Source: Opitutia bacterium Tous-C4FEB | GTDB lineage: Bacteria; Verrucomicrobiota; Verrucomicrobiia; Opitutales; Opitutaceae | NCBI GenBank assembly: GCA_002304445.1 | Contig: NEVA01000013.1 | Coordinates: 1-64,000, forward strand | Reading direction: 5' to 3' | DNA: 64,000 nucleotides | Shown here: positions 1 through 64,000 of the stretch, in pieces | How positions within the stretch are numbered: position 1 is the stretch's first letter | Layout of the letters: the number at the start of each line of letters is the position of its first letter | Notes under the pieces: model-generated | What the model was told of the DNA's origin: nothing | What the model saw: the letters and a program-made list of their open reading frames with translations, nothing else | Database searches by the model: none | Position numbers and translations under genes: made by a program

Positions 1-2
1 AG

Positions 3-74
3 CTATTTGCGCGGTTTGAGCGGGACTCGCTCACCACAGAAATTACCTTCGATGATTCTAACTCACTGTTCTAA
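3..74 (+). CDS. C-terminal fragment of an unidentified protein, cut by the window edge
   Basis: An open frame runs from the first bases to a TAA at 72-74 and would encode about 23 residues ending FDDSNSLF. The tail is acidic and hydrophilic, as many protein C-termini are, but it is too short to assign to a family. It lies in the low-GC accessory segment, just upstream of the VapBC remnant, and may be the end of a preceding gene cassette. It could also be a chance frame; no function is proposed. Confidence 0.2.
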   Translation, partial: LFARFERDSLTTEITFDDSNSLF

Positions 75-84
75 AGCACTTTAA

Positions 85-177
85 TTCCGGACACTAGTGG
101 TTCGGGATATCAAATCACTGCGCGGTTATTTAAAGGGAATCGATACTTCATTCGTTCGCGACGGCGACCGCGTATGA
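85..177 (+). pseudogene. vapB: Truncated VapB/AbrB-type antitoxin, C-terminal tail only
   Basis: The frame that ends at TGA 175-177 carries the tail SLRGYLKGIDTSFVRDGDRV, which I recognise as the usual C-terminus of AbrB/SpoVT-fold VapB antitoxins, the part that wraps the toxin groove. A stop (TAA at 82-84) cuts this frame, so no N-terminal DNA-binding swapped-hairpin domain can be encoded; the longest product from GTG 97 is about 26 residues. The stop overlaps the toxin start as ATGA, the normal translational coupling of vapBC pairs. A frameshift further upstream or a cassette junction could explain the loss. Without the DNA-binding domain it could not autoregulate, though the toxin-binding peptide may survive. 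Confidence 0.5.
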
Positions 178-554
178 ATGTTGCAGATTCGTCTGCATGG
201 CTCGCCTATTTCGCCGACGAGCCGACTGCTGACTTTTTCTCTCAGGCAATCGAAGATGCGGAATTATTGATCGTTCCTTCTGTTTGTGTTTACGAAGTGT
301 TTAAAGTTATTGTCCAAGAAAAGGGTGAAGATGATGCTTTTCCGGCAATCGCAGCAATGCAGCAGGGTAAGGTCGTAGATTTAGATGCGGATCTCGCTAT
401 TGAGGCCGCTGCCGTTGGAAATGATGAGAAATTGGCATTCGCTGATTCAATTATTTATACGATCACGCAGAAATATAATGCGACGCTCTGGACACAAGAC
501 GGACACTTTGCCCAGAAGCCCGGAGTTCAATACATCGAAAAGAAAAAATCCTGA
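174..554 (+). CDS. vapC: VapC-family PIN-domain toxin (ribonuclease)
   Basis: The 126-residue product is a complete PIN domain, the Mg-dependent endoribonuclease of type II toxin-antitoxin systems, which usually cleaves tRNA or rRNA. The four acidic metal-binding positions are visible: D5 (VADSSAW), E41 (CVYEVF), D91 (LAFADSIIY) and D109 (LWTQDGHF). Length is normal for the family. The start ATG overlaps the antitoxin remnant by ATGA. GC content is clearly lower than in the rest of the window, which fits recent acquisition. An attC-like site follows the stop immediately, as expected if the pair sits in an integron gene cassette. All catalytic residues are present, so activity is plausible although the antitoxin looks broken. 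Confidence 0.85.
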   Translation: MNVADSSAWLAYFADEPTADFFSQAIEDAELLIVPSVCVYEVFKVIVQEKGEDDAFPAIAAMQQGKVVDLDADLAIEAAAVGNDEKLAFADSIIYTITQKYNATLWTQDGHFAQKPGVQYIEKKKS

Positions 555-656
555 GCCGAACCAGGCCCTACAGCGATGAACCGCATTTTCACGGATTGTG
601 CTCAGAGCAGCACACTCTGCTCCAACGCAGGTCATCGCTGAGCTTAAACGTTGGGC
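555..656 (+). repeat. Candidate integron attC recombination site 1
   Basis: The 102-bp segment begins GCCGAAC (555-561) and ends GTTGGGC (650-656), the form of R'' and R' core boxes (consensus RYYYAAC and GTTRRRY) with one mismatch between them. Inside, CAGCGATGA (571-579) and TCATCGCTG (632-640) are a perfect 9-bp inverted repeat in the position of the L boxes. The two 9-bp spacers between R and L boxes do not pair, as in the unpaired central spacer of folded attC sites. The next gene starts 4 bp after the R' box, the typical cassette arrangement. No integrase gene is visible, so this would be part of a cassette array or an integrase-less cluster. Confidence 0.6.
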
Positions 657-659
657 GAA

Positions 660-1154
660 ATGAAAAACTTTCGGTTACTCATTTGGTCGCTGTTGCTCCC
701 GAGCGCCGGGATTTTGTCCGGCTGCAATACGCCCGCCACATTTGAAGAGGTGAGTTTTGAGGTGCCATATCGCGCCTACAGCGGGGCCATTTATGCACTG
801 GAAGTTCCCATGCACCTCTCGGGAGTGCATGCGCCGCCCGGCTACGGAAAGAGCGTCGACTACTACGTTATAAATCCGACTTCCCCGAGCTGGAGCGGCC
901 CGGAGCTGGTTACGCGTGATACCCTCCCCAAGGGCACCCAACTAGAAATCGCATCGGTGCATCGATGCACAAATTGCATCTTCGACTCCGGGGATCGGCT
1001 CGAAGCAATCATTCGCATTCCCCACAATCGGACTCAATTTGACCGCCCGATCAAAATCCCGCTGAAATTCCTGAATTCACCTTACTCCCGGAAGGAAGCA
1101 ATGCAGCCGAACCAAACGCCACAGCCAACCCGGGACAAAGTTCCTCGTATCTGA
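660..1154 (+). CDS. Small putative lipoprotein, function unknown
   Basis: The 164-residue product starts with MKNFRLLIWSLLLPSAG and a lipobox ILSGC, giving a lipidated Cys22 and an exported, membrane-anchored protein. The mature part is polar, predicted beta-rich, and holds a CxxC pair (HRCTNC). I recognise no family. ATG 660 is preferred to the in-frame TTG at 651 because it places the signal peptide correctly and because 650-656 is the core box of the attC-like site. The C-terminal codons overlap the second attC-like site (1106-1169), which is common in cassette-borne genes. GC content is moderate. Likely a mobile-cassette orphan. Confidence 0.6.
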   Translation: MKNFRLLIWSLLLPSAGILSGCNTPATFEEVSFEVPYRAYSGAIYALEVPMHLSGVHAPPGYGKSVDYYVINPTSPSWSGPELVTRDTLPKGTQLEIASVHRCTNCIFDSGDRLEAIIRIPHNRTQFDRPIKIPLKFLNSPYSRKEAMQPNQTPQPTRDKVPRI

Positions 1155-1169
1155 GCTCAGTCGTTCGGC
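1106..1169 (+). repeat. Candidate integron attC recombination site 2
   Basis: GCCGAAC (1106-1112) and GTTCGGC (1163-1169) are a perfect 7-bp inverted pair delimiting 64 bp. The left part resembles the start of the first candidate (both read AGCCGAACCA). The following gene begins 8 bp after the right box. Internal L-box pairing is weak, so the site is less convincing alone; the spacing with the first candidate, one gene between them in the same orientation, is the main support. Confidence 0.4.
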
Positions 1170-1177
1170 AAAGTCCA

Positions 1178-1462
1178 ATGAACGCAGGCGCGATTGGTTT
1201 TCTCGTTTTGCTAACCTTATGTGTTCTGGCAGCGATGATTTTCCATTGGCGCATTAGAAATTACATGCGCGCTTCATGTGGAGCGGCGCTTGTAGCGACG
1301 ATCGCGTTCCAGGTCGTAGGGTTTATTCATCTCGGCCGCCTAGACGCGTTCTTTCTCGTAGCACTCGTGACCGGCGGTGTGCTAGGCCTGACGGTCGCCT
1401 TCATCGTTGGCGTACCATTTCTCATTACGCGTCGGAAGGCGGAGAATCCTCGTCCGCGGTAA
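1178..1462 (+). CDS. Small three-helix membrane protein, function unknown
   Basis: The 94-residue product has three hydrophobic segments (about residues 4-22, 34-52 and 57-82) and a basic tail (TRRKAENPRPR), predicting an inner-membrane protein with a cytoplasmic positively charged C-terminus. No family is recognised. The start ATG lies 8 bp after the second attC-like site, so it is probably the last visible cassette gene. Downstream, 1463-1681 shows no convincing third attC site or gene, and the composition returns to the high GC of the chromosome. Confidence 0.5.
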   Translation: MNAGAIGFLVLLTLCVLAAMIFHWRIRNYMRASCGAALVATIAFQVVGFIHLGRLDAFFLVALVTGGVLGLTVAFIVGVPFLITRRKAENPRPR

Positions 1463-1681
1463 GACGATTCAAGAGCAAAAAAAGAGGTCGCGCCTCGCTC
1501 GCGCGGTCGTTGTGAGGGTCCGTTGATTTTTTCCTGAAGTATCGCCCCAGCGGCTCACTCAAGCGCACGCCTCTCTGCGTCAAAATTGCAAAAAAACAGA
1601 CCCCACCCTTACCGCCCTAAACATCCGGCTCTCGCCAAACTTTAGCGGCTCCGTTTTGAATTTCACCGCCCCTTCCACGTC

Positions 1682-2512
1682 ATGCCCACTCCTGCTCCTT
1701 CGCCCCTCTTCGATCTCACCGGCCGCGTCATCATCGTGACGGGCGCCACCGGCGTTCTCGCCGGCTCGGCCGCACGCTACCTCGTCGCCCAAGGTGCCCG
1801 CGTCGTCTTCCTCGGCCGCGACCAAACCAAGCTCGACGCCGCCCGCGCCGATTGCATCGGCCTGCCCGGTGAAGCCGCCGCCTTCTCCGTCGATGTCCTG
1901 GATCGCACCGGCCTCGAAAAGGTCCGCGCCGAAGTCGTCGCCCGTTTCGGCCGCATCGACGCCCTCATCAACGCCGCCGGCGGCAACCAACCCGGCGCCA
2001 CCATCCCGCCCGACAAAACGTTCTTCGATCTCGACCTCGCGGCCTACCGTCAGGTCCTCGCCCTCAACCTCGAGGGCACGGTCCTCCCGTCCCAAGTTTT
2101 CGCGCAGACCTTCGCCGCGCAGAAGCGGGGCAACATCATCAACTTTTCCTCCATGGCCGCCGAGCGCGCCATCTCCCGCGTCGTCGGCTACTCCAACGCC
2201 AAAGCCGCCGTGGACAACTTCACCCGCTGGCTCGCGGTCGAGTTCGCGGCCAAATATGGCGACGGCCTGCGCGTGAACGCCATCGCCCCCGGCTTCTTCA
2301 TCGCCGATCAAAACCGCCGCCTGCTCCTCAACCCCGACGGCACCCCCACCGCCCGCGGGCAAGCCGTGCTCAACCAAACGCCCTTCCGCCGCTTCGGCGC
2401 CGCCGCCGAGCTCCACGGCGCACTCCACTTCCTCCTCGCCGACGCCTCCGCCTTCGTCACCGGCACCGTCCTCGCCGTTGACGGCGGCTTCTCCTGCTTC
2501 TCGGGCGTGTAA
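1682..2512 (+). CDS. SDR oxidoreductase, probable D-mannonate oxidoreductase (fructuronate reductase)
   Basis: A 276-residue classical short-chain dehydrogenase: the dinucleotide-binding TGATGVLAG motif is at 20-28, NAAGG at 97-101, the catalytic serine at 156/157, and Tyr170-xxx-Lys174 (YSNAK). The TGxxGVLxG form of the glycine motif resembles SDR-type D-mannonate oxidoreductases, which interconvert D-fructuronate and D-mannonate with NAD(H), replacing the longer UxuB family. The decisive clue is the neighbour 32 bp downstream, mannonate dehydratase, followed by a TRAP transporter. It should act in the cytosol in the hexuronate pathway. Substrate is inferred from context; a gluconate-5-dehydrogenase-like role cannot be excluded. 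Confidence 0.8.
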   Translation: MPTPAPSPLFDLTGRVIIVTGATGVLAGSAARYLVAQGARVVFLGRDQTKLDAARADCIGLPGEAAAFSVDVLDRTGLEKVRAEVVARFGRIDALINAAGGNQPGATIPPDKTFFDLDLAAYRQVLALNLEGTVLPSQVFAQTFAAQKRGNIINFSSMAAERAISRVVGYSNAKAAVDNFTRWLAVEFAAKYGDGLRVNAIAPGFFIADQNRRLLLNPDGTPTARGQAVLNQTPFRRFGAAAELHGALHFLLADASAFVTGTVLAVDGGFSCFSGV

Positions 2513-2544
2513 CATCGTCCGCCACTCCGCGCTCCGCCGTTCCC

Positions 2545-3753
2545 ATGCCTCCGTCCTCCCCCAACCTCATGGCCGAGGCCATGCGCTGGTTCGGCCCCGG
2601 TGACAGCGTCACCCTCGCCGCCATCCGCCAGACCGGCGCCACCGAGGTCTTCACGTCCCTCCACGAAATCCCCTACGGCGAAGCCTGGCCCGCCGAGTTA
2701 ATCGCCTCGCGCCGCGACGAGATCGCCGCCGCCGGCCTCACGTGGCGCGTGGTCGAGAGTGTCCCCGTTTCCGAAGCGATCAAAACCCGCACCGGCGACT
2801 TCGAGCGCCACCTCGAAAACTACCGCGTCACCCTCGAACGTCTCGGCGCCGCCGGCATCCCCGTCGTCGTTTATAACTTCATGCCCGTGCTCGACTGGGT
2901 GCGCACCGATCTCCGCCACATCCTGCCCGACGGCACCGAGGCCCTGCTCTACGACCCAGCGAAGTTCGCCGCGTTCGATCTGTTCGCCCTCGCCCGCCCC
3001 GGCGCCGCGGCCGACCACCCGCCCGCCGTCCGCGCCGCCGCAAAAAATTACTGGGAAGCCCTCGACCCCACGGGCCGCGACGCCCTCGTCCAGCAAACGC
3101 TCGACCTCTTCCCCGGCGTGCGTCTCGGCCTCACCCTCGATGGCCTCCGCGCGCTGCTCGCCCGCTACGCCGCCATCGACGCCGCCAAGCTCCGCGAGCA
3201 CCTCCGGCTCTTCCTCGCCGCCGTCACCCCCACCGCCACCGTCGCCGGCGTCCGCCTCGCGATCCACCCCGACGATCCCCCGTTCCCCGTCCTCGGCCTT
3301 CCGCGCATCGTCTCCACCGAAGCCGACCTGCGTGCGATCCTCGCGCTCGTCGACACCCCCGCCAATGGCCTCTGCTACTGCACCGGCTCCCTCGGCGCCC
3401 GCCTCGACAACGACCTCCCCGGCATCGCCCGCCGCCTCGGTCCGCGCATCCACGCCGTCCACCTCCGGAGCGTCCAGCACACCGCCGACGGCGTCTTCTA
3501 CGAGGCCAACCACCTCGAAGGCTCGATGGACATGCCCGCGGTTGTCCGCGCGCTCCTCGAAGAACAAGCCGCGCGCCGCGCCGCCGCCCGCCCCGATTGG
3601 CAAGTCACGCTCCGCCCCGACCACGGCCACACGATGCTCGACGATCTCGCGAAACCGCCGCCCGCGTGCCCCGGTTACTCGCTGATCGGTCGCCTCCGCG
3701 GCCTCGCCGAACTTCGCGGCCTCCAACTCGGCCTCTCCCGCAGCCTCGCCTGA
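2545..3753 (+). CDS. uxuA: Mannonate dehydratase
   Basis: The 402-residue protein aligns throughout with the UxuA family (Escherichia coli enzyme about 394 residues). Hallmarks: MRWFGPGD at 13-20, NFMPVLDW at 111-118, HPDDPP at 241-246, CTGS at 279-282, VHLRS around 305-309 and RPDHGH at 357-362; the His, Cys and Asp of the later motifs are the family's metal ligands. It dehydrates D-mannonate to 2-keto-3-deoxygluconate, the central step of glucuronate degradation. ATG 2545 is used; ATG 2569 would shorten the unconserved start. It sits between the SDR gene and the TRAP transporter in one direction, so the five genes are probably cotranscribed. Confidence 0.95.
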   Translation: MPPSSPNLMAEAMRWFGPGDSVTLAAIRQTGATEVFTSLHEIPYGEAWPAELIASRRDEIAAAGLTWRVVESVPVSEAIKTRTGDFERHLENYRVTLERLGAAGIPVVVYNFMPVLDWVRTDLRHILPDGTEALLYDPAKFAAFDLFALARPGAAADHPPAVRAAAKNYWEALDPTGRDALVQQTLDLFPGVRLGLTLDGLRALLARYAAIDAAKLREHLRLFLAAVTPTATVAGVRLAIHPDDPPFPVLGLPRIVSTEADLRAILALVDTPANGLCYCTGSLGARLDNDLPGIARRLGPRIHAVHLRSVQHTADGVFYEANHLEGSMDMPAVVRALLEEQAARRAAARPDWQVTLRPDHGHTMLDDLAKPPPACPGYSLIGRLRGLAELRGLQLGLSRSLA

Positions 3754-3848
3754 AGTTTCCCTCGCGACGCCGTCCGACACGTTTCTCGGCTTCGGATTAA
3801 TTTGGCTCTGGTCTGCGCCGCTCAGTTCGTTTTCTTTGCCGAATCCCC

Positions 3849-4838
3849 ATGCGTTTCCCCTGCCTGCTTACCCTGCTCGCCGCCACCCTTGCCCTCGGTT
3901 TCGCCGGCTGCTCCGGTCAGCGTTCCGTCACCGTCATCAAGCTCGCGCACGGTCTCGACCAGTCCCACCCGGTCCATCTCGCGATGGCCTACTTCGGCGA
4001 ACGTCTCGCCGCCAAAAGCGGCGGCACCATGCGCGTCGATCTTTACTCCGGCGCCCAGCTCGGCTCCGAACGCGAGTGCGTCGAGCTCCTCCAGCTCGGC
4101 GGTCTCGGCATGACCAAGGTTTCCTCCTCGGGCCTCGAAGGGTTTGCCCCGGAGTTCCGCGTGTTCGGCCTGCCTTACCTGTTTCGCGATGATGCCCACC
4201 GCTGGGCCTCGCTCAACGGTCCCGTCGGCCAAGAGGTCCTGCTCTCCGCCGAGAAACGTTTTCTCCGCGGCCTTTGCTACTACGACGCCGGCACCCGCAA
4301 TTTTTACACCGTCAACCGCCGCGTCGAAAAGCCCGCCGACCTCGCCGGCCTGAAAATCCGCATCCAAGAAAGCCAGATCGCCCTCCGCATGGTCCGCGCG
4401 CTCGGCGCCGCCGCCACCCCGATCGCCTTCGCCGAACTCTACACCGCCCTGCAACAGGGCGTCGTCGACGGCGCCGAAAACAACCCGCCCAGCTTTCACC
4501 TCTCCCGCCACTACGAGCTCTGCAAATACTACATCCTCGACGAGCACACCGCCGTCCCCGACGTCCTCCTGATCAGCACGCACCTTTGGAACAACTTCAC
4601 CCCGCAGCAGAAAATCTGGGTCCAGGAGGCCGCCGACGAATCCGCCGTCAGGCAACGCGAAATCTGGGGCGGTGCCACCGAGGCGGCCCTCGCCGCCGTG
4701 CGCAAGGCCGGCGTCGAAATCATCGCGCCCGACAAAGCCCCTTTCCGCGAACGCGTCGCCGCCATGCAGGCCGATGTCGCCCGCGAGCAACCCAAAATCG
4801 GCGCTCTCGCCCGCCGCATCGAGGAGGTCCGCCCATGA
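3849..4838 (+). CDS. dctP: TRAP transporter solute-binding protein DctP, lipoprotein form
   Basis: The 329-residue protein begins with a lipoprotein signal (LGFAGC, Cys21), so the receptor is probably anchored rather than freely periplasmic. Family features: HPVHLAMAYFGERLA at 40-54, the conserved carboxylate-binding arginines near R150 and R171 (GLKIRIQE), and ELYTALQQGVVDGAENN at 196-212, whose terminal Asn contacts ligand in characterised members. These residues fit a uronate or sugar-acid ligand. It follows uxuA by 95 bp and overlaps dctQ by ATGA. Mannonate, glucuronate or galacturonate uptake is inferred from the operon. Confidence 0.92.
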   Translation: MRFPCLLTLLAATLALGFAGCSGQRSVTVIKLAHGLDQSHPVHLAMAYFGERLAAKSGGTMRVDLYSGAQLGSERECVELLQLGGLGMTKVSSSGLEGFAPEFRVFGLPYLFRDDAHRWASLNGPVGQEVLLSAEKRFLRGLCYYDAGTRNFYTVNRRVEKPADLAGLKIRIQESQIALRMVRALGAAATPIAFAELYTALQQGVVDGAENNPPSFHLSRHYELCKYYILDEHTAVPDVLLISTHLWNNFTPQQKIWVQEAADESAVRQREIWGGATEAALAAVRKAGVEIIAPDKAPFRERVAAMQADVAREQPKIGALARRIEEVRP

Positions 4839-5341
4839 GCCGCGTCAAACTCATCCTCGACCGCACCCTCGCCGCCACCATCTGCCTCCTCATGGCCGCG
4901 ATGGTCGTCAACGTCCTCTGGCAGGTCCTCACCCGCTTCATCCTCGCCACACCCAGCTCCTACACCGAGGAGCTCGCCCGCTACATGATGATCTGGATCG
5001 GCCTGCTCGGCGGAGCCTACGGCGTCGGCCAAAAATCCCACCTCGCCCTCGACCTCATTTCGACCCGCCTCACCGGCGCCCGCCAAAGAATCGTCGCGAT
5101 CTTCATCGCCCTCACCGTGCTGATCTTCGCGCTCGCCGTCCTGCTCGGCGGTGGCATCCGCCTCGTCTGGATCTCGTTTGCCCTCGGCCAGACCTCCGGT
5201 GCCCTGCAAATTCCGCTCGGCTACGTTTATCTCGTCGTGCCGGTCTCCGGCGTCTGCGTCGTCTTCTATGCCGTCGGTTGGCTGCTCGAAGCCCGCTCCG
5301 GCCAATCCGCCTCGGCCACCCAATCCGGCGCTCTCAATTGA
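4835..5341 (+). CDS. dctQ: TRAP transporter small membrane subunit DctQ
   Basis: A 168-residue protein with four predicted transmembrane helices and the family signature SYTEELARYMMIW after the first two helices. DctQ is the small membrane component that pairs with DctM to form the sodium-driven TRAP permease. The ATG overlaps the dctP stop by ATGA, and dctM starts one base after its stop, showing tight translational coupling. Membrane location and role are clear from sequence and order; the substrate is inferred from the linked mannonate genes. Confidence 0.92.
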   Translation: MSRVKLILDRTLAATICLLMAAMVVNVLWQVLTRFILATPSSYTEELARYMMIWIGLLGGAYGVGQKSHLALDLISTRLTGARQRIVAIFIALTVLIFALAVLLGGGIRLVWISFALGQTSGALQIPLGYVYLVVPVSGVCVVFYAVGWLLEARSGQSASATQSGALN

Positions 5342-5342
5342 T

Positions 5343-6638
5343 ATGAACGAAGCCCTCGTCCTCGCCCTCGTCTTCGTCGTCCTGTTGCTGGCCGGCGTCC
5401 CGATCGTCTTCACCATCGGGCTCGCCTCGCTCTGCGCCCTCGTCGTTAGCCTTGATCCCGCCGCCGCCGCCACCGTCATCGCCCAGCGCCTCGCCACCGG
5501 CCTCGACAGCTTTGCCCTGCTCGCGATTCCGTTCTTCATCCTCGCGGGTAATTTCATGAACCGCGGCGGCATCGCCCACCGGCTCATCGCCCTCGCCAAG
5601 GTCGTCGTCGGCCGGCTCCCCGGCGGCCTCGCCTACGTGAATATCCTCGCGAACATGCTCTTCGGCGCGATCTCCGGTTCCGCCGCCGCCGCCGCCGCCG
5701 CCAACGGCGGTTTCATGGCTCCGCTCATGAAAAAAGAGGGCTTCGACAAAAACTTCTCCGCCGCCGTCAACATCTCCTCCGCCACCACCGGCCTGCTCAT
5801 CCCGCCGAGCAACGTCATGGTCGTCTACTCCCTCGCCAGCGGCGGCGTCTCCATCGCCGCCCTCTTCGTCGCCGGCTACATCCCCGGCCTCATGCTTGGC
5901 CTCGGTCTCATGCTCGTCGCCGGTCTCATCGCGAAGAAAAATCGCCACCCCGTCGGCGAGAAAATCCCCCTCGGCGAAGCCGGCCGCATTTTCTGGGCCG
6001 CCCTCCCCAGCCTCGCCCTCATCGTCATCATCATGGGCGGCATCATCGGCGGCTGGTTCACGCCCACCGAGGCCAGCGCCGTCGCCGTGCTCTACACGTT
6101 TCTTTTGTCCGTCGTGATCTACCGCGAAATCAAGTGGAGCGAACTGCCCAAGGTCTTCACCGACGCCGCCGCGACCACCGCCGTCGTGCTTGTCCTCATC
6201 GGCGCCTCGATGGCGATGTCGTGGGTCATGTCCTCCGCCGATATTCCGCAAAAGATCTCCGCCGCGCTCCTCGCGCTCACCTCGGACAAGATCGTGCTGC
6301 TGCTCGTCATCAACCTGATCATACTCGTGGTCGGCACGTTCATGGACATGACGCCCGCCGTGCTGATCTTCACCCCGATCTTTTTGCCGGTCGTGGCCCA
6401 GTTTGGCGTCGATCCCGTCCACTTCGGGCTGTTGATGATTTTCAACCTGTGCATCGGCCTCTGCACCCCGCCCGTCGGCACCGTGCTCTTCATCGGCTGC
6501 GGCGTGGCCAAGACGAGCATCGGCGCCGTCATCCGCCCGCTCCTGCCCTTCTTTGCGATGATGGTTTTCGTCTTGCTGCTCGTGACGTTCATCCCTGCGC
6601 TCACCCTCTGGCTGCCGCGACTCTTTAAGTTGCTTTGA
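5343..6638 (+). CDS. dctM: TRAP transporter large permease subunit DctM
   Basis: The 431-residue protein is hydrophobic throughout (about 12 helices) and shows DctM motifs such as FFILAGNFMNRGGIA near residue 60, the small-residue run ISGSAAAAAAANG, and GTFMDMTPAVLIFTP in the second half. It is the ion-coupled transport subunit of the TRAP system with DctQ and DctP. ATG 5343 lies directly after the dctQ stop. An imperfect inverted repeat (CTACAGG at 6648-6654 with CCTGTAG at 6679-6685) follows the stop and may mark the end of the operon, although it has no T-run. Confidence 0.93.
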   Translation: MNEALVLALVFVVLLLAGVPIVFTIGLASLCALVVSLDPAAAATVIAQRLATGLDSFALLAIPFFILAGNFMNRGGIAHRLIALAKVVVGRLPGGLAYVNILANMLFGAISGSAAAAAAANGGFMAPLMKKEGFDKNFSAAVNISSATTGLLIPPSNVMVVYSLASGGVSIAALFVAGYIPGLMLGLGLMLVAGLIAKKNRHPVGEKIPLGEAGRIFWAALPSLALIVIIMGGIIGGWFTPTEASAVAVLYTFLLSVVIYREIKWSELPKVFTDAAATTAVVLVLIGASMAMSWVMSSADIPQKISAALLALTSDKIVLLLVINLIILVVGTFMDMTPAVLIFTPIFLPVVAQFGVDPVHFGLLMIFNLCIGLCTPPVGTVLFIGCGVAKTSIGAVIRPLLPFFAMMVFVLLLVTFIPALTLWLPRLFKLL

Positions 6639-6754
6639 GTGAAATTTCTACAGGGTCATTCCGTTCGGTCCTTGATCACCTGTAGCGAAACTTTTCCGCC
6701 ACCCGGCGCGTTCGCGTGATTGCGAAATGCGCACCGGCTTGCTAGCGTTTTTCA

Positions 6755-9325
6755 ATGCCCCCCGTCCCGCTTCGATTCACGCGTCTGCTCGCCCTCGCCG
6801 CGCTTCTCGCCGCCCCCGGTCTCCCGGCCGCTGAAATCGACTTCAGCCGCGACATCCAGCCCATCCTCGCGGAAAACTGCTACCACTGCCACGGCCCCGA
6901 CGCCCCCGCCCGAAAAGGCAAACTCCGCCTCGACGTCCGCGACGCCGCCCTCGCCCCCGCCGGTTCCGGCTACGCTTCGATCGTCCCCGGCAATCCCGAA
7001 GAGAGCGAACTCATCGCCCGCATTTTCTCCACCGACCCCGACGAGGTCATGCCCTCGCACGACTCAAACCGCAAACTCACCGTCGACCAAAAAGATCTTT
7101 TGAAACGCTGGGTCGCCGAAGGCGCCAAATGGGGCGAGCACTGGGCCTTCGTCAAACCCACCCGTCCCGAGATTCCGAAAACTCCGGCTCCGACCTCTCA
7201 ACTCTCAACTGTCAGCTATCAGCTTTCGGCCCATCCTATCGACGCCTTCATCCGCGCCCGGCTCGCCCGCGAGAAAACCCCGATCTCGCCTTCACCCGAG
7301 GCTCCGCCCGCCGCCCTCATCCGCCGCGTCTCCCTCGATCTTACCGGCATCCCCCCCACTCCCGCCGAGGTCGAGGCCTTCGTCGCCGCCTCAATCGAAA
7401 ATCGAGAAGCCGCATTCGAAAATCTGGTGGACCGCCTGCTCGCCTCCCCGCGCTTCGGCGAGCGCTGGGCCTGGGAATGGCTCGACCTCGCCCGCTACTC
7501 CGACACCAACGGCTTCCAGGGCGACCCCGAGCGCACGATGTGGCCGTGGCGCGATTGGGTCGTGAACGCCCTCAACACGAACATGCCTTACGACCAGTTC
7601 ACCATCGAACAACTCGCCGGTGACCTCCTGCCCGGCGCCACCCAAGCCCAAAAAATCGCGAGCGGTTTCAACCGCAACAACATGTTCAACGGCGAGGGCG
7701 GTCGCATCGCCGAGGAAACGCGCGTCGAAAACGTCTTCGACCGCGTCGAGACTACGGCGACCGTCTGGCTCGGCCTCACCTTCAATTGCACCCGTTGCCA
7801 CGACCATAAATTCGACCCGCTCAAGCAGACCGACTACTTTGCTCTTTACGATATCTTCAACCAGATGTCCGAAACCGGCGCCGGCGGCGGCGGCGGCAAG
7901 CTCCCGCCCACCCTCGATCTCACCAGCGAAGCCGAGCGCCAAGCCGTCTCCGCCGCGACCGATAAAATCCTCGCCGTCACCAACGAAATCGACGCCTACG
8001 AGAAGAAGAAATACCCGCGCCCCGAGGGGAAACTTCTCTCCGAATCCCCGGAGGCCCTTAAGTTTCCCGGCAACCTCTTCGGCACCTACGCCAAGGTTGC
8101 ACCCGGTCGCCGCGATCTCAACGGCCTCCTCGAGGCGCTCCCGTATTTCCGCGACACCGCGCCCGACCCCGCCTACGTGACCTTGCTCGAACGTCACATC
8201 GCGGCCGTCCGCGCCCGCGACGCCGCCCAATCCTCGATCACAAAGGTCATGATCATGGACCAAATCGAGAAGCTCCGTGACACGGTCGTCCTTGCCCGCG
8301 GCAACTACGAGGCCAAGACCGACGTCCGCGTCGAAGGCCATATCCCCGAGATTTTCCGCTCGGCCACCGACGGACCGCCCCGTCGCATGAACCGCCTCGA
8401 TCTCGCGCACTGGCTCGTCTCCCCCGGCAATCCCCTGGCCGCGCGGACCGAAATGAACCGCATGTGGCAGGCCTATTTCGGCACCGGCCTCGTGAAAACC
8501 GCCGAAGATTTCGGGGTCCAAGCCGAGCATCCCTCGCACCCGGAGCTACTCGATTGGCTCGCCACCGAGTTTGTCGCCCGCGGTTGGGACATGAAGGCCA
8601 TGCACCGCCTCATCGTCACCAGCGCCACCTACCGCCAATCCTCCCGCGCCACCGCCGCCGCTCACGAGCGCGACCCCGAGAACCGCCTGCTCGCCCGCGG
8701 CCCGCGCCATCGCCTCCCCTCGTGGATGCTCCGCGACCAAGCCCTCGCCGCCGCCGGTCTGCTCGTCGAAAAAATGGGCGGCCCCGGCGTCAAACCCTAC
8801 CAGCCCCCCGGCATCTGGGAAGAAGCCACGTTCGGCAAAAAGAGCTATCTGCAAGACACGGGGGATGCTCTCTACCGCCGCAGCCTCTATGTGTTTTGGC
8901 GCCGCATTGTCGGCCCCACCACGTTCTTCGACGTCAGCCCCCGCCAAGTTTGCAGCGTTAAGAATAGCCGTACCAACACCCCGCTTCACGCCCTCGTCAC
9001 CCTCAACGATCCCGCTTACGTCGAAGCCGCCCGCGTGATGGCGCAGCGCATTCTCGCTGCTCCCGCCGCCGACGACGACGCGCGCCTCGACCACGCTTTC
9101 CGACTCGCCACGGCCCGACCCGCCGCCCCCGCCGAGCGCACCACCCTTACCCGTCGCCTCGGCAAACTCCGGGCCAATTTCGCCGCCGATCCCGCCGCCG
9201 CCCAAGCCCTCGCCGCCTCCGGCGAATTCCAACGCGCCGCCGATCTCCCGACGCCCGAGCACGCGGCGTGGACCACCCTCTGCCTCATTGTCCTCAACCT
9301 CGACGAAACCCTCTCCAAAGAATGA
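6755..9325 (+). CDS. Planctomycete-type cytochrome protein with DUF1549 and DUF1553 domains
   Basis: The 856-residue protein has a signal peptide (cleavage near 26, after PAA), then a PSCyt1-type cytochrome with CYHCH at 42-46 and HGPD. DUF1549 (PSCyt2) covers roughly 160-370, with RVSLDLTGIPPTP at 191-203, GERWAWEWLDLARYSD near 235-250 and a second CxxCH (CTRCH, 345-349). DUF1553 (PSD1) begins near 540. These proteins are abundant in Planctomycetes and Verrucomicrobia, are exported and heme-binding, and are linked by genomics to polysaccharide degradation; their chemistry is unproven. A DUF1501 gene follows, the usual partner. Residues 147-160 (SQLSTVSYQLSAHP) are encoded by a dispersed CTCTCAACT-type repeat that joins the two domains in frame. 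Confidence 0.92.
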   Translation: MPPVPLRFTRLLALAALLAAPGLPAAEIDFSRDIQPILAENCYHCHGPDAPARKGKLRLDVRDAALAPAGSGYASIVPGNPEESELIARIFSTDPDEVMPSHDSNRKLTVDQKDLLKRWVAEGAKWGEHWAFVKPTRPEIPKTPAPTSQLSTVSYQLSAHPIDAFIRARLAREKTPISPSPEAPPAALIRRVSLDLTGIPPTPAEVEAFVAASIENREAAFENLVDRLLASPRFGERWAWEWLDLARYSDTNGFQGDPERTMWPWRDWVVNALNTNMPYDQFTIEQLAGDLLPGATQAQKIASGFNRNNMFNGEGGRIAEETRVENVFDRVETTATVWLGLTFNCTRCHDHKFDPLKQTDYFALYDIFNQMSETGAGGGGGKLPPTLDLTSEAERQAVSAATDKILAVTNEIDAYEKKKYPRPEGKLLSESPEALKFPGNLFGTYAKVAPGRRDLNGLLEALPYFRDTAPDPAYVTLLERHIAAVRARDAAQSSITKVMIMDQIEKLRDTVVLARGNYEAKTDVRVEGHIPEIFRSATDGPPRRMNRLDLAHWLVSPGNPLAARTEMNRMWQAYFGTGLVKTAEDFGVQAEHPSHPELLDWLATEFVARGWDMKAMHRLIVTSATYRQSSRATAAAHERDPENRLLARGPRHRLPSWMLRDQALAAAGLLVEKMGGPGVKPYQPPGIWEEATFGKKSYLQDTGDALYRRSLYVFWRRIVGPTTFFDVSPRQVCSVKNSRTNTPLHALVTLNDPAYVEAARVMAQRILAAPAADDDARLDHAFRLATARPAAPAERTTLTRRLGKLRANFAADPAAAQALAASGEFQRAADLPTPEHAAWTTLCLIVLNLDETLSKE

Positions 9326-9326
9326 A

Positions 9327-9396
9327 GTAGGCCAGGGTCTTTGACCCGCCCTCGGCACACCATTCGCCACCACGGGCGCGGCAAAGACCCCGCCCC
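9327..9396. repeat. Dispersed palindromic repeat, family A, copy 1
   Basis: The gap between the DUF1549 and DUF1501 genes holds two inverted halves: one reading GGGTCTTTGACCCGCC (9335-9350) and a second (about 9374-9395) that is its reverse complement with changes. The same unit recurs near 11.7, 15.8, 18.55, 38.84 and 49.57 kb, always as GGGTCT followed by a GACCCGCCC-like block. It forms a hairpin in RNA but lacks a T-run, so it is a REP-like intergenic repeat rather than a standard terminator. Confidence 0.7.
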
Positions 9397-9420
9397 ACCC
9401 ACCCTCGCCTCTTCCAAACC

Positions 9421-10893
9421 ATGAACCCCTTCCGCGAAAGCCACGCCCTCCACACCCGCCGTCAATTCTTCGGCCGCAGCGCCCTCGGTCTCGGCACCGC
9501 CGCGCTCGGCGGGCTCCTCGGCCGCGACGGCTTTGCCGCGCCGCCACCCGTCTCCTCGCGCCGCGCCGTGCCCGGCCTCCCGGAGCTCCCGCACTTCGCC
9601 CCCAAGGCCAAACGCGTCATCTACCTTTTCCAAAACGGCGCTCCATCCCACGTCGATCTCTTCGACTACAAACCAAAGCTGCGCGAGTGGCACGGTAAGC
9701 AGATCCCCGACGAGCTCGCCGGCGGCAAACGCTTCTCGACCATGACGGGCAACCAGACCGCCCGCCCGGTCCTCGGCGAGATCACCAACTTCGCCCAACA
9801 CGGCAAATCCGGCGCGTGGGTCTCCGATTTTCTTCCGCAGATCGCCTCGATCTCCGACGACCTCTGCTACGTGAAGTCGTTGCATACGGAATCCGTGAAC
9901 CACGCTCCCGGCATCACCTACTTTCTCACCGGCTCCGAGCAAGCCGGCCGCCCTTCGATGGGCGCGTGGCTCAGCTACGGCCTCGGCAGCGAGACCGAGG
10001 AGTTGCCCGCCTACGTCGTCATGACCTCCCGCGACAAAGAGGCCAGCTGCGGCCAAATCTTCTATGATTTCTACTGGGGCAGCGGGTTTCTCCCCACGAA
10101 GTATCAGGGCGTCGCCTTCCGCGGCGCCGGCGATCCCGTTCTCTACTTGTCGAACCCCGCCGGTCTCAGCCGCAAAGTCCGCCGCGACATGTTGGATGAC
10201 CTCGCGCACCTCAACGAAATCAAGCGCGACGACTTCGGCGACCCCGAGATCACCACGCGCATCGCCCAGTACGAAATGGCCTACAAGATGCAGGCCAGCG
10301 TCCCCGAACTCACCGATTTCTCCCAAGAGTCCGAAGCCACGCTCGCGATGTATGGCGCCGAGGTTCGCCGCCAAGGCAGCTACGCCTACAACTGCCTCAT
10401 GGCCCGCCGCCTCGCCGAGCGCGGCGTGCGCTTCATCCAAGTCATGCACGCCGGCTGGGACCAGCACCGCAATATCAACACCCAGCTCAAGATCCAGTGT
10501 CAGGACACCGACGCGCCCTCCGCCGCGCTCATCCGCGATCTCAAACAACGCGGCCTCCTCGACGACACGCTCGTGATCTGGGGCGGGGAATTCGGCCGCA
10601 CGCCGTTTCTCCAGGGCAAGATCGAAGAGGTCAAAGGCTGGGGTCGCGATCATCACCCCTATGCGTTTACGAAGTTCATGGCCGGCGGCGGCGTGAAGCC
10701 CGGCATCAGCTACGGCGCCACCGACGAGTTCGGATTCAACGCCGTGGACAAACGGGTCCATGTCCACGATTTCCAAGCGACGGTTTTGAACCAACTCGGC
10801 ATCAACCACGAGAAGCTCACCTACCGCTTCCAAGGCCGCCAATTCCGCCTCACCGACGTCCACGGCCACGTCATCAAGGACATCCTCGCTTAG
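9421..10893 (+). CDS. DUF1501 protein with Tat signal
   Basis: The 490-residue protein opens with a twin-arginine signal (TRRQFFGRSALGLG, arginines 13-14), predicting folded export to the periplasm. The body is the DUF1501 fold, related to the alkaline phosphatase/sulfatase superfamily, with FQNGAPSHVDLFDYKP near 70-85, the late GGEFGRTP block and DHHPYAF. DUF1501 proteins almost always sit next to DUF1549/DUF1553 cytochrome genes, as here; their reaction is unknown. It is separated from the upstream gene only by a family A repeat and is probably cotranscribed with it. Confidence 0.92.
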   Translation: MNPFRESHALHTRRQFFGRSALGLGTAALGGLLGRDGFAAPPPVSSRRAVPGLPELPHFAPKAKRVIYLFQNGAPSHVDLFDYKPKLREWHGKQIPDELAGGKRFSTMTGNQTARPVLGEITNFAQHGKSGAWVSDFLPQIASISDDLCYVKSLHTESVNHAPGITYFLTGSEQAGRPSMGAWLSYGLGSETEELPAYVVMTSRDKEASCGQIFYDFYWGSGFLPTKYQGVAFRGAGDPVLYLSNPAGLSRKVRRDMLDDLAHLNEIKRDDFGDPEITTRIAQYEMAYKMQASVPELTDFSQESEATLAMYGAEVRRQGSYAYNCLMARRLAERGVRFIQVMHAGWDQHRNINTQLKIQCQDTDAPSAALIRDLKQRGLLDDTLVIWGGEFGRTPFLQGKIEEVKGWGRDHHPYAFTKFMAGGGVKPGISYGATDEFGFNAVDKRVHVHDFQATVLNQLGINHEKLTYRFQGRQFRLTDVHGHVIKDILA

Positions 10894-10989
10894 GTCGTTT
10901 TCCGCCGGGCCGACCCCGTGCCCTGCTCCCACGGCGTCCGAACGCAATTTCTCCTTGGCCTGCCCGTCCCGTCTGTTGTTTCTAAAACC

Positions 10990-11688
10990 ATGCTCACCCC
11001 TCGTAACTTGATCGCTTTCGTGGCCCTCGCCGCTTGCGCCCTGCCCTCGTCCGCCGCCGAAAATCAACTCACCCCCGCCGAAAAAGCCTCCGGCTGGACC
11101 CTTCTCTTCGACGGTCAGACTCTCAACGGCTGGCGCCCCTACGCCGGCAAACCCGTCGGGGGTTGGGAAGTCAAAGACGGCACCCTTCACGCCATCGCCA
11201 ATGTCAAAGGCGTGGAACTCATCACCGAGAAAAAATACACCGACTTCGAGTTCTCCTGGGAGTGGAAACTCCCGATCGCCGGCAATAACGGCGTGAAGTA
11301 TTTCGTCACCGAAGCGCGCACCAAATCGCCCGGCCACGAATACCAGATGCTCGACGACAACGGTCACCCCGACGGCAAGATCGGCCCTCACCGCCAGACG
11401 GGCGCATTCTACGATGTCCTCCCGCCCGCCGCCGACAAACCCTCGCGCACGCCCGGCGAATGGAACTCCTCCCGCCTCGTCGTGCAGGGCAACCGCGTCG
11501 AGCACTGGCTCAACGGCAAAAATGTCCTCACCTACGAACTCGGCAGCGACGTCGTGAAAGCCGGCCTCGCCAAGAGCAAATTCGCGAAAGACGCCGGCTT
11601 CGGCGACAAGATCACCGGCCACCTCATGCTCACCTACCATCGGGACGACTGCTGGTATCGGAACCTGAAAATCCGCGAGCTCAAGTAG
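10990..11688 (+). CDS. Exported 3-keto-disaccharide hydrolase family (DUF1080) protein
   Basis: The 232-residue protein has a signal peptide ending at SSAAE and a single concanavalin-like jelly roll with the family markers GWTLLFDGQTLNGWR, FSWEWKLP, NNGVKYFV, GHEYQMLDD and EWNSSRLVV. This family (DUF1080) includes enzymes that hydrolyse 3-keto-glycosides, and other members are binding domains. ATG 10990 is preferred to the in-frame GTG at 10918 because it begins the signal peptide. It is the last gene of the set and is followed by a strong terminator. Together with the exported DUF1549 and DUF1501 proteins it suggests periplasmic processing of oxidised or complex glycans. Confidence 0.88.
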   Translation: MLTPRNLIAFVALAACALPSSAAENQLTPAEKASGWTLLFDGQTLNGWRPYAGKPVGGWEVKDGTLHAIANVKGVELITEKKYTDFEFSWEWKLPIAGNNGVKYFVTEARTKSPGHEYQMLDDNGHPDGKIGPHRQTGAFYDVLPPAADKPSRTPGEWNSSRLVVQGNRVEHWLNGKNVLTYELGSDVVKAGLAKSKFAKDAGFGDKITGHLMLTYHRDDCWYRNLKIRELK

Positions 11689-11698
11689 CCCGCTCCTG

Positions 11699-11740
11699 GA
11701 GTGGGGCAGAGTCTCCGACTCGCCCTCCCACGCCCAAGCG
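11699..11740. repeat. Dispersed palindromic repeat, family A, copy 2
   Basis: GGGGCAGAGTCTCCGACTCGCC lies just after the DUF1080 gene and matches the other family A copies (AGTAGGGCAGGGTCT, CCGACCCGCCCTC) with a few substitutions. It stands between the stop codon and the terminator hairpin. Confidence 0.55.
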
Positions 11741-11757
11741 CCCCTCGCGCGCAGTGC

Positions 11758-11784
11758 AGCCCGATTATCCCATCGGGCTTTTTT
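11758..11784 (+). terminator. Rho-independent terminator after the DUF1549/DUF1501/DUF1080 set
   Basis: AGCCCGAT (11758-11765) and ATCGGGCT (11772-11779) form a perfect 8-bp stem with a 6-nt loop, followed by six T. It closes the upstream gene set and isolates the DeoR gene. Confidence 0.85.
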
Positions 11785-11853
11785 GCGTCCCATGGCCCAA
11801 CCCATCAGCGCGCGCCGCACCCACGATCCCCATTCCCGCGCCGCAACACTCCC

Positions 11854-11882
11854 TTGACACGCGGTTGCTCGTTTTTGAGCGT
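11854..11882 (+). promoter_or_regulatory. Possible promoter -35 box and small operator before the DeoR-type gene
   Basis: TTGACA at 11854-11859 is a perfect -35 hexamer in otherwise GC-rich DNA, 27 bp before the start codon. No good -10 box is present at 17 bp. GCTC (11867-11870) and GAGC (11877-11880) form a small inverted repeat around GTTTTT that could be an autoregulatory operator. The start codon lies so close that the transcript would have almost no leader. Weak evidence. Confidence 0.25.
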
Positions 11883-11886
11883 TTCG

Positions 11887-12684
11887 ATGCAAAACGTCAT
11901 GTTCGCTCAGACCCGCCAGCAACAGATCACCAAGGCCGTCGAGCGCCACCGCCGCATCTCCGTCGCCGCGCTCCAAAGCCAACTCGGAGTCTCGGCCGCC
12001 ACCCTCCGCCGCGACCTCACCTTCCTCGCTCAGACCGGCCGCATCGTCCGCGCTCACGGGGGCGTGCTTCACCCGGAGGCCGTGTCCGGTGAACCCGCCT
12101 TCGCCCGCAAGGTCCGCACGGTCCCCGCCGTCAAGGCCGCCCTCGCCGCCACCGCCGCCGCGCTGATTCTCGACGGCGCCACGGTCTTCATCGACGCCGG
12201 GTCCACCACGCTCGCCGCGGGGCGTCTGCTCCTTGCCCGCACCGGCCTCACCGTCTTCACCAACTCGCTCCCTCTCCTCGCCTCCGGCGACATCGGCGGG
12301 GCGCGTCTCGTTGCGTTGGGCGGCGAAGTCCGCCCGATCAGCCGCGCCCTCGTCGGCGGCCTCGCCACGGACTGGCTTGCCCAGCTTCGTTTCGACTTTG
12401 CGGTGGTCGGCGCCTCCGGCCTCGACCTGGCCGACGGCGCGAGCACCACCGAACTGCTCGAAGCCTCGGTTAAGCAAGCCGCCCTCGCGCGCGCCACCCG
12501 CACGATCCTGATCGCCGACGCCACCAAGTGGGCGCGCCCCGCCGCGATCCGCTTCGCTCCGTGGACCGACTTCGACGACTGGGTGACCGACCACCGCCCC
12601 ACCCGCCCCGAGTCCACCCGCCTCGCCGCCCACGGCGTTACTCTCCACCATCCACCCGGACGCTCGAAAACCCACGTTGCCTGA
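11887..12684 (+). CDS. DeoR/GlpR-family transcriptional regulator
   Basis: The 265-residue protein has an N-terminal winged helix-turn-helix (about 8-60, RISVAALQSQLGVSAATLRRDL) and a C-terminal DeoRC sugar-phosphate sensor domain of the isomerase-like fold (DGATVFIDAGSTT, GGEVRPISRALVG, DFAVVGASGLD, LIADATKW). Such repressors respond to phosphorylated sugars made by the pathway they control. It precedes a class I aldolase, an oxidoreductase and a PfkB kinase in the same direction, so it most probably controls them. ATG 11887 is used; ATG 11899 (MFAQTR) is an alternative. Confidence 0.92.
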   Translation: MQNVMFAQTRQQQITKAVERHRRISVAALQSQLGVSAATLRRDLTFLAQTGRIVRAHGGVLHPEAVSGEPAFARKVRTVPAVKAALAATAAALILDGATVFIDAGSTTLAAGRLLLARTGLTVFTNSLPLLASGDIGGARLVALGGEVRPISRALVGGLATDWLAQLRFDFAVVGASGLDLADGASTTELLEASVKQAALARATRTILIADATKWARPAAIRFAPWTDFDDWVTDHRPTRPESTRLAAHGVTLHHPPGRSKTHVA

Positions 12685-12713
12685 TCGGCGACACTTTTTC
12701 CGATCCATTTTTT

Positions 12714-13544
12714 ATGAAAACCGCCCGCCTCAATCGTCTTTTCAATCCCGCGACCGGTCGTTGTTTCGACGTCGCCCTCGACCACGGCTTTTTCAACGAG
12801 CCGTCGTTTCTGGCCGGCATTGAAAATCTGCCGGCCGCCATCGCCACCGTTGCCGCCGCAGCGCCCGACGCGATCCAGCTTACCGTCGGCCAAGCCCCGC
12901 ATCTCCAAAAGCTCCCCGTCCGCGGCAAGCCCGCCCTCGTGCTTCGCACCGATGTCGCCAACGTCTACGGCACCCAACTCCCGCGCACCCTCTTCTCCCG
13001 CCTGATCGCGGATGCCGTTCTCCAAGGCGTGCGCCTCGATGCCGCCTGCGTCGTCGTGAATCTCTTTCGCATCCCCGAGCAACCCGAGGTCACCGACCAG
13101 TGCATCCAGAACATCTGTGTGCTCAAACCTCTCTGCGATCACTACGGCATGCCGCTCATGATCGAGCCTCTCGTCTTCCAGCCCAACGCCAAGGCCGGCG
13201 GCTATATGGTGGACGGCGATCCGACCAAAATCATCCCGCTCGTCCGCCAAGCCGTCGAACTCGGGGCCGACATCATCAAGGCCGATCCGACCGACGACGT
13301 TTCCATCTATCACAAAGTCATCGAGACCGCCGGCGGCATCCCGGTGCTCGTGCGCGGAGGCAGCAAAGCCCCTGAAGCCGAAATCCTCGCCCGCACCGCC
13401 GCGCTCATCGCCCAAGGCGCCGCCGGCATCGTCTATGGGCGCAATATCATCCAGCACCCAAAACCGGCCGCGATCACCCGCGCCCTCATGGCCGTCGTCC
13501 ACGACGGCGCCACACCCGCCGACGCCCTGAAATTCCTCGCATGA
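12714..13544 (+). CDS. Class I aldolase of the DeoC/FbaB/LsrF superfamily
   Basis: The 276-residue TIM-barrel protein has the N-terminal FDVALDHG motif, the central MIEPLVF strand, the IIKADPTDD segment that should carry the Schiff-base lysine, and the C-terminal phosphate-binding motifs PVLVRGGSK and GAAGIVYGRNIIQHP typical of COG1830 aldolases (FbaB, LsrF). It should cleave a phosphorylated ketose or acyl donor. It starts 29 bp after the regulator and its stop overlaps the next start by ATGA. The physiological substrate is unknown; context suggests a sugar first oxidised and phosphorylated by the two following enzymes. Confidence 0.88.
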   Translation: MKTARLNRLFNPATGRCFDVALDHGFFNEPSFLAGIENLPAAIATVAAAAPDAIQLTVGQAPHLQKLPVRGKPALVLRTDVANVYGTQLPRTLFSRLIADAVLQGVRLDAACVVVNLFRIPEQPEVTDQCIQNICVLKPLCDHYGMPLMIEPLVFQPNAKAGGYMVDGDPTKIIPLVRQAVELGADIIKADPTDDVSIYHKVIETAGGIPVLVRGGSKAPEAEILARTAALIAQGAAGIVYGRNIIQHPKPAAITRALMAVVHDGATPADALKFLA

Positions 13545-14701
13545 GCACCCCTGCCGCCGCCTCCGCCCCGCCATCCGCCGCCCCTGTCCGCATCGCCGTC
13601 ATCGGCGCCGGCCTCATGGGCCGCGAGGTCGCCTCCGCCTTTGGGCGTTGGTTCGCCCTCCTTGATTGTCCCGTGCGCCCCGAGCTCGTCGCGGTCTGTG
13701 ACGTCAACGCCGCCGCCCTCGACTGGTTCCGCCAGGTCCCGACGGTCCGCCATTTCGACACCGATCCCCGCGTGCTCCTCGCCCGGCCCGACATCGACGC
13801 CGTTTACGTCGCCGTGCCGCACCATGTCCACGAATCGCTCTACCTCGACGTGCTCCGCGCCGGCAAAGACCTCTTCGCCGAGAAGCCTTTCGGCATCGAC
13901 CTCGCGGCCGCCCGCCGCATCCGCGACGAAGCCGCCAAGCTCGGCCGCTTCGTCCGCGTCTCGTCGGAGTTCCCTTTTCTCCCCGGCGCCCAACGCGCGT
14001 TTCAACTGGCCCGCAGCGGCGCCCTCGGCCGCCTCCTCGAAGTGCGGTGTGCGTTCCTCCACTCCAGCGATCTCGATCCGACCAAGCCGATCAACTGGAA
14101 GCGCCAAAACAAATTCTGCGGCGAGGCCGGCGTAATGAACGACCTTGGCCTCCACGTCGCCCACCTCCCCCTTCGCCTCGGCTGGAAACCCACCACGGTC
14201 TACGCGCAGCTCCAAAAAATCTATCCGACCCGCCCCGACGGCAAGGGCGGCACCGCCCCTTGCGATACCTGGGACAACGCCACCCTTCACACGACCGCGT
14301 CGATCGGCGGCCATCCCGTCCCACTTACGCTGGAGATGAAACGCCTCGCCCCCACCGAGACCAACACGTGGATCTTCGAAGTCCTCGGCACCGACCACGG
14401 GGTGCGTTTCTCCACCAAGGAGCCCAAAACCCTCTGGCGCTACACGCGCACCCCCGAACAGACGTGGTCCAAAACCGATCTGGGATTCGGCACGCCTTTC
14501 AAAACCATCACCGGCCACATTTTCGAACCCGGCTTTCCCGACATCCTCCAACAAATGTGGGCCGCGTTCCTCGCCGAACGCGCCGGCCTGCTCGGCGATC
14601 GCTTCGGTTGCGCCACGCCCGACGAGGCCGTGGCCCACCACGAAATCTGGACCGCCGCCCTCGCCAGCCACCACGAACAGAAAATCGCCCACCTCACCTA
14701 A
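13541..14701 (+). CDS. Gfo/Idh/MocA-family NAD(P)-dependent oxidoreductase
   Basis: The 386-residue protein has an N-terminal Rossmann fold (RIAVIGAGLMG near 20-30), the AGKDLFAEKPFGID segment with the catalytic Lys of the EKP motif (about 110), and a C-terminal alpha/beta domain with GGEAG-like CGEAGVMNDLGLHVAHL, where the D and H form the catalytic pair. Members oxidise or reduce sugars and cyclitols such as myo-inositol. It is translationally coupled to the aldolase (ATGA overlap) and 9 bp from the kinase gene, so the three enzymes probably form one pathway. Confidence 0.92.
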   Translation: MSTPAAASAPPSAAPVRIAVIGAGLMGREVASAFGRWFALLDCPVRPELVAVCDVNAAALDWFRQVPTVRHFDTDPRVLLARPDIDAVYVAVPHHVHESLYLDVLRAGKDLFAEKPFGIDLAAARRIRDEAAKLGRFVRVSSEFPFLPGAQRAFQLARSGALGRLLEVRCAFLHSSDLDPTKPINWKRQNKFCGEAGVMNDLGLHVAHLPLRLGWKPTTVYAQLQKIYPTRPDGKGGTAPCDTWDNATLHTTASIGGHPVPLTLEMKRLAPTETNTWIFEVLGTDHGVRFSTKEPKTLWRYTRTPEQTWSKTDLGFGTPFKTITGHIFEPGFPDILQQMWAAFLAERAGLLGDRFGCATPDEAVAHHEIWTAALASHHEQKIAHLT

Positions 14702-14710
14702 GCCCCTCCC

Positions 14711-15733
14711 ATGTCACGCAACGGAATCCTCGCCGGCGGCAACTGGATCGTCGACCACGTCAAACTCATCAACACGTGGCCACCCCAAGACGCCCTCGCC
14801 TCCATCCTCTCGCAGTCCGACGGCAACGGCGGCTCCGCCTACAACCTGCTCAAGAATCTCTCGCGCCTCGGCGCCGCGTTTCCCCTTGAAGCGGTGGGCC
14901 TCATCGGCGACGACGCCGATGGTCGAGCCATTTTCGCCGACTGCGCCGCCCACCGCATCACGACCGCGCAACTGCGCACCACCCGTGAAGCCGCCACCAG
15001 CTACACCGATGTGATGACGGTACGCGACACCGCGCGCCGCACGTTTTTCCACCAACGCGGCGCCAACGCCCTGCTCGCCCCCGCGCACTTTGATTTTGCC
15101 GCCACCCACGCGAAGATTTTTCACCTCGGCTATCTCCTGCTGCTCGACGCCCTCGACACCCCGGGCCCGGACGGACGTCCCGCCGCCGCCGCCGTGCTTG
15201 CCCGCGCCCGCACCGCCGGTCTCATCACCTCCGTCGATTGCGTGAGCGAAGCCGGTCCGCGTTTCCGCACCCATGTCACGCCCGTCCTGCCCGAGGTCGA
15301 TGTGCTCTTCGCCAACGACTACGAAGCCGAGCAACTCACCGGCCTGACGCTCGGCCGTGGTCCGACTCTAGATCGCGCCGCCGTCGAACAAGCCGCCCGC
15401 GCCCTGATCGCGCTGGGCGTACGCGCATGGGCGGTCGTGCATTTTCCCGAGGGCGTCTGCGCCTGCTCGGGCACAGGAGAAATCTGCTGGCAACCCTCGG
15501 TGCGTGTCCCGGTTGCCGCGATCGCCGGCACGGCCGGCGCAGGCGACGCCCTCGCCTCCGGCATCTTGTTCGGCCTGCATGAAGCGTGGCCGATGCCACG
15601 CGCCCTCGAACTTGGCGTCTGCGCCGCCGCGGCTTCGCTCCGCAGCCCGACTTGCTCCGACTCCGTGGAATCGGCCGTCGCCTGCCTCGACCTTGGCCGC
15701 AGCCACGGTTTTCACGCCGACGGCACTCATTGA
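14711..15733 (+). CDS. PfkB/ribokinase-family carbohydrate kinase
   Basis: The 340-residue protein has the family start GGNWIVDHVKLI, an NGGSAYNLLKNLSRLG segment matching PfkB signature 1, and the C-terminal anion-hole motif GTAGAGDALASG (signature 2), whose Asp is the catalytic base. It should transfer the gamma-phosphate of ATP to a sugar hydroxyl. It closes the DeoR-aldolase-dehydrogenase-kinase operon. A family A repeat in hairpin arrangement lies 34 bp past its stop and may stabilise or end the transcript. Substrate unknown. Confidence 0.92.
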   Translation: MSRNGILAGGNWIVDHVKLINTWPPQDALASILSQSDGNGGSAYNLLKNLSRLGAAFPLEAVGLIGDDADGRAIFADCAAHRITTAQLRTTREAATSYTDVMTVRDTARRTFFHQRGANALLAPAHFDFAATHAKIFHLGYLLLLDALDTPGPDGRPAAAAVLARARTAGLITSVDCVSEAGPRFRTHVTPVLPEVDVLFANDYEAEQLTGLTLGRGPTLDRAAVEQAARALIALGVRAWAVVHFPEGVCACSGTGEICWQPSVRVPVAAIAGTAGAGDALASGILFGLHEAWPMPRALELGVCAAAASLRSPTCSDSVESAVACLDLGRSHGFHADGTH

Positions 15734-15766
15734 TGATTACCGAAAAATGAGACGGCCCTGGTTGAA

Positions 15767-15830
15767 AGTAGGGCGGGGTCTATGACCCGCCCATCCACGC
15801 CTCGAAGGCGGGTCACAGACCCCGCCCTTC
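15767..15830. repeat. Dispersed palindromic repeat, family A, copy 3 (complete inverted pair)
   Basis: AGGGCGGGGTCTATGACCCG and, 14 bp after the first arm, its reverse complement with a single change form two arms of about 22 bp. This is the clearest full copy of the family and shows the ancestral layout: two inverted units around a short spacer. It lies at the 3' end of the kinase operon. Confidence 0.75.
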
Positions 15831-15905
15831 TCCCGAATCGCGTCACTTCTTGGCGCAACTCTCAATAAGGATCAGCCTCTCGCAATAACAGAGGGGCGCC
15901 GTCGT

Positions 15906-15955
15906 AGCATGGGCGTCCCCGCCCATGTTCCAGTCCCGAGGGCGGGACACCCGCG
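15906..15955. repeat. Palindromic intergenic repeat, family B
   Basis: GCATGGGCGTCCCCGCCCATG-type sequence followed by CCCGAGGGCGGGACACCCGC: two short GC palindromes in tandem. Related text (GACCCCATGGTCGGGACGCCC) occurs at about 16656-16680. Function unknown. Confidence 0.5.
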
Positions 15956-15998
15956 CCGCTTTTTGAATTTCCACGGCGCCCGCCGAAACACCCGAATA

Positions 15999-16028
15999 CA
16001 AAAAAGCCGGGCGATTTTGCGCCCGGCT
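15999..16028 (-). terminator. Rho-independent terminator of the cytochrome b562-like gene
   Basis: AGCCGGGC (16005-16012) and GCCCGGCT (16021-16028) pair, with one more G-C pair inside. On the minus strand the hairpin is followed by a run of six T. It lies 36 bp past the minus-strand gene's stop. Confidence 0.85.
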
Positions 16029-16063
16029 AAACTGAAGAAACGACGGAGCTTTCCGCCGGCCAA

Positions 16064-16528
16064 TTATTGCTTTGGCTTCGGCTTGCGGAATTCCTTGTGC
16101 GAAGATTTTTGCTGCGCGTCCAATTCAGCGATCACCTTGGCGGCTTCGTCATTTTTCCCGGCCTTGAACGCGGCCTCAAGTTTACCGACGAGCTCGATCA
16201 TCTTCTTCATCTCGGTCTTGTAGGCCTCGACGAACTTGGCCTGGTTTGCGGCCGGCTGGTCGGCGGTGTATTCGGGCTTAAAAGCCAAAGATGCCTCGGC
16301 CTCTTTTTTGATCGTGGCCACAAGCGCGAGGGAGCCCTCGTTCTTGGTGGCATCGGCGGCTTGGCGCTTCAGTCGGCGCCAAGCACCGTTGAGCTTTTCC
16401 ATGCGATCACCGAGCTCGGAATGTTTTTCTTCACCTTTGGCGGCGGCCGGTTTGGCGGCTTCGGCGCCCACCAGGGGAGAGCAGACGAGGGCAAGAACAG
16501 CAGTGGCGATGAGGAGACGGTTTTTCAT
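16064..16528 (-). CDS. Exported cytochrome b562-like protein
   Basis: The 154-residue protein has a signal peptide (MKNRLLIATAVLALVCS, cleavage near GAEA) and a helical, Lys/Ala/Glu-rich mature part. Two short motifs match the heme ligands of cytochrome b562: RMEKLN near the mature N-terminus (Met43) and SSHKEFR near the C-terminus (His144). Their separation of 101 residues is close to the 95 of the E. coli protein, where Met7 and His102 hold a non-covalent heme. A role as periplasmic electron carrier or heme-binding four-helix bundle is therefore likely but unproven. It stands alone between repeats, with its own terminator. Confidence 0.6.
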   Translation of the reverse strand: MKNRLLIATAVLALVCSPLVGAEAAKPAAAKGEEKHSELGDRMEKLNGAWRRLKRQAADATKNEGSLALVATIKKEAEASLAFKPEYTADQPAANQAKFVEAYKTEMKKMIELVGKLEAAFKAGKNDEAAKVIAELDAQQKSSHKEFRKPKPKQ

Positions 16529-16764
16529 AATTGGGAGAAAGGTAGAGGAAGGATACCCCGTAAAGATACGCCGATACCCACCCCGGCGGGCAACTCCATT
16601 TCACCGCGAAACGCTCGGGCCAGCTCCAGCCCGCGCATCGTGCCCGGGCGCCGCCGACCCCATGGTCGGGACGCCCACGCACTCCGAATCACCGACGTCG
16701 CTTCCCGGAACACCCGTGAAAAAAAGGGAGTGGTTGCCCCGCCCTGCTACAGGAATCACGGGGA

Positions 16765-19110
16765 TCAGCGCGCCGGGGTTGCTTGAGCGCCGAGGCGTTC
16801 CGCTTCGTCGAAATGATCGGCGGCTTCGAGAAGTTTGCCCTGTTGCCGCAGCACGTGGGCGAGGTTTCGGTGGGCGTCGATGAACGAGGGCCGCAACTGA
16901 ATCGCCCGGCGGAATTCGCCGACCGCCGCCGCCAGATCGCCCATGCTCGCGAGCGCGACCGCCAAATTGCCATGCAAGTCCGGATCACCGGGCGCCACCA
17001 CCAGGCCAGCTCGAAACCGCGCCGCCGCTTCGGGCCAACGTCCGGCTTGGGCCAGAGCGTTGCCCAGCGTGGCGTGAGCGGCGGAAGCAGCGGGTTCCAA
17101 TTGCACCAACGCTTCGAATTGGACGATCGCCTCCGACCAGCGCGACTGCTGCATCAACGCGGTGCCCCAGTCGCGGCGAATTTTCGCCGACTCAGGGGCC
17201 CAGCGCGCAGCCAATGCAAACCGCTCCAGCGCCTCAGGCACCCGACCGGCAGCCATCAGCGCACGCCCGAGGTTGGCATGCGCCTCGGCGAAATCCGGGG
17301 TGAGCTCCAACGCACGCCCGTAGCTTGCGATCGCCGCGGCGGTCCGCCCGGCGTCGCGCTGCGCATTGCCGAGATTGTTGTGGTTGGTCGAGTTCCCCGG
17401 ATTCAACCGCACCGCTTGCTCGAGGTGATAAATCGCTTCGGTCGTGCGACCCTTGGCGGCCAACTCGCAACCGAAATTGTTATGGGCCTCGGCGTAGGCG
17501 GGCTTGAGTTGCAACGCCCGTTCGTAGCACGCCACGGCTTCGTCCACGCGGCCAAGGCTCCGCAGCGCATTGCCCAAGTTATTGTGCACCTCGGCGTAGC
17601 CGGGTCGCAGTTCCAGCGCCCGGGCGAAAATCGGCAACGCCTCCTCCGCCCGGCCAACCACGACAAGTTCGCACCCAAGATCGTTGTAGCCCGGGGCATC
17701 ATCGGGCCGCAGCCGCAGGCCCTCCCGCAAGCACGCGATGGCCTCCTCGTGACGCCCTTCTTTTAGCAGCGTGCTGCCGAGATTAAACCACGCCATCGAC
17801 GCCGCCGGATTTCGCGCCAGCGTGGCGCGCCAGAGCGTTTCACTGCTGAGATACACGGCGCTTTCCCGCCAAGTCAGGAAGCCCAAGCCCCCGATAAGCA
17901 GGGCGGAAAAAACGGGCCGCGCCCGACCGAGTACAGCCGGCCAACGGTCCAGTGCCACCGTGATCGCCGCGCCCGCAAGCGCGAGCGGTCCCATGCTGGC
18001 GAGGTATTGAAAATGATCTCCGACAAACGAATACCGGAAAAAATAAATGCTGAAAAATCCCAGCACGGGAAACAGCAGCGCGCCGAAAAAAATCGCGGCA
18101 AAAAACACGGGTCGCAGCGCCCCCGCCCTGCCCCGCCAAAGTCCGGCTACCACCAGCATCACCCCGGCAAACGGCAAAAACGCCAGCGGCGTAGCCGCAA
18201 TCTCCCAGCGGGGATAGATGAAGATGAGATCGGCCGGCCACGCCAGTTTTCCGATGTAAAACCAAACCGCGCGGCCCGCGATGACGAAGCGCTCGGGCCA
18301 AGTCTGGGCCCAAGCCACCCCTTGGGCCCCCGAATTGACCCGCTGCTCCCAAATCGTCCAGCCGGCGGCACCGAACGACAAGAGGAAGAACGGCACGAGC
18401 GGTATTAGGTCACGCCACGCGAACCGACCGCGTCGCCACCAGACGCAGAGCGCCAACACCACCGGCAAAGGCACCGTCGAGGGCTTGCTCAAGATGGCCA
18501 GCACGGCGCAGACCAGCGCTCCCACATAAGCGGGATGGCTCAAAGTAAGGCGGGGCGATGCCCCGTCCTGACTTCTCGTTGGCGACGTCGGTGGCGGATC
18601 AGAGACCCGCCCAACTTCCAGCCAACGCAGCCAGCCCAGAATAGCACCAAGGAAGAACACCGCAGACTGCGTATTCTTGAGCTCACAGATCCACGCCACC
18701 GACTCCACCTGCACCGGATGCAACGCCCAAAGCGCCGCGCCCAACCACGCACCGCGTGCGTTCAGGCGCACCAGCACCCGCCACAACAGCACCGCCGCCA
18801 GCGCATGAAAGAGCAGCGTGACGACATGATAGCCAGAGGGATTGAGCCCCCAGAGCGCGTGCTGCACCCAGAAATTGGTGAGAACAAGGGGGAAATAATT
18901 CGCCGCCGCCGTTGTCCAAATCTCCTTCAGACCAAGCGGGCCGACGATCGTGGGATTGGCCGTGATGTGCAGATCGTCGTCCCACAGAAAGTCCCCGGGC
19001 AGCGCAGGACTGAAGCAAAGGACCACCGCAGTGACCAAAACCAAACCGAAGACGAGGTTTCGCCAGCGGCCTTGGCCGGACCGCTGCGATTCCGAAGTAG
19101 GCTCATTCAT
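16765..19110 (-). CDS. TMTC-like polytopic membrane protein with C-terminal TPR repeats
   Basis: The 781-residue protein has a first half of about ten transmembrane helices with the PMT-like luminal motif FLWDDDLHITANP after helix 1 and the HPVQVESVAW loop, then roughly nine to ten tetratricopeptide repeats (for example DEAVACYERALQLKPAYAEA and ASYGRALELTPDFAEAHANL). This layout resembles eukaryotic TMTC O-mannosyltransferases and many uncharacterised PVC proteins, so lipid-linked sugar transfer to proteins is possible. ATG 19110 is preferred to 19131. Unusually, residues about 167-190 (VGRVSDPPPTSPTRSQDGAS) are encoded by a family A dispersed repeat sitting in frame in a loop. Confidence 0.85.
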   Translation of the reverse strand: MNEPTSESQRSGQGRWRNLVFGLVLVTAVVLCFSPALPGDFLWDDDLHITANPTIVGPLGLKEIWTTAAANYFPLVLTNFWVQHALWGLNPSGYHVVTLLFHALAAVLLWRVLVRLNARGAWLGAALWALHPVQVESVAWICELKNTQSAVFFLGAILGWLRWLEVGRVSDPPPTSPTRSQDGASPRLTLSHPAYVGALVCAVLAILSKPSTVPLPVVLALCVWWRRGRFAWRDLIPLVPFFLLSFGAAGWTIWEQRVNSGAQGVAWAQTWPERFVIAGRAVWFYIGKLAWPADLIFIYPRWEIAATPLAFLPFAGVMLVVAGLWRGRAGALRPVFFAAIFFGALLFPVLGFFSIYFFRYSFVGDHFQYLASMGPLALAGAAITVALDRWPAVLGRARPVFSALLIGGLGFLTWRESAVYLSSETLWRATLARNPAASMAWFNLGSTLLKEGRHEEAIACLREGLRLRPDDAPGYNDLGCELVVVGRAEEALPIFARALELRPGYAEVHNNLGNALRSLGRVDEAVACYERALQLKPAYAEAHNNFGCELAAKGRTTEAIYHLEQAVRLNPGNSTNHNNLGNAQRDAGRTAAAIASYGRALELTPDFAEAHANLGRALMAAGRVPEALERFALAARWAPESAKIRRDWGTALMQQSRWSEAIVQFEALVQLEPAASAAHATLGNALAQAGRWPEAAARFRAGLVVAPGDPDLHGNLAVALASMGDLAAAVGEFRRAIQLRPSFIDAHRNLAHVLRQQGKLLEAADHFDEAERLGAQATPAR
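18543..18612. repeat. Family A repeat inside the TPR membrane-protein gene
   Basis: AAGTAAGGCGGGGCGATGCC (18543-18562) and GGCGGATCAGAGACCCGCCC (18593-18612) are the two halves of the dispersed family A element. The reading frame of the minus-strand gene passes through it without a stop, adding about 24 Pro/Ser/Thr-rich residues to a loop between membrane helices. Confidence 0.7.
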
Positions 19111-19228
19111 GGCTCCACCACTCCCACGCATGGATCATCTCCGGGTCAATGTCCCCGCTCCAAATCCCGGAGGAAACTTACGCCCGGCCCAAACTCGGCA
19201 CCGGGTTTGAGGCAAGCGCACGGAGAAT

Positions 19229-22200
19229 TTAGAACGTAGCCTTAAAACCGAGCACCCAATTCGCGCCATACTCCTGAAAATTGCGCAGCGCGGGGTTCAC
19301 GCCCTCGGGCGATCCGGGAGGCGACTCATACCAAATCACGGGAACTCCGGTAATGTTGCGTCCCTGCAGATACATGGCGTAGCGCTGGGAAAACGTCCAA
19401 GACATCGACAGGTCGAACTGGGTGATGGCGGCTTTGTAGCGGCCGTAAATACCGTTGGGGGAATCATCACGCCAAACCATGCCCAGCGAGCCATTGAAGC
19501 GACGGTAAGAATAGCCCAAACGCGAAGTCAGGCGATGAGGCGACAGATTGTTCCGGCGCTGATTCGCGTAAGAGCGGGTGTAGGCGATATTCACATTTGT
19601 CCCGGCGAACATCACCGGGAGAAACCCGAGGGTCTGTTGGTAAGCCAACTCCATATTTCTAAATTTCCGCTCCTCGTTACTGTTACGCGTCGAGCGGAAA
19701 GTATAGACGATGAAATCCGGGTCATCGATGCCGAACTCCTCGGCGGTAAAATCAAAGGTCTCACGCAAATTTCGGATCTCATTTTGTGAGAGCGCCACCG
19801 AAACCTGGCCCGGCGCTCGCGCTCCAAAGTAGTACGAGAGGCGCGTCTGATAGTTCTTGGAGAATTCCGGTTTCAGATCGGCATTTGGCGCGTCCACCCG
19901 CTGGAGGTCCTCCAGCACGTTGAAGTTGCCCGTTAGATTATCCACCGGCGGCCGCGAGATGGCCCTATTGGCGCCGATTTGAAACTCAAGCTGCGGGGTG
20001 ATTTTAAACTTAAACACCGTAGAGGGAAATACATTGTAATACTCGGACTCGCGGACGACCCGAGGTTGGCTGAGGAACTGATACTCCAGCCCCGGAACCG
20101 TGGTCGCACGGCCCGCCGCGTTCACCGGGAAGCCGGCCGCCACGATTTCCCGTCGGAGGCGTGGATCGAACTCGGTAAACTCATTCAACGTGTTCTCAAC
20201 GCGCACGCCCACCCGCATCGTCAAACGACGTGAGAGTGAGGTGTCAGCCTGCAGAAAACCGGCGGTCACCGTCTGTTTGAAATTCCGGCGGGTGCCGACA
20301 TTTGACGTATACCAATTATCCGGGACGGCCGTGTTGACAAAAAGCTCGGGTTTGGTCCGGAACAGATAGGCAATCTGATTGCGGTCGGCCCGAGGCGGCA
20401 TGCCCTGTACGCCGGCGAGGTTGAAAACCGTCAAGGCATTGGTCGTGCCGGTATCGAAAGGATGCGAGGAAATGTAGCCCAAGTTGGCCCAGTTGCCGAA
20501 CGTGGCGTTTTGGTTGGCGCCCGTGGTCGGGTTCACGGTGGTGGTGTTTCCTCCGGGTCCCACGTAGGACCAGATTGACTGCGATCCGATGTCGAAATTC
20601 TTGCGCGTTTCCTCGTTCCATTTTCCGCCCATTTTGAGGGCGGTCGGGAACCGGCGGAAGGGCAGCACCCAGCGCCCGTTCAGTTGGCCGTTCCAAATTT
20701 CGGTAAACCAAGTGCGGCCGGAGTTCTGGACCCGGGTGCCACCGCTACGGGTATTCGTGTCGGTGAAGCTGCGGAGGTCATACCAGTCCGGACCCGACGT
20801 CTGCCGGATGGTCCATTCCCAAGATTCGGCGTGGGGCCGCGTCGCGACCCAATCGCTCGGCACGCCCCCGCCCTCGGATTCGCTAAATCCTCGCTCAAGG
20901 GCTTCGTAGTTATTGACCGACTTGGAGAACGTGAACGCTCCGTCGAAGGTGAAGGCATTGATCTTGTATTCAAACTTCGGCGCAAACGTGCGGGTGTAGG
21001 TGAGCTTGGAGGAGGAGCCACCCCCGTTGTTGAGCGTCGGCACCGTGTTCGTCGCCGAGCGAGCCGTGCCGACCGTGAGGATGCCGTCCCCCGTGACGAA
21101 ACTGCGCCCGTTGTTGGAGTTAGCGTTATTGTTCGCCGCCACGAACGTGAAGTTGCGGTTCCAAAACTCACCTTCCGTGTAGGTGTAGATCGCATTCAAC
21201 GAGAGCACCAATCGCGGTGTGGCTTTGAAATCTGCCGTCAAAAGCAAAGAGTCCTTTAGGATAAACTTCGGACCGTCTTTAAAGTTCACCTGCCGGGCGA
21301 CCATTGGCCGCGTATCCCCGAGAGCGGCGTTGGGATTCCGGTTGTAATCTACGTTTACGTCATATTGCTCGGTATAGGAATTGGCGCGGGAGGCGCTCAA
21401 CAAAATACCGAGGCGGCGGTCAAGGAACGACTCCGAGTATTCAAAGGCATAGTTGGGCGCCCATTTGTATTCACGAAAATCACTCGGGCCCTGCGTTTTC
21501 CTTAAAGTAAACTCCTCATCGTTGAAGTTGATGCTAGTGTTAACCCCGACGCGGCGACCTTTGCGCTCAAAGGCCCGGCGCGTCTTCATGTTGATCGTGC
21601 CCGCCGGGGAATCGGCATCGGACTCCGCGCTGGTCGTCCGGCTGATCTCGATCGACTCGATCGAGGTAATGGAAAAGCCCTCGAAACTCGTCGCCCGCGA
21701 CGCCTCGCCTCCGCCGCGGTTGGCATCCGCGCTGGCCGAGCGAATGCCATCGAACGACACCCCGACATATTGGCTGTCCATGCCGCCGAGCCGCGGACCA
21801 CGGGCTTCAGATTCGACGTAGTCCAGGTCCACACCCGGCAAGTATTTCAAGAACTCGCCAACGTTGCCGTCCGTGACATCGCCGAAAATGTCCGACGAAA
21901 CCGACGTGGTGATGTCCATATTGCGACGTTGGGCCTGAATGGCCTTCGCGTTACCCTCGCGCTCGGAATCCACCGTAAAGGCGGCCAGCTGGACCACCCC
22001 GTCTTTGCGCGTCACCGGGGCCGGCGCGGCGGTGCTGAGAATATTGATTTCCCGCACCGCCGGGCTGCCCGCGGTGACGGTGAAGGAATCCTTTACCGTG
22101 GCATAGCCGGAAAACGAAACGGCGATCGCCGCCGGACCCGCCGCCACATTTGGAAACTGGAACGAGCCGTCACCCTCCGTGTACGTCACTTGGTTCGTGC

Positions 22201-22378
22201 CCTCGAGCCGCACCTCGGCATTACGCACATACTCATTCGTCACGGGGTTAAACACCTTACCTTGCACGGAGCCCGTGCCGCCCGATTGGGCCACGAGGGC
22301 TGCGGCGGAAAAAAACCAGCCAAGCAGGAATGCGAATGGCGATAGCTCACGCCAGAATCGGGCACTTTTCTGAGTCAT
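19229..22378 (-). CDS. TonB-dependent receptor with N-terminal carboxypeptidase-regulatory-like domain
   Basis: The 1049-residue outer-membrane protein has a signal peptide (cleavage near AAALVAQ), a CarboxypepD_reg-like beta-sandwich (about 37-115, GSVQGKVFNPVTNEYVRNAEVRLEGT), a TonB-box region (VQLAAFTVDSEREG), a plug domain (about 140-270) and a long barrel ending in an aromatic residue (WVLGFKATF). This SusC-like subtype is much expanded in Opitutaceae and probably imports oligosaccharides or other large ligands. No SusD partner is next to it. A run of nine C lies directly before the start codon on its strand. Confidence 0.93.
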   Translation of the reverse strand: MTQKSARFWRELSPFAFLLGWFFSAAALVAQSGGTGSVQGKVFNPVTNEYVRNAEVRLEGTNQVTYTEGDGSFQFPNVAAGPAAIAVSFSGYATVKDSFTVTAGSPAVREINILSTAAPAPVTRKDGVVQLAAFTVDSEREGNAKAIQAQRRNMDITTSVSSDIFGDVTDGNVGEFLKYLPGVDLDYVESEARGPRLGGMDSQYVGVSFDGIRSASADANRGGGEASRATSFEGFSITSIESIEISRTTSAESDADSPAGTINMKTRRAFERKGRRVGVNTSINFNDEEFTLRKTQGPSDFREYKWAPNYAFEYSESFLDRRLGILLSASRANSYTEQYDVNVDYNRNPNAALGDTRPMVARQVNFKDGPKFILKDSLLLTADFKATPRLVLSLNAIYTYTEGEFWNRNFTFVAANNNANSNNGRSFVTGDGILTVGTARSATNTVPTLNNGGGSSSKLTYTRTFAPKFEYKINAFTFDGAFTFSKSVNNYEALERGFSESEGGGVPSDWVATRPHAESWEWTIRQTSGPDWYDLRSFTDTNTRSGGTRVQNSGRTWFTEIWNGQLNGRWVLPFRRFPTALKMGGKWNEETRKNFDIGSQSIWSYVGPGGNTTTVNPTTGANQNATFGNWANLGYISSHPFDTGTTNALTVFNLAGVQGMPPRADRNQIAYLFRTKPELFVNTAVPDNWYTSNVGTRRNFKQTVTAGFLQADTSLSRRLTMRVGVRVENTLNEFTEFDPRLRREIVAAGFPVNAAGRATTVPGLEYQFLSQPRVVRESEYYNVFPSTVFKFKITPQLEFQIGANRAISRPPVDNLTGNFNVLEDLQRVDAPNADLKPEFSKNYQTRLSYYFGARAPGQVSVALSQNEIRNLRETFDFTAEEFGIDDPDFIVYTFRSTRNSNEERKFRNMELAYQQTLGFLPVMFAGTNVNIAYTRSYANQRRNNLSPHRLTSRLGYSYRRFNGSLGMVWRDDSPNGIYGRYKAAITQFDLSMSWTFSQRYAMYLQGRNITGVPVIWYESPPGSPEGVNPALRNFQEYGANWVLGFKATF

Positions 22379-22381
22379 AAT

Positions 22382-22390
22382 GGGGGGGGG
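22382..22390 (-). repeat. Nine-base C tract just upstream of the TonB receptor start
   Basis: On the coding (minus) strand nine C lie 3 bp before the ATG, followed upstream by a further block of five C. Homopolymers of this length in the ribosome-binding region are rare and can slip in replication, changing the spacing to the start codon. The tract itself is plain; its effect is inference. Confidence 0.6.
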
Positions 22391-22573
22391 TTAGGGGGAT
22401 CGGCACTGCCGGTAAAGCGGCACCGAGTAGCTGTATTGACGACAGTTCAATCAGAAACCTCGGAGCGCGTTTCCGACAAGTTCGAATTCCAAAACAACGA
22501 AGAAAGTTTCGTGGTGGCCAAGAAAAAGTTGCCGCGACAGAGTCGTCCCGAAGCAAGGAATGAAGTGCTCCCC

Positions 22574-23065
22574 ATGAGTGAAGACCCCATCGATCCGCCT
22601 CGAAAATTCTACAGCCTGAAACCGAGGGAATTTGACGCCATCAATGGACCACCCCGCACCGCTCCCACCGACGCCCTTGATTCGCGACCCGATCCCGGGA
22701 TCGCGCCCGCTGCGTCCGGTCCGATTACGGTCCAGGGCTTAAATCGCGCCGCCGCCGGTCAAGCACCCGTCCTCGGAGTCAACGGCCCGGTCAACCACGC
22801 CAACGACGTTCACGGTCTGCTCGAACTCAATCGCCGCCGCGCCGAAGCCGCCGGTGACTTTACCGTCAAGACCGTCCAGCCCCGTCGGTCACGGCGCAAA
22901 AGCGATTTCTGGATGCTCGTCGGTCTCGCCAACCTGTTCTGCGTCGGCTTTACCGCGGCCGTAAGCGGGGGCAGTCCCATCGTCATGCTCTACGGTCTGG
23001 CCTGCGGAGGATTCATGACCGCCGCGCTCATTTGGATCATGTGGTTCGTGATGGACGACTACTGA
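22574..23065 (+). CDS. Small protein with two C-terminal membrane helices, function unknown
   Basis: The 163-residue form begins at ATG 22574 (MSEDPIDPPRKFYSLKPREF), preceded by GAATGAAG. The frame is open back to 22436, but the extra residues are low-complexity and fall in the divergent promoter region of the TonB receptor. The N-terminal two thirds are polar and Pro/Asn-rich, followed by a basic patch (RRSRRKSD) and two helices (FWMLVGLANLFCVGFTAAV, IVMLYGLACGGFMTAALIWI). It is probably a cytoplasm-facing inner-membrane protein. I recall similar PPRKFY-beginning hypotheticals in Verrucomicrobia but cannot name a function. Confidence 0.65.
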   Translation: MSEDPIDPPRKFYSLKPREFDAINGPPRTAPTDALDSRPDPGIAPAASGPITVQGLNRAAAGQAPVLGVNGPVNHANDVHGLLELNRRRAEAAGDFTVKTVQPRRSRRKSDFWMLVGLANLFCVGFTAAVSGGSPIVMLYGLACGGFMTAALIWIMWFVMDDY

Positions 23066-23101
23066 TTCTAATTCGCATCCAAATTGGGACAGCTAAAGAT
23101 C

Positions 23102-23195
23102 GAGGCAGGCGCTCGCTCGCTCGCGGGCGATCCTTTGCCACAGCACCGCCGCGCGACGCCCAGAATCGCCCGCGAGCGGGCTCCTACCTCCAGCC
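23102..23195. repeat. REP-like inverted repeat, family C (GCTCGCGGGCGAT type)
   Basis: CTCGCTCGCGGGCGATC near 23117-23134 and GAATCGCCCGCGAGCGGGCT near 23163-23182 are inverted halves around a GC-rich spacer. The right half ends CTCCTAC, the same form as the widespread GTAGGAGC...GCTCGCGGGCGA extragenic repeats. Other copies lie at 24228-24258 and 60284-60312, and one lies in a coding sequence (50681-50712). Confidence 0.65.
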
Positions 23196-23311
23196 CCGTG
23201 AGACTCATCCTTCATCGCGCATTGAAGTGACCGCTTCGCCGCGCGTCGCAGGGGCGGCGCTCGCCGAAGCCCGAGGACCCCGGCATTCCGGATGACCATC
23301 GCGCCCCGCCC

Positions 23312-24169
23312 CTACCGCCGCGCGCAAAGTTCCCACATCAGCACTGCGGCCGCCACCGAGACATTTAACGACTCGACCTTGCCGGTGCCTGGAATCGTGA
23401 CGAGCCGCGTGCACGCCGCCGCCACCGCCGGAGCGAGTCCTGTCTCCTCGTTACCCAGCACGATCACCACCGGTTTTGGCCCCGGGCGCGCCGCCTCGGG
23501 CCGGCCGCCGCGCGTCGCCGCTCCGATCACCTCATAGCCCGACGCCGCCATCATCTTCGCCAGCGCCGCGAGATCGCGCGCCTGCCATACTTCCAAAAAC
23601 TCGAGCCCGCCCTCCGCCACCCGGTGCGCCGCCTCGTTGGGCCGCGCCGCCGTCGCCTCGGCTGAAATCACTATCCGCACTACGCCAAAAAACGCCGCCG
23701 TGCGCGCGATCGCTCCGAGGTTGTGCGGATTGCCGATCCGGTCGAGCACCAGCACCGACTCCCGCCGCAGCGCCCAACCGCGCACATCGTCCGCCGTAGG
23801 CGTCCGCAGGGCCGTCGCGTGTACGACCGCCACGATCCCGCCATGATGCATTGAGCCCGCGATTTTTTCCAACTCCGCCGACGGCACGCAGCGGTAGATT
23901 TTCTTGGCGAGCGCGAGCGCCTTGCTCATCGCGCCCACCTTGCGACTCGTGGGTTCGTCAAAAAACACCCGCAAAATCGAATCCGGTTCGCTTTCAAACC
24001 GCGCCTTCACCGCGGCGAGTCCGCAGAGCTTGAGTTCCTCGCGCTCCCCACGGGCGGACTCGGTCTTCGCCGCCTTCACGCCGGCGCCGGGCCGACCGAC
24101 GAAGTCCGCCAACGGCCGCGCCTGAGTCGAGGGCTTCCGGAAAAACGCGTCGCGGGGAGAATAGGCCAT
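23312..24169 (-). CDS. SpoU/TrmH-family RNA 2'-O-methyltransferase
   Basis: The 285-residue protein has an N-terminal substrate-binding region (GLAAVKARFE...VFFDE) and a C-terminal SPOUT domain with the three family motifs: LDRIGNPHNLGAIARTAAFF (motif 1, with the catalytic Arg), VIVLGNEETGL (motif 2) and IPGTGKVESLNVSVAAAV (motif 3), which form the knotted SAM site. Members methylate the ribose 2'-OH of 23S rRNA (RlmB type) or tRNA. ATG 24169 is preferred to the far-upstream ATG at 24301, because the upstream extension is encoded by a family C repeat and is unlike the family. Exact RNA target unknown. Confidence 0.9.
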   Translation of the reverse strand: MAYSPRDAFFRKPSTQARPLADFVGRPGAGVKAAKTESARGEREELKLCGLAAVKARFESEPDSILRVFFDEPTSRKVGAMSKALALAKKIYRCVPSAELEKIAGSMHHGGIVAVVHATALRTPTADDVRGWALRRESVLVLDRIGNPHNLGAIARTAAFFGVVRIVISAEATAARPNEAAHRVAEGGLEFLEVWQARDLAALAKMMAASGYEVIGAATRGGRPEAARPGPKPVVIVLGNEETGLAPAVAAACTRLVTIPGTGKVESLNVSVAAAVLMWELCARR

Positions 24170-24227
24170 ACCGACAGCTTGACCCGCGTCGCCGGGCAAA
24201 ACCAAACAAAACTTCGCGTCGGGCGGC

Positions 24228-24258
24228 GCAGGAGTACGCTCGCGGGCGATTTCCCCGC
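24228..24258. repeat. REP-like repeat, family C, second copy
   Basis: GCAGGAGTACGCTCGCGGGC followed by GATTTCCCC matches one arm of the 23.1-kb element. It lies between the TrmH-like and GxGYxYP genes. Confidence 0.5.
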
Positions 24259-24316
24259 GTGAGTGCTCGGTCGGGTCGACTCGGATCGCGCGCCAGTGCA
24301 ATCCGGCCCGAACGCC

Positions 24317-25954
24317 TCAGAATCCCTTAAAATGCTTCGGGTCGTCCGGGTCCTGGTAGCGGGTGGTATAGGTTTTATTGCTCGCCGCCAGCTTCAGGAA
24401 AACGTCCACGGGCACGATCTCAACCGGGCCTTCGAGTTGCTTGGTGATCTCGACGAGGCTGTTCACGTCGTTGGACTCGCGCACGTGCACGAGCAGGAAA
24501 TACGGCCGCTTGGCGTTGATCGCGATCAACTCGTTGAGATCGGCCGCCACCTCGTCCCGCGGGCGCCGCGGGTCGATGTAGTAGTCGTAGGAAATCATCG
24601 CCCGGGTGTCGCGGAGGTCGCGCGTACGCGCCGGGCCGTAACCGTTGATGAAGCCGATCACATCGGGAAACGCGGCGTAGTAGCGGTCCACCGTTTCCTT
24701 GGTCAGGTCGGCGTTGCCGACGTTTCCGTCGGCGGCGGAGTTGTCCATGATCTCCAAAACATGTTCGTCGAGCACCGCCATGAGCGCGCGGGCCTCGGCC
24801 ATGAGCGGGCCGAATTTATCGGCGGGGATATGATTCGGATACATGTACCCCGGACCGGAGAGACCGCCGATGAAGTAATCGTTCTTCGTCGCGCTCTCGT
24901 GGAAATACTCCAGCGCCGCCGGGGAGAATTTCGACCAGTTCATCGTCACCTGCCAGCCGAAGGGCAGCTTGCCCCGCCCCGGCTTGGTCCAGACGCCGAT
25001 GCCGATACTGTCGGACTGCACGAAGGACACATACACCTTCTGCTCCGCCGTGAGTTTCGCATCGAGGGCGACCTGATGGTTGTTGGTGAACTTGAAGCCC
25101 GGCGTGAACGTGAACTGGCAGTTAAAACTGAGATTGGGCAGATTGTGCAGTCCTTCCATCTTGAGGCCGAAGCCCGACAGCAACGTCGTGTGCTGCTCCT
25201 CGGTGTCTTTCGCGTAGGAGTGCCAGCCGAACACGGTGCCGAGCGGCGTCATCTCGGAAAACAGCTTCTTCCCCAAGGCAACTTCTTCGGGGTGCCGGCC
25301 GGGATTCGCCGAGAGATCGTGGAAGAACATTTTCTGCCGCACGCCCCAGTCGGCCATCGCCGGCATCCGCACCGCGCCCACATGACCGCCCATCAGCATG
25401 ATCGCATCATGGGTGCAACGCGCCCAGTAGCGCGTGTAAGCATCGGCGTAGATCTGGGCGTCGGTTTGCCCGGTGTAACGGCCGCGGAGGTCGTCGATCC
25501 GCTTGAGACCCCGCGCCTCCACTTGGGCGATTTGCGCCTCCGTCACGATCAGCGCGTCTTCCAGCCCCGCGATCGTGAACGCCACGTTCATCGTCGCCGA
25601 GACCGCCGGTTCCCAGATCACGTATCCCTTGGCGTGCTTCGCAAAGAGCGCGAGCGCCTCATCCGCCGTCTTCACCTCGGTGAAGACGACACCGTGCTTG
25701 CGTTGATAAAACTCGAAGAGCGGCTCGGTAATCTCCCATTGGAAATCTTTTGGGTGAACGGTGTAGAGTTGCGGGGCGGCACGGTTCGCAAGCCCCTGCA
25801 AGCTCACGAGCATCGCCTTCTCCGGCATCCCTTTGGCGACGAGCCAATCGCCGTCAAAGCGCATGACCCATGCGGCCCGGGCCACCGGCTGCGCCGAAAA
25901 GCCGGCGGCGGTGAATGAAAGAAAACTGACCAGAATGAAGAGTAGACGGCGCAT
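24317..25954 (-). CDS. Exported GxGYxYP-family putative glycoside hydrolase
   Basis: The 545-residue protein has a signal peptide (MRRLLFILVSFLSFTAAGFSA) and the family-naming motif GPGYMYP at 367-373, with LQGLANRAAPQLYT near 52-65 and SYDYYID in the late part. GxGYxYP proteins occur in Bacteroidetes, Verrucomicrobia and Firmicutes near glycan genes and are predicted hydrolases, but no substrate is firmly known. It is preceded by a small exported protein gene ending three bases before this start, so the two form an operon transcribed leftward. Confidence 0.88.
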   Translation of the reverse strand: MRRLLFILVSFLSFTAAGFSAQPVARAAWVMRFDGDWLVAKGMPEKAMLVSLQGLANRAAPQLYTVHPKDFQWEITEPLFEFYQRKHGVVFTEVKTADEALALFAKHAKGYVIWEPAVSATMNVAFTIAGLEDALIVTEAQIAQVEARGLKRIDDLRGRYTGQTDAQIYADAYTRYWARCTHDAIMLMGGHVGAVRMPAMADWGVRQKMFFHDLSANPGRHPEEVALGKKLFSEMTPLGTVFGWHSYAKDTEEQHTTLLSGFGLKMEGLHNLPNLSFNCQFTFTPGFKFTNNHQVALDAKLTAEQKVYVSFVQSDSIGIGVWTKPGRGKLPFGWQVTMNWSKFSPAALEYFHESATKNDYFIGGLSGPGYMYPNHIPADKFGPLMAEARALMAVLDEHVLEIMDNSAADGNVGNADLTKETVDRYYAAFPDVIGFINGYGPARTRDLRDTRAMISYDYYIDPRRPRDEVAADLNELIAINAKRPYFLLVHVRESNDVNSLVEITKQLEGPVEIVPVDVFLKLAASNKTYTTRYQDPDDPKHFKGF

Positions 25955-25957
25955 GAT

Positions 25958-26482
25958 TTATTTCTCCCCGATTACTTTGGTGAAACGATACACGAGCGGC
26001 TTCGACCGAGTGCTGTGCAGTTCGATCAGGACCAACTCCCGATCGCCTTCGACCAAGCGCAACTCTTGGTAAATCCGCATCGGGAAAACTCCCTGCGAGC
26101 TCTCGATCTGCGGCGTCGCCTCGACCCGCAAGGTCCGCCCGCCGTCAAGCCACTCGGCCCGCACCGGAGTCAACGCGCCGCGCACGGGATAGAGCGCCAT
26201 ATGCCGCTGCTCGACCCGGAAAAAATCCTTCACCTCCGTCGGCTTGGCCGTATCCACCGGGTTGGTTGCGGTGAGCTTCGTCACGCGCCACTGCATATCG
26301 TGTCGCAGATCGACCCGGGTGCCGTCGAGCGCGACGACCAGATCCCAAGTCGTCCAGCCGTCGAGCGCAGCACTGCGCTTGAGATCCAGCCGCCAATGAC
26401 CGGCCAGCGCCGGATTCGCCGCCCAAGCCGCCCAAGGCAGCACGCACATCAACACCAACACCCGCATCGAAGTGAATTTCAT
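25958..26482 (-). CDS. Exported beta-rich protein of unknown function, partner of the GxGYxYP gene
   Basis: The 174-residue protein has a signal peptide ending at AWAANPALAG. The mature part (GHWRLDLKRSAALDGW, RIYQELRLVEGDRELVLIEL) suggests a lipocalin-like or sandwich fold with alternating strands. I recognise no named family. Its stop lies three bases before the GxGYxYP start, implying cotranscription and a shared role in periplasmic glycan or lipid handling. ATG 26482 is the best start; MRVLVLM six codons later is an alternative. Confidence 0.65.
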   Translation of the reverse strand: MKFTSMRVLVLMCVLPWAAWAANPALAGHWRLDLKRSAALDGWTTWDLVVALDGTRVDLRHDMQWRVTKLTATNPVDTAKPTEVKDFFRVEQRHMALYPVRGALTPVRAEWLDGGRTLRVEATPQIESSQGVFPMRIYQELRLVEGDRELVLIELHSTRSKPLVYRFTKVIGEK

Positions 26483-26574
26483 GACGCCGCCATCAACACC
26501 CCGCCCCGGCCGGAAGACTAGGTGAAAGAAAATGAAAATTTAGCCCGCCGCTTAGCCAGCCGGTTGCGTTCCGG

Positions 26575-26640
26575 TTGTGGAACCGACCGCCGGTCGGTTG
26601 TCGGTGGCGAAAAACCCGACCAGCGGCCGGGCCTACGGTT
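26575..26640. repeat. Palindromic intergenic repeat, family F (GACCGCCGGTCGG type)
   Basis: AACCGACCG-C-CGGTCGGTT forms a near-perfect hairpin (26582-26600), followed by a second related block ACCCGACCAGCGGCCGGGCC that ends with CCTAC. It separates the GxGYxYP operon from rlmM. No gene is visible in 26483-26674. Confidence 0.5.
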
Positions 26641-26674
26641 CGGGCAACTTCAGAATCAATTTGCCCGACGGAGT

Positions 26675-27703
26675 TTAACGGCCCGATTCGCCCGCCGCCC
26701 TCACCTCACCCACCACGGTGAACTCCTCGCGGTCGTGATAGAGGTGCCGAATCATGAAACCCGGCGCATAGCGCGACAGCGGCGAATCCGGCGCGCGCAG
26801 CTCGCGCAGCAATGCCACCGAATCCACGTGGCCGAACTTCAAATTGAAAACAAAGCGCTTGCACCAACCGCGTGCCAGCCACGGCTCGATCAGGTTCTTC
26901 ATCACATGGTGCGGCTCCTCCAACAGGTCGCAGAGCATCCAATCGTAGGCCTTGCCCGCCTCGAAATTAAAATGAAACGCATCATCGGTGCAGTGCTCGA
27001 TCAACGGGTGGTTCAAAGCGCCGCCTTTGAGCGGACCGTTGTCGACCGCCACCACCGCCGCGCCGCGCTTCGCCGCGCTGTAACTCCAGCCACCCGGCGC
27101 CGCGCCCAGATCGGCCACCGTCTCGCCCGCCTGCGGCTCGGCGCCCAACACCACGAACGCCTCCTCCACTTTCAAATAACTCCGCGACGGCGCCGCATCG
27201 TCGTCGGCCATCCGGCGCTGTCCGTGCATGAACGCCTCGCGCGCCACGAACACACGGCCGAAATCCGTGAACCACACAAATAGCCCCCGCGCCTCGCCCC
27301 GCCCTCTCGGCAAATCGGCCACCGCGAGCTTCGCCACCCGTGCGAGCCGTTTCTTGAGTTGCTCGTGGAATTCTTTTTCGACGCCGCTCATCCGCCGCCC
27401 GAGTCCCACCAGCTCCGCCGGTCCGCCGAAGACACACGGCCAAGCCGCCTCGACGCGTTCGCCGCGCAGACTCGTCAGGAAAAACTCGATCAGTTTACCC
27501 GCGAGGGCGTTGACCGACTCGCCCTTGAGTTCGACCGCGCCGCGCATCGTGACATGGGGAAACGCCAGCCCGCGCACGTCTGCGCCGTCGGCCGCGAGCG
27601 CCCAACCGGGTCCGTGTTCGCCCACGACCACGCCCGCGTCCGCGAGTTCACGCACGAGCACCGATTCGAATCCTGCCTGACAGGTCAGCAACATGCCGCC
27701 CAC
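26675..27703 (-). CDS. rlmM: 23S rRNA 2'-O-methyltransferase RlmM-like
   Basis: The 342-residue protein has an N-terminal THUMP-like region and a C-terminal RrmJ-type domain with the SAM motif ADLGAAPGGWSYSAAKRG (197-213). The K-D-K-E catalytic tetrad is readable: K178 (SYLKVEE), D259 (MLCDLLEEP), K289 (FNLKFG) and E326 or E327 (REEFTVVGE). These match RlmM, which methylates C2498 of 23S rRNA (E. coli numbering) before ribosome assembly. Length is close to the family's 350-370. ATG 27703 or ATG 27694 may be the start. Confidence 0.88.
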   Translation of the reverse strand: MGGMLLTCQAGFESVLVRELADAGVVVGEHGPGWALAADGADVRGLAFPHVTMRGAVELKGESVNALAGKLIEFFLTSLRGERVEAAWPCVFGGPAELVGLGRRMSGVEKEFHEQLKKRLARVAKLAVADLPRGRGEARGLFVWFTDFGRVFVAREAFMHGQRRMADDDAAPSRSYLKVEEAFVVLGAEPQAGETVADLGAAPGGWSYSAAKRGAAVVAVDNGPLKGGALNHPLIEHCTDDAFHFNFEAGKAYDWMLCDLLEEPHHVMKNLIEPWLARGWCKRFVFNLKFGHVDSVALLRELRAPDSPLSRYAPGFMIRHLYHDREEFTVVGEVRAAGESGR

Positions 27704-27734
27704 CGTGCGGGCAGCCGTGGCATGCCCGCGAGCC

Positions 27735-27763
27735 GAAAAAAAGCCCGGGCAAAACGCCCGGGC
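27735..27763 (-). terminator. Rho-independent terminator of the rhodanese gene
   Basis: GCCCGGGC (27743-27750) and GCCCGGGC (27756-27763) pair around AAAAC. On the minus strand the stem is followed by seven T. It lies just past the rhodanese stop and before the rlmM start, separating the two minus-strand genes. Confidence 0.85.
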
Positions 27764-27789
27764 GATTCTTTAATAGCAGGGTGCCGAAT

Positions 27790-28179
27790 TCAGCTCCTGT
27801 CGACTTTGGCTCCAGATTTTTTCCAGCCCGCGATACCCGGCGCATAGTGCTTCACGTTGGTGTAGCCAAGAGCGAGCGCAGCGTTGGCACCGGCGCGGTA
27901 GGCGCTGCACCGTTCGTTACCGCAATAGGCGACGACCAGCGCGGATTTGTCCTTGGGCAAAATATCCGCGAGCTTTGCCTTCGCGACGGCGAAGTCGACC
28001 GCACCGGGGATGCGACCTTCGGCAAAAGATTCGGAACCATTCACATCGAGCAGAACCACCGCCTTGGCGGCGACGGCGGCTTGGAGTTCAGCGTGGGTGA
28101 TGTCGGCGATTTTAGCGGGACCGGCGAACGCGGACACCGCGATACTAAGCATACTCAGGAGGGTAATGAGTTTTTTCAT
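27790..28179 (-). CDS. Exported single-domain rhodanese-like protein
   Basis: The 129-residue protein has a signal peptide (MKKLITLLSMLSIAVSAFAG) and one rhodanese domain with VVLLDVNGSESFAEGRIPGA (41-60) and the active-site loop AYCGNERC with Cys86, the residue that carries persulfide. The CH2-like ending GIAGWKKSG is typical. It should transfer sulfur or sense redox state in the periplasm; the physiological donor is unknown. It is flanked by its own terminator downstream and shows no obvious operon partner. Confidence 0.9.
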   Translation of the reverse strand: MKKLITLLSMLSIAVSAFAGPAKIADITHAELQAAVAAKAVVLLDVNGSESFAEGRIPGAVDFAVAKAKLADILPKDKSALVVAYCGNERCSAYRAGANAALALGYTNVKHYAPGIAGWKKSGAKVDRS

Positions 28180-28304
28180 GACTCCCCGAAGCTGGCGAGA
28201 AAACGGGCCGCGGCAAGCCGCGGAGTAAACTCAAACGCGCAATCAAGGTTAGAGACGGCTCTCCGCCGCCGTCTGAAGCACCCACGCCGAGGAGCCAGAA
28301 CTAC

Positions 28305-28325
28305 GGACGACTCCGAAAGTCGTCC
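28305..28325. repeat. Short perfect hairpin between rhodanese and SDR genes
   Basis: GGACGACT (28305-28312) and AGTCGTCC (28318-28325) pair around CCGAA. There is no T-run on either side, so it is not a standard terminator. It may end the SDR transcript in a Rho-dependent way or be a repeat remnant. Confidence 0.4.
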
Positions 28326-28356
28326 CTGCCCCGCTGAGACCTCTCCGTAGCGGAGA

Positions 28357-29139
28357 TCAGAGCCGATGCAGATGAAACCCGCCATCCACATCGAAGCACG
28401 CCCCGGTCGAAAACGGGAACCGGTCTTCGGCGATCGCCCGTACGGCGCGGCCGATGTCCTCCGGCTTACCCCAACGCCGGATCGGCGTGATGCCGCGCTC
28501 GGCGGTGATGATCAGCTTGTCGTATTTCTCCTTCACGCCGCCGGTCATGTCGGTGGCGATCACGCCCGGGCGAATTTCGTAGACGTTGATCCCGTCGTTC
28601 GCGAGCCGTTCGGCGAAGAGCTTGGTCATCATCGCGAGCCCGGCCTTCACCATGCAGTAGTCGCCGCGGTTGATCGACGCCGTGTAGACGGAGATCGACG
28701 TGATGTTGACGATGCGACCACGGAAACCCTCGGCGTCGGGGGCCTGTTTGAGCATCTGCTTGGCGACGAGTTGGGTGAGGAAAAACGGGCCCTTGAGGTT
28801 GATCTCGTAGAGGCGGTCGAAGCTTTCCTCGCCGCAATCGAGCAGATCGGCACGGACTTTGGGCGCCACGCCGGCGTTGTTCACGAGCAGATCGATGCGG
28901 CCAAATTTCTCCATGGTCTCCGCCACCAGCCGTTCGCGATCGGCCGCTACGGCGACGTCGCCTTGCACGATAAAGCCGTCGCCACCCGCGGCTTTGACCA
29001 GGGAGAGCGCCTCGGCGGCGGCTTCGGCGTTGCCGGCGTAATTGATCGCCACCCGGGCACCGGTGCGGGCGAGTTCGATGGCGATACCACGGCCGATGCC
29101 GCGGGAGGCACCGGTGACGAGAGCGGTTTTTGAGATCAT
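28357..29139 (-). CDS. 3-ketoacyl-ACP reductase-like SDR oxidoreductase
   Basis: The 260-residue protein is a classical SDR of the FabG type: TGASRGIG at 9-16, NNAG at 87-90, catalytic Ser148, Tyr161 and Lys165 (YCMVK), and C-terminal GxxxDVDGGF. Members with this sequence pattern are often annotated 3-ketoacyl-ACP reductase yet act on sugars or polyols. Its neighbour is an exported glycoside-hydrolase-like gene on the same strand (stop 56 bp upstream), so a sugar alcohol or uronate substrate is a reasonable guess. ATG 29139 is chosen because conserved sequence starts there. Confidence 0.88.
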
Positions 29140-29194
29140 CAGGTCGCAGTCGAACCCGCGGCGAATTTCGAGGCAAGCCTCCACGGTCACCTGC

Positions 29195-30679
29195 CTACCA
29201 AAGACCGAGATTTACCGTGAGCACGTCCATTTCCGCTCCCGCGCCGTTGACGAGTTCCAAGGTGTTTTCTCCGGCGCGCAGCAGGGCCGGGTCGAAGCGA
29301 TACGTGCGGCTCGCTTCCGGTGCTGCTCGGCGACCCGGCAGATCACCGGGGCCGATAAATTCGACGAAGAGCTCCGGACTTTTTTGGTGCGGCAACCATT
29401 CGAGCGGCCGGCCGTTAAGCTTCACCTCAAAGTCGCTCGCCTCGTGCGGCACACCCGTCACCAAAATCCGCGCCCGGCTTGCCGGCAAGGCCGCCGGCGG
29501 CACCGGCAAGGGCAGTTGCACCAGGCCGCCGGCCGGCAACTTCGCGGGCAGCAGGCCCGGCAGCTCGTAGGCCCGGCGAAAACGCGTCGTCGGCACCGAG
29601 AAGAGCAAGGGCTTGCGCGCAGCCGTCTCGGGCGATTCCAAGCCGAGCAACCAGTCGTAAGGCACCGCCCCGATTTTTTCGATCCAGCAGGGGAAATTGA
29701 AGATATTGATCCCGTCGGCGCCCGACGCGTAGAGCCCCGTGACGGCCGCCCGCATCGATTGCGCACTGTGGCGCTGGGCCCCGTGTTCGATGTCGAAGCC
29801 ACCGTAGATCGGCACGGCATGGGCACCCAGCGCCGTTCGCAACTCCGCGATGGGTTGAAAGAAATCCGTGTTCAAAAAATGCGCCGTCGAGATCGCATCC
29901 ACGAGTCCGCGTTGCGCCCACGTCACGACATCGAGCCCCAAAATCGCACAGCCCGCGACCGACGTCGGCACGCGCACGATCAACGAGCGGCCCTTGGCCC
30001 GGCAGAGAGCGCGCACATCGGCCACAAAGCCCGTGATCGAATCGCGCTTCGCCCAGACTTCGTCACGGTTGCCCGAGAGGTGCCGCGGGAAACGCATCCA
30101 ATCGAGCTGCATCCCGTCGAATTCGTAGCGCTCCAGCAGCTCGGTGATGATCGCCAGCATAAACGCCCGCACCTCGGGCCGGCTGTAATCGAGCGCCCAG
30201 TTGCGCCAGTCGGTGTCGCCCCGGGCCACCGCCGCCGCGTCCACGATCACATCGGGATGCTCCCGCCGGACTTTCGGGAGATTCCACTCGTCCGCCGCCG
30301 TCGGATTATGCACGTCGTTCATGCGCACGGTCACGAAGGTCTCTTTGCCCGAGGCGCGGAGTTTCTCGAGAAAGTAGCCAAACGGGTCCCGGCCCGCCGC
30401 GTGTTCCAAAGCCAGTTGTTTATGCCGGGGATCGGTCTCGCCGACTTTTGTCGGATAATAATAACGGCCGGCGCCGGGGCAGAGCAGATACGTGGTCACG
30501 TTGGGCGGACACGCCGCGACCACTTCGTCGATGTCCCGCCGGAAGTCGGTCGACAACGTGCCCAACGTGCCGTTGCCGTCGTTATCCAGCAAAATCCGTT
30601 TTGGCGCCGCGGCCTCGGCGGTCAGAACCAGCGCGGCCAAAAAGATGAAAAACGAGAACGGGTGCGTTGATAGTTTCAT
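29195..30679 (-). CDS. Exported GHL10-like TIM-barrel putative glycoside hydrolase
   Basis: The 494-residue protein has a signal peptide ([20 protein letters not shown]), then a TIM barrel with [62 protein letters not shown] (the DGMQLD strand typical of GHL10/DUF187-type glycosidase-like proteins) and [13 protein letters not shown]-terminal beta domain follows ([13 protein letters not shown] ... [11 protein letters not shown]), probably carbohydrate-binding. Acidic residues at strand ends are candidates for catalysis. It is divergent from a Tat-exported isomerase-like gene with a 99-bp shared upstream region, suggesting joint control. Substrate unknown. Confidence 0.82.
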
Positions 30680-30778
30680 GAGGTGAAATCGAATTAGCTC
30701 CGCCAGCGGCCGGGGCGAGCCGAAACCCCTTTCTTTTTTTGGCCGCTTTGTTCTCCTTGGAGCTACTCCCAAAAAAAC

Positions 30779-31732
30779 ATGAAACCCGTCACCCGTCGCG
30801 ATTTCCTCAAAGTCACCTCCGCTGCCAGCCTAGCCGCCGCCGCCGGCTCCTCGTTGGCCTTCGCCGCTCCCGCTGCAGCGGCTCCTGCCCTCAATCCGTT
30901 TGGGCGCACCGGCCGCCCCCGCCTGTTGCTCAGTCTCGCCGCCTATTCATTCCGAGAAAATTTCCCGATCTCGCGGGGCCAGCCCAATCTCAAGGTGCCC
31001 GCCGGCCGGGCGACCGACATGTTTCAGTTCATCGACTATTGCGCGGCTCAAGGTTGCGCCGGCGCGGAGCTGACCAGCTATTTTTTCTCCGAAGAGAGCG
31101 ACGCGTATCTGCTTAAGGTGCGACGCCACGCTTTCCTGCGCGGCGTGGCCATCAGCGGCACCGCCATCGGCAACAATTTCTCCCACCCCGTCGGCCCAAA
31201 GCGTGACCAAGAGATCGCGTTGACCAAAAAATGGATCGACCGCGCCGCCCTGCTCGGCGCACCGCACATCCGGGTGTTTGCCGGCGTCACCAAGGAACTC
31301 GCCCGCGACGCGGCCGATAAACTCGTGATCACCGCCCTCGAAGAATGCTGTGACTACGCCGGCAAGCGCGGCGTCTTTCTCGGCTTGGAAAATCACGACT
31401 CCATTGGCAGCGCCGCCACGTTGCTCCCCATGGTGAAAGCCGTGCAGAGTCCGTGGATCGGCGTGAATCTCGACTCGGGCAACTTCCGCACCGCGGATCC
31501 CTACGCGGACTTCGCCGCCTGCGTGCCCTACGCGCTCAACGTGCAGTTCAAGGTCGAGCTCAAGGGCAACACCGACACCGCCCGCCCCGCCGACTTGAAA
31601 CGCTTCAGCCAACTACTCCGCGACGGCGGCTACCAGGGCTGGGTCGCCCTCGAATACGAAGCCAAGGAAGACTCCGCCGTCGCCGTCCCCCGCTATCTTC
31701 GCGAGATGCGCGAGATCTTTGCCGCCGGCTGA
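30779..31732 (+). CDS. Tat-exported sugar phosphate isomerase/epimerase-like protein
   Basis: The 317-residue protein begins with a twin-arginine signal (TRRDFLKVTSAASLAAAAGSS) and continues as an AP endonuclease 2-type TIM barrel (xylose isomerase-like) with LSLAAYSFRENFP, FQFIDYCAAQGCAGAEL, GVFLGLENHDSIG, WIGVNLDSGNF and WVALEYEAKEDS. The Glu, Asp and His at strand ends are the usual metal ligands. Such exported forms are common in Planctomycetes and Verrucomicrobia and are thought to epimerise or oxidatively process sugars in the periplasm, consistent with a metal centre loaded before Tat export. Divergent from the GHL10-like gene. Confidence 0.88.
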   Translation: MKPVTRRDFLKVTSAASLAAAAGSSLAFAAPAAAAPALNPFGRTGRPRLLLSLAAYSFRENFPISRGQPNLKVPAGRATDMFQFIDYCAAQGCAGAELTSYFFSEESDAYLLKVRRHAFLRGVAISGTAIGNNFSHPVGPKRDQEIALTKKWIDRAALLGAPHIRVFAGVTKELARDAADKLVITALEECCDYAGKRGVFLGLENHDSIGSAATLLPMVKAVQSPWIGVNLDSGNFRTADPYADFAACVPYALNVQFKVELKGNTDTARPADLKRFSQLLRDGGYQGWVALEYEAKEDSAVAVPRYLREMREIFAAG

Positions 31733-31797
31733 GAAACCCGCTGGAGTTTCGCCTAAAAAGGCATCGCTCCGCCCACGGCCCCGCCCACACTTGGCGC

Positions 31798-32037
31798 ATG
31801 AATCTTCCCGTCATTGCCCAAAAATCTCCCCTGCCCGTCGCCGTCGAAGCCGGAAAAACTTACTACTGGTGCTCGTGCGGCTTGAGCAAAAACCAACCGT
31901 TCTGTGATGGCGGCCACAAAGGCTCGGGCTTCTCGCCCACGCCCTACACCGCCGAGAAAACCGGCACCGTTTATTTCTGCGGCTGCAAGCACGGCAAAAA
32001 CGGGCCGCTCTGCGACGGCAGTCACAAGCAGCTTTGA
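31798..32037 (+). CDS. Dual CDGSH iron-sulfur domain protein
   Basis: The 79-residue protein contains two tandem CDGSH motifs. The first has C25, C27, C36 and H40 (CSCGLSKNQPFCDGGH); the second C61, C63, C72 and H76 (CGCKHGKNGPLCDGSH). Each binds a 2Fe-2S cluster with three Cys and one His ligand, giving two pH-sensitive redox centres in a monomer, as in the mitoNEET-like inner-type bacterial family. No signal peptide, so it is cytosolic. Its electron partner is unknown. ATG 31798 begins the conserved part; the longer open frame upstream overlaps the previous gene and is not coding. Confidence 0.92.
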   Translation: MNLPVIAQKSPLPVAVEAGKTYYWCSCGLSKNQPFCDGGHKGSGFSPTPYTAEKTGTVYFCGCKHGKNGPLCDGSHKQL

Positions 32038-32112
32038 GCGCCGCGGTGACGCCACCGTTTCCCGGTGCAAATCGCCCTTGAGAACCGGCTGATCCCGGCG
32101 GACGTTTCCGCC

Positions 32113-32910
32113 ATGCAAGTTCTCGTTCACCCCAACCGAACCGGGCTTTTCGCCCTGTGCGCCTTGATCGTCGGCGCCGCGAATGTCCCCTGCTGCCTCA
32201 TCGCCGCGCCCGCCGCCGCTCCCACCGTCGCCGCGCCCACCGGCGCCGCGCCCGCCCAAAGCAGTTCGCCCTACACCAAGGGCCCGAAAACTCGCGATGG
32301 CATCGGCGTTTACTACTTCGGCCGCGAGATCGCGCACTACATGACCCATCACGGCGCCCCTTGGCTCGAGCGGGGCGAGCGCGAAATCGAAGAGCGCCCC
32401 GACTTGGTCATGAAGGCGCTCGCCCTGAAACCCGGCGACATCGTGGCCGATCTCGGCTGCGGCACCGGTTACTTCAGCTGGCGCATGGCGCAGGCCGTCG
32501 CGCCCGCCGGCATCGTCTACGGGGTCGAGATCCAGACCGAGATGCTCGCACTGCTCGACGTCCTCATGCAGCAACGCGGCGTGACCAACGTCGTCGGCGT
32601 GCTGGGCACCGCCGAAGACCCGAAGCTCCCCCAACCCGTCGATCTCGCGATCCTCGTCGATGTTTATCACGAGTGCAGTCGCCCCGCCGAATATATCGCC
32701 GCCGTTTGCCGCAGCCTGAAACCGGGCGGCCGCCTCGTCTTCGTCGAATACCGCGGCGAAGACCCCGAAGTGCCCATCAAAGCTCTGCACAAAATGACCG
32801 AGGCGCAGGTGAAGTTGGAAATGACGGGGCAACCGCTCGACTACGTGAAGACGGTCCACTCGCTCCCCCGCCAGCACCTGATCATTTTCAAGAAACGCGC
32901 CGCACCTTGA
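32113..32910 (+). CDS. SAM-dependent class I methyltransferase with export signal
   Basis: The 265-residue protein has an N-terminal hydrophobic signal-like segment (FALCALIVGAANVPCCLIA) and a Pro/Ala linker, then a methyltransferase domain with GREIAHYMTHHGAPWLERGE, the SAM motif VADLGCGTGYFSWRMA, VYGVEIQTEML, the acidic LAILVDVYHEC and LKPGGRLVFVEYRGE. The GREIA...WLER preface marks a recognised PVC/Bacteroidetes group of such proteins. Export is odd because SAM is cytosolic; the segment may be a membrane anchor with the domain inside. ATG 32113 is used; 32065 is possible. Confidence 0.82.
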   Translation: MQVLVHPNRTGLFALCALIVGAANVPCCLIAAPAAAPTVAAPTGAAPAQSSSPYTKGPKTRDGIGVYYFGREIAHYMTHHGAPWLERGEREIEERPDLVMKALALKPGDIVADLGCGTGYFSWRMAQAVAPAGIVYGVEIQTEMLALLDVLMQQRGVTNVVGVLGTAEDPKLPQPVDLAILVDVYHECSRPAEYIAAVCRSLKPGGRLVFVEYRGEDPEVPIKALHKMTEAQVKLEMTGQPLDYVKTVHSLPRQHLIIFKKRAAP

Positions 32911-32977
32911 TTTCGCCTCGGCGACGAACCTCCCCGCAAACGAGCGGTCAAAGACCCAATCCCCTCACGTCGCTCCC

Positions 32978-33499
32978 ATGAAAACCCGCACTCTGATCCT
33001 CACTTGCTCCGGTCTTGTCTTTTTGCTCGCCGGTTGCGGTCAGCCTCCGGCACCAAACGCCGAACCCACCGCAGCCGAGAAAGCCGAGTTGGCCGTGAAG
33101 AACGCCTTAGCCGCAGCCACCGCCAAGACCAAAGAAGTCGCCCGGGAAGTCAGGGATTTGGCGGCCGAAAAGATCGTCGAGTGGCACCTCACGCCGGAGG
33201 AAATCAAAGCCGAGCTCGAACGCACGGGCCGCGTGGTTCGCTCCAAAGCCAACGCCGCCGCCGCCAAATCCGGTGAGCTGATCGACAACGCCCGCGTCGT
33301 CGCCGTCATCAAATCCAAGCTGGTCGGCGACCAGCAACTTTCCGCCCGCGAGATCGGCGTCGAAGCCAAACAAGGCACCGTGACGCTGACCGGCACCGTT
33401 GGCTCCGCCGAACTCATCGGGCGGACCGTCTCCCTCGCTTTGGAAACCGAAGGCGTCACCGAAGTCGTGTCCTTGCTGACGGTCTCCCCTGCTCCCTAA
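32978..33499 (+). CDS. BON-domain lipoprotein
   Basis: The 173-residue protein has a lipoprotein signal (FLLAGC, Cys20), a helical Lys/Glu/Ala-rich middle (about 30-105, likely coiled coil), and a C-terminal BON domain (about 105-170: ARVVAVIKSKLVGDQQLSAREIGVEAKQGTVTLTG split by the family's alpha-beta-beta-alpha-beta pattern). BON domains bind phospholipid or peptidoglycan and occur in OsmY-like envelope-stress proteins. It therefore probably stabilises the envelope. It lies downstream of the exported methyltransferase in the same direction, 67 bp away. Confidence 0.85.
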   Translation: MKTRTLILTCSGLVFLLAGCGQPPAPNAEPTAAEKAELAVKNALAAATAKTKEVAREVRDLAAEKIVEWHLTPEEIKAELERTGRVVRSKANAAAAKSGELIDNARVVAVIKSKLVGDQQLSAREIGVEAKQGTVTLTGTVGSAELIGRTVSLALETEGVTEVVSLLTVSPAP

Positions 33500-33644
33500 G
33501 AAAGCGCCTGCCGGACTTGGATTCAGCCGACTCCCCTTGAGCCGCGACGAGCCCGTCGCGTGCCATGGCCAGCCGTCAATTTTCTTTCGTTTCGCTCCTC
33601 CGCAGAGTTGCGCAACGGATTCTTTCTCTTTCCATCTCCGACCG

Positions 33645-35084
33645 ATGACTTACTCCCCACGCCTCCGTCTGCCCCTCGCCGCCACCCTCCTCGCTCTCAC
33701 TGCCTTGCCGCTCGCCGCCCAAGGCATCCGCGAACGCACCGGCACCATCGCCGAACGCTACACCGCCCTCTGCGCCAGCTGCCACGGCCAAAACATGGAG
33801 GGCGGCTCGGCTCCTTCGATGCTCGACGATGTGTGGGTCTACGGCGGCGATGACGCCAGCCTCGCCCGCAGCATCCGCAACGGCTTTCCCGAAAAAGGCA
33901 TGCCCGCCTGGGGCGCCGCGATCGACGACAAGGAGATCCGCGCCATGGTCATTTATATGCGCGAAAAACGCGCCAAGCATCAGCGCGACAAAACCGACTT
34001 CACCAAGCCTATCGAGTCGATCACCGCGACCAGCCAACTCCATCCGTTCCGCGTCGATACCTGGGTCGCGAAACTCGATCAGCCTTACTCCCTCGCCTTC
34101 CTCCCCGACGGCCGCTCCCTCGCTACCGAAAAGCGCGGCGACCTGCGCTTGATCGAGCAGGGGCAGCTCGTGAGCAAACCCGTCGCCGGATTGCCCGCGG
34201 TCGACAACAGCGGCCAAGCCGGCCTCTACGACGTCGTACTCCATCCGAACTACGCCAAGAACGGTTGGATTTACCTCGCCTACGCCGATCTTCAGACCAG
34301 CGCCGACGGCAAGTCCGTCAGTCTCACCCGCGTGATCCGCGGTAAACTCAAAGACGGCGCCCTCGTTGATCAAGAGACCGTGTTCAAAGGTCCGCTCGAA
34401 TATCACCGCCCCGCCGGCGGCGTCCACTTTGGCGGCCGCATCGCTTTCGATCGCGCCGGTTTTCTGTTCTTCACCATCGGCGAACGCGGCGACGGCAAAA
34501 ACTCCCAAGATCTCGCCCGGCCCACCGGCAAAGTTCACCGCATCCATGACGACGGCCGCATCCCCGCCGACAATCCCTTCGTAAAGGACGCCAAAGCCGC
34601 ACCCACCGTCTGGAGCTACGGCCACCGCAACCCGCAGGGCCTCGCCTTCCATCCCGTCACCGGCGAACTTTACGACGTCGAACACGGCCCGCGCGGCGGC
34701 GACGAACTTAACCTCGTCAAGAAGGGCCTCAACTACGGTTGGCCGGTCATCACCTACGGCATGAATTACAACGGGACCGCCATGACCGACCTCACTGCCA
34801 AGGAAGGCATGGAGCAGCCGCTCACGTATTGGGTGCCCTCGATCGCTCCGTGCGGCGCCAATTTCTACACCGGCGATCTGTTCCCAAAGTGGAAAAACCA
34901 TCTCTTCATCGCCACCCTCGCCGCCGAGGAACTGCACCGCATCGAAGTCGTCGGCGGCAAAGTCGTCGCGCAGGAAGTTGTCTTCAAGGGCCTCGGCCGG
35001 ATCCGTGATGTCGTCAACGGACCCGACGGCGCGCTCTACGTGCTCCTCCCCAACCGCATCGCCCGCGTCGCGCCCGCGCTTTAA
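33645..35084 (+). CDS. PQQ-type aldose sugar dehydrogenase with N-terminal cytochrome c domain
   Basis: The 479-residue exported protein (signal to about 26, LAAQ) has a cytochrome c domain with CASCH at 43-47 and GMPAWG carrying the likely Met ligand, then a six-bladed GDH/YliI-type propeller (about 135-475) with LPDGRSLATEKRGDLRLI, GLYDVVLHP, the catalytic-type HFGGRIAFDRAGFLFFTIGERG, SYGHRNPQGLAFHP and EHGPRGGDELN. Family members oxidise aldose sugars with PQQ; the fused heme would pass electrons to the respiratory chain. ATG 33645 gives a clean signal peptide; the open frame upstream is not needed. Confidence 0.9.
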   Translation: MTYSPRLRLPLAATLLALTALPLAAQGIRERTGTIAERYTALCASCHGQNMEGGSAPSMLDDVWVYGGDDASLARSIRNGFPEKGMPAWGAAIDDKEIRAMVIYMREKRAKHQRDKTDFTKPIESITATSQLHPFRVDTWVAKLDQPYSLAFLPDGRSLATEKRGDLRLIEQGQLVSKPVAGLPAVDNSGQAGLYDVVLHPNYAKNGWIYLAYADLQTSADGKSVSLTRVIRGKLKDGALVDQETVFKGPLEYHRPAGGVHFGGRIAFDRAGFLFFTIGERGDGKNSQDLARPTGKVHRIHDDGRIPADNPFVKDAKAAPTVWSYGHRNPQGLAFHPVTGELYDVEHGPRGGDELNLVKKGLNYGWPVITYGMNYNGTAMTDLTAKEGMEQPLTYWVPSIAPCGANFYTGDLFPKWKNHLFIATLAAEELHRIEVVGGKVVAQEVVFKGLGRIRDVVNGPDGALYVLLPNRIARVAPAL

Positions 35085-35100
35085 GGCGAAGCCGGTTTAG

Positions 35101-36189
35101 CTACTCCTTCGGCACCACTCCGTGCCCGGCCGTGATTCCGGCCACGGAGATCATCCCGCCCGTCACGGCGAATCCCCCGTCGAACGGGTTCGTCGCCATG
35201 AACCACGGCGTATCCAAGTCGGCGAATTCAAACCCGCCGATCCCCGTCGCGAAACACGCCGAGACCGACATCGCGAGCATACTCTCGACGTTGCCGCCGA
35301 TCATGAGGCCAAGGCCCGCCGCGCGCGCCGCCGTCGCCAGCTCCCACGCCGCGATCACGCCGGACTTCATGAGCTTGATGTTCACGACCTGCGCCGCGCC
35401 CGCCGCCGCGATCCGCCGGGCGTCGTCCGCGGTGCACGCCGTCTCATCCGCTGCCACGCGCCAGCCCGACTCGGCGATCAATGCCGCGGCACCAGCCAAG
35501 TCGTCCTTCGCGAGCCACTGCTCGAGCAACGCGGGCGTGATGCCCGCCGCCCTAAGCCCGCGCACCAATTCGCTCGCCGCGGCGCGGCTGATGCCGGCGT
35601 TACCGTCCAAGATCAATGGCGCGTCCGGCGCCGCCGCGTGAATCGCCGTCACCCGCGCGAGATCGCCCGCCGGCCCGCCGGCCCCGCCCACTTTGACTTT
35701 GATCTGGCGAATGCCGCGCGCCCGGATCGCCCGCGCGGCCTCGGCCGCCTCCGCCACGGTGCCGGTCGTCACCGTCATGTCCGTTTCCAGCGTGGTGCTC
35801 GCCCCGCCGAAGAACTTCCACAACGGCTCGCCGCGCCGCTTGGTCACCGCATCGAGTAACGCCATCTCAAGCGCGCACTGCGCCGAACCGCAACCTGCCC
35901 CGCCGCGCGCCGAAAACTCCGCCGCCAGCGCCCGCCACTCCGCTGCGTCGCGTCCCGGCAACCACGCCTGCGCAGAGCGCAGCGCGGCGAGCGCCATCGC
36001 CTGCGTCTCGCCATTGTAGGGCGGCAGCGGCGCCGCTTCGCCGTAGCCGCGCGTACCGTCGGCCAGTTCGAGCGTTACGAGCACATTGTTCGCCATCGCC
36101 TGCGCGCCCCCGGAGATGCCAAACGGCACGTGGAGAGGAATATCAAGCGGCGCGACCGCGACGGCGCGAATGGAGGTGGCTGAAGTCAT
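35101..36189 (-). CDS. Dipeptide epimerase-like enolase-superfamily enzyme
   Basis: The 362-residue protein has the muconate-lactonizing-enzyme subgroup layout: capping domain (about 1-125), then a barrel with the KxK acid/base pair K164/K166 (IKVKVG), metal ligands D195 (LILDGNAG), E223 (LLEQWL) and D248 (VAADET), the opposing lysine K272 or K275 (NIKLMKSG), and DLD at 324-326 (FADLDTPW), the DxD that binds the substrate amino group in L-Ala-D/L-Glu epimerases. It would epimerise dipeptides from peptidoglycan or proteins in the cytosol. It converges on the PQQ dehydrogenase gene with a 16-bp gap and runs with the AraC gene upstream. Confidence 0.88.
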   Translation of the reverse strand: MTSATSIRAVAVAPLDIPLHVPFGISGGAQAMANNVLVTLELADGTRGYGEAAPLPPYNGETQAMALAALRSAQAWLPGRDAAEWRALAAEFSARGGAGCGSAQCALEMALLDAVTKRRGEPLWKFFGGASTTLETDMTVTTGTVAEAAEAARAIRARGIRQIKVKVGGAGGPAGDLARVTAIHAAAPDAPLILDGNAGISRAAASELVRGLRAAGITPALLEQWLAKDDLAGAAALIAESGWRVAADETACTADDARRIAAAGAAQVVNIKLMKSGVIAAWELATAARAAGLGLMIGGNVESMLAMSVSACFATGIGGFEFADLDTPWFMATNPFDGGFAVTGGMISVAGITAGHGVVPKE

Positions 36190-36208
36190 CCGCCCAAGTT
36201 GCCCCGCT

Positions 36209-37111
36209 TTATCCCACCCGCCGATAATTTAATAACGCCCGCGGCGCCACCCCGTGCACCGCCTTGAACGCCCGGGAAAAATGATACGGGTCGTCAAAGC
36301 CCACCCGCGCCGCGACCTCTTTGATGAGCCCGCCGTGCTCGATCAGATGCTCGGCCGCGATCGTCATCTTTCGGCGCAACAGATACTGATAGGGGCTCGT
36401 CCCTTGGTAACGGCGAAACCACCGGCACACGCTCGACCCCTCGACCGCCGCCAGCCGCGCGATTTCCTCCAACGTACCGAGCCGTTCCGCGTGCGCGTCG
36501 ATCAGCGCCTTGCACCGCAAGAACGCCGCCCGTGCCGGCTCGACCGTCGGCGATGCCTGCGTGGTGGTGGCCTCGATCTTCAACAACAGGAGTTCACCCA
36601 GCGCCGAGCAAATGCTGCCCGTGAGCGGACCTGCGTGTTGGCCTTCGCGGACCAAATCCTCCAACACTCCCGTGATCTCCGCCGGCACCGCCAGCCGCCG
36701 CACCGTCCCCGGCGTGACGCCGCAGCGACTCAACCTCGCCCCGACCGCGCGCCCGGCCAGCGCCACAAAATATTTGACCATCGGATCGCTTGGGTCCGCC
36801 CGCAATTCGCAGTCGGTATCCGGCGCGTAGGCGAAGGCCGACCCCGCCCCCAGTTCATGCTCCCGACCATCGAGCTTCACCCGCCCCCGGCCCGCCACCA
36901 CACACTCCAAGCCGTGAAACGGAAAATGCCTCCGCGCCAGCGCATAGTCGGGGTTGCAGTGCTCACGGCCACCCATGACCCACGCCAGACCCGGCGACTT
37001 GCCGGGCGCGAGGTTAAGGAAAAAATACCGTCCGCCCGTGACTTGCCGGGAAAGCAGCGCCGTCGCTTCATTGGGGCCAATTTTATCCATGTCTATGCCG
37101 GATCTATCCAT
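36209..37111 (-). CDS. AraC/XylS-family transcriptional regulator
   Basis: The 300-residue protein has an N-terminal cupin-like sensor region ([21 protein letters not shown]...[10 protein letters not shown], about 62-95) and a C-terminal double helix-turn-helix domain (about 200-298) with [20 protein letters not shown] and the signature ending [23 protein letters not shown]. It is probably an activator responding to a sugar. Its start is 86 bp from the divergent isomerase-like gene, the likely target; the epimerase gene follows 19 bp behind on the same strand. Met at 37090 is an alternative start. Confidence 0.92.
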
Positions 37112-37197
37112 TTCCTCAGGTGCGTTTCGAGCGCAATATCTCCGTCGGCACTCCGCCGATTTTCTCTAGCGTCTCAATTTTCATCACCTCTGCCCCC

Positions 37198-38829
37198 ATG
37201 CCTAAAGTCTCGAAACTGAAAACCGTTCTCCTCGTCGCCAACGGCGATCTGCGCAACTCCGCCAACGAAGTCTGCTGGCCCGCCCAACGCGCCATGGAGC
37301 AACGCCTCACCGCCGCCGTCGCCCAACTCGGCTACCGGCTAGTCCGCGCCCACCCCTACAAGCCCGCGCAAAAACACGGCTTCATCAGCTCGCAAAAAGA
37401 GGGCATGGCCGTCTTCGCCGGGCTCGACCCAGAGACGCCGCTCATCGTCGCCGAGGCCGTGTGGCAGTATTCCCATCACCTGCTTGCCGGGCTCATCTCC
37501 CATCGCGCTCCGATTCTCACCGTCGCCAATTGGTCCGGCACTTGGCCCGGCCTCGTCGGGATGTTGAATCTCAACGGTTCACTCACCAAGGCGGGCGTGA
37601 AGTATTCCACGCTCTGGAGCGATAATTTCTCCGACGAGTATTTTCTCACCGGACTCAAATCGTGGCTCACCACCGGAGTCGCCAAACATCGGACCACCCA
37701 CGTCAAACCGCTCGCCCGCGCCGCGGTCCCGCCCAAGGCCCGCGCCCTCGCCAAAAAAATCGCCGACGATCTCCGACGCAAAAAATCGATCATGGGCATC
37801 TTCGACGAGGGCTGCATGGGCATGTATAACGCCATTATTCCCGACGAACTCCTCTTCTCCACCGGCGTTTTCAAAGAGCGTCTCTCCCAGTCCGCGCTTT
37901 ATTACGGCGCGACGCAGGTTCCCGACGCCGAAGCCCGCGCCGTCTACGACTGGCTCAAGAAGAAGGGCATGACGTTTCACCTCGGCACCGACGACGCCAC
38001 CGAACTCACCGAGGCGCAGGTCATCTGGCAGTGTAAAACCTACGTCGCCGCCCTCCGCATCGCCGACGAATTCGGCTGCGAGTCCATCGGCATCCAATAC
38101 CAACAGGGCCTCAAGGACCTCCTTCCCGCGAGCGATCTCGTCGAGGGCATCCTCAACAATTCCGACCGCCCGCCCGTCAAAAACGCGGCCGGAAAAGTCA
38201 TCCGCGCCGGCCAACCGCTCACGCACTTCAACGAGGTCGACGAATGCGCCGGCCTCGATGGGCTTTTCACGAACCGCGTCCACGCCGCCCTCGGCCAGCC
38301 GGTCGAAAACACGCTGCACGATCTGCGTTGGGGCGCCACCGACGCCAGCGGCACCACCGACGAGTATGTTTGGGTTTTCCTCATCTCCGGCAGCGCCCCG
38401 CCCGCACATCACATCGGCGGCTACAAAGGCACCGACTCCCTCCGCCAGCCTCTGATGTATTTCCGCCTCGGCGGCGGCACCGTGCGCGGCATCGCCAAGC
38501 CCGGCGAGATCGTGTGGAGCCGCATTTTCGTCGAGGGCGGCAAACTCAAGATGGATTTGGGCCGCGCCAAGGTCATCACGCTCCCGCAGGCCGAGACCGA
38601 GCGCCGCTGGAAAGAGACCACCGTCCAATGGCCGATTATGCACGCCGTCACCTACGGCGTTTCGCGCGACCAGATGATGGCCCGCCACAAGGCCAACCAC
38701 ATCCAGGTCGCCTACGCCAATTCCGCCAAGGAAGCTGACCTCGCCCTCTACGCCAAAGCCGCCCTCGCCGCCGAACTTGGCCTCGAAGTCTGCGTCTGCG
38801 GCACGAAGGCCGACGGGAAAGCGTTCTGA
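37198..38829 (+). CDS. L-fucose/L-arabinose isomerase-fold protein
   Basis: The 543-residue protein looks like the FucI/AraA superfamily: an alpha/beta N-terminal domain ([20 protein letters not shown]), a central domain with [18 protein letters not shown] and [25 protein letters not shown] (metal-binding Glu/Asp candidates) and a C-terminal barrel-like region with [16 protein letters not shown] and [13 protein letters not shown]. Annotated relatives are usually just called fucose isomerase. Sugar specificity cannot be read. The divergent AraC regulator suggests substrate-induced expression. ATG 37198 starts the conserved region. A family A repeat lies 3 bp after the stop. Confidence 0.75.
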
Positions 38830-38831
38830 TT

Positions 38832-38862
38832 TAAGTAGGGGGAGGTCTCTGATCCGCTCTCT
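38832..38862. repeat. Dispersed repeat, family A, copy 5 (single arm)
   Basis: AAGTAGGGGGAGGTCTCTGA followed by TCCGCTCTC matches one arm of the family with four or five changes. It sits directly after the isomerase-like gene. The rest of 38863-38976 holds no recognised feature before the Usp gene. Confidence 0.5.
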
Positions 38863-38976
38863 TTCACGCGACAAGCGCCACGGACGCTAAATCCACGCCC
38901 CGCCAATGCCAAAATCCGCGCCTCGTTCGCCAATCCGCGCGTAGCCAAACCACGCCGATCCGACTATCCTGAGGTC

Positions 38977-39435
38977 ATGAAAACCATCCTCGCCCCCATC
39001 GACTTTTCCGCCGTGAGCGACGCCGTGATCGACGCCACCGTGCTTCTGGCCCGCGCCGCGTCCGCCCGTATTGTCCTGCTGAGCGTGGTCCAACCTCCGG
39101 TCATCACGAGTGACTATGGCCCGATGCTCGAAAATATCGGCGAGATCGTGGCCGCGAGTGAAAAAACCCTCGCCCGCCGGCTCAAGCAAGTCGTCAAGCG
39201 TCTCGTCGCGACCGACCTACCCGTTGAGACCGTGCTCCTCACCGGCACTCCCGCCCAACTCATCTTGGCGCAGGCCGAGGTCGAACCGGCCGACTACATC
39301 ATTATGGGCTCGCACGGCCACACGGCGCTCTACGATTTGCTCGTCGGCAGCACTACTCATCAAGTCCTTCGCAAAGCGAGGTGCCCGGTGGTTATCGTCC
39401 CGCCGCCGAAGAAGGCCGTAGGCAAAAAAAAGTAG
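38977..39435 (+). CDS. Universal stress protein (UspA family)
   Basis: The 152-residue single-domain protein begins MKTILAPIDFSAVSDAVI and has the ATP-binding signature GSHGHTALYDLLVGSTTHQV (G-2x-G-9x-G-S/T) near residues 110-130, so it belongs to the nucleotide-binding class of Usp proteins. It is cytosolic and typically induced by starvation or oxidative stress. TGAGG precedes the ATG at a normal distance and supports this start. It is a single gene followed by a palindromic repeat. Confidence 0.92.
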   Translation: MKTILAPIDFSAVSDAVIDATVLLARAASARIVLLSVVQPPVITSDYGPMLENIGEIVAASEKTLARRLKQVVKRLVATDLPVETVLLTGTPAQLILAQAEVEPADYIIMGSHGHTALYDLLVGSTTHQVLRKARCPVVIVPPPKKAVGKKK

Positions 39436-39469
39436 GCGGATCTCCCACCGGCCCACACCGGCCGGCGGC

Positions 39470-39528
39470 GAACCGATAAGCGGACGGCGCGCCTTACGCA
39501 CCAACGCGCGCCCGCCTTATCCGGGTTC
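39470..39528. repeat. Imperfect 59-bp palindrome between Usp and the large cytochrome gene
   Basis: GAACCGATAAGCGGACGGCG pairs imperfectly with CGCGCCCGCCTTATCCGGGT; the ends GAACC and GGTTC match. The arms are about 24 bp around a CTTACGCACCAA loop. There is no T-run. It resembles REP-type extragenic palindromes and may serve as a transcript end for the Usp gene. It was seen once in this window. Confidence 0.55.
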
Positions 39529-39669
39529 CACTTTACCCTCATCATGCCCGATGAGCGCGGCTCGGAAGCGGCTTTGCCGCATCGGTCGTTGCTCCCGCCC
39601 AGCGAGCTTCGCAACGCTCCCGTTTTCGACGCACTTGCCAAATCACGCAGCGGTTGTTCCCGTATTTGG

Positions 39670-42432
39670 ATGCGTCCCCCCGTCGCCCCCGCTCCGCGTT
39701 TCCTCCTCAGCACGTGGCTCCTTGCCACCGCGCTCTCCATCCCGGCCTCGCCACTTCTCGCCCAGGCGCCCGCGCCCGCCACCCCGGCCGCACCGACTGC
39801 CGCCGTCGCAGCGCCGACCCCCGAACTAATCCCCGTCAACATGCTCTCTGTGCCCGAGGGCTTTGAAGTCACCCTTTGGGCCAAGTCCCCGCTGTTCAAT
39901 AATCCGACGAACATGGACATCGACGCCCAAGGCCGCATCTGGATAACCGAGGGCGTTAATTATCGCAAAAATTCCAACCGCGCCTCCGCCGGTGACAAAA
40001 TCACCGTCCTCTCCGACACCGACGGCGACGGCCAAGCCGACTCCAGTTACACTTTCATCCAAGAGCCCGGGCTCGTCGCGCCGCTCGGGATGTCGGTCAT
40101 CGACAACCGCATCTTCGTCTCCAACGCCCCCGACCTCATCGTCTACACCGACGTTGACCGCGACGGGAAATTCAATCCCGCGATCGACAAACGCGACGTG
40201 CTCCTCACCGGCTTCAACGGCCGCAACCACGACCACTCGCTCCACTCCGTCACCTTCGGCCCCGACGGCCTCCTCTACTTCTCCCAAGGCAATTGCGGCG
40301 CCCTTTTTACCGATCGCTCCAACCGCACATTCCGGGTCGGCAGCCCCTACGATCCCATCAATAGCGGCGGCGCCGGCGCGCTCTACAGCTGGCGTCCACC
40401 CCAGATCGCCGGGGCCAAGAGCGACGACGGTCACGTTTATCTCGGCGGTTTTACCGTGCGCATGCAGCCCGACGCCACCCGCGTCGAAATCATCGGCCAC
40501 AACTACCGTAACAGCTACGAACAAACCGTCACCTCGTTCGGCGATGTTTTCCAAAACGACAACGACGATCCGCCGGCCTGTCGCACCACGTTCCTCATCG
40601 AATACGGCAACCTCGGCTTCGCCTCCTTTGACGGTAAACGCACGTGGAACGCCGACCGGCGTCCCGGCCAATCCATCCCCACCGCGGAGTGGCGCCAGGA
40701 AGATCCTCACACCATTCCCGCCGGCGACGTTTACGGCGGCGGTTCGCCCACCGGTATCGTCAGCTACGAAGGCGAAGCCTTTGGCGAGAAATGGCGCGGC
40801 CTGCTCCTCAGCGCCGAGCCCAGTCGCAACGTCGTGTTCGGCTATTTCCCAAAAACTGAGGGCGCCGGCTTCGGGCTCGAACGCTTCGATTTTATCACCT
40901 CAAATCAAGAAAAGGAATTCGCCGGCGTCGACTTCAAGGGCGGCATGAAGTCGGTCAACTCCGAGCTGAAAACGTTCTTCCGCCCCTCCGATGTTGCCGT
41001 GGGACCCGACGGAGCGATCTACGTTGCCGACTGGTTCGACCCACGCGTCGGCGGCCACGCCGACCTTGATGCCAAGACTGTCGGTGCCATCTACCGCATC
41101 GCTCCGAAGGGGTTCAAGTCCGTCGTGCCAAAGTTCGATCTCACGACCACTGCCGGCCAGATCGCAGCATTGAAAAACCCCTCGGTTAACGTGCGCGCCT
41201 CCGGCTTCATCCCGCTCAAGGCTCAGGGTGCCGCCGCGGTTCCCGCCGTCGCCGCTCTCCTCACCGACGCCAACCCCTTCATCCGCGCCCGCGCGATCTT
41301 CCTCCTCGCCCACCTCGGCGCGCCCGGCATCGCCTTGGTGGAAAAACAACTCGCCTCCGCCGATGCGCAAACCCGCGTCGTCGCTTACCGCGCCCTACGC
41401 CGCGCCGACCAACCTTATCTCAGCCACGCCGCGAAGCTCGCCTCCGACCCCTCGCCCGCCGTGCGCCGCGAGGTCGCTACTTCCCTCCGCGACGTCCCCT
41501 TCGCCGCCGCCCGCGATATTCTTCTCACTCTCGCCAAAGGCTACGACGGCAAAGACCGCGCTTACCTCGCCGCTTGGGGCATCGGTGCCACTCATAAAGA
41601 AGCCGATCTTTATGCGGCCCTAGCCGCCGCCCAGCCGGAAAAAGACCCGCTCAAATGGTCGTCCGCCCATGCTGACCTCGTCTGGCGCCTCACGCCCGCC
41701 GATGCCGTGATGGCATTCACCACCCGCGCCTCGTCCAACGCCCTGCCCGATGCGGCCCGCCTAGCCGCATTGACCGCGCTAGGTTTCACGCCAACCCGCG
41801 ATGCCGCCTTCGCGATCCTGGACCTCGCACAAAGCGCCAAAGGAAAAGTTCAAGCCACTGCCCTTTGGTGGCTGCTCAACTACAAAGATTCCCGCTGGGC
41901 CGCCTTTGGGCTTAGTCCCGAGCTCAAATCCCGCGGTCTCTACGACCCGGAAAAGGTCGTATTAACTGCGAGCGTCATCGCCCCGCCGCCCCCCACGAAG
42001 CTTCCGCCGGTCGCCGAAATCGCCGCTCTGAAAGGCGACGCGGCCCGCGGCGCCGCCTTCGCGGCCACCTGCTACATCTGCCACCGCATCGGCGGCAACG
42101 GCGTCGATTACGCACCCGACCTTACCGGCTTCGCCAGCCGCCAGACCACAGAGGTCGTCATCAATTCGATCGTGAATCCGTCCTCCGACATAGCTCACGG
42201 GTACGAGGGCACCGAATTCATTTTGAAGGACGGCACCGTCATCCACGGCCTCCCTCTCACCTCAGGCGATCCGGTCATCGTTCAGTCGATGGGCGGCACC
42301 AACCAGATGATCCCCGCCGGCAAAATCAAATCCCGCCAGCGCCTGAACCGCTCTCTCATGCTCAGCGGCGAACAACTCGGCCTCAACACCCAAGCCGTCG
42401 CCGATCTCGTCGCCTACCTCAAGACCCAGTAG
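39670..42432 (+). CDS. PVC-type membrane-bound dehydrogenase: propeller, HEAT repeats and C-terminal heme domain
   Basis: The 920-residue exported protein (signal to about 34, LLAQA) contains a PQQ-glucose-dehydrogenase-like propeller (about 50-490: VPEGFEVTLWAKSPLF, NPTNMDIDAQGRIWITEGVNY, NHDHSLHSVTFGPDG, DVAVGPDGAIYVADWFDP), a HEAT-repeat block (about 505-780) and a C-terminal cytochrome c 'putative heme-binding domain' with CYICH at 801-805, GxGVDYAPDLTGFA and VNPSSDIAHGYEG. This architecture is characteristic of Planctomycetes and Verrucomicrobia and is predicted to oxidise sugars outside the cytoplasm. ATG 39670 begins the signal peptide. Followed by a strong terminator. Confidence 0.92.
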   Translation: MRPPVAPAPRFLLSTWLLATALSIPASPLLAQAPAPATPAAPTAAVAAPTPELIPVNMLSVPEGFEVTLWAKSPLFNNPTNMDIDAQGRIWITEGVNYRKNSNRASAGDKITVLSDTDGDGQADSSYTFIQEPGLVAPLGMSVIDNRIFVSNAPDLIVYTDVDRDGKFNPAIDKRDVLLTGFNGRNHDHSLHSVTFGPDGLLYFSQGNCGALFTDRSNRTFRVGSPYDPINSGGAGALYSWRPPQIAGAKSDDGHVYLGGFTVRMQPDATRVEIIGHNYRNSYEQTVTSFGDVFQNDNDDPPACRTTFLIEYGNLGFASFDGKRTWNADRRPGQSIPTAEWRQEDPHTIPAGDVYGGGSPTGIVSYEGEAFGEKWRGLLLSAEPSRNVVFGYFPKTEGAGFGLERFDFITSNQEKEFAGVDFKGGMKSVNSELKTFFRPSDVAVGPDGAIYVADWFDPRVGGHADLDAKTVGAIYRIAPKGFKSVVPKFDLTTTAGQIAALKNPSVNVRASGFIPLKAQGAAAVPAVAALLTDANPFIRARAIFLLAHLGAPGIALVEKQLASADAQTRVVAYRALRRADQPYLSHAAKLASDPSPAVRREVATSLRDVPFAAARDILLTLAKGYDGKDRAYLAAWGIGATHKEADLYAALAAAQPEKDPLKWSSAHADLVWRLTPADAVMAFTTRASSNALPDAARLAALTALGFTPTRDAAFAILDLAQSAKGKVQATALWWLLNYKDSRWAAFGLSPELKSRGLYDPEKVVLTASVIAPPPPTKLPPVAEIAALKGDAARGAAFAATCYICHRIGGNGVDYAPDLTGFASRQTTEVVINSIVNPSSDIAHGYEGTEFILKDGTVIHGLPLTSGDPVIVQSMGGTNQMIPAGKIKSRQRLNRSLMLSGEQLGLNTQAVADLVAYLKTQ

Positions 42433-42498
42433 ACCACCGCCCAAACTGGTTTTTCCAAGGGAACACCGGCATCTCCGATCCCGGCCAGCCAATCCCCA

Positions 42499-42526
42499 AG
42501 CCCCGACGTTACCGTCGGGGCTTTTT
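42499..42526 (+). terminator. Rho-independent terminator after the large dehydrogenase gene
   Basis: AGCCCCGACG (42499-42508) and CGTCGGGGCT (42513-42522) form a perfect 10-bp stem with a TTAC loop and a T-run of five. It ends the transcript of the 920-residue protein. Confidence 0.92.
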
Positions 42527-42736
42527 CGTCCACCGCACCATGTGACCTCGGAAAAAATCTCTATTTTCTGCCACGATCCACGCGTTGTCCGTGTGAATCA
42601 AACCGCCCCACCGTCCGCCCTCGCCGGTGCCCCGAATCCGATCACGTCCAAAGTGACCGCGCCCGCGAACGTCGCTTCCACCCAAGCTCCCGCAGCAAGT
42701 CCGCCACCGACCCACCCAACCATTTCCAGCAGCCGG

Positions 42737-42838
42737 CTGATACCAATAGCGGTTGAGTTTTATCCTCAAACCCACGGACAAGATGACCGTGCCACCTCGG
42801 AATCCGCAGTCCAAAAAATCAACGGCCATTGGTATCAG
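42737..42838. mobile_element. MITE-like inverted-repeat element
   Basis: CTGATACCAATAGCGGTTGA (from 42737) matches the reverse complement of the other end (up to 42838, ATTGGTATCAG) over about 25 bp with three or four mismatches. The element is 102 bp, has no coding capacity and no obvious target duplication. Such terminal repeats are typical of non-autonomous elements or of a long-hairpin repeat. No transposase is present in the window. Confidence 0.5.
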
Positions 42839-43010
42839 TCCGACAAACCGGTTGGTGCAATTCTCGTCGGCTGGGCGATCAAGCACAAAATCGTCATCTC
42901 GACCGAGCAAGTCCAAATCCTCCGGGAGCTCCTCGCCATCGTCGGCCTGAGGCACAGCCAAGCCTAGCCTACGATCACTTGCCCTCCGGGCAACGACCGA
43001 GTCCGGCCGA

Positions 43011-44780
43011 TCACGGTTGCGAAATCCGCGCGTGGGCAAATGCCGCGCACTTCGCGTGAATCTCCTGGGCCGAGCCCAGCGCGAGGACTTCAACCGCCAA
43101 GGCCCGGGCATCGGCCATAGTCATTCCCCGCACCAGGTATTTTACCGCCGGAAGCGAAGGCGGCGTCATGCTCAACGCATCCACCCCGAGCCCCAGGAGC
43201 AAAGGCACATAAATCGGATCGCCCGCCATTTCGCCGCACACACCGACCGGCACGCCCGCTCGGTGGGCTGCGTCCACGATATGTTGCAACGTGCGCACCA
43301 CCGCCGGGTGGGCCGGCTCATAAAGATGGGCGACACGATCGTTCCCGCGATCGATCGCGAGCAGATATTGGATCAAATCATTGGTTCCGATACTGAAGAA
43401 ATCACAGGTCTTCGCCAGCAGATCGGTCGTCGTCGCCGCACTGGGAATCTCGATCATCGCGCCGACCTTCATCGCTTCGTTGAAGCGTTGACCGCGCGTT
43501 TTCAGCTCGGCTTTGCACTCCGCGAGCACCGCGTTCGCCTTTCCCAATTCCTCCGGGCCGCTGATCATCGGGTACATCAGCCGCACGTCGCCGTGCACAC
43601 TCGCCATCAAGATGGCCCGCAACTGGTCCTTGAAAATCTCCGGATGCTCCAAACAGAACCGGATCGCCCGAAAGCCCATGAAAGGATTCGCCTCTTTCGG
43701 AAAAAGGTCCGACTTGCCCTCCATCGGTTTGTCCCCGCCGAGGTCCAGCGTGCGGATCACGACCGGGTTCGGCGCCATGCCCTCGACCACCGCTTTGTAC
43801 GCGACAAACTGCTCCTGTTCCGAGGGAATCCGCGCCGAGTTGAGGAACAGATACTCGGTGCGATACAGGCCGACGCCTTGCGCAAAATACTCCTTCACCA
43901 GAGCAACTTCGTCCACCTTCTCGATGTTCGCCTGCAAGGTGACCGTCACGCCGTCCAGCGTCACCGGCGGCCGGCGATTCGCCTCGAGCAGACGTTGCTC
44001 GAAGGACTTCTTGTCCGACTGGATCTTTCCGTAGCGGAACAGCGTTTGCTCCGTCGGGTTTACAATCACCAGCCCGTCGTAGCCATCCACGAGCACCCAA
44101 TCGCCGGTCTTCACCCGCTGCGTGAGATTACGGACGCCCACCACCGCCGGGACTTTCATGGATCTGGCGACGATCACCGCGTGGCTCGTCTTGCTGCCCG
44201 AGTCCGTCACGATCCCTAGCGCCGCGCTCCGGTCGATGCTAGCCGAGTCCGACGGCGAAAGGTCGTTCGCGACCACGATCCGCTTCTCCGCCAACCGGCT
44301 CAGACTGTTCTCGGCCTGCCCCAACATGTTTTGCAACACGCGCTGCGCCACATCGCGGATGTCCCCGGCGCGCTCCCGCAGATACTCGTCGTCGATCTCC
44401 GAAAACGCCTGGATGTAACGCGCCGAAATCTTGTTGAAGCAGATCTCAATATTGCTCCCCGTCGCCTCGAACTCGCGGATGGTCTCGCCGATCAACGCCT
44501 GATCCTCGAGCACCAGCAGATGCGCATCGAAAATCAGCGCCTCATTCTTGCCCAAGTTTTTCTCCACCTCGTCTTGGATCTTCGAAATCTGCTGCCGCGT
44601 CGTTAGCAGCGCTTTGTCGAATCGCGAAACTTCCTCGATCCGCTTGTCCGCATCGACTTGGTAACACGGCACCTCGACATCGCTCTGCAGATACACAAAC
44701 ACGGTGCCATAGGCGATGCCCTGCGAGGCGGAGATGCCTTGCACGATAACTTCCTTTTTTGTGCGTGGTTCCGTGGCCAT
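43011..44780 (-). CDS. ptsI: Phosphoenolpyruvate-protein phosphotransferase (PTS enzyme I)
   Basis: The 589-residue protein has the enzyme I layout: N-terminal HPr-binding and phosphohistidine domains with the active His200 in GSKTSHAVIVARSMKVPAVVG, then a PEP-binding TIM barrel with GLYRTEYLFLN, LDLGGDKP, NPFMGFRAIRF and GVCGEMAGDP (catalytic Cys near 512). It takes phosphate from PEP and passes it to HPr. No HPr, EIIA or EIIBC gene is visible here, so the partners must lie elsewhere, or the protein serves a regulatory PTS. It is transcribed in the same direction as ispE, 83 bp downstream of it. Confidence 0.96.
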   Translation of the reverse strand: MATEPRTKKEVIVQGISASQGIAYGTVFVYLQSDVEVPCYQVDADKRIEEVSRFDKALLTTRQQISKIQDEVEKNLGKNEALIFDAHLLVLEDQALIGETIREFEATGSNIEICFNKISARYIQAFSEIDDEYLRERAGDIRDVAQRVLQNMLGQAENSLSRLAEKRIVVANDLSPSDSASIDRSAALGIVTDSGSKTSHAVIVARSMKVPAVVGVRNLTQRVKTGDWVLVDGYDGLVIVNPTEQTLFRYGKIQSDKKSFEQRLLEANRRPPVTLDGVTVTLQANIEKVDEVALVKEYFAQGVGLYRTEYLFLNSARIPSEQEQFVAYKAVVEGMAPNPVVIRTLDLGGDKPMEGKSDLFPKEANPFMGFRAIRFCLEHPEIFKDQLRAILMASVHGDVRLMYPMISGPEELGKANAVLAECKAELKTRGQRFNEAMKVGAMIEIPSAATTTDLLAKTCDFFSIGTNDLIQYLLAIDRGNDRVAHLYEPAHPAVVRTLQHIVDAAHRAGVPVGVCGEMAGDPIYVPLLLGLGVDALSMTPPSLPAVKYLVRGMTMADARALAVEVLALGSAQEIHAKCAAFAHARISQP

Positions 44781-44804
44781 TAAAGTGAGCGCAGCAGGCG
44801 CGGT

Positions 44805-44822
44805 TGAGCCGCGTGCGGCTCA
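44805..44822. promoter_or_regulatory. Perfect inverted repeat upstream of ptsI
   Basis: TGAGCCGC-GT-GCGGCTCA is an 8-bp perfect palindrome 25 bp upstream of the ptsI start codon, in the gap after ispE. It has no T-run on the minus strand, so it is more likely an operator or leader hairpin than a terminator. Confidence 0.35.
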
Positions 44823-44863
44823 GATTGATAACGCTTTCCGGCCGAGCACGGGTCAATGCTCTT

Positions 44864-45769
44864 TCACCGCAACTTCGCCTCGACCACGAAACTTGTCGGC
44901 CCCCACGCCGCCCGCACCGTTTGGCCGATCACCGCCGCGTCCATTCCGTCGGGCAACAACGCGAAACACGCGCTCCCGCTTCCGCTCATCCGCGCGACCA
45001 ACCCGAACTCATCGCGCAACTGCTCCAGCAACGTCGGCAGCGCCACAAACTTCTCAAACGCCACCGGCTCCATGTTGTTAAAGAGCAACTCCTCCGCCGC
45101 GCCGTCGCCGCCGACCCATGCTGCTAAACGAGCTTCCGCCTCCGCCTCCGGCAAATAACCCGACGGCGCTTTTCCCGCCATCCGCCCATACGCCCACGGC
45201 GTCGCGATCCCAAAACCCGGCTTAAACACCAATACCCGCCGCCCCCGCAACCGTATGCTCGCGCCCGCCGGCAAAACCTCGATCCGCTCGCCGCGCCCCC
45301 GCATCACCACCGGCCCGTCGTGCAAAAAAAGCGCGCAGTCCGAGCCAAGTCCGGCCGCCATCGTCGCCAGTTCAGCTGCTCCCAGCGCCAAGCCCGACAG
45401 AGCATTCAGCGCCCGCAACGCCGCCACCGCATCACTGCTCCCGCCGCCCAGCCCCGCGCCCATCGGCACCCGTTTCGTCAGCGAAAAATCCACGCCCAGG
45501 CCTTTTCCCGGCCAGCCCGTCGCCGCCGCAAAGGCTCGCGCCGCCTTCACCACCAAATTCGTTTCGTCGGTCGGCACCGTCGCGTCATCACAATGTAACG
45601 TCCATTCACCGCCGCCTTCCCCCCGCTCCCGCACGTCCGCCCGTAGCGTGTCGCCGAAATCCAGCGTCGCCGCCACCGAGACCAAATCATGAAATCCATC
45701 CGCCCGCCTTCCCGTGATCGCGAGAAACAGGTTCAGTTTAGCCGGGGCAAAAATCTCGATGGCGCGCAC
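44864..45769 (-). CDS. ispE: 4-diphosphocytidyl-2-C-methyl-D-erythritol kinase
   Basis: The roughly 301-residue GHMP kinase starts IFAPAKLNLFLAITGRRADGFHDL, where the first Lys and Asn are the family's conserved active-site motif, followed by the ATP-binding VPMGAGLGGGSSDAVAALRALN, GSDCALFLHDGPVVMRGRGE and the C-terminal ARMSGSGSACFAL. It phosphorylates CDP-methylerythritol in the non-mevalonate isoprenoid pathway. There is no ATG; GTG 45769 is chosen, GTG 45784 is an alternative. The very long upstream extension overlaps divergent pyrF and is not real. ispD and ispF lie 0.9 to 2 kb away on the other strand. Confidence 0.93.
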   Translation of the reverse strand: MRAIEIFAPAKLNLFLAITGRRADGFHDLVSVAATLDFGDTLRADVRERGEGGGEWTLHCDDATVPTDETNLVVKAARAFAAATGWPGKGLGVDFSLTKRVPMGAGLGGGSSDAVAALRALNALSGLALGAAELATMAAGLGSDCALFLHDGPVVMRGRGERIEVLPAGASIRLRGRRVLVFKPGFGIATPWAYGRMAGKAPSGYLPEAEAEARLAAWVGGDGAAEELLFNNMEPVAFEKFVALPTLLEQLRDEFGLVARMSGSGSACFALLPDGMDAAVIGQTVRAAWGPTSFVVEAKLR

Positions 45770-45863
45770 CCGCTTACCAAACACCGCCACCCCCACCTCG
45801 GGCCAGCCGCATTTTTTGGCTTTTGATTTATCCCCCGAAGCTCCCTCACTCTTCCGTCTAACG

Positions 45864-46559
45864 ATGGCCACCGACCTTATTCTCGTCCTCGACGCCCAAG
45901 CCCCGCGCACCGTCGCCCCCGCCCTCCGCCAACTCCAGGGCACTGTCCGCTGGGTCAAGGTCGGCCTTGAAATGTTCACCGCCTGCGGTCCCGACTGCGT
46001 ACGCGAAATCGCCGACCTCGGTTTCGATGTCTTCCTCGACCTAAAGCTCCACGACATCCCCAACACCGTCGCCAAGGCCGTCGAATCCGTCGCGCCGCTC
46101 CCGATCAAGATGCTCACCCTGCATACCTCCGGCGGCCGCGAGATGATGCAGTGGGCCGTCAAAGCCCAACAACAGCACGCCCCGCACCTCCTTCTCCTCG
46201 GCGTCACCGTCCTCACCTCGATGAGTGCCGAAGGCCTCGCCGAGACCGGTGTCGCCGCCCCGCCCGCCGACCAAGTCGTCCGCCTCGGCCGCCTCGCCAT
46301 CGACTCCGGCCTCCGCGGCCTCGTGTGCTCGCCTCTCGAACTCGCGCCTCTCCGCGCCGTGCTCCCGGCCGATGTCGCGCTCGTCACCCCCGGCATCCGA
46401 CCCCGCGGCGCCGATGCCGGCGACCAGACCCGGATCATGACTCCCGACGAAGCCGCCCGCGCGGGCGCCACCCACATCGTGGTCGGCCGCCCCATTTTCA
46501 AAGCCCCCGACCCGGTCGCCGCCGCCCGCGCCATCCTCGCCGAACTCGCCGCCCGCTAA
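45864..46559 (+). CDS. pyrF: Orotidine 5'-phosphate decarboxylase
   Basis: The 231-residue TIM barrel has the PyrF hallmarks LILVLDAQAP, VKVGLEMFTACGP, the catalytic FLDLKLHDIPNT (K61, D64) and the late VTPGIRPRGADAGDQ and GRPIFKAPDP phosphate-binding loop. It makes UMP from OMP, the last step of de novo pyrimidine synthesis. ATG 45864 is the only good start. It is divergent from ispE (94 bp apart) and upstream of ispD and ispF. Length is normal. Confidence 0.95.
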   Translation: MATDLILVLDAQAPRTVAPALRQLQGTVRWVKVGLEMFTACGPDCVREIADLGFDVFLDLKLHDIPNTVAKAVESVAPLPIKMLTLHTSGGREMMQWAVKAQQQHAPHLLLLGVTVLTSMSAEGLAETGVAAPPADQVVRLGRLAIDSGLRGLVCSPLELAPLRAVLPADVALVTPGIRPRGADAGDQTRIMTPDEAARAGATHIVVGRPIFKAPDPVAAARAILAELAAR

Positions 46560-46587
46560 ACGACCGCGCATTCGGAATTCCGTTTCC

Positions 46588-46626
46588 GATTTCTCATCTC
46601 TCAGCTCTCAACTCTCAGCTCTCCCC
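46588..46626. repeat. CTCTCAACTCTCAG-type low-complexity repeat, family E
   Basis: TTCTCATCTCTCAGCTCTCA followed by ACTCTCAGCTCTC fills the pyrF-ispD gap. Similar text occurs at 7195-7237 (in frame in a CDS), 57056-57086 (inverse orientation) and 57128-57155. It is a degenerate tandem of TCAACTCTCAGC units. Confidence 0.6.
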
Positions 46627-46636
46627 CCTTCCAGCC

Positions 46637-47368
46637 ATGAGCCGCACCGCCGCCATCCTCCTCGCCGCCGGCAGCAGCACGCGCATGTCCGGCGCCGTCG
46701 CCGACAAAATCCTCGCGCCCCTCGCGGGCCGGCCCGTCTTCGCCCACAGCGCCGCCGCTTTCGCCGCCAGCGGCGTCGCCGATTTCTATGTCGTCGTTTA
46801 CCGCGACCAACGCCAGATGCTCACGCTCTCGGCGCATGCGCCCACGCCTTGCGTCCTTATTCAGGGCGGGGCCGAGCGCCAAGACTCCGTCGCCGCCGCC
46901 CTCTCCGCACTCCCGGCCGATATCGCCCACGTGTTCATCCATGACTGTGCGCGCCCGTTGGTGAGCGCCGAGCAACTCGTCGCACTTTACAAAATCGTTC
47001 GCCGCGAGGGCGCCGTGGTTCTCGCCCATCGCGTGACCGACACCATCAAAAAACACCGCGCCAACGCCCGCCTCAAGACCCTCGACCGTGACCGCCTCTG
47101 GGCCATGGAAACCCCGCAGGTCTTCTCCCGCGAACTCATCGTCCGCGCCTACGCCCGCGTCGCCCGGAAGAAACTTCGCATCACCGACGATGCCCAAGCC
47201 GTCGAGGGCCTCGACCACCCCATCGCCCTCCTCGAAAACACCGAGCCCAATCCCAAGCTCACCACGCCCGCCGACCTCGCCTACCTCGATTTTCTCATCG
47301 CCCGCTCCGCCCCCGCACCCGACACGTCCGACTCCTCGGCTCTGTTCCCGCCCCGCACGTCCGCCTGA
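46637..47368 (+). CDS. ispD: 2-C-methyl-D-erythritol 4-phosphate cytidylyltransferase
   Basis: The 243-residue protein has the nucleotidyltransferase start AAILLAAGSSTRM (residues 5-17), with K at the DKILAPLAGRPV block, then GGAERQDSVAAALSALP, VFIHDCARPLVS and the late ETPQVFSRELI and ITDDAQAVE. It adds CMP to methylerythritol phosphate, the third step of the non-mevalonate isoprenoid pathway. ATG 46637 follows the low-complexity CTCTCAACTC repeat. It is followed 67 bp later by ispF, the usual pairing. The last 15 to 20 residues are unconserved. Confidence 0.95.
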   Translation: MSRTAAILLAAGSSTRMSGAVADKILAPLAGRPVFAHSAAAFAASGVADFYVVVYRDQRQMLTLSAHAPTPCVLIQGGAERQDSVAAALSALPADIAHVFIHDCARPLVSAEQLVALYKIVRREGAVVLAHRVTDTIKKHRANARLKTLDRDRLWAMETPQVFSRELIVRAYARVARKKLRITDDAQAVEGLDHPIALLENTEPNPKLTTPADLAYLDFLIARSAPAPDTSDSSALFPPRTSA

Positions 47369-47435
47369 TTTTTCCCGACATTTTTTCCGTGTTTTCTGTG
47401 TGTTCCGTGGATCAATTCCGCTTCCGCACCTTCGC

Positions 47436-47915
47436 ATGAACCTCCGCATCGGCCACGGCTACGACATCCACCGCCTCGTCCCCGGCCGCCCGCTCGTCCT
47501 CGGCGGCGTGCGCTTCGCCACCGACTTCGGCCTCGAAGGCCACTCCGACGCCGACTGCCTCACCCACGCCATCTGTGACGCCCTGCTCGGCGCCGCCGCC
47601 CTCCCCGACATCGGGCATTTTTTTCCCAACACCGATCCGGCCCTCCGCAACATCGACTCCCAAATCCTTCTCCGCCGCGTCGTGGCCGAACTCGCCTCGC
47701 GCGGATTCTCCCTCGTCAACATCGACGCCTCGCTCATCGCGGAGAAACCAAAAGTCGCTCCGCACCTCGACGCGATGAAGGCCGCCCTCGCCGCCTCCAC
47801 CGGCCTACCCGTCGATTGCATCGGTCTCAAAGCCACCACCAACGAAGGCGTCGGCGACCTCGGTCGAGGCCTCGCCATCGCCGCCCACGCCGTCTGCCTC
47901 ATCGCCAAAAACTAA
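47436..47915 (+). CDS. ispF: 2-C-methyl-D-erythritol 2,4-cyclodiphosphate synthase
   Basis: The 159-residue protein is a full-length IspF: RIGHGYDIHRL gives zinc ligands D10 and H12, and LTHAICDALLGA supplies H44. LEGHSDADC, LPDIGHFFPNTD and the C-terminal KATTNEGVGDLGRG are family signatures. The trimer cyclises CDP-ME 2-phosphate with release of CMP. Its stop overlaps the next gene's start as TAATG, so the downstream OppA-like lipoprotein is translationally coupled to it even though the functions look unrelated. Confidence 0.96.
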   Translation: MNLRIGHGYDIHRLVPGRPLVLGGVRFATDFGLEGHSDADCLTHAICDALLGAAALPDIGHFFPNTDPALRNIDSQILLRRVVAELASRGFSLVNIDASLIAEKPKVAPHLDAMKAALAASTGLPVDCIGLKATTNEGVGDLGRGLAIAAHAVCLIAKN

Positions 47916-49570
47916 TGTCCGCTTCCCTGCTTCCCTCGTCGGCCCTCCCTCGGCATCTCTTGCGCTTTTTCGCGGCCATCGCCGTCCCGTTCCTTCTCTT
48001 CGCCTTCACCGGCTGCGGCAAACGCGAGACCACCGTCGAACTCGGCAACCGCGAGGGCATCCTCCACCTCAGCATCGGCTCCGAACCCTCCGATCTCGAT
48101 CCGCAGACCGTCACCGGCACCGGCGACGCCAAGATCATCCAGGCCCTCTTCGAACCCCTCGTCAGCTACGAGACCGGCACGCTTGCACCCGTCCCCGCCC
48201 TCGCCGAGCGCTGGGAAATCTCCGCCGACGGCCTTACCTACACGTTTCATCTCCGCCCCGATGCCAAGTGGTCCAACGGCGACCCCGTCACCGCCCAGGA
48301 TTGCGTCGATTCGTGGCGCCGCATTCTCACGCCCTCGCTCGCCGCCGACTACGCCTACTTTCTCTACCTCCTGCGCGGCGCCGAAGATTTCAACAAGGGC
48401 CGCTCCGCCGATTTTTCCAACGTCGGCGCCGTCGCCCGCGACGCCCGTACGCTCGTCGTCACACTCACCCACCCCGCGCCCTACTTCCTCCAGATTCTCC
48501 TCAACTCCCCGTGGCGCCCCATCCACCTCCGCTCCATCGCCGCCGTCGGCGACCCCTACAACCGCAGCACGAAATGGACCCTCCCCGGTGCCCTCGTCTC
48601 CAGCGGCCCGTTCGTCCTGAAGGAGTGGTCCCTCAACCGGCGCGTCATCGTCGAGAAATCCCCCACCTACTACGACCGCGCCAAGGTTCGCCTCAACGCC
48701 CTCCACTTCTATCCCATCGACAACATCGACGCCGAAGAACGCGCCTTCCGCGCCGGCCAACTCCACATGACCTGGGCTCTGCCGCTCTCCAAGGTCGTCC
48801 CGCTCCAGCGCGAAAAATCTCCCGCCCTCCGCATCGATCCTTTTCTCGAGACCTACTTTTTCCGACTCAACGTCCGCAAAGCCCCGCTCGACGACGTGCG
48901 CATCCGTCGCGCCCTTTCCCTCGCCATCGACCGCGACGCCATCGCCACCAAAATTCTCCCCGGCGGACGCCAACCCGCCCCCACTTTCGTCTCGCCGCTT
49001 CTCGTCGGCTACACGCCCCCGGCCCGCAAAGCCTATGACCCCGAGGCCGCCCGCCGCCTGCTTGCCGAGGCCGGCCACGCCAAGGGCGCCGGCCTCCCGC
49101 CCATCGAGATTCTCTACAACAATTCCGAAATCCTCCGCCTCGTCGGCGAAGCCATCCAGCAGATGTGGTCGCGCGAACTCGGCGTCGAGGTCCGCCTTTC
49201 CAACCAAGAGAAAAAAGTCGTCTTCGCCAACCGCCGCGCCGGCGACTATCAGGTTCTCCTCGGCAGCTGGACCGCCGACTACCTCGACGCCACCACGTTC
49301 CTCGACATGTGGCTGAGCGATTCCGGCAACAACCACACCGGCTGGAAATCCCCCGCCTACGACGCCCTCGCCGCCCGCGCCCGCACGATCGCCGACCCCA
49401 ACGCCCGCGCCGCCGTCCTCGCCGAGGCCGAGACCCTTGTCCTCGATGCCGCGCCGATTATCCCGATTTATTTCAACACCCACGTCTACCTGCTCCACCC
49501 TTCCGTGAAAGGCTGGCAACCCACGCCGATGGACCACACCGACTACCGCTACGTCTCCCTCGAAAAGTAG
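47915..49570 (+). CDS. OppA-like oligopeptide ABC transporter substrate-binding lipoprotein, copy 1
   Basis: The 551-residue protein has a long hydrophobic signal ending in the lipobox FAFTGC (Cys34), then an SBP_bac_5 domain with LHLSIGSEPSDLDPQTVTG, KIIQALFEPLVSYE, WEISADGLTYTFHLRPDAKW, VRIRRALSLAIDR and PAYDALAARAR. The OppA group binds short peptides for an ABC importer. No permease or ATPase genes are adjacent. Its start overlaps the ispF stop (TAATG). It is followed by a second homologue, separated by a family A repeat. Confidence 0.92.
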   Translation: MSASLLPSSALPRHLLRFFAAIAVPFLLFAFTGCGKRETTVELGNREGILHLSIGSEPSDLDPQTVTGTGDAKIIQALFEPLVSYETGTLAPVPALAERWEISADGLTYTFHLRPDAKWSNGDPVTAQDCVDSWRRILTPSLAADYAYFLYLLRGAEDFNKGRSADFSNVGAVARDARTLVVTLTHPAPYFLQILLNSPWRPIHLRSIAAVGDPYNRSTKWTLPGALVSSGPFVLKEWSLNRRVIVEKSPTYYDRAKVRLNALHFYPIDNIDAEERAFRAGQLHMTWALPLSKVVPLQREKSPALRIDPFLETYFFRLNVRKAPLDDVRIRRALSLAIDRDAIATKILPGGRQPAPTFVSPLLVGYTPPARKAYDPEAARRLLAEAGHAKGAGLPPIEILYNNSEILRLVGEAIQQMWSRELGVEVRLSNQEKKVVFANRRAGDYQVLLGSWTADYLDATTFLDMWLSDSGNNHTGWKSPAYDALAARARTIADPNARAAVLAEAETLVLDAAPIIPIYFNTHVYLLHPSVKGWQPTPMDHTDYRYVSLEK

Positions 49571-49596
49571 GGCAGGGTCTCCGACCCGCCCTCCGC
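49565..49596. repeat. Dispersed repeat, family A, copy 6
   Basis: AGTAGGGCAGGGTCTCCGAC followed by CCGCCCTC fills most of the 36-bp gap between the two OppA-like genes. It is an almost exact match to the arms of the 9.3- and 15.8-kb copies. Confidence 0.7.
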
Positions 49597-49606
49597 GCCT
49601 CCGCCC

Positions 49607-51268
49607 ATGTCACTCTCGCGCCCGTCCGCCTCCACGAGCCCCCGCCTTCGTCTCTCCGGCCCTTTCGCGCTGCTCTTTGCACTCCTCTGCGTCTTTTTGC
49701 TCCCCGCCTGCGCCAAAAAACATCCCGCGCCCCCCTCCGACACCGCGCCCCAAGTCCTCCGGCTCAGCCAACGCAACGAACCCGCCGACCTCGACCCCGC
49801 CACCGCCACGCTGCCCGACGAATTCTTCATCATCCGCGCGCTCGCCGAGGGCCTCGTCACCGCCGGCCCCGACGGCCGCACCCCGCAACCCGCCGTCGCC
49901 TCCCGCTGGGAAATCTCGCCCGACGCGCTTACGTACACGTTCCACCTCCGCCCCGAGGCTCGCTGGTCCAACGGCGACCGCGTCACCTCCGGCGACTTCA
50001 TCGACTCTTACCGCCGCATCCTGACGCCCGCCACCGCCGCGCCCAAAGCCCCTCTTTTTTTTCCCGTCAAAAACGCCCGCGCCTTCGCCGCCGGCACTCT
50101 GACCGACTTTTCCTCCGTCGGTTTCACCGCGCCCGATCCCCGGAAACTCGTCGTCACGCTCGAGCACCCCACGCCCGCGTTTCTCCTCTACGTCGCCAGC
50201 GGCCCTTGGCTGCCCGTTCACCCGGCCACCGTCGCGAAGCACGGCCGCACGTGGACCCAGCCCGCGCATCACATCGGCAACGGGCCCTTCACCCTCGCCG
50301 AGTGGCGCCAACAGCAACGCATCATCGTCAAAAAAAATCCCGCCTACCGCGCCGCCGCGGCCGTGCGCCTCGACGAAATCCAGTTTCTCCGCTTCGACAG
50401 CGGCGACACCGAAGAACGCGCCTACCGCGCCGGCCAAGTCGATGTCACGATGTCGGTTCCCGTTTCGAAACTTGAAACCTACACCCGCGACCGCCCCGCC
50501 GAGATCTTCCAAACGCCCCTCGCCGAGACCCGCTACCTTACCTTCAACACCCGCCGACCGCCCCTCGACGATCCCCGCGTCCGCCGCGCCCTAAGCCTGG
50601 CCATCGACCGCGAAAAAATCACCGCCCTCGTTCTCCGCGGCGGCCAACTCCCCACCACGACCTTCCTCCCGCCGTCTTTGGTGGAGCCCGATCTCCGAGC
50701 GGGCTCTCCGAATCCCACGCCCCAAGCCTCCACTCCCTCGCCCCTCGCCCACGCCCGCGAGGCGGCCGCCCTCCTCACCGCCGCCGGCTTCCCTGGCGGC
50801 AAGAACTTCCCCCGCCTTGAACTCACCGGCTGGTCGCAGACCCCCGTGCTCGAGGCGATCCAAGCCATGTGGAAATCTACCCTCGGGATCGAAGTCGCGA
50901 TCGCGCTCCGCGACGCAAAAGTCCACCTCTCCGCCCTCGGCACCGGCGACTACGACATCGGCTTCATCACTGAAATTCCCGACCTAGCCGACGCCGCCTC
51001 GTCCCTCGAAAATTTCACCACCGGCGCCCCCGGCAATTACCCCGGTTGGTCAGATTCCCACTACGACGCACTCTTCGCCCCGCGTCCTCTAGCGTCTCCG
51101 CCCAAACTCGAAGCGGGCGCAGCCGAAGCCCTCCTCCTTGAAGCCGCGCCGATCGCCCCGCTTTATTTCAACACGAAAAACTGGCTCAAATCCCCCCGCG
51201 TCCAAGGCTGGCAGGAAGACCCGTTCTGGTCCCGCGACTACGTCGGCGTATTTCTCGCCGCACCGTGA
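49607..51268 (+). CDS. OppA-like oligopeptide-binding lipoprotein, copy 2
   Basis: The 553-residue protein has a lipobox LLPAC (Cys35) and the same SBP_bac_5 landmarks as its neighbour: LRLSQRNEPADLDPATA, FIIRALAEGLVT, WEISPDALTYTFHLRPEARW, VRRALSLAIDREKI and SHYDALFAPR. The pair looks like an old tandem duplication with strong divergence. Residues near 360-372 (EPDLRAGSPNPTP) are encoded by a family C palindromic repeat in frame, giving a Pro-rich insertion. Without permease genes nearby, it may feed a shared importer encoded elsewhere or act in sensing. Confidence 0.9.
   Translation: MSLSRPSASTSPRLRLSGPFALLFALLCVFLLPACAKKHPAPPSDTAPQVLRLSQRNEPADLDPATATLPDEFFIIRALAEGLVTAGPDGRTPQPAVASRWEISPDALTYTFHLRPEARWSNGDRVTSGDFIDSYRRILTPATAAPKAPLFFPVKNARAFAAGTLTDFSSVGFTAPDPRKLVVTLEHPTPAFLLYVASGPWLPVHPATVAKHGRTWTQPAHHIGNGPFTLAEWRQQQRIIVKKNPAYRAAAAVRLDEIQFLRFDSGDTEERAYRAGQVDVTMSVPVSKLETYTRDRPAEIFQTPLAETRYLTFNTRRPPLDDPRVRRALSLAIDREKITALVLRGGQLPTTTFLPPSLVEPDLRAGSPNPTPQASTPSPLAHAREAAALLTAAGFPGGKNFPRLELTGWSQTPVLEAIQAMWKSTLGIEVAIALRDAKVHLSALGTGDYDIGFITEIPDLADAASSLENFTTGAPGNYPGWSDSHYDALFAPRPLASPPKLEAGAAEALLLEAAPIAPLYFNTKNWLKSPRVQGWQEDPFWSRDYVGVFLAAP
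50681..50712. repeat. Family C palindrome inside the second OppA-like gene
   Basis: GTGGAGCCCGATCTCCGAGC followed by GGGCTCTCC contains GAGCCCG and CGGGCTC as an inverted repeat, the form of the GAGCGGGCTC extragenic elements. It is read in frame and adds a short Arg/Pro/Ser segment absent from the neighbouring paralogue. Confidence 0.55.
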
Positions 51269-51664
51269 TCTGCCGCCTCAGTCGTGCCGATTCCGCATCC
51301 GCTCCCGACCTTTCCACCTCTCGCCGGAACCCGCTGGGTTCGGATTTCTCGGAAAAATTCCATGCGCGCGAATGGATCGCCGGCAGCCGTTGGTTCCACC
51401 GGTCGCACAGCGGTCTCTTTGGCGTAAACGGCGGCTAAGACGGCACTCTCTTAAGCGTCGGTCGCCGCTGGAATTTTTGAATTCGACGCCGCTGCCGCTC
51501 GGGCAGCCCCCTTGCTCTTCTCGCCGTCACTCGGCCGCACGGTCATCGCGTAACTACCTCCTAAGGCGAAAAGTCACATCTCAGAGGTGGACAGAGGGGC
51601 GCCGGCTTCTAATGTGCACCTCCGGCAAAGTCACACCCCCTGTGAACGCCCAAACCCTGTCTAT
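51269..51664. other. Non-coding leader region of 396 bp before the second TonB receptor
   Basis: No credible gene is seen. The text contains several short palindromes (for example GGCGGCTAAGACGGC, and GACGCCGCTGCCGCTCGG) and ends with ACCTCCTAAGGCGAAAAGTC and CACCTCCGGCAAAG blocks before the ATG. A cobalamin-type box was looked for and not found. A promoter and a regulated leader are possible but unproven. Confidence 0.4.
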
Positions 51665-54079
51665 ATGAACACCAAAACCCACCTGAGAAAAGCCTGCTGC
51701 GCGTTCATCGCGCTCAGCGCGCTCGCCGTCGCCCAAACCGCCCCCGTCGCCCCCGCGACGAGCGCCGAATCCGAAACCATCAAGCTCACCGAATTCACGG
51801 TGAAGGCCGAGCCCAACCGCGGCTACGCTGCCTCGGAAACCCTCACCGGCAGCCGCGTGCGCACGCAGATCGCCGAACTGCCCTACACCGTCAACGTCAT
51901 CACCAGCGAGTTCTTCGAGGACTTCGGCATTTTTGAGTTCTCCGACAACCTGATCCAGGTCGGCGGCTTCACCGGTCTCGACGTCGGCGGAGGCTTCAAT
52001 CTGCGCGGCTTCGGTTCCACCTCCCAACTCCGCGACGGCTTCTTCCGCCTCGGCCGCTATGGTTCCAGCAACGTCGACCGCATCGAAATCATCAAAGGAA
52101 ACAACGCCGCCATCTATGGCCGCACCTCTCCCGGCGGCATGATGAACATGGTCTCCAAGCAGCCCCGGGCAAAAGAGAGTCAGCGGCTTTCGGTCAACTA
52201 CGGCAACGAGGGCACACAGCGCGGCACGCTGGAGACCGCCGGTCCCGTGGCGCGCACCGCACTCGGCAGCACCAACTACATCTTCACCGCCTCCCACTTC
52301 CAAAAGGAGTTCGACATGGAGTATGCCCGCAACCGGAACCAGGAATACTACCTCGCCGTCAAAAATGACTTTCCCGACGGCTCGAGCCTCTTCTTGTCCG
52401 CCGAATACTTCCTGCAAATCCGGCACTCACCCAACAGTTCCGCCCCGCTGGTCATCGACCAAAAGAGCACGACCGACGCCTCCGACGATATCGCCGTCGG
52501 CTACGCCAAGAATCTCGCCCGCTTCAACGCCCACGGCCCCCGCAGCCAGCTCGACCGCGGTTCCTCCAACTACGGCGCCGTCTACGACAAAAAATTCACC
52601 GATATCTTCAGCACCCGCATCGCGTCCAACTACTACCTCGCCCGCCGCTGGGACTATAACCAGAACAACAGCTGGGGCACCATTAACATCAACCCGCCGG
52701 CCAACGCCACCACCGGCATCGTTCCTCCCGTCACGTCCACCCGCGGCGCCGTCCCCAACACGACCCGCATCATCGAAGACGGCGGCGGCCTCCAGGCCGA
52801 CCTTCTCGCCCAATACAAAACCAATCGCGGCAAGGTTGAGCACAAGACCCTGGTTACCCTCGATATCAACGACTACTACCGCTGGGACCCCTCACTCAGA
52901 TACGCCAATGCAAGCCATCCCAACCTCGTCGCTTGGAACGCCGCCGGATCGGGCCGGGTCGTGACGCTTGATTCCAACCTCAACCCCACCAGTCCGATCA
53001 ACTATTTCACCGCGCCGCTCGACCCCACCATCGGCGAAAAGACCCGCAACCAGAAGCGCCGCATCACCGTCATCGGCGGTCTGCTTCGCCAACAATCCTC
53101 CTTCATGGAGGGTCGCCTGCTCACCTTCGCCGGTCTTCGTTTCGACTCGGTTCGTTTCCGCGATCGCGATTTCATCGGTTTCGCTCCGACGCGGACCGCG
53201 CCAATCCCTTATGTCACCGGCTCGATGATCGACAAGACGATCAACCTCACCAAGCCCAACCTTGGCTTTAATTACAAACTTACGCCCAACCTGCGCGTCT
53301 ACGGCAGTTACAGCGAGAGCTACTTCGTTTCCCAAAACGACAACGCCGCCCAGCATTACGACCCCACCTTCAAGCCCGAGGTTGCCGATGGTTACGACTA
53401 CGGCTTCAAAGGCTCCTTCTTCGAGGACCGCCTCAACTTTACGGTCAGCGGCTACTACGCCAACCGTTACAACGTCAGCGTCACCAACCTCGTTGAAACG
53501 CCGATCGGTTCGGGCAGTTTTGTCCAAGTCAACGAGCGCGAAGGCGACCAACTCGTCCGCGGTTATGAAATCGATGTCACCTACAAGGTGAGCAATGAAG
53601 TCTCCACCGGCGGCAGCTGGGGCCACGTCTACTCCATCTACACCGACTTCGGCGAAGCGAACCCCGCTGCCATCGGTCGTCGGGTCAACGGCATCTCGCC
53701 GCAAAACGGCAGCGTTTATGTGAAATACGAACCCAAAGGCGGCGCGCTCAATAACTTCTCCTTCAACGTCAGCGTCTCCCACCTCGCCAGGACGCCCACC
53801 GAGGCGCCGAACGCCGGCGATACTTACAGCACATCTGCGACCGGCGTCCGCACGATCACCCGCTCCACCCGCCAATATGCCTTGGGCATCCCGTCGTTCA
53901 CCCTTTGGAGCGTCGGCGCCCGCTACAAGCTCTCGCGCGTCGGCATCTACGACCACACGTTCGCGGTCAATATCAACAACCTCTTCGACAAGGAATACCT
54001 CCGCGTCAATCGCCTCATCGGCGAGAAGCAGGCGATCCTGTTCACCTACACGCTCAATCGCTCCGGCTCCCGCCGCTGA
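51665..54079 (+). CDS. TonB-dependent receptor, siderophore-receptor type
   Basis: The 804-residue outer-membrane protein has a signal peptide (cleavage near LAVAQ), a TonB-box region (IKLTEFTVKAEPN), a plug with NVITSEFFEDFG, FNLRGFG and VDRIEIIKGNNAAIYGRTSPGGMMNMVSK (split signature of the plug end), and a long barrel with DHTFAVNINNLFDKEYL near the C-terminus. The plug pattern (pyoverdine/ferrichrome-type) differs from the SusC-like receptor at 19-22 kb and suggests a siderophore, metal complex or small glycan ligand. It ends with basic residues after a normal C-terminal strand. A clear terminator follows. Confidence 0.93.
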   Translation: MNTKTHLRKACCAFIALSALAVAQTAPVAPATSAESETIKLTEFTVKAEPNRGYAASETLTGSRVRTQIAELPYTVNVITSEFFEDFGIFEFSDNLIQVGGFTGLDVGGGFNLRGFGSTSQLRDGFFRLGRYGSSNVDRIEIIKGNNAAIYGRTSPGGMMNMVSKQPRAKESQRLSVNYGNEGTQRGTLETAGPVARTALGSTNYIFTASHFQKEFDMEYARNRNQEYYLAVKNDFPDGSSLFLSAEYFLQIRHSPNSSAPLVIDQKSTTDASDDIAVGYAKNLARFNAHGPRSQLDRGSSNYGAVYDKKFTDIFSTRIASNYYLARRWDYNQNNSWGTININPPANATTGIVPPVTSTRGAVPNTTRIIEDGGGLQADLLAQYKTNRGKVEHKTLVTLDINDYYRWDPSLRYANASHPNLVAWNAAGSGRVVTLDSNLNPTSPINYFTAPLDPTIGEKTRNQKRRITVIGGLLRQQSSFMEGRLLTFAGLRFDSVRFRDRDFIGFAPTRTAPIPYVTGSMIDKTINLTKPNLGFNYKLTPNLRVYGSYSESYFVSQNDNAAQHYDPTFKPEVADGYDYGFKGSFFEDRLNFTVSGYYANRYNVSVTNLVETPIGSGSFVQVNEREGDQLVRGYEIDVTYKVSNEVSTGGSWGHVYSIYTDFGEANPAAIGRRVNGISPQNGSVYVKYEPKGGALNNFSFNVSVSHLARTPTEAPNAGDTYSTSATGVRTITRSTRQYALGIPSFTLWSVGARYKLSRVGIYDHTFAVNINNLFDKEYLRVNRLIGEKQAILFTYTLNRSGSRR

Positions 54080-54109
54080 TCGATCCGACTGCGCACACGT
54101 CGCTTAATC

Positions 54110-54138
54110 GGCGGGGACCAAAAGTCCCCGCCTTTTTT
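54110..54138 (+). terminator. Rho-independent terminator of the second TonB receptor
   Basis: GGCGGGGAC (54110-54118) and GTCCCCGCC (54124-54132) form a perfect 9-bp stem with a CAAAA loop, then six T. Confidence 0.92.
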
Positions 54139-54148
54139 GTGCCCCGAT

Positions 54149-54514
54149 TCAACCGTTCCCGCCTCGCCCCGCTACTGCCGCCCGCGCCAACACCGCCCGA
54201 CACAGGGCCTCTCCTCGATTAAAGTCCCGGCACGTCTGCGGCCGCGTCTCGTAAATCGTGCAGAGCATCGTCGCCGCATCCAGCGCCACACAGGCGCCGT
54301 CGCCCCGTTGATCCATGCAGCGCACGCCTTCGTGCTCAGTCGTCAACGCCACTTCCACCACATCCCCCGCGCGCAATTCCACCACCAGGTGACAGCAACG
54401 CCCACAACCGGCGCACAACGGGAGATCGGGATAAGTCGTAATCCTGCGCAGCCCGACGCCTCCGGCGCCCGATTGCGACCCTTTTGATTTCCTTCGGGCG
54501 CAACTCCGCACCAC
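54149..54514 (-). CDS. YkgJ-family cysteine-cluster protein (zinc or iron-sulfur binding)
   Basis: The roughly 121-residue protein has the CxxCxxCC cluster (CAGCGRCCHL) followed by GDVVEVALTTEHEGVRCMD, ACVALDAATMLCTIYETRPQTCRDFN, matching the YkgJ/CxxCxxCC family, whose metal is zinc or an Fe-S centre. A cytosolic role in metal handling or protein modification is assumed from the family; it is uncharacterised. The open frame continues to 54604, but that part overlaps the divergent phospholipase gene, so GTG 54514 (or 54511) is the likely start. It converges on the terminator after the TonB receptor. Confidence 0.8.
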   Translation of the reverse strand: MVRSCARRKSKGSQSGAGGVGLRRITTYPDLPLCAGCGRCCHLVVELRAGDVVEVALTTEHEGVRCMDQRGDGACVALDAATMLCTIYETRPQTCRDFNRGEALCRAVLARAAVAGRGGNG

Positions 54515-54527
54515 GCTCGCGTTCTCT

Positions 54528-55697
54528 TTGCCCGTGCTCCGCGACTCCCCTAAGTCCCGCTCCCGCTCCGCCCGCGCCGCCGCCCATTGGCTGCCAAACG
54601 GCACCGCCGCCTACGCCCGGATCCTCGCGCTCACCGGCGCCGCCCAAACCTCCATCCGCTGCGAAACCTACATCTGGGGCAATGACCCCGTTGCCCATCG
54701 TTTTCGGGCCGCGTTCGCCCGCGCCGCCGCCCGTGGCGTCCGGGTCCACGTCCTCATCGACGGAGTCGGCTCCTCGTCCTTGCCCGCGGGCTACTGGCAA
54801 GAACTGGAAAATGCCGGCGGTACCGTCCGGGTCTTCAACCCGATCAGTCTCCGCCATTTTTCGATCCGGGATCATCGCAAAATTTTCATCGTCGACGATG
54901 CCATCGCGATCACCGGCGGCTTCAATATCGCTGCCGAATACGACGGCGACGGCGTCACCTCCGGCTGGCGCGATCTCGGCCTTGAGCTCACCGACCCGGC
55001 CGTCATCCGCCCGCTCGTCACGGCCTTCGACGAGATGTTTGCCGCCCATGAGCTTCGCCCGTGGCTGCTCCGTCGCATCCCCCGCCGGACTACTCCGCCG
55101 CAGGCCCGCACCAGCGAAGTTGGTCCCGTGCTCTTCAGCGGCCCCCACCTGGTCCGCAACGAATTCAGCCGCCAATTGCTCCGACTGTTGAAATCCGCGC
55201 GCCACGTCCGCATCGCCTCGGCCTACTTCGCGCCCAGTTTCCGCCTGCGTCGCGCCCTGCGCGGCGTCGCCCGCCGCGGCGGGACGGTCGAGCTTCTGCT
55301 CGCCGGCCCCACCGACGTGCCCCTCGCCCAACTGGCCGCGCGCTCCCTGTACGGTGCCTTACTTAAGGCCGGCATCCGCATCTGGGAATATCAACCGCAG
55401 GTTCTCCACACCAAACTCGCGCTCGTGGACGACACCCTGTTCGTTGGCTCCGCGAACCTCGACGCGCGCTCCCTCGCCATCAATTACGAACTCACCGTCC
55501 ACCTGCGCGACGCAGCCCTCGCAGCCGAAGCCGCCGCCGACTTCGACCGGGATCTCAAGCACTCACGCGCCATCACCTACTCCGAGTGGAAGAAAACCCG
55601 CACGTGGCTCACCCGCCTCCGCGGTTCGTGGGCCCGTTTTCTCATCACGAAAGTCGACCCTTGGCTCGCCCGCCGCCAGATGCGCGGTCTCTCCTGA
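54528..55697 (+). CDS. Phospholipase D/cardiolipin synthase-family protein
   Basis: The 389-residue protein has two HxK(x)4D motifs: RDHRKIFIVDD (H116, K118, D123) and LHTKLALVDD (around 291-301). These form the paired catalytic site of the PLD superfamily, and the ClsB-like features CETYIWGND and GGFNIAAEY fit cardiolipin synthase, which condenses two phosphatidylglycerols or PG and PE at the inner membrane. There is no N-terminal membrane pair, as in ClsB. Start TTG 54528 or GTG 54534; both are weak. Confidence 0.88.
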   Translation: MPVLRDSPKSRSRSARAAAHWLPNGTAAYARILALTGAAQTSIRCETYIWGNDPVAHRFRAAFARAAARGVRVHVLIDGVGSSSLPAGYWQELENAGGTVRVFNPISLRHFSIRDHRKIFIVDDAIAITGGFNIAAEYDGDGVTSGWRDLGLELTDPAVIRPLVTAFDEMFAAHELRPWLLRRIPRRTTPPQARTSEVGPVLFSGPHLVRNEFSRQLLRLLKSARHVRIASAYFAPSFRLRRALRGVARRGGTVELLLAGPTDVPLAQLAARSLYGALLKAGIRIWEYQPQVLHTKLALVDDTLFVGSANLDARSLAINYELTVHLRDAALAAEAAADFDRDLKHSRAITYSEWKKTRTWLTRLRGSWARFLITKVDPWLARRQMRGLS

Positions 55698-55734
55698 TGC
55701 TTCTGGCGCCGCGACGCCCTCGTCGCGGACCGTT

Positions 55735-56286
55735 TCACCCCTGCCCCAACGTCTTCCGCACCATCCGCGCCATCGATTCTTCCGGGTTCAGCGCGGTCAC
55801 CCCGTTTACCGGCACCCACGCGAGTTCCTTCGACTCGTTCACGGCGCGCACCAGCGGCTCGCTCGGGTCCGCCTCGATCATGAACCGCACATCGTAGTGC
55901 CAGTGCGCCGGGTCCGTCTTCCGGGCCGGGATCCAGTGCCGGTCCACGTCAAAAATCTCCGCGCTCACCGGCCGCAGCCGCACGAGTCCGCTTTCCTCAC
56001 GCCCTTCACGCATCGCGACCGCCAGCAAATCCCCGTCGCCATCTGCATGTCCGCCGAGTTGCAGCCACTTTTCCAATTTCAAATGATGGGTGAGCAGCGT
56101 CCGCTCCCGCGCCGCATCCACGATCCAAGCCGAACCCGTCAGATGCCCCGGCACGCAGGCGCGCAACAGGCACCCCGGCTCCCTTTCGACAAAACCGATC
56201 ATGTCCGCCACCATCGCCGCCTCATGCGCATCGCTGACCCGCGCCGCATGGCTCCGCAACAAACCCAAAATCAGTTCACGCTCCAT
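55735..56286 (-). CDS. Nudix hydrolase
   Basis: The 183-residue protein has a Nudix box GGHADGDGDLLAVAMREGREESGL (the REGREESGL end is canonical, the first Glu is replaced as in a known PVC/Proteobacteria subgroup) and the helper strands LEKWLQLGGH and WHYDVRFMIE. It should hydrolyse a nucleoside diphosphate-linked substrate in the cytosol; the subgroup's substrate is not known to me. ATG 56286 starts the conserved helix (MERELILGLLRSH). It converges on the phospholipase gene. Confidence 0.88.
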   Translation of the reverse strand: MERELILGLLRSHAARVSDAHEAAMVADMIGFVEREPGCLLRACVPGHLTGSAWIVDAARERTLLTHHLKLEKWLQLGGHADGDGDLLAVAMREGREESGLVRLRPVSAEIFDVDRHWIPARKTDPAHWHYDVRFMIEADPSEPLVRAVNESKELAWVPVNGVTALNPEESMARMVRKTLGQG

Positions 56287-56463
56287 CCGCCCGACTAAGC
56301 CAGTTCCGCCACCGGGGGAAAGCCCGGATCGCACCTCCCTCCGCCGGACCCTCGCCCACATAGCCAAAACCACCGGCTGGTCCCTTGTCGCTGACGTCGC
56401 CCAATCCGCCAACCCTTAAGGTCCGAATCATCGACAACGCCACCCCAGCAACCGCCCTCCTCC

Positions 56464-57045
56464 TCACCTCGTCTCAAACCACTTCGGCTCCGCCTTCACC
56501 GCGCCTGCCGCCTCAATCTGTGGAAATATCTCCGGGACCGTATTCGCCACGCGAAACAGATCCATGTTTGCCGGTTTGAAGAATTTCTCTGCGAGCATTT
56601 TCTCAAAGAGCCGGATCAGGTCGTCGTAAAACCCGTCTTGGTTCAAAAACACGCACGGCTTCCGCACCACATCGAGCTGCCGTAGGGTCAGGATTTCCAT
56701 GATTTCCTCGAGCGTGCCGAAGCCCCCCGGCAGCGTTACAAACGCATCCGCCCGCGTCTCCATGAGTAACTTTCGTTCGCGCATCGTGATCACCGAAATG
56801 AGTTCGTCCGCCTCATCGAACGCCAGCTCGCGCACCTTCATGAATTCCGGGATCACGCCGACGACCTTTCCCCCAGCCGCCTTGGTCGCCCGCGCCACCG
56901 CGCCCATCAACCCCGTCTTGCCCCCGCCATAAACCAACCCCCACCCCTGCGCCACCAGCAACGCCCCCAACTCCTCCGCCGCCGCATAATACTTGGGATC
57001 AAGCCGGTCGCTGGACGCGCAGTAAACGCAGAGAAGTTTGGTCAT
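56464..57045 (-). CDS. LOG-family protein (cytokinin-type 5'-monophosphate phosphoribohydrolase)
   Basis: The 193-residue protein has the LOG signatures LVYGGGKTGLMGAVARA (38-54) and PGGFGTLEEIMEILT (106-120), plus the catalytic Arg/Glu pair in MRERKLLM. In plants and some bacteria these enzymes release N6-modified adenine bases from nucleoside monophosphates; most bacterial members are of unknown substrate and are sometimes misnamed lysine decarboxylase. Cytosolic. Its start lies close to the divergent gluQRS gene across a family E low-complexity repeat. Confidence 0.92.
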   Translation of the reverse strand: MTKLLCVYCASSDRLDPKYYAAAEELGALLVAQGWGLVYGGGKTGLMGAVARATKAAGGKVVGVIPEFMKVRELAFDEADELISVITMRERKLLMETRADAFVTLPGGFGTLEEIMEILTLRQLDVVRKPCVFLNQDGFYDDLIRLFEKMLAEKFFKPANMDLFRVANTVPEIFPQIEAAGAVKAEPKWFETR

Positions 57046-57055
57046 GACGAAAAAG

Positions 57056-57155
57056 TTGAGAGCTGAGAGTTGAGCGTTGAGAGATCAAACCCAAAGCTCC
57101 GCACTGCTCCCGTCTCCTTTGTCGAATCCCAACTCACAACCTTCAACTCTCAGCC
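57056..57155. repeat. Family E low-complexity repeats around the gluQRS start
   Basis: GAGAGCTGAGAGTTGAGCGT at 57058-57077 and CAACCTTCAACTCTCAGC at 57138-57155 are opposite-orientation copies of the TCAACTCTCAGC repeat. They flank and partly encode the unconserved N-terminal extension of the downstream gene. Confidence 0.5.
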
Positions 57156-58006
57156 CGGCGCACTCCGCCCCCGGCGCACCCGCGCCCTATCGCGGACGCC
57201 TCGCGCCTTCTCCCACCGGTCACCTCCACCTCGGCCATGCCCGCACGTTTTGGCTCGCCGCCGATCGCGCCCGCGCCGCCGGCGGCACTTTGTTTCTCCG
57301 CAACGACGACCTCGACGCCATCCGCTTCCGCCTCGATTTCGTCGCCGCCATGCTCGAAGACCTGCGTTGGCTCGGCTTCACTTGGACCGAGCCCATCATC
57401 AACCAGAGCGAACGGCTGCCACTCTACCGCGCCGCTCTCGCCCAACTCCACGCCGCCGGCGCCATTTTCCCCTGCACCCGCACCCGCCGCGATGTCCTCG
57501 ATGCCCTCGGCGCGCCCCACGAGGGTGCCGCGCCCGCACCCGATGATGAACCGATCTACCCGCCCCAATTCCGCCCGCCCGCCGACGCCCCGCTCCCGCC
57601 GCTCTCCGACGCGCTCGCCGTCAACTGGCGCCTCCGCGTCCCCGACGGCGAAACCCTCACGTTTCACGACAACTCCCTCGGTCCCCAATCCGCTACCGCC
57701 GGCCGCGACTTCGGCGACTTTCTCGTCTGGCGCAAAGACGGCGTGCCCAGCTACCAACTCGCCTGCGCCGTGGACGACGCCGATCTCCGGATCACCGAAG
57801 TCGTCCGCGGGGCCGACCTCGTGAAAAGCACCTTTCGCCAACTGCTCATTTTCCGCGCCCTCGGCGTGCCTGCGCCGCAGTTTTTTCACGCCCCGCTGAT
57901 GCTCGACGCCGCCGGCGTGCGCCTCGCCAAACGCCACGACGCTCTCAGCCTCCGCACCCTCCGCGAACAGGGCAAAACTCCCGATGCAATCATCGACGCC
58001 TTTTGA
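57077..58006 (+). CDS. gluQ: Glutamyl-Q tRNA(Asp) synthetase
   Basis: A class I aminoacyl-tRNA synthetase catalytic core without the anticodon-binding domain: RLAPSPTGHLHLGHART holds the HIGH-like motif (near 51-54), LRNDDLD the glutamate site, PSYQLACAVDD the nucleoside pocket and AKRHDALSL a KMSKS-like loop. GluQRS attaches glutamate to queuosine in tRNA-Asp. The zinc-binding Cys set of the family is only partly visible (FPCTRT). The first 35 residues are low-complexity and repeat-derived, so the true start is uncertain: TTG 57077 and TTG 57119 are possible; no ATG exists upstream of the HIGH motif. Confidence 0.85.
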   Translation: MRDQTQSSALLPSPLSNPNSQPSTLSPAHSAPGAPAPYRGRLAPSPTGHLHLGHARTFWLAADRARAAGGTLFLRNDDLDAIRFRLDFVAAMLEDLRWLGFTWTEPIINQSERLPLYRAALAQLHAAGAIFPCTRTRRDVLDALGAPHEGAAPAPDDEPIYPPQFRPPADAPLPPLSDALAVNWRLRVPDGETLTFHDNSLGPQSATAGRDFGDFLVWRKDGVPSYQLACAVDDADLRITEVVRGADLVKSTFRQLLIFRALGVPAPQFFHAPLMLDAAGVRLAKRHDALSLRTLREQGKTPDAIIDAF

Positions 58007-58013
58007 CGTGCTT

Positions 58014-58047
58014 GTCATTGCGAGGAGCGCAGCGACGCGGCAATCCA
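58014..58047. repeat. GTCATTGCGAGGAGCGCAGC-type extragenic repeat, family D
   Basis: GTCATTGCGAGGAGCGCAGC followed by GACGCGGCAATCCA is the widely distributed extragenic repeat seen in many unrelated bacteria (Deltaproteobacteria, Chloroflexi, Alphaproteobacteria). TTGC and GCAA ends pair. It lies directly after gluQRS. Confidence 0.75.
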
Positions 58048-58130
58048 TCACCTCTCTCGCGGCGCAACGCGCCTCCTTAACATTTGTCTTCTCCGCGTAG
58101 TCTGCGGCCAAAACTTCTGCTTCCCCCAAC

Positions 58131-58661
58131 ATGCCCCTCCCAAAAATCGGCATCCTCAACATCTCCGACCGCGCCAGCGCCGGCATCTACTCCGACGAGC
58201 CCGGCCAAGCCTGCGTCGCGCTGCTCCGCGCGTGGCTCACGACCGCCTTCGACCTCGATTATAAAATCATCCCCGACGACCAAGGCGTGATTTCCGCCGA
58301 ACTCATCCGTATGGCCGACGTTTCCGGCTGCGGGCTCATCGTCACCACCGGTGGCACCGGTCCCGCACCGCGCGATGTCACACCCGAAGCCACCCGCGCC
58401 GTCATCGAAAAAGAACTGCCCGGTTTCGGCGAGCTCATGCGCGCCACCTCGCTCAACTACGTGCCCACCGCGATCCTCTCGCGCCAACTCGCCGGCACCC
58501 GCGGCCGCACGCTCATCGTAAATCTACCGGGACGCCCCAAGGCCATCCGCGAAAATTTTGAGGCCGTGTTCCCCGCGATCCCCTACTGCCTCGATCTCAT
58601 CGGCGCCGCCCGCCTCGAGACCAACGCCGAGGTCATGAAATCCTTCCGGCCAAAAACGTAG
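58131..58661 (+). CDS. mogA: Molybdopterin adenylyltransferase
   Basis: The 176-residue protein matches MogA: KIGILNISDRASAGIYSDEPG at the start (NISDRAS), VTTGGTGPAPRDVTPEA with the molybdopterin-binding Asp, and the C-terminal SLNYVPTAILSRQLAGTRG and LIVNLPGRPKAI. It adenylylates molybdopterin to prepare molybdenum insertion. Cytosolic trimer in the family. It stands alone in the window; the other moa/moe genes are not visible. ATG 58131 starts the conserved region. Confidence 0.93.
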   Translation: MPLPKIGILNISDRASAGIYSDEPGQACVALLRAWLTTAFDLDYKIIPDDQGVISAELIRMADVSGCGLIVTTGGTGPAPRDVTPEATRAVIEKELPGFGELMRATSLNYVPTAILSRQLAGTRGRTLIVNLPGRPKAIRENFEAVFPAIPYCLDLIGAARLETNAEVMKSFRPKT

Positions 58662-58780
58662 TTCAGGATCAAGCGACACGACCCCGTTCCGAGCCCTCCA
58701 CGCGGGAAGCGCTCCATCACCCCATTTTCATCGTCGCTCCGATTCGCGCCCATTCGCGAGATTCGCGGGCAAAAACCTCT

Positions 58781-59155
58781 TCACCGCGTGATTCTCGTCA
58801 CGACCGGATTGTGCCACTCCGTCGGCAGCACCGACTCCGGCCCGATGATATACACCCGATAGTAGAGCCAGAAAACCACCACGCCCAGTAGGAGGAGAAA
58901 AACAATCTCACCCAGGTCTCCGCCGCCTTGCCGGCTCCCACGCTGCAGCGAAGCCACCGCCCGCCCGATCAACGGCGCGACCACAAACCCCACGAGCGAG
59001 CCGCCAAACAGCACCATCCCCATGATCGCCCCGGTCCGCAGGAACGGATCATCCAAGATCTTTGCCTTATAACTCACGATCTCGACGCAGAGATTGAGCA
59101 ACAGCAGGCAGCACGGGAGCACATAGTAATTCCGGACGACACTGGTGGATTTCAT
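58781..59155 (-). CDS. Small three-helix membrane protein, function unknown
   Basis: The 124-residue product has three hydrophobic segments (VLPCCLLLLNLCVEIVSY, AIMGMVLFGGSLVGFVVAPLI and IVFLLLLGVVVFWLYYRVYI) and a short polar loop. No family is recognised. ATG 59155 is chosen because the upstream extension lacks conserved features. It is divergent from the DUF5069 gene, 78 bp apart. Confidence 0.65.
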   Translation of the reverse strand: MKSTSVVRNYYVLPCCLLLLNLCVEIVSYKAKILDDPFLRTGAIMGMVLFGGSLVGFVVAPLIGRAVASLQRGSRQGGGDLGEIVFLLLLGVVVFWLYYRVYIIGPESVLPTEWHNPVVTRITR

Positions 59156-59233
59156 GCGGGGCGCGGCGAAAAATCGCCATTTCATCAAACGGCCGCTTGC
59201 GCGAAAGCAGATTCGCACAATTACTCCCCGCTA

Positions 59234-59680
59234 ATGATCAACTACAGTATTCCCGACCTCACCATTCACCCGCCTCGCAGCGTTCGCGTTCGCATCGGCG
59301 GCTACGCCCACCTCGCCCGCCTCCTCGACAAGGCCCGCGCCGAGATCCACGGCAAGAACGCCGGCTACCACTACGATTGCCCGGTCGACAAACTGCTCTT
59401 TGCCTTCACCGGCGTAAGTGCGGAAGCCATGCTCACGGAGATCAAGAGCGGCAAATCCGACTTGGAAATTCTCACCTGGCTCAACGCCAACACCACGCGC
59501 CAAGCCTTTGAGGTCATCGCCTGGTCCGCGTGGCTTGAACAAGTCGGCCCCGGCAGCGCCGAAGGCCACGAGTGGATCGCCGGCGTCATCAAGGGCAACA
59601 ATTCCGCCCGCGACGACATCCGCTCGTTCGCCGAGATGCTCGATCTCGACGACTACATCAGCTACGGCGGCAAAGCCTGA
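59234..59680 (+). CDS. DUF5069 protein
   Basis: The 148-residue protein fits DUF5069 from start (PDLTIHPPRSVRVRIGGYAHLARLLDKARAEIHG) through YHYDCPVDKLLFAFTGV to the end. The family is frequent in Planctomycetes and Verrucomicrobia and has no known function; the sequence suggests a small soluble alpha-helical protein. ATG 59234 is the only reasonable start. A strong terminator follows 40 bp after the stop. Confidence 0.88.
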   Translation: MINYSIPDLTIHPPRSVRVRIGGYAHLARLLDKARAEIHGKNAGYHYDCPVDKLLFAFTGVSAEAMLTEIKSGKSDLEILTWLNANTTRQAFEVIAWSAWLEQVGPGSAEGHEWIAGVIKGNNSARDDIRSFAEMLDLDDYISYGGKA

Positions 59681-59719
59681 GCGAATCGCACCGGATCGTC
59701 CCCCCGTCTTTGATTTTCG

Positions 59720-59744
59720 GCCGCGCCATAAGCGCGGCTTTTTT
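59720..59744 (+). terminator. Rho-independent terminator of the DUF5069 gene
   Basis: GCCGCGC (59720-59726) and GCGCGGC (59732-59738) form a 7-bp stem with a CATAA loop, then six T. Confidence 0.88.
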
Positions 59745-59880
59745 CTGCCCGCTGGGTGAGCCCCCTCCGGGCGTGGGCACCGGCCACCACCAAAATTGTG
59801 ATGAGCTTGTCGCCGCTTTGCGCCGCTCGGCGACCGAGCCCGTGGTTCCAGATTCCGTCCAGACCCCGAATCAAAACCCC

Positions 59881-60258
59881 TCACAGCTCGGTATACTTTT
59901 CCGCCCGACCTCTGGCCTTCGCCACCGGATATTTCTCCCCGTTCGCGGCCATTTTCGCCTCGATCGCCGCCGCCACATCGAGCCCGGTGACGTTGGCGAA
60001 TTCCAAGGCGTAGATCACGACGTCGGCCAATTCCTCCGCGATTTTGGTGCGCTTTACGGGATCGTTCATCACCGCCCGGGACGCCTCCGGCGTGCTCCAC
60101 AAAAAGTGCTCCATCAACTCCCCCGCTTCGGCGGCAAGCGCCATGCTCAGATTCTTCGGCGCATGGAACTGCTCCCAGTCCCGTTCGCGGGCAAACTCCA
60201 GCACGCGGCCCTTCAGCTCTTGGATCGTGGTCGTGGCGTCGGTCAGCGGCTCGTTCAT
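59881..60258 (-). CDS. MazG-like nucleotide pyrophosphohydrolase
   Basis: The 125-residue protein has the all-alpha NTP pyrophosphohydrolase pattern: LEFARERDWEQFHAPKNLSMALAAEAGELMEHFLW (with EAGEL and ExxE metal ligands) and the second acidic motif EELADVVIYALEFAN. It is of the single-domain, dCTP-pyrophosphatase-like type rather than the double-domain MazG. It would remove non-canonical nucleotides in the cytosol. ATG 60258 starts the conserved region; ATG 60282 is possible, while the longer frame runs into a family C repeat (60284-60312). Confidence 0.88.
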   Translation of the reverse strand: MNEPLTDATTTIQELKGRVLEFARERDWEQFHAPKNLSMALAAEAGELMEHFLWSTPEASRAVMNDPVKRTKIAEELADVVIYALEFANVTGLDVAAAIEAKMAANGEKYPVAKARGRAEKYTEL

Positions 60259-60283
60259 CCGCTTAAGTTGCCGCGATTTCATG

Positions 60284-60312
60284 CTGGGAGCGAGCTTGCT
60301 CGCGACTCCCGC
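60284..60312. repeat. REP-like repeat, family C
   Basis: GCTGGGAGCGAGCTTGCTCG followed by CGACTCCC contains GAGCGAGCTTGCTCGC, a hairpin of the form seen at 23.1 kb, just upstream of the MazG-like gene. Confidence 0.55.
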
Positions 60313-60318
60313 TCTCAC

Positions 60319-60646
60319 TTCTCCGCTCGCAAACCTCGGCTCTCAGTCGCCCGCTCCGTCACCCAATCTTCACCGTCATAAAAAGATTCGGACTTGGCAC
60401 GCCGGCTGCATTTTAGGCCGTGTCTCCAAGTTCCAATGACTCCCGCTCGCTCACCTCTCCACCGCCCCGCCGGCACTTCGATTACGAAGGCCGTGCAGCC
60501 ATGCGGTGCCCAGATGCAGGCGGTCGTCTCCAATTGGAGCCAAAAAACTCGCCCGGGCTTCTCCGGCTAACCCTCCGAACCATCGGACCAATTAGCCAAA
60601 ACGAGAAGCCCGGAGCCCCAAGCTCCAGGAAGCTACCGCCTTTCCC
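60319..60646. other. Gene-free interval of 328 bp with a structured leader
   Basis: No gene is seen. The left part has no recognised feature. The right part (60553-60613) folds into a three-step stem-loop immediately upstream of the hsp20 gene. Confidence 0.5.
60553..60613 (+). promoter_or_regulatory. Structured leader of the hsp20-like gene (possible RNA thermometer)
   Basis: Nested inverted repeats form one long stem: CCGGGCTTCTC (60553-60563) with GAGAAGCCCGG (60603-60613), GGCTAA (60565-60570) with TTAGCC (60592-60597), and TCCGA (60574-60578) with TCGGA (60583-60587), capped by a 4-nt loop. The structure ends 33 bases before the start codon; AGGAAG at 60627-60632 is a possible ribosome site between them. 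Small heat-shock genes often carry thermosensing leaders, but this fold is not a known ROSE or fourU type, and a DNA-level repeat is an alternative. Confidence 0.4.
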
Positions 60647-61039
60647 ATGCACACGATCATCAACTCCCGTCGCTCCGCCCGTCGCCCGCGCCTTGCCCAA
60701 GCCATCGAGACCTTTCGTCAGCCGAGTTACGACTGCCGCGACCACGCCGATACCATGACGTTGTCGGTCTACGTGCCCGGCGTGGACGCCGCCGGGGTCG
60801 ATATCGAGGCCATCGGCCCCGATCTGATGATTACCGCCCGCAAATCCCATTTTGTCCGCGTGAACTGGCAGTCCCTTCACCTCGAAGGCGCGCAGCGCGA
60901 CTATCAGCTTCGCCTGCGGCTCGGCCTTGGTTTCAATTATCCCGCGATGCAGGCCGAGATGCACGAAGGCGTGCTCACGGTCCGCCTACCGAAGCGGGCA
61001 ACCGCTGAGGCCGAAACGTCGCTCCGTCGCGTCGCCTGA
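60647..61039 (+). CDS. Hsp20-like small heat-shock protein
   Basis: The 130-residue protein has an alpha-crystallin-type domain: RDHADTMTLSVYVPGVDAAGVDIEAIGPDLMITARKS and the C-terminal LNYPAMQAEMHEGVLTVRLPKR pattern (here FNYPAMQAEM). The N-terminal arm is basic and short. It should act as a holding chaperone oligomer in the cytosol. It lacks a clear I-x-I tail motif, so it is a diverged member. Preceded by a structured leader and followed by a bidirectional terminator. Confidence 0.82.
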   Translation: MHTIINSRRSARRPRLAQAIETFRQPSYDCRDHADTMTLSVYVPGVDAAGVDIEAIGPDLMITARKSHFVRVNWQSLHLEGAQRDYQLRLRLGLGFNYPAMQAEMHEGVLTVRLPKRATAEAETSLRRVA

Positions 61040-61098
61040 GCTTGATTAACTGCGACCTATCTCGACCTCCGGGCGGGCCGACGCTTGCATTGGGGCCG

Positions 61099-61134
61099 AA
61101 AAAAGGAGCGGGCGTGATGCCCGCTCCTTTTTTT
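61099..61134. terminator. Bidirectional Rho-independent terminator between hsp20 and the MFS gene
   Basis: GGAGCGGGC (61105-61113) and GCCCGCTCC (61119-61127) form a perfect 9-bp stem with GTGAT loop, with six A before and seven T after, so it works in both directions for the two converging genes. Confidence 0.93.
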
Positions 61135-61168
61135 GCGACTCCGGGCCGAAGCCCGAAGATTTTCAAAA

Positions 61169-62770
61169 TCAGGACTTCGCGTCCTGCTCCTCGATCTTAA
61201 CTACCCGGTAACCACCGATGCTCTTAAAATAGATCATTACGGCCAAAAAGATCAGCGCCATGGCCGCAGGAATGAAAGAGTCGGCCTTTAGCGTAAGACG
61301 ATCGCCCTTTTGGTCAGCGGCGAAGATCGCCTGTTGCGCAGGCGTCGCGGTCTTGGCCGCGACTGCTTCCTTGGCCGCCGCCAACTTCGTGCCGTCGATC
61401 GCGTAGACCGGTTCCAAGAAGAAGAACTTCGAAGGCGAGGCGGCCTTCACGGTCTCGTAGGCCGCCGGATCGGTCTTCTGCAACGTTTCGGCCGCATACC
61501 GATCCTTGCTGTAGCCCAAACCGGGACCACCGATCAGACCAGCCGACATCATGCCGATACCGCCCATGACGGACATCGCGACCGCGCCCGAACGCGGGTA
61601 ACGATCACCGACGACCGCCAGCATCGTTGGCCAGAAAAAGGTCTTACCGACGGCGTAGATGCCCAGCGCGACCAAGGCCATGGTGAAGGTCTGCATGACG
61701 CTTGCGAGCTGCAGGCCCACCACGCCGAAGATGGAACACACCAGCAAGAGCGCAATCGGCGAGAGCTTCAATTTAGTCTCAATCCAATGAGCAGAGAACC
61801 GCAGGCTGAACATGATAACCGAGGTCCAAATGAACAGGAACTTGCCTTGCTCCGACGTGAACAAATTGCCCGTGATATTCTGAATCCAACCGTCAGTCCC
61901 GAGTTCAACTGCACCAATCAAGGCGTGCGCGATAAACAGGAAGAAGAGGAGCACTGAGCCTAGGGAGAACTTTGTCACGATCCCAACGGCTACCATCAGC
62001 ACACCCGCCACCGCGTAGCCGACAGAATCAGGGAAGCTCGCCACTCCGAACAGCGCCGCGAGAGGGCCAGAGGCAAAATTCGCCAAAAGGTAGCAGGCTA
62101 CAGCCGCACCGAGCAGGCCGACATCCTTGAACATCTCACTGAACTTCGCGCCCTTTTGGGCCGCCTCGGACTTCGGCATATGTTGGCCGAGGAACATCAA
62201 GCCGTAAGCCAACGTCGGGATGAGATAGAGGGCGAGTTGGATCTTCCAACCCACCTGCATTTTGTCGTCCAAGATCCAACCCACCGCACTGCCGGCGATC
62301 AAACCTGCCGGCCAGCTGGCGTGGAGGATGTTCAGATAGTGAGTGCGCTGTTTCGGGAAAAGTGTCGCGACCAATGGATTGGCGACCGCTTCCAGGACGC
62401 CGTTCGCCAGCGCAAAGATGAACATACCGATCGTCAGCATCTGGAACGCGTTCTCCGGCGTTGACGCCGCGAAGGTCACAAACGCCGAGATGACGTGAAA
62501 CGCGAATGCGGCCCACACCAGCTTGCTGTAGCCGATCTTGTCGACGATCAGACCACCAATGATGATGCCGAAGCAAAATCCGGTGAAGCCGGCGCCGCCG
62601 ATGGCGCCGAGTTGCGTGGCCGTGAAGCCGAACTCTTTGCCCCAATTGTCAAAAATACCGCCACGGACGGCAAAACCGACGCCGGCCGCGAAGATGGCCC
62701 AAAAGCCGGCCCAAAGAAGGCGCTTCGCATTAGCAGCGAGTGGCGCGTTATCGACATTCTGATTACTCAT
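61169..62770 (-). CDS. MFS sugar transporter
   Basis: The 533-residue protein has 12 predicted helices and the MFS signatures [19 protein letters not shown] near helix 1-2, GGLIVDKIG (the loop 2-3 motif) and MTIG-like regions. It resembles the FucP/NagP-like group of PVC sugar porters, with an extended loop between the last helices ([22 protein letters not shown]). It probably imports a monosaccharide with protons or sodium. ATG 62770 is preferred to 62839 because the upstream residues are unconserved. Two inverted repeats upstream (62823-62840, 62867-62881) may be operators. Confidence 0.88.
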
Positions 62771-62822
62771 AGGAATTAACTGGAGGTTGGGATTGGGGTG
62801 AAACGACTGAAACCTCAGATTT

Positions 62823-62881
62823 CTTGGAAGATTCTCCAAGCCCGGGCAAGGGCGCTTTTAACAATCTGTGAACTCTTCACA
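62823..62881. promoter_or_regulatory. Two inverted repeats upstream of the MFS gene
   Basis: CTTGGA-AGATTC-TCCAAG (62823-62840) and TGTGAA-CTC-TTCACA (62867-62881) are perfect palindromes between the divergent MFS and small-protein genes. The second is a shortened CRP-like form with 5-bp spacing. Either could be the binding site of a sugar-responsive repressor, by position only. Confidence 0.4.
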
Positions 62882-62967
62882 TCGAACCGATATTTTTCTT
62901 TAAGTGCGGCACATTTTTGGCGTACGAAAGTCTACCCCTCGAAGCCAGCACCGAACCGACCACTCCC

Positions 62968-63165
62968 ATGCCTTTACCCACCCATTTCACCCAGCCCGAA
63001 ATTTTTGAAGATCGTCCCGTCGTCGTCGAGCTTGTCGCTCGCGCCAACGCCATGTGGGACCGTCCCATTTTCCGTGCCCCGCCCCTGAAAGTCATCTTAC
63101 CGCGGGTGAGCCCCGAGATCTTCAAGAGCTTGCCCACCCCGGTCTCAACCCTCAGCTCGCGCTGA
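62968..63165 (+). CDS. Small protein of unknown function
   Basis: A 65-residue frame from ATG 62968 (MPLPTHFTQPEIFEDRPVVV) to the TGA at 63163-63165 is followed by a good terminator (63205-63228), which supports expression. The sequence is proline-rich with alternating acidic and hydrophobic residues, without a signal peptide or known motif. A TTG at 62917 would add 17 residues. It may be a real small protein or a leader peptide; no function is proposed. Confidence 0.4.
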   Translation: MPLPTHFTQPEIFEDRPVVVELVARANAMWDRPIFRAPPLKVILPRVSPEIFKSLPTPVSTLSSR

Positions 63166-63204
63166 TACCGGACCGGATCACAGAGGGAAATCCCCAGGCA
63201 TCAG

Positions 63205-63228
63205 CGGAGACCCCGGTCTCCGTTTTTT
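63205..63228 (+). terminator. Rho-independent terminator after the small protein gene
   Basis: CGGAGACC (63205-63212) and GGTCTCCG (63215-63222) pair closely with a minimal loop, then six T. It is plus-strand directed and does not serve the minus-strand gene to the right. Confidence 0.75.
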
Positions 63229-63292
63229 GCGCCCCCTCGCCCCGCCCGGTGGTTCGACGCTGCCTGCATCGAACCACCAGAGAGCACATCCC

Positions 63293-64000
63293 CTAGGTCT
63301 CCCGCGCCAACCAGATCAGGTCCCCGCGCGCTCCCGCCCCTTGCCCGAGCACTTTGGCCAAATACCCCACCGTCGCAGCCGCCTCGTCCGCAAACTTCCA
63401 AGGCGGATTCACGATCAACACCCCGCACCCCACCATCTTTGCCGCCGGCGGATTCACCACCAGCTCTACGGCCATGGTCGGCGGCAGCACCAACCCCCGC
63501 AGCTCCGCGAAAAACAAATCCACCTTCGCCCGCTCGGTGAGGGGATACCACACGGCAAACACTCCGCCCGGCAATCGCTTCAATCCGTCCTTCAATGTCG
63601 CCACGATCTGAGCCCACTCATCCTGCGCCTCAAACGGCGGATCGATCAACACCAGCGCCCGCTTCTCCAACGGCGGCAACACCGCCCGCACCGTTGCGTA
63701 GCCGTCCGCCTCGCGCACCTGGGCGCCGCCGGTAAACTGAAACTTCTCCCGCAACGCCGCGCACTCCGCCGGTTGCCGTTCGCACAAAATCAGTCGCTCC
63801 TGCGGCCTCGCGATCAGGTTCACCAATGCCGGCGACCCCGGATAAAATCTCGGCTCGGGCGTGGCGTTGCTCTCCCGCCGATCATACTCCCGCACGAGCG
63901 CAATATAATCCGCGACGCCGCCGGGCAACTCCCCGGCCGGTCGGTTCCACAAGCGCCCCACACCCTCCGGCCATTCCGGCACGCGCGCGTGGGTGTTCCC
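63293..64000 (-). CDS. rlmJ: 23S rRNA (adenine2030-N6)-methyltransferase RlmJ, 5' part missing at window edge
   Basis: The minus-strand frame is open to the last base of the window and its start is beyond it. The visible part has PEWPEGVGRLWNRP, ATPEPRFYPGSPALVNLIARPQE and the catalytic LIDPPFEAQDEW (DPPF motif of N6-adenine methyltransferases), and ends WLARET. These match RlmJ, which methylates A2030 of 23S rRNA. Family length is about 280; roughly the first 45 residues (with part of the SAM site) are missing here. GTG 63982 is an internal codon, not the start. Confidence 0.85.
   Translation of the reverse strand, partial: GNTHARVPEWPEGVGRLWNRPAGELPGGVADYIALVREYDRRESNATPEPRFYPGSPALVNLIARPQERLILCERQPAECAALREKFQFTGGAQVREADGYATVRAVLPPLEKRALVLIDPPFEAQDEWAQIVATLKDGLKRLPGGVFAVWYPLTERAKVDLFFAELRGLVLPPTMAVELVVNPPAAKMVGCGVLIVNPPWKFADEAAATVGYLAKVLGQGAGARGDLIWLARET

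Follow-up and report, generated by a model that had tools for sequence, protein, structure and literature searches.

A putative composite leader, in which a conserved RNA fold overlaps an upstream open reading frame, precedes a small heat-shock gene in the Opitutaceae

Our combined findings suggest that the long hairpin in front of the hsp20-like gene of Opitutia bacterium Tous-C4FEB, here called H3, is one piece of a conserved leader of ~225 nt that is found once per genome, before one hsp20 gene. As judged by comparison of related loci, this region probably acts in cis as a composite regulatory leader for a small heat-shock gene that has a sigma54-type promoter, and it appears to be specific to one family, which we infer from named relatives to be the Opitutaceae. 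That the leader is conserved and structured, and that its reading frame has been maintained, seems nearly certain from the alignments. The best overall explanation we can offer is a composite leader gated by translation of an upstream open reading frame (uORF), a reading in which our confidence and our doubt are evenly balanced. This uORF, absent from an earlier sequence-only reading that had described the hairpin, has its stop codon (60568-60570) inside H3; that reading also lacked the sigma54-type promoter and further conserved helices, several in number, upstream of the hairpin. The features of the leader and its surroundings in the window (the whole stretch of DNA analyzed, 64,000 nt) are as follows.

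59881-60318, minus strand: MazG-like gene, divergent from the hsp20 leader (Pfam MazG-like, E 1.9e-16).
60394-60410, plus strand: putative sigma54-type -24/-12 promoter, TTGGCACGCCGGCTGCA (TGGC-N9-GC), with transcription probably starting near 60421.
60430-60437, plus strand: 5' strand of helix P0 in the uORF start region, GUUCCAAU, which pairs with 60533-60540 in the window fold.
60436-60570, plus strand: uORF of 44 codons, MTPARSPLHRPAGTSITKAVQPCGAQMQAVVSNWSQKTRPGFSG and then TAA, called from its start and stop and from frame conservation across leaders.
Within 60454-60516, plus strand: helix P1 (60454-60457/60513-60516), inside the uORF, with one mismatch in the window (RNAalifold).
Within 60454-60516, plus strand: helix P2 (60460-60465/60503-60508), inside the uORF (RNAalifold).
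60472-60492, plus strand: hairpin H1, GGCACUUCG-AUUA-CGAAGGCC, inside the uORF.
60528-60539, plus strand: H2b, a local palindrome, CTCCAATTGGAG, read from the sequence.
60533-60540, plus strand: 3' strand of P0, over the Trp codon UGG at 60535-60537 (window fold and duplex tests).
60553-60613, plus strand: H3, the hairpin of the sequence-only reading; the last uORF codons form its 5' arm and the uORF stop lies in its inner stem.
60612-60626, plus strand: H4, GGAGC-CCCAA-GCUCC, read from the sequence; it shares two bases with the base of H3 and has weaker consensus support.
60628-60645, plus strand: H5, a weak hairpin of the window fold that reaches the pyrimidine-rich bases before the hsp20 ATG.
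60647-61039, plus strand: hsp20-like gene, 130 aa (Pfam HSP20, E 1.3e-8).

The hairpin itself is as the sequence-only reading had described it, with nested inverted repeats of 11, 6 and 5 bp that form a single structure. The outer arms (60553-60563/60603-60613) are complementary at 11 of 11 positions; read from the sequence, the middle arms (GGCTAA, 60565-60570, and TTAGCC, 60592-60597) make 6 bp and the innermost arms (TCCGA, 60574-60578, and TCGGA, 60583-60587) make 5 bp around the loop ACCA. The three arms are stacked as one hairpin when 60540-60690 is folded at minimum energy (-44.7 kcal/mol for that entire segment), and none of 200 dinucleotide shuffles folded as well (-31.2 +/- 3.4 kcal/mol; z -3.98). 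The 3' end of H3 at 60613 is indeed 33 bases upstream of the start codon, the ATG at 60647, and the Pfam match bears out that the gene is hsp20-like. The absence of a sequence link to ROSE elements, also claimed in that reading, fits the absence of Rfam matches on the leader: no family reached the gathering score in the whole window or in 20 related loci, and within 60200-61200 nothing matched the leader up to E 5. Thirteen sub-threshold Rfam matches, all at 61034-61187 around the terminator after hsp20, were taken as chance. This last element is a hairpin (GGAGCGGGC..GCCCGCTCC, 61098-61135 in the window) with T runs on both strands, located between hsp20 and a convergent MFS gene; by eye it is likely a two-way terminator, and it draws the sub-threshold matches.

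We collected the leaders of hsp20 relatives from 150 genomes of the family, 129 of which had a match, and from 31 loci from genome contigs. Reading of 60 loci (L009-L068) yielded 46 distinct leaders, including that of the window (L009); without a truncated one (L013), a partial one (L034) and one whose uORF stop is lost (L041), 43 remained as the core set, and 35 later leaders brought the set to 78. The H3 hairpin recurs with altered sequence among the leaders of the family. Two covariance models, each built from 38 leaders, were used in searches: R1 for the 5' domain and R2 for the hairpin. R1 matched 86 and R2 68 of the 150 family genomes, with one match each at E 0.01, and 85 of the 86 and 67 of the 68 matches were located no more than 500 nt 5' of an hsp20 match, on the same strand. 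A single genome (G114) is the exception for both models, and there too the match runs into an hsp20 start, near a contig end. In a sample of the wider class, R1 matched 14 of 286 genomes, all within the Opitutaceae, a search in which weak distant relatives could be missed since the models come from family members and stricter filters were used in the large searches. Among 103 genomes of the order, hsp20 matches of about E 1e-34 or better were found in eight, all of them Opitutaceae; nine genomes from other families of the order had an hsp20 match at E <=1e-12, the best at 2.8e-15. Eighteen genomes had an hsp20 match and neither an R1 nor an R2 match. On reading, 14 of these show a uORF, three (G036, G077 and G087) are truncated at a contig end or have their match there, and in the remaining genome (G042, locus L158) no uORF was seen.

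This distribution bears on another suggestion of the sequence-only reading, that H3 may be a transposon-derived palindrome. A long palindrome alone would fit such an origin, or chance. However, a BLAST search of the leader against its own 3.76 Mb genome returned one full-length copy, the other 10 matches being short (E >=0.35); every matched genome carries a single model match, before hsp20; and the helices hold compensatory changes, described below. A search for the element away from hsp20 genes found no copy, the R1 and R2 matches in 86 and 68 genomes all being placed before hsp20. We thus give chance or a transposon practically no credence as the source of the hairpin.

Four loci deserve separate mention. 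The nearest full-length hsp20 found (84%) is that of L041 (2787-3001) in Opitutia bacterium Baikal-G3. This locus lacks the uORF stop, the Trp codon and an hsp20 ATG in the usual position, and leader and gene start seem to be decaying together. Three loci of one genus (L169, L168 and L165, from G125, G108 and G016) have two hsp20 matches close together; the second copy in L169 has an H4-like hairpin and a Shine-Dalgarno sequence before its ATG, with no uORF seen directly upstream.

The uORF is a regular part of the leader. All 43 core leaders have an ATG, a TAA and 44-47 codons between them, and stops occur in the other two frames in 40 and 25 of 43 leaders. Over the 78 leaders, where the start in the 35 later ones was taken as the ATG nearest 46 codons, the uORF has 43-50 codons and ends in TAA (51 leaders), TGA (25) or TAG (2), 71-241 nt before hsp20. 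Of 40 further loci, 37 carry a uORF (the 35 of the larger set together with L152 and L169); L158-L160 do not, and their hsp20 is only 35-43% identical. In the most divergent leaders (L141, L144, L145, L150 and L153) the peptide similarity score of 28-33 overlaps with or hardly exceeds the 25-29 of the three loci rejected, so that the uORF there was called on its position, start and stop. As these frames had been picked by frame, a frame-blind test was made with the spacing of the model matches. From R1 start to R2 start the distance was 102, 105, 108, 111, 114 or 117, always divisible by 3, in all 62 genomes matched by both models; the lengths of the R2 matches, which lie mostly beyond the stop, were distributed 24/15/23 over the three residues modulo 3. 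A spacing that is always 0 modulo 3 indicates a frame kept by selection, which implies translation. Codon-position entropies of the uORF were 0.81/0.71/0.74 with no third-position excess, and the case for translation therefore rests on conservation of the frame, the start and the stop.

A frame kept in all 62 genomes is also what one would expect if the uORF encoded a small functional protein, e.g., a co-chaperone, in an operon with hsp20, with H3 as an intercistronic structure that tunes or stabilizes the two-gene message. The peptide does have recurrent residues: a Trp is present in the later part of 77 of the 78 uORFs (its codon is absent from its place in L041, L145 and L184), and in 34 peptides W34 and G41 are invariant and H7, A12, G13, S15, T17, K18, A19, M27 and V30 nearly so. 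Most of the conserved residues, however, are encoded within H1, P1 and P0, so that RNA pairing can account for them. Selection on the protein also appears weak, with pN/pS at 0.79 for the uORF versus 0.36 for hsp20 over 358 related, non-independent leader pairs (pS 0.28 and pN 0.22 versus pS 0.49 and pN 0.18); the uORF ratio is high mainly due to low synonymous change (0.28 vs 0.49). The synonymous share of single-base codon changes in the uORF was 0.29, against 0.24 expected. These values suggest weakly constrained amino acids and synonymous sites that are held back, i.e., an RNA that is conserved more than its peptide. Furthermore, in some genera, represented by L147 and L184, the position of H1 holds hairpins of different sequence (CGCATCCCTCCGGATGCG and GCCTGCATCCAGCAGGC, respectively) together with a different peptide. 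The peptide matched no Pfam family, and its weak NCBIfam matches, to GvpN (E 0.0034, 16.9 of 266.8 bits) and SkfA (E 0.017, 15 of 45 bits), are far below cutoff and were ascribed to chance. A functional small protein is thus an unlikely explanation.

The consensus fold computed by RNAalifold consists of an arm, P1-P2-H1, within the uORF, and of H3 over the uORF end. Pairing and covariation statistics for all leader helices ignore kinship among the genomes. For P1, P2 and H1 together, 95.5% of cells are paired in the MAFFT rows, with 23 double changes versus 4.6 in shuffled data. In the model-fitted alignments (A5 and A6), which cover only the 55 and 71 of 82 loci matched by the models and lean to the model structure, 70 distinct rows have 96.5% of cells paired, and 52 cells are changed on both sides versus 10.9 when shuffled. 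Columns 18/74 of A6, in P2, exemplify this with AU 24, GC 18 and CG 6. For H3, the MAFFT rows have 86.8% of cells paired and 13 double changes versus 5.9 shuffled, and the model-fitted rows have 34 cells changed on both sides versus 11.0. Further pair types in H3 barely exceed the shuffles (52/500 as high in the MAFFT rows, 27/500 in the model-fitted ones); several H3 pairs are invariant in the MAFFT rows and hence uninformative on covariation, and the inner stem is nearly invariant in the core set partly because the stop codon lies inside it. Pairs do covary in the leaders of orthologues, though several in H3 never vary. When the leaders were folded singly around the uORF stop, 77 of 78 had 6 or more pairs enclosing it (median z -3.7), and z was below -2 in 73 of 78 (40 shuffles each).

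Support for P0, the helix predicted between the uORF start and the Trp-codon strand some 100 nt further on, is good without being decisive, since the test statistics ignore kinship. In a fixed register, 62.9% of cells pair in 77 leaders versus 58.4% with shuffled partners (0/2000 as high); the signal is weak in the 43 core leaders (72.6% vs 71.3%, 65/2000 as high), and in 34 divergent leaders the values are 50.6% and 46.9% (11/2000 as high). Slid registers reached at most 50.4, 52.1 and 48.2% in the 77, core and divergent leaders, respectively. With the register left free, the duplex with a leader's own partner averaged -9.3 kcal/mol versus -7.2 kcal/mol with the partners of other leaders (77 leaders), and the own-partner duplex was better than the mean of the others' in 63 of 77. 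When the windows of each leader are ranked by pairing with the uORF start, the Trp-codon strand falls on average within the top 13%. P0 and the local hairpin H2/H2b cross or compete, which would make P0 either a pseudoknot or a switch; its rival for the Trp-codon strand would be H2b. Taken together, the alignments and predicted folds suggest an ORF that stays open across a fold which ribosomes must break, the start lying in one helix and the stop in a second.

Upstream of the uORF we found a putative sigma54-type promoter with GG and GC cores at a fixed spacing. The pattern TGGC-N9-GC, whose spacing we take to be that of the sigma54 consensus, was chosen after the leaders had been inspected; it is present in 69 of the 76 leaders that have 130 nt upstream, with 0.09 expected per 130 nt from the window. 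The distance from the GC core to the uORF ATG has a median of 26 nt, and five leaders have 53-59 nt. Further upstream, 20 of 76 leaders have a motif GCAATCYT (CCAATCTT at window 60363-60370) at a distance of 70-74 nt from the uORF start, possibly an activator site. No Shine-Dalgarno sequence precedes the uORF in any of the 78 leaders. Within 18 nt of the hsp20 start, such a sequence is lacking in the window leader and in 65 of 78 leaders, and 13 of 78 have one. These sites look rare in the source genome in general (a rough test found them at 3 of the 35 long mechanical ORFs in the window), and masking of a Shine-Dalgarno sequence was dropped as an explanation, with no such site before the window hsp20. 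The predicted cost of opening 9 nt at the start was 4.1 kcal/mol for the uORF and 1.5 for hsp20, with the uORF AUG being costlier to open than the hsp20 AUG in 66 of 78 leaders. Nonetheless, the uORF AUG is less hidden than the average 9-nt window of the same RNA (4.1 vs 5.7 kcal/mol).

A small heat-shock protein as the gene product makes an RNA thermometer an obvious alternative, in which heating melts the leader and frees hsp20 translation. The sequence-only reading had placed such sensing in H3, and that part of its proposal is not supported: the outer stem is predicted to be paired at 0.99 at 42 C and still at 0.94 at 80 C in the window fold, no hsp20 start is covered by it, and the hsp20 AUG is already rather open. 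H3 is thus predicted to be too stable to sense physiological heat. The wider proposal of a new regulatory class fares better as far as comparison goes, as the structure is conserved with compensatory changes, stays with a single hsp20 locus and matches no Rfam family at gathering score. A thermometer could instead reside at P0 and the uORF start. In the window leader, the first two bases of the uORF AUG are predicted to go from ~0.06 unpaired at 20 C to ~0.7-0.8 at 50 C, and heating is also predicted to free some bases directly upstream of the hsp20 AUG; for the hsp20 AUG, the mean unpaired value of 78 leaders rises from 0.41 to 0.61 in the same range. Over these leaders, however, the mean for the uORF AUG hardly changes (0.21 to 0.27), and the hsp20 AUG is not costly to open in the first place (1.5 kcal/mol). 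Two known types of thermometer act on a Shine-Dalgarno sequence: in the fourU type it is paired with four U, unlike the situation at the window hsp20 ATG, which has no such sequence within 18 nt. In ROSE elements, as the text of PMC3669281 describes them, a U(U/C)GCU motif in the 3'-proximal hairpin pairs with it. The Opitutaceae leader resembles ROSE in having several hairpins before a small heat-shock gene, and differs from it in the missing Shine-Dalgarno sequence in the window leader and the missing Rfam match; where the hsp20 start lacks such a site nearby, as in 65 of 78 leaders, there is no target for ROSE-type masking. On these predictions, we consider a thermometer unlikely here.

Gating of the leader by ribosomes is the mechanism we favor, although our confidence in it falls slightly short of even. 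The fold and a translating ribosome would be mutually exclusive. As long as the RNA is folded, P0 would partly hide the uORF start, which lacks a Shine-Dalgarno sequence; ribosomes that do enter would unfold P0, P2 and H1 along the way, and a ribosome at the uORF stop would keep the 5' arm of H3 unpaired. The amount of hsp20 product could then follow the state of translation, or whatever else opens P0, by way of coupling, message stability or transcript elongation. The balance leans towards uORF translation favoring hsp20 output. A more specific version, which we regard as tentative and rather doubtful, is a translation sensor in which the ORF that is sensed also forms the fold: the uORF start would pair with its own Trp-codon strand, and the leader, one per genome across the family and with its fold selected more than its peptide, would read whether ribosomes enter and finish a 45-codon ORF and relay this to the chaperone gene. 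An alternative to gating is autoregulation, by analogy with E. coli IbpA, which binds the 5' UTR of its own mRNA according to the text of PMC10474464. A long structured leader that is tied to one hsp20 subfamily, and was not found outside the family, would suit binding by the Hsp20 protein, but such binding by itself leaves an ORF kept open through structure unexplained, and we see only a small chance that it accounts for the leader.

The putative gated leader has partial counterparts among known systems. The trp, his and thr attenuators are of the leader-peptide type, in which a short ORF overlaps hairpins before the gene, and this arrangement is shared by the Opitutaceae leader. In contrast to attenuators, the uORF peptides have no long run of one amino acid, and a consensus scan of 59800-61800, in the window only, found no plus-strand intrinsic terminator between the uORF and hsp20. 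Closer in kind are the structured leader RNAs that include a short ORF, described in the main text of PMC8632094: the odc1 motif (uORF-25-1), uORFC-8-2 (cysS) and uORFC-6-1 (hflX), for which start-codon choice or ribosome stalling is the proposed action (PMC8632094). They too have a short ORF in a structured leader upstream of the regulated gene, and the Opitutaceae leader has the feature of this type, a conserved open frame overlapping covarying RNA structure 5' of one gene. The odc1 uORF has 11 residues, a fixed length, a conserved peptide and a sequestered RBS (PMC8632094), whereas the Opitutaceae uORF has 43-50 codons, a variable length, weak constraint on the peptide and no masked RBS, much of the fold lies within the ORF, and the gene is hsp20. 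A sigma54 link has a counterpart in another small heat-shock gene, E. coli ibpB, which is said to be transcribed by sigma54 (PMC4370416); unlike here, no leader ORF is named for ibpB in the available text of that source. The main text of PMC8632094 has no mention of Opitut, hsp20 or heat shock, and the text of PMC2864571 none of Opitut, hsp20, heat shock or Verruco. Among the papers listed in literature searches, no such hsp20 leader was noted for the Opitutaceae.

From our findings, a small heat-shock gene seems to have a control element that is common to the family and matches no Rfam entry. With its conserved frame and low synonymous change, the leader is a clear example of bases shared between an ORF and an RNA fold. 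Many natural variants, among them three different stop codons, replaced H1 stems and one decaying copy, make the gating idea testable with reporters. For the Opitutaceae, the leader suggests that the ribosomes on it may set the amount of the chaperone.
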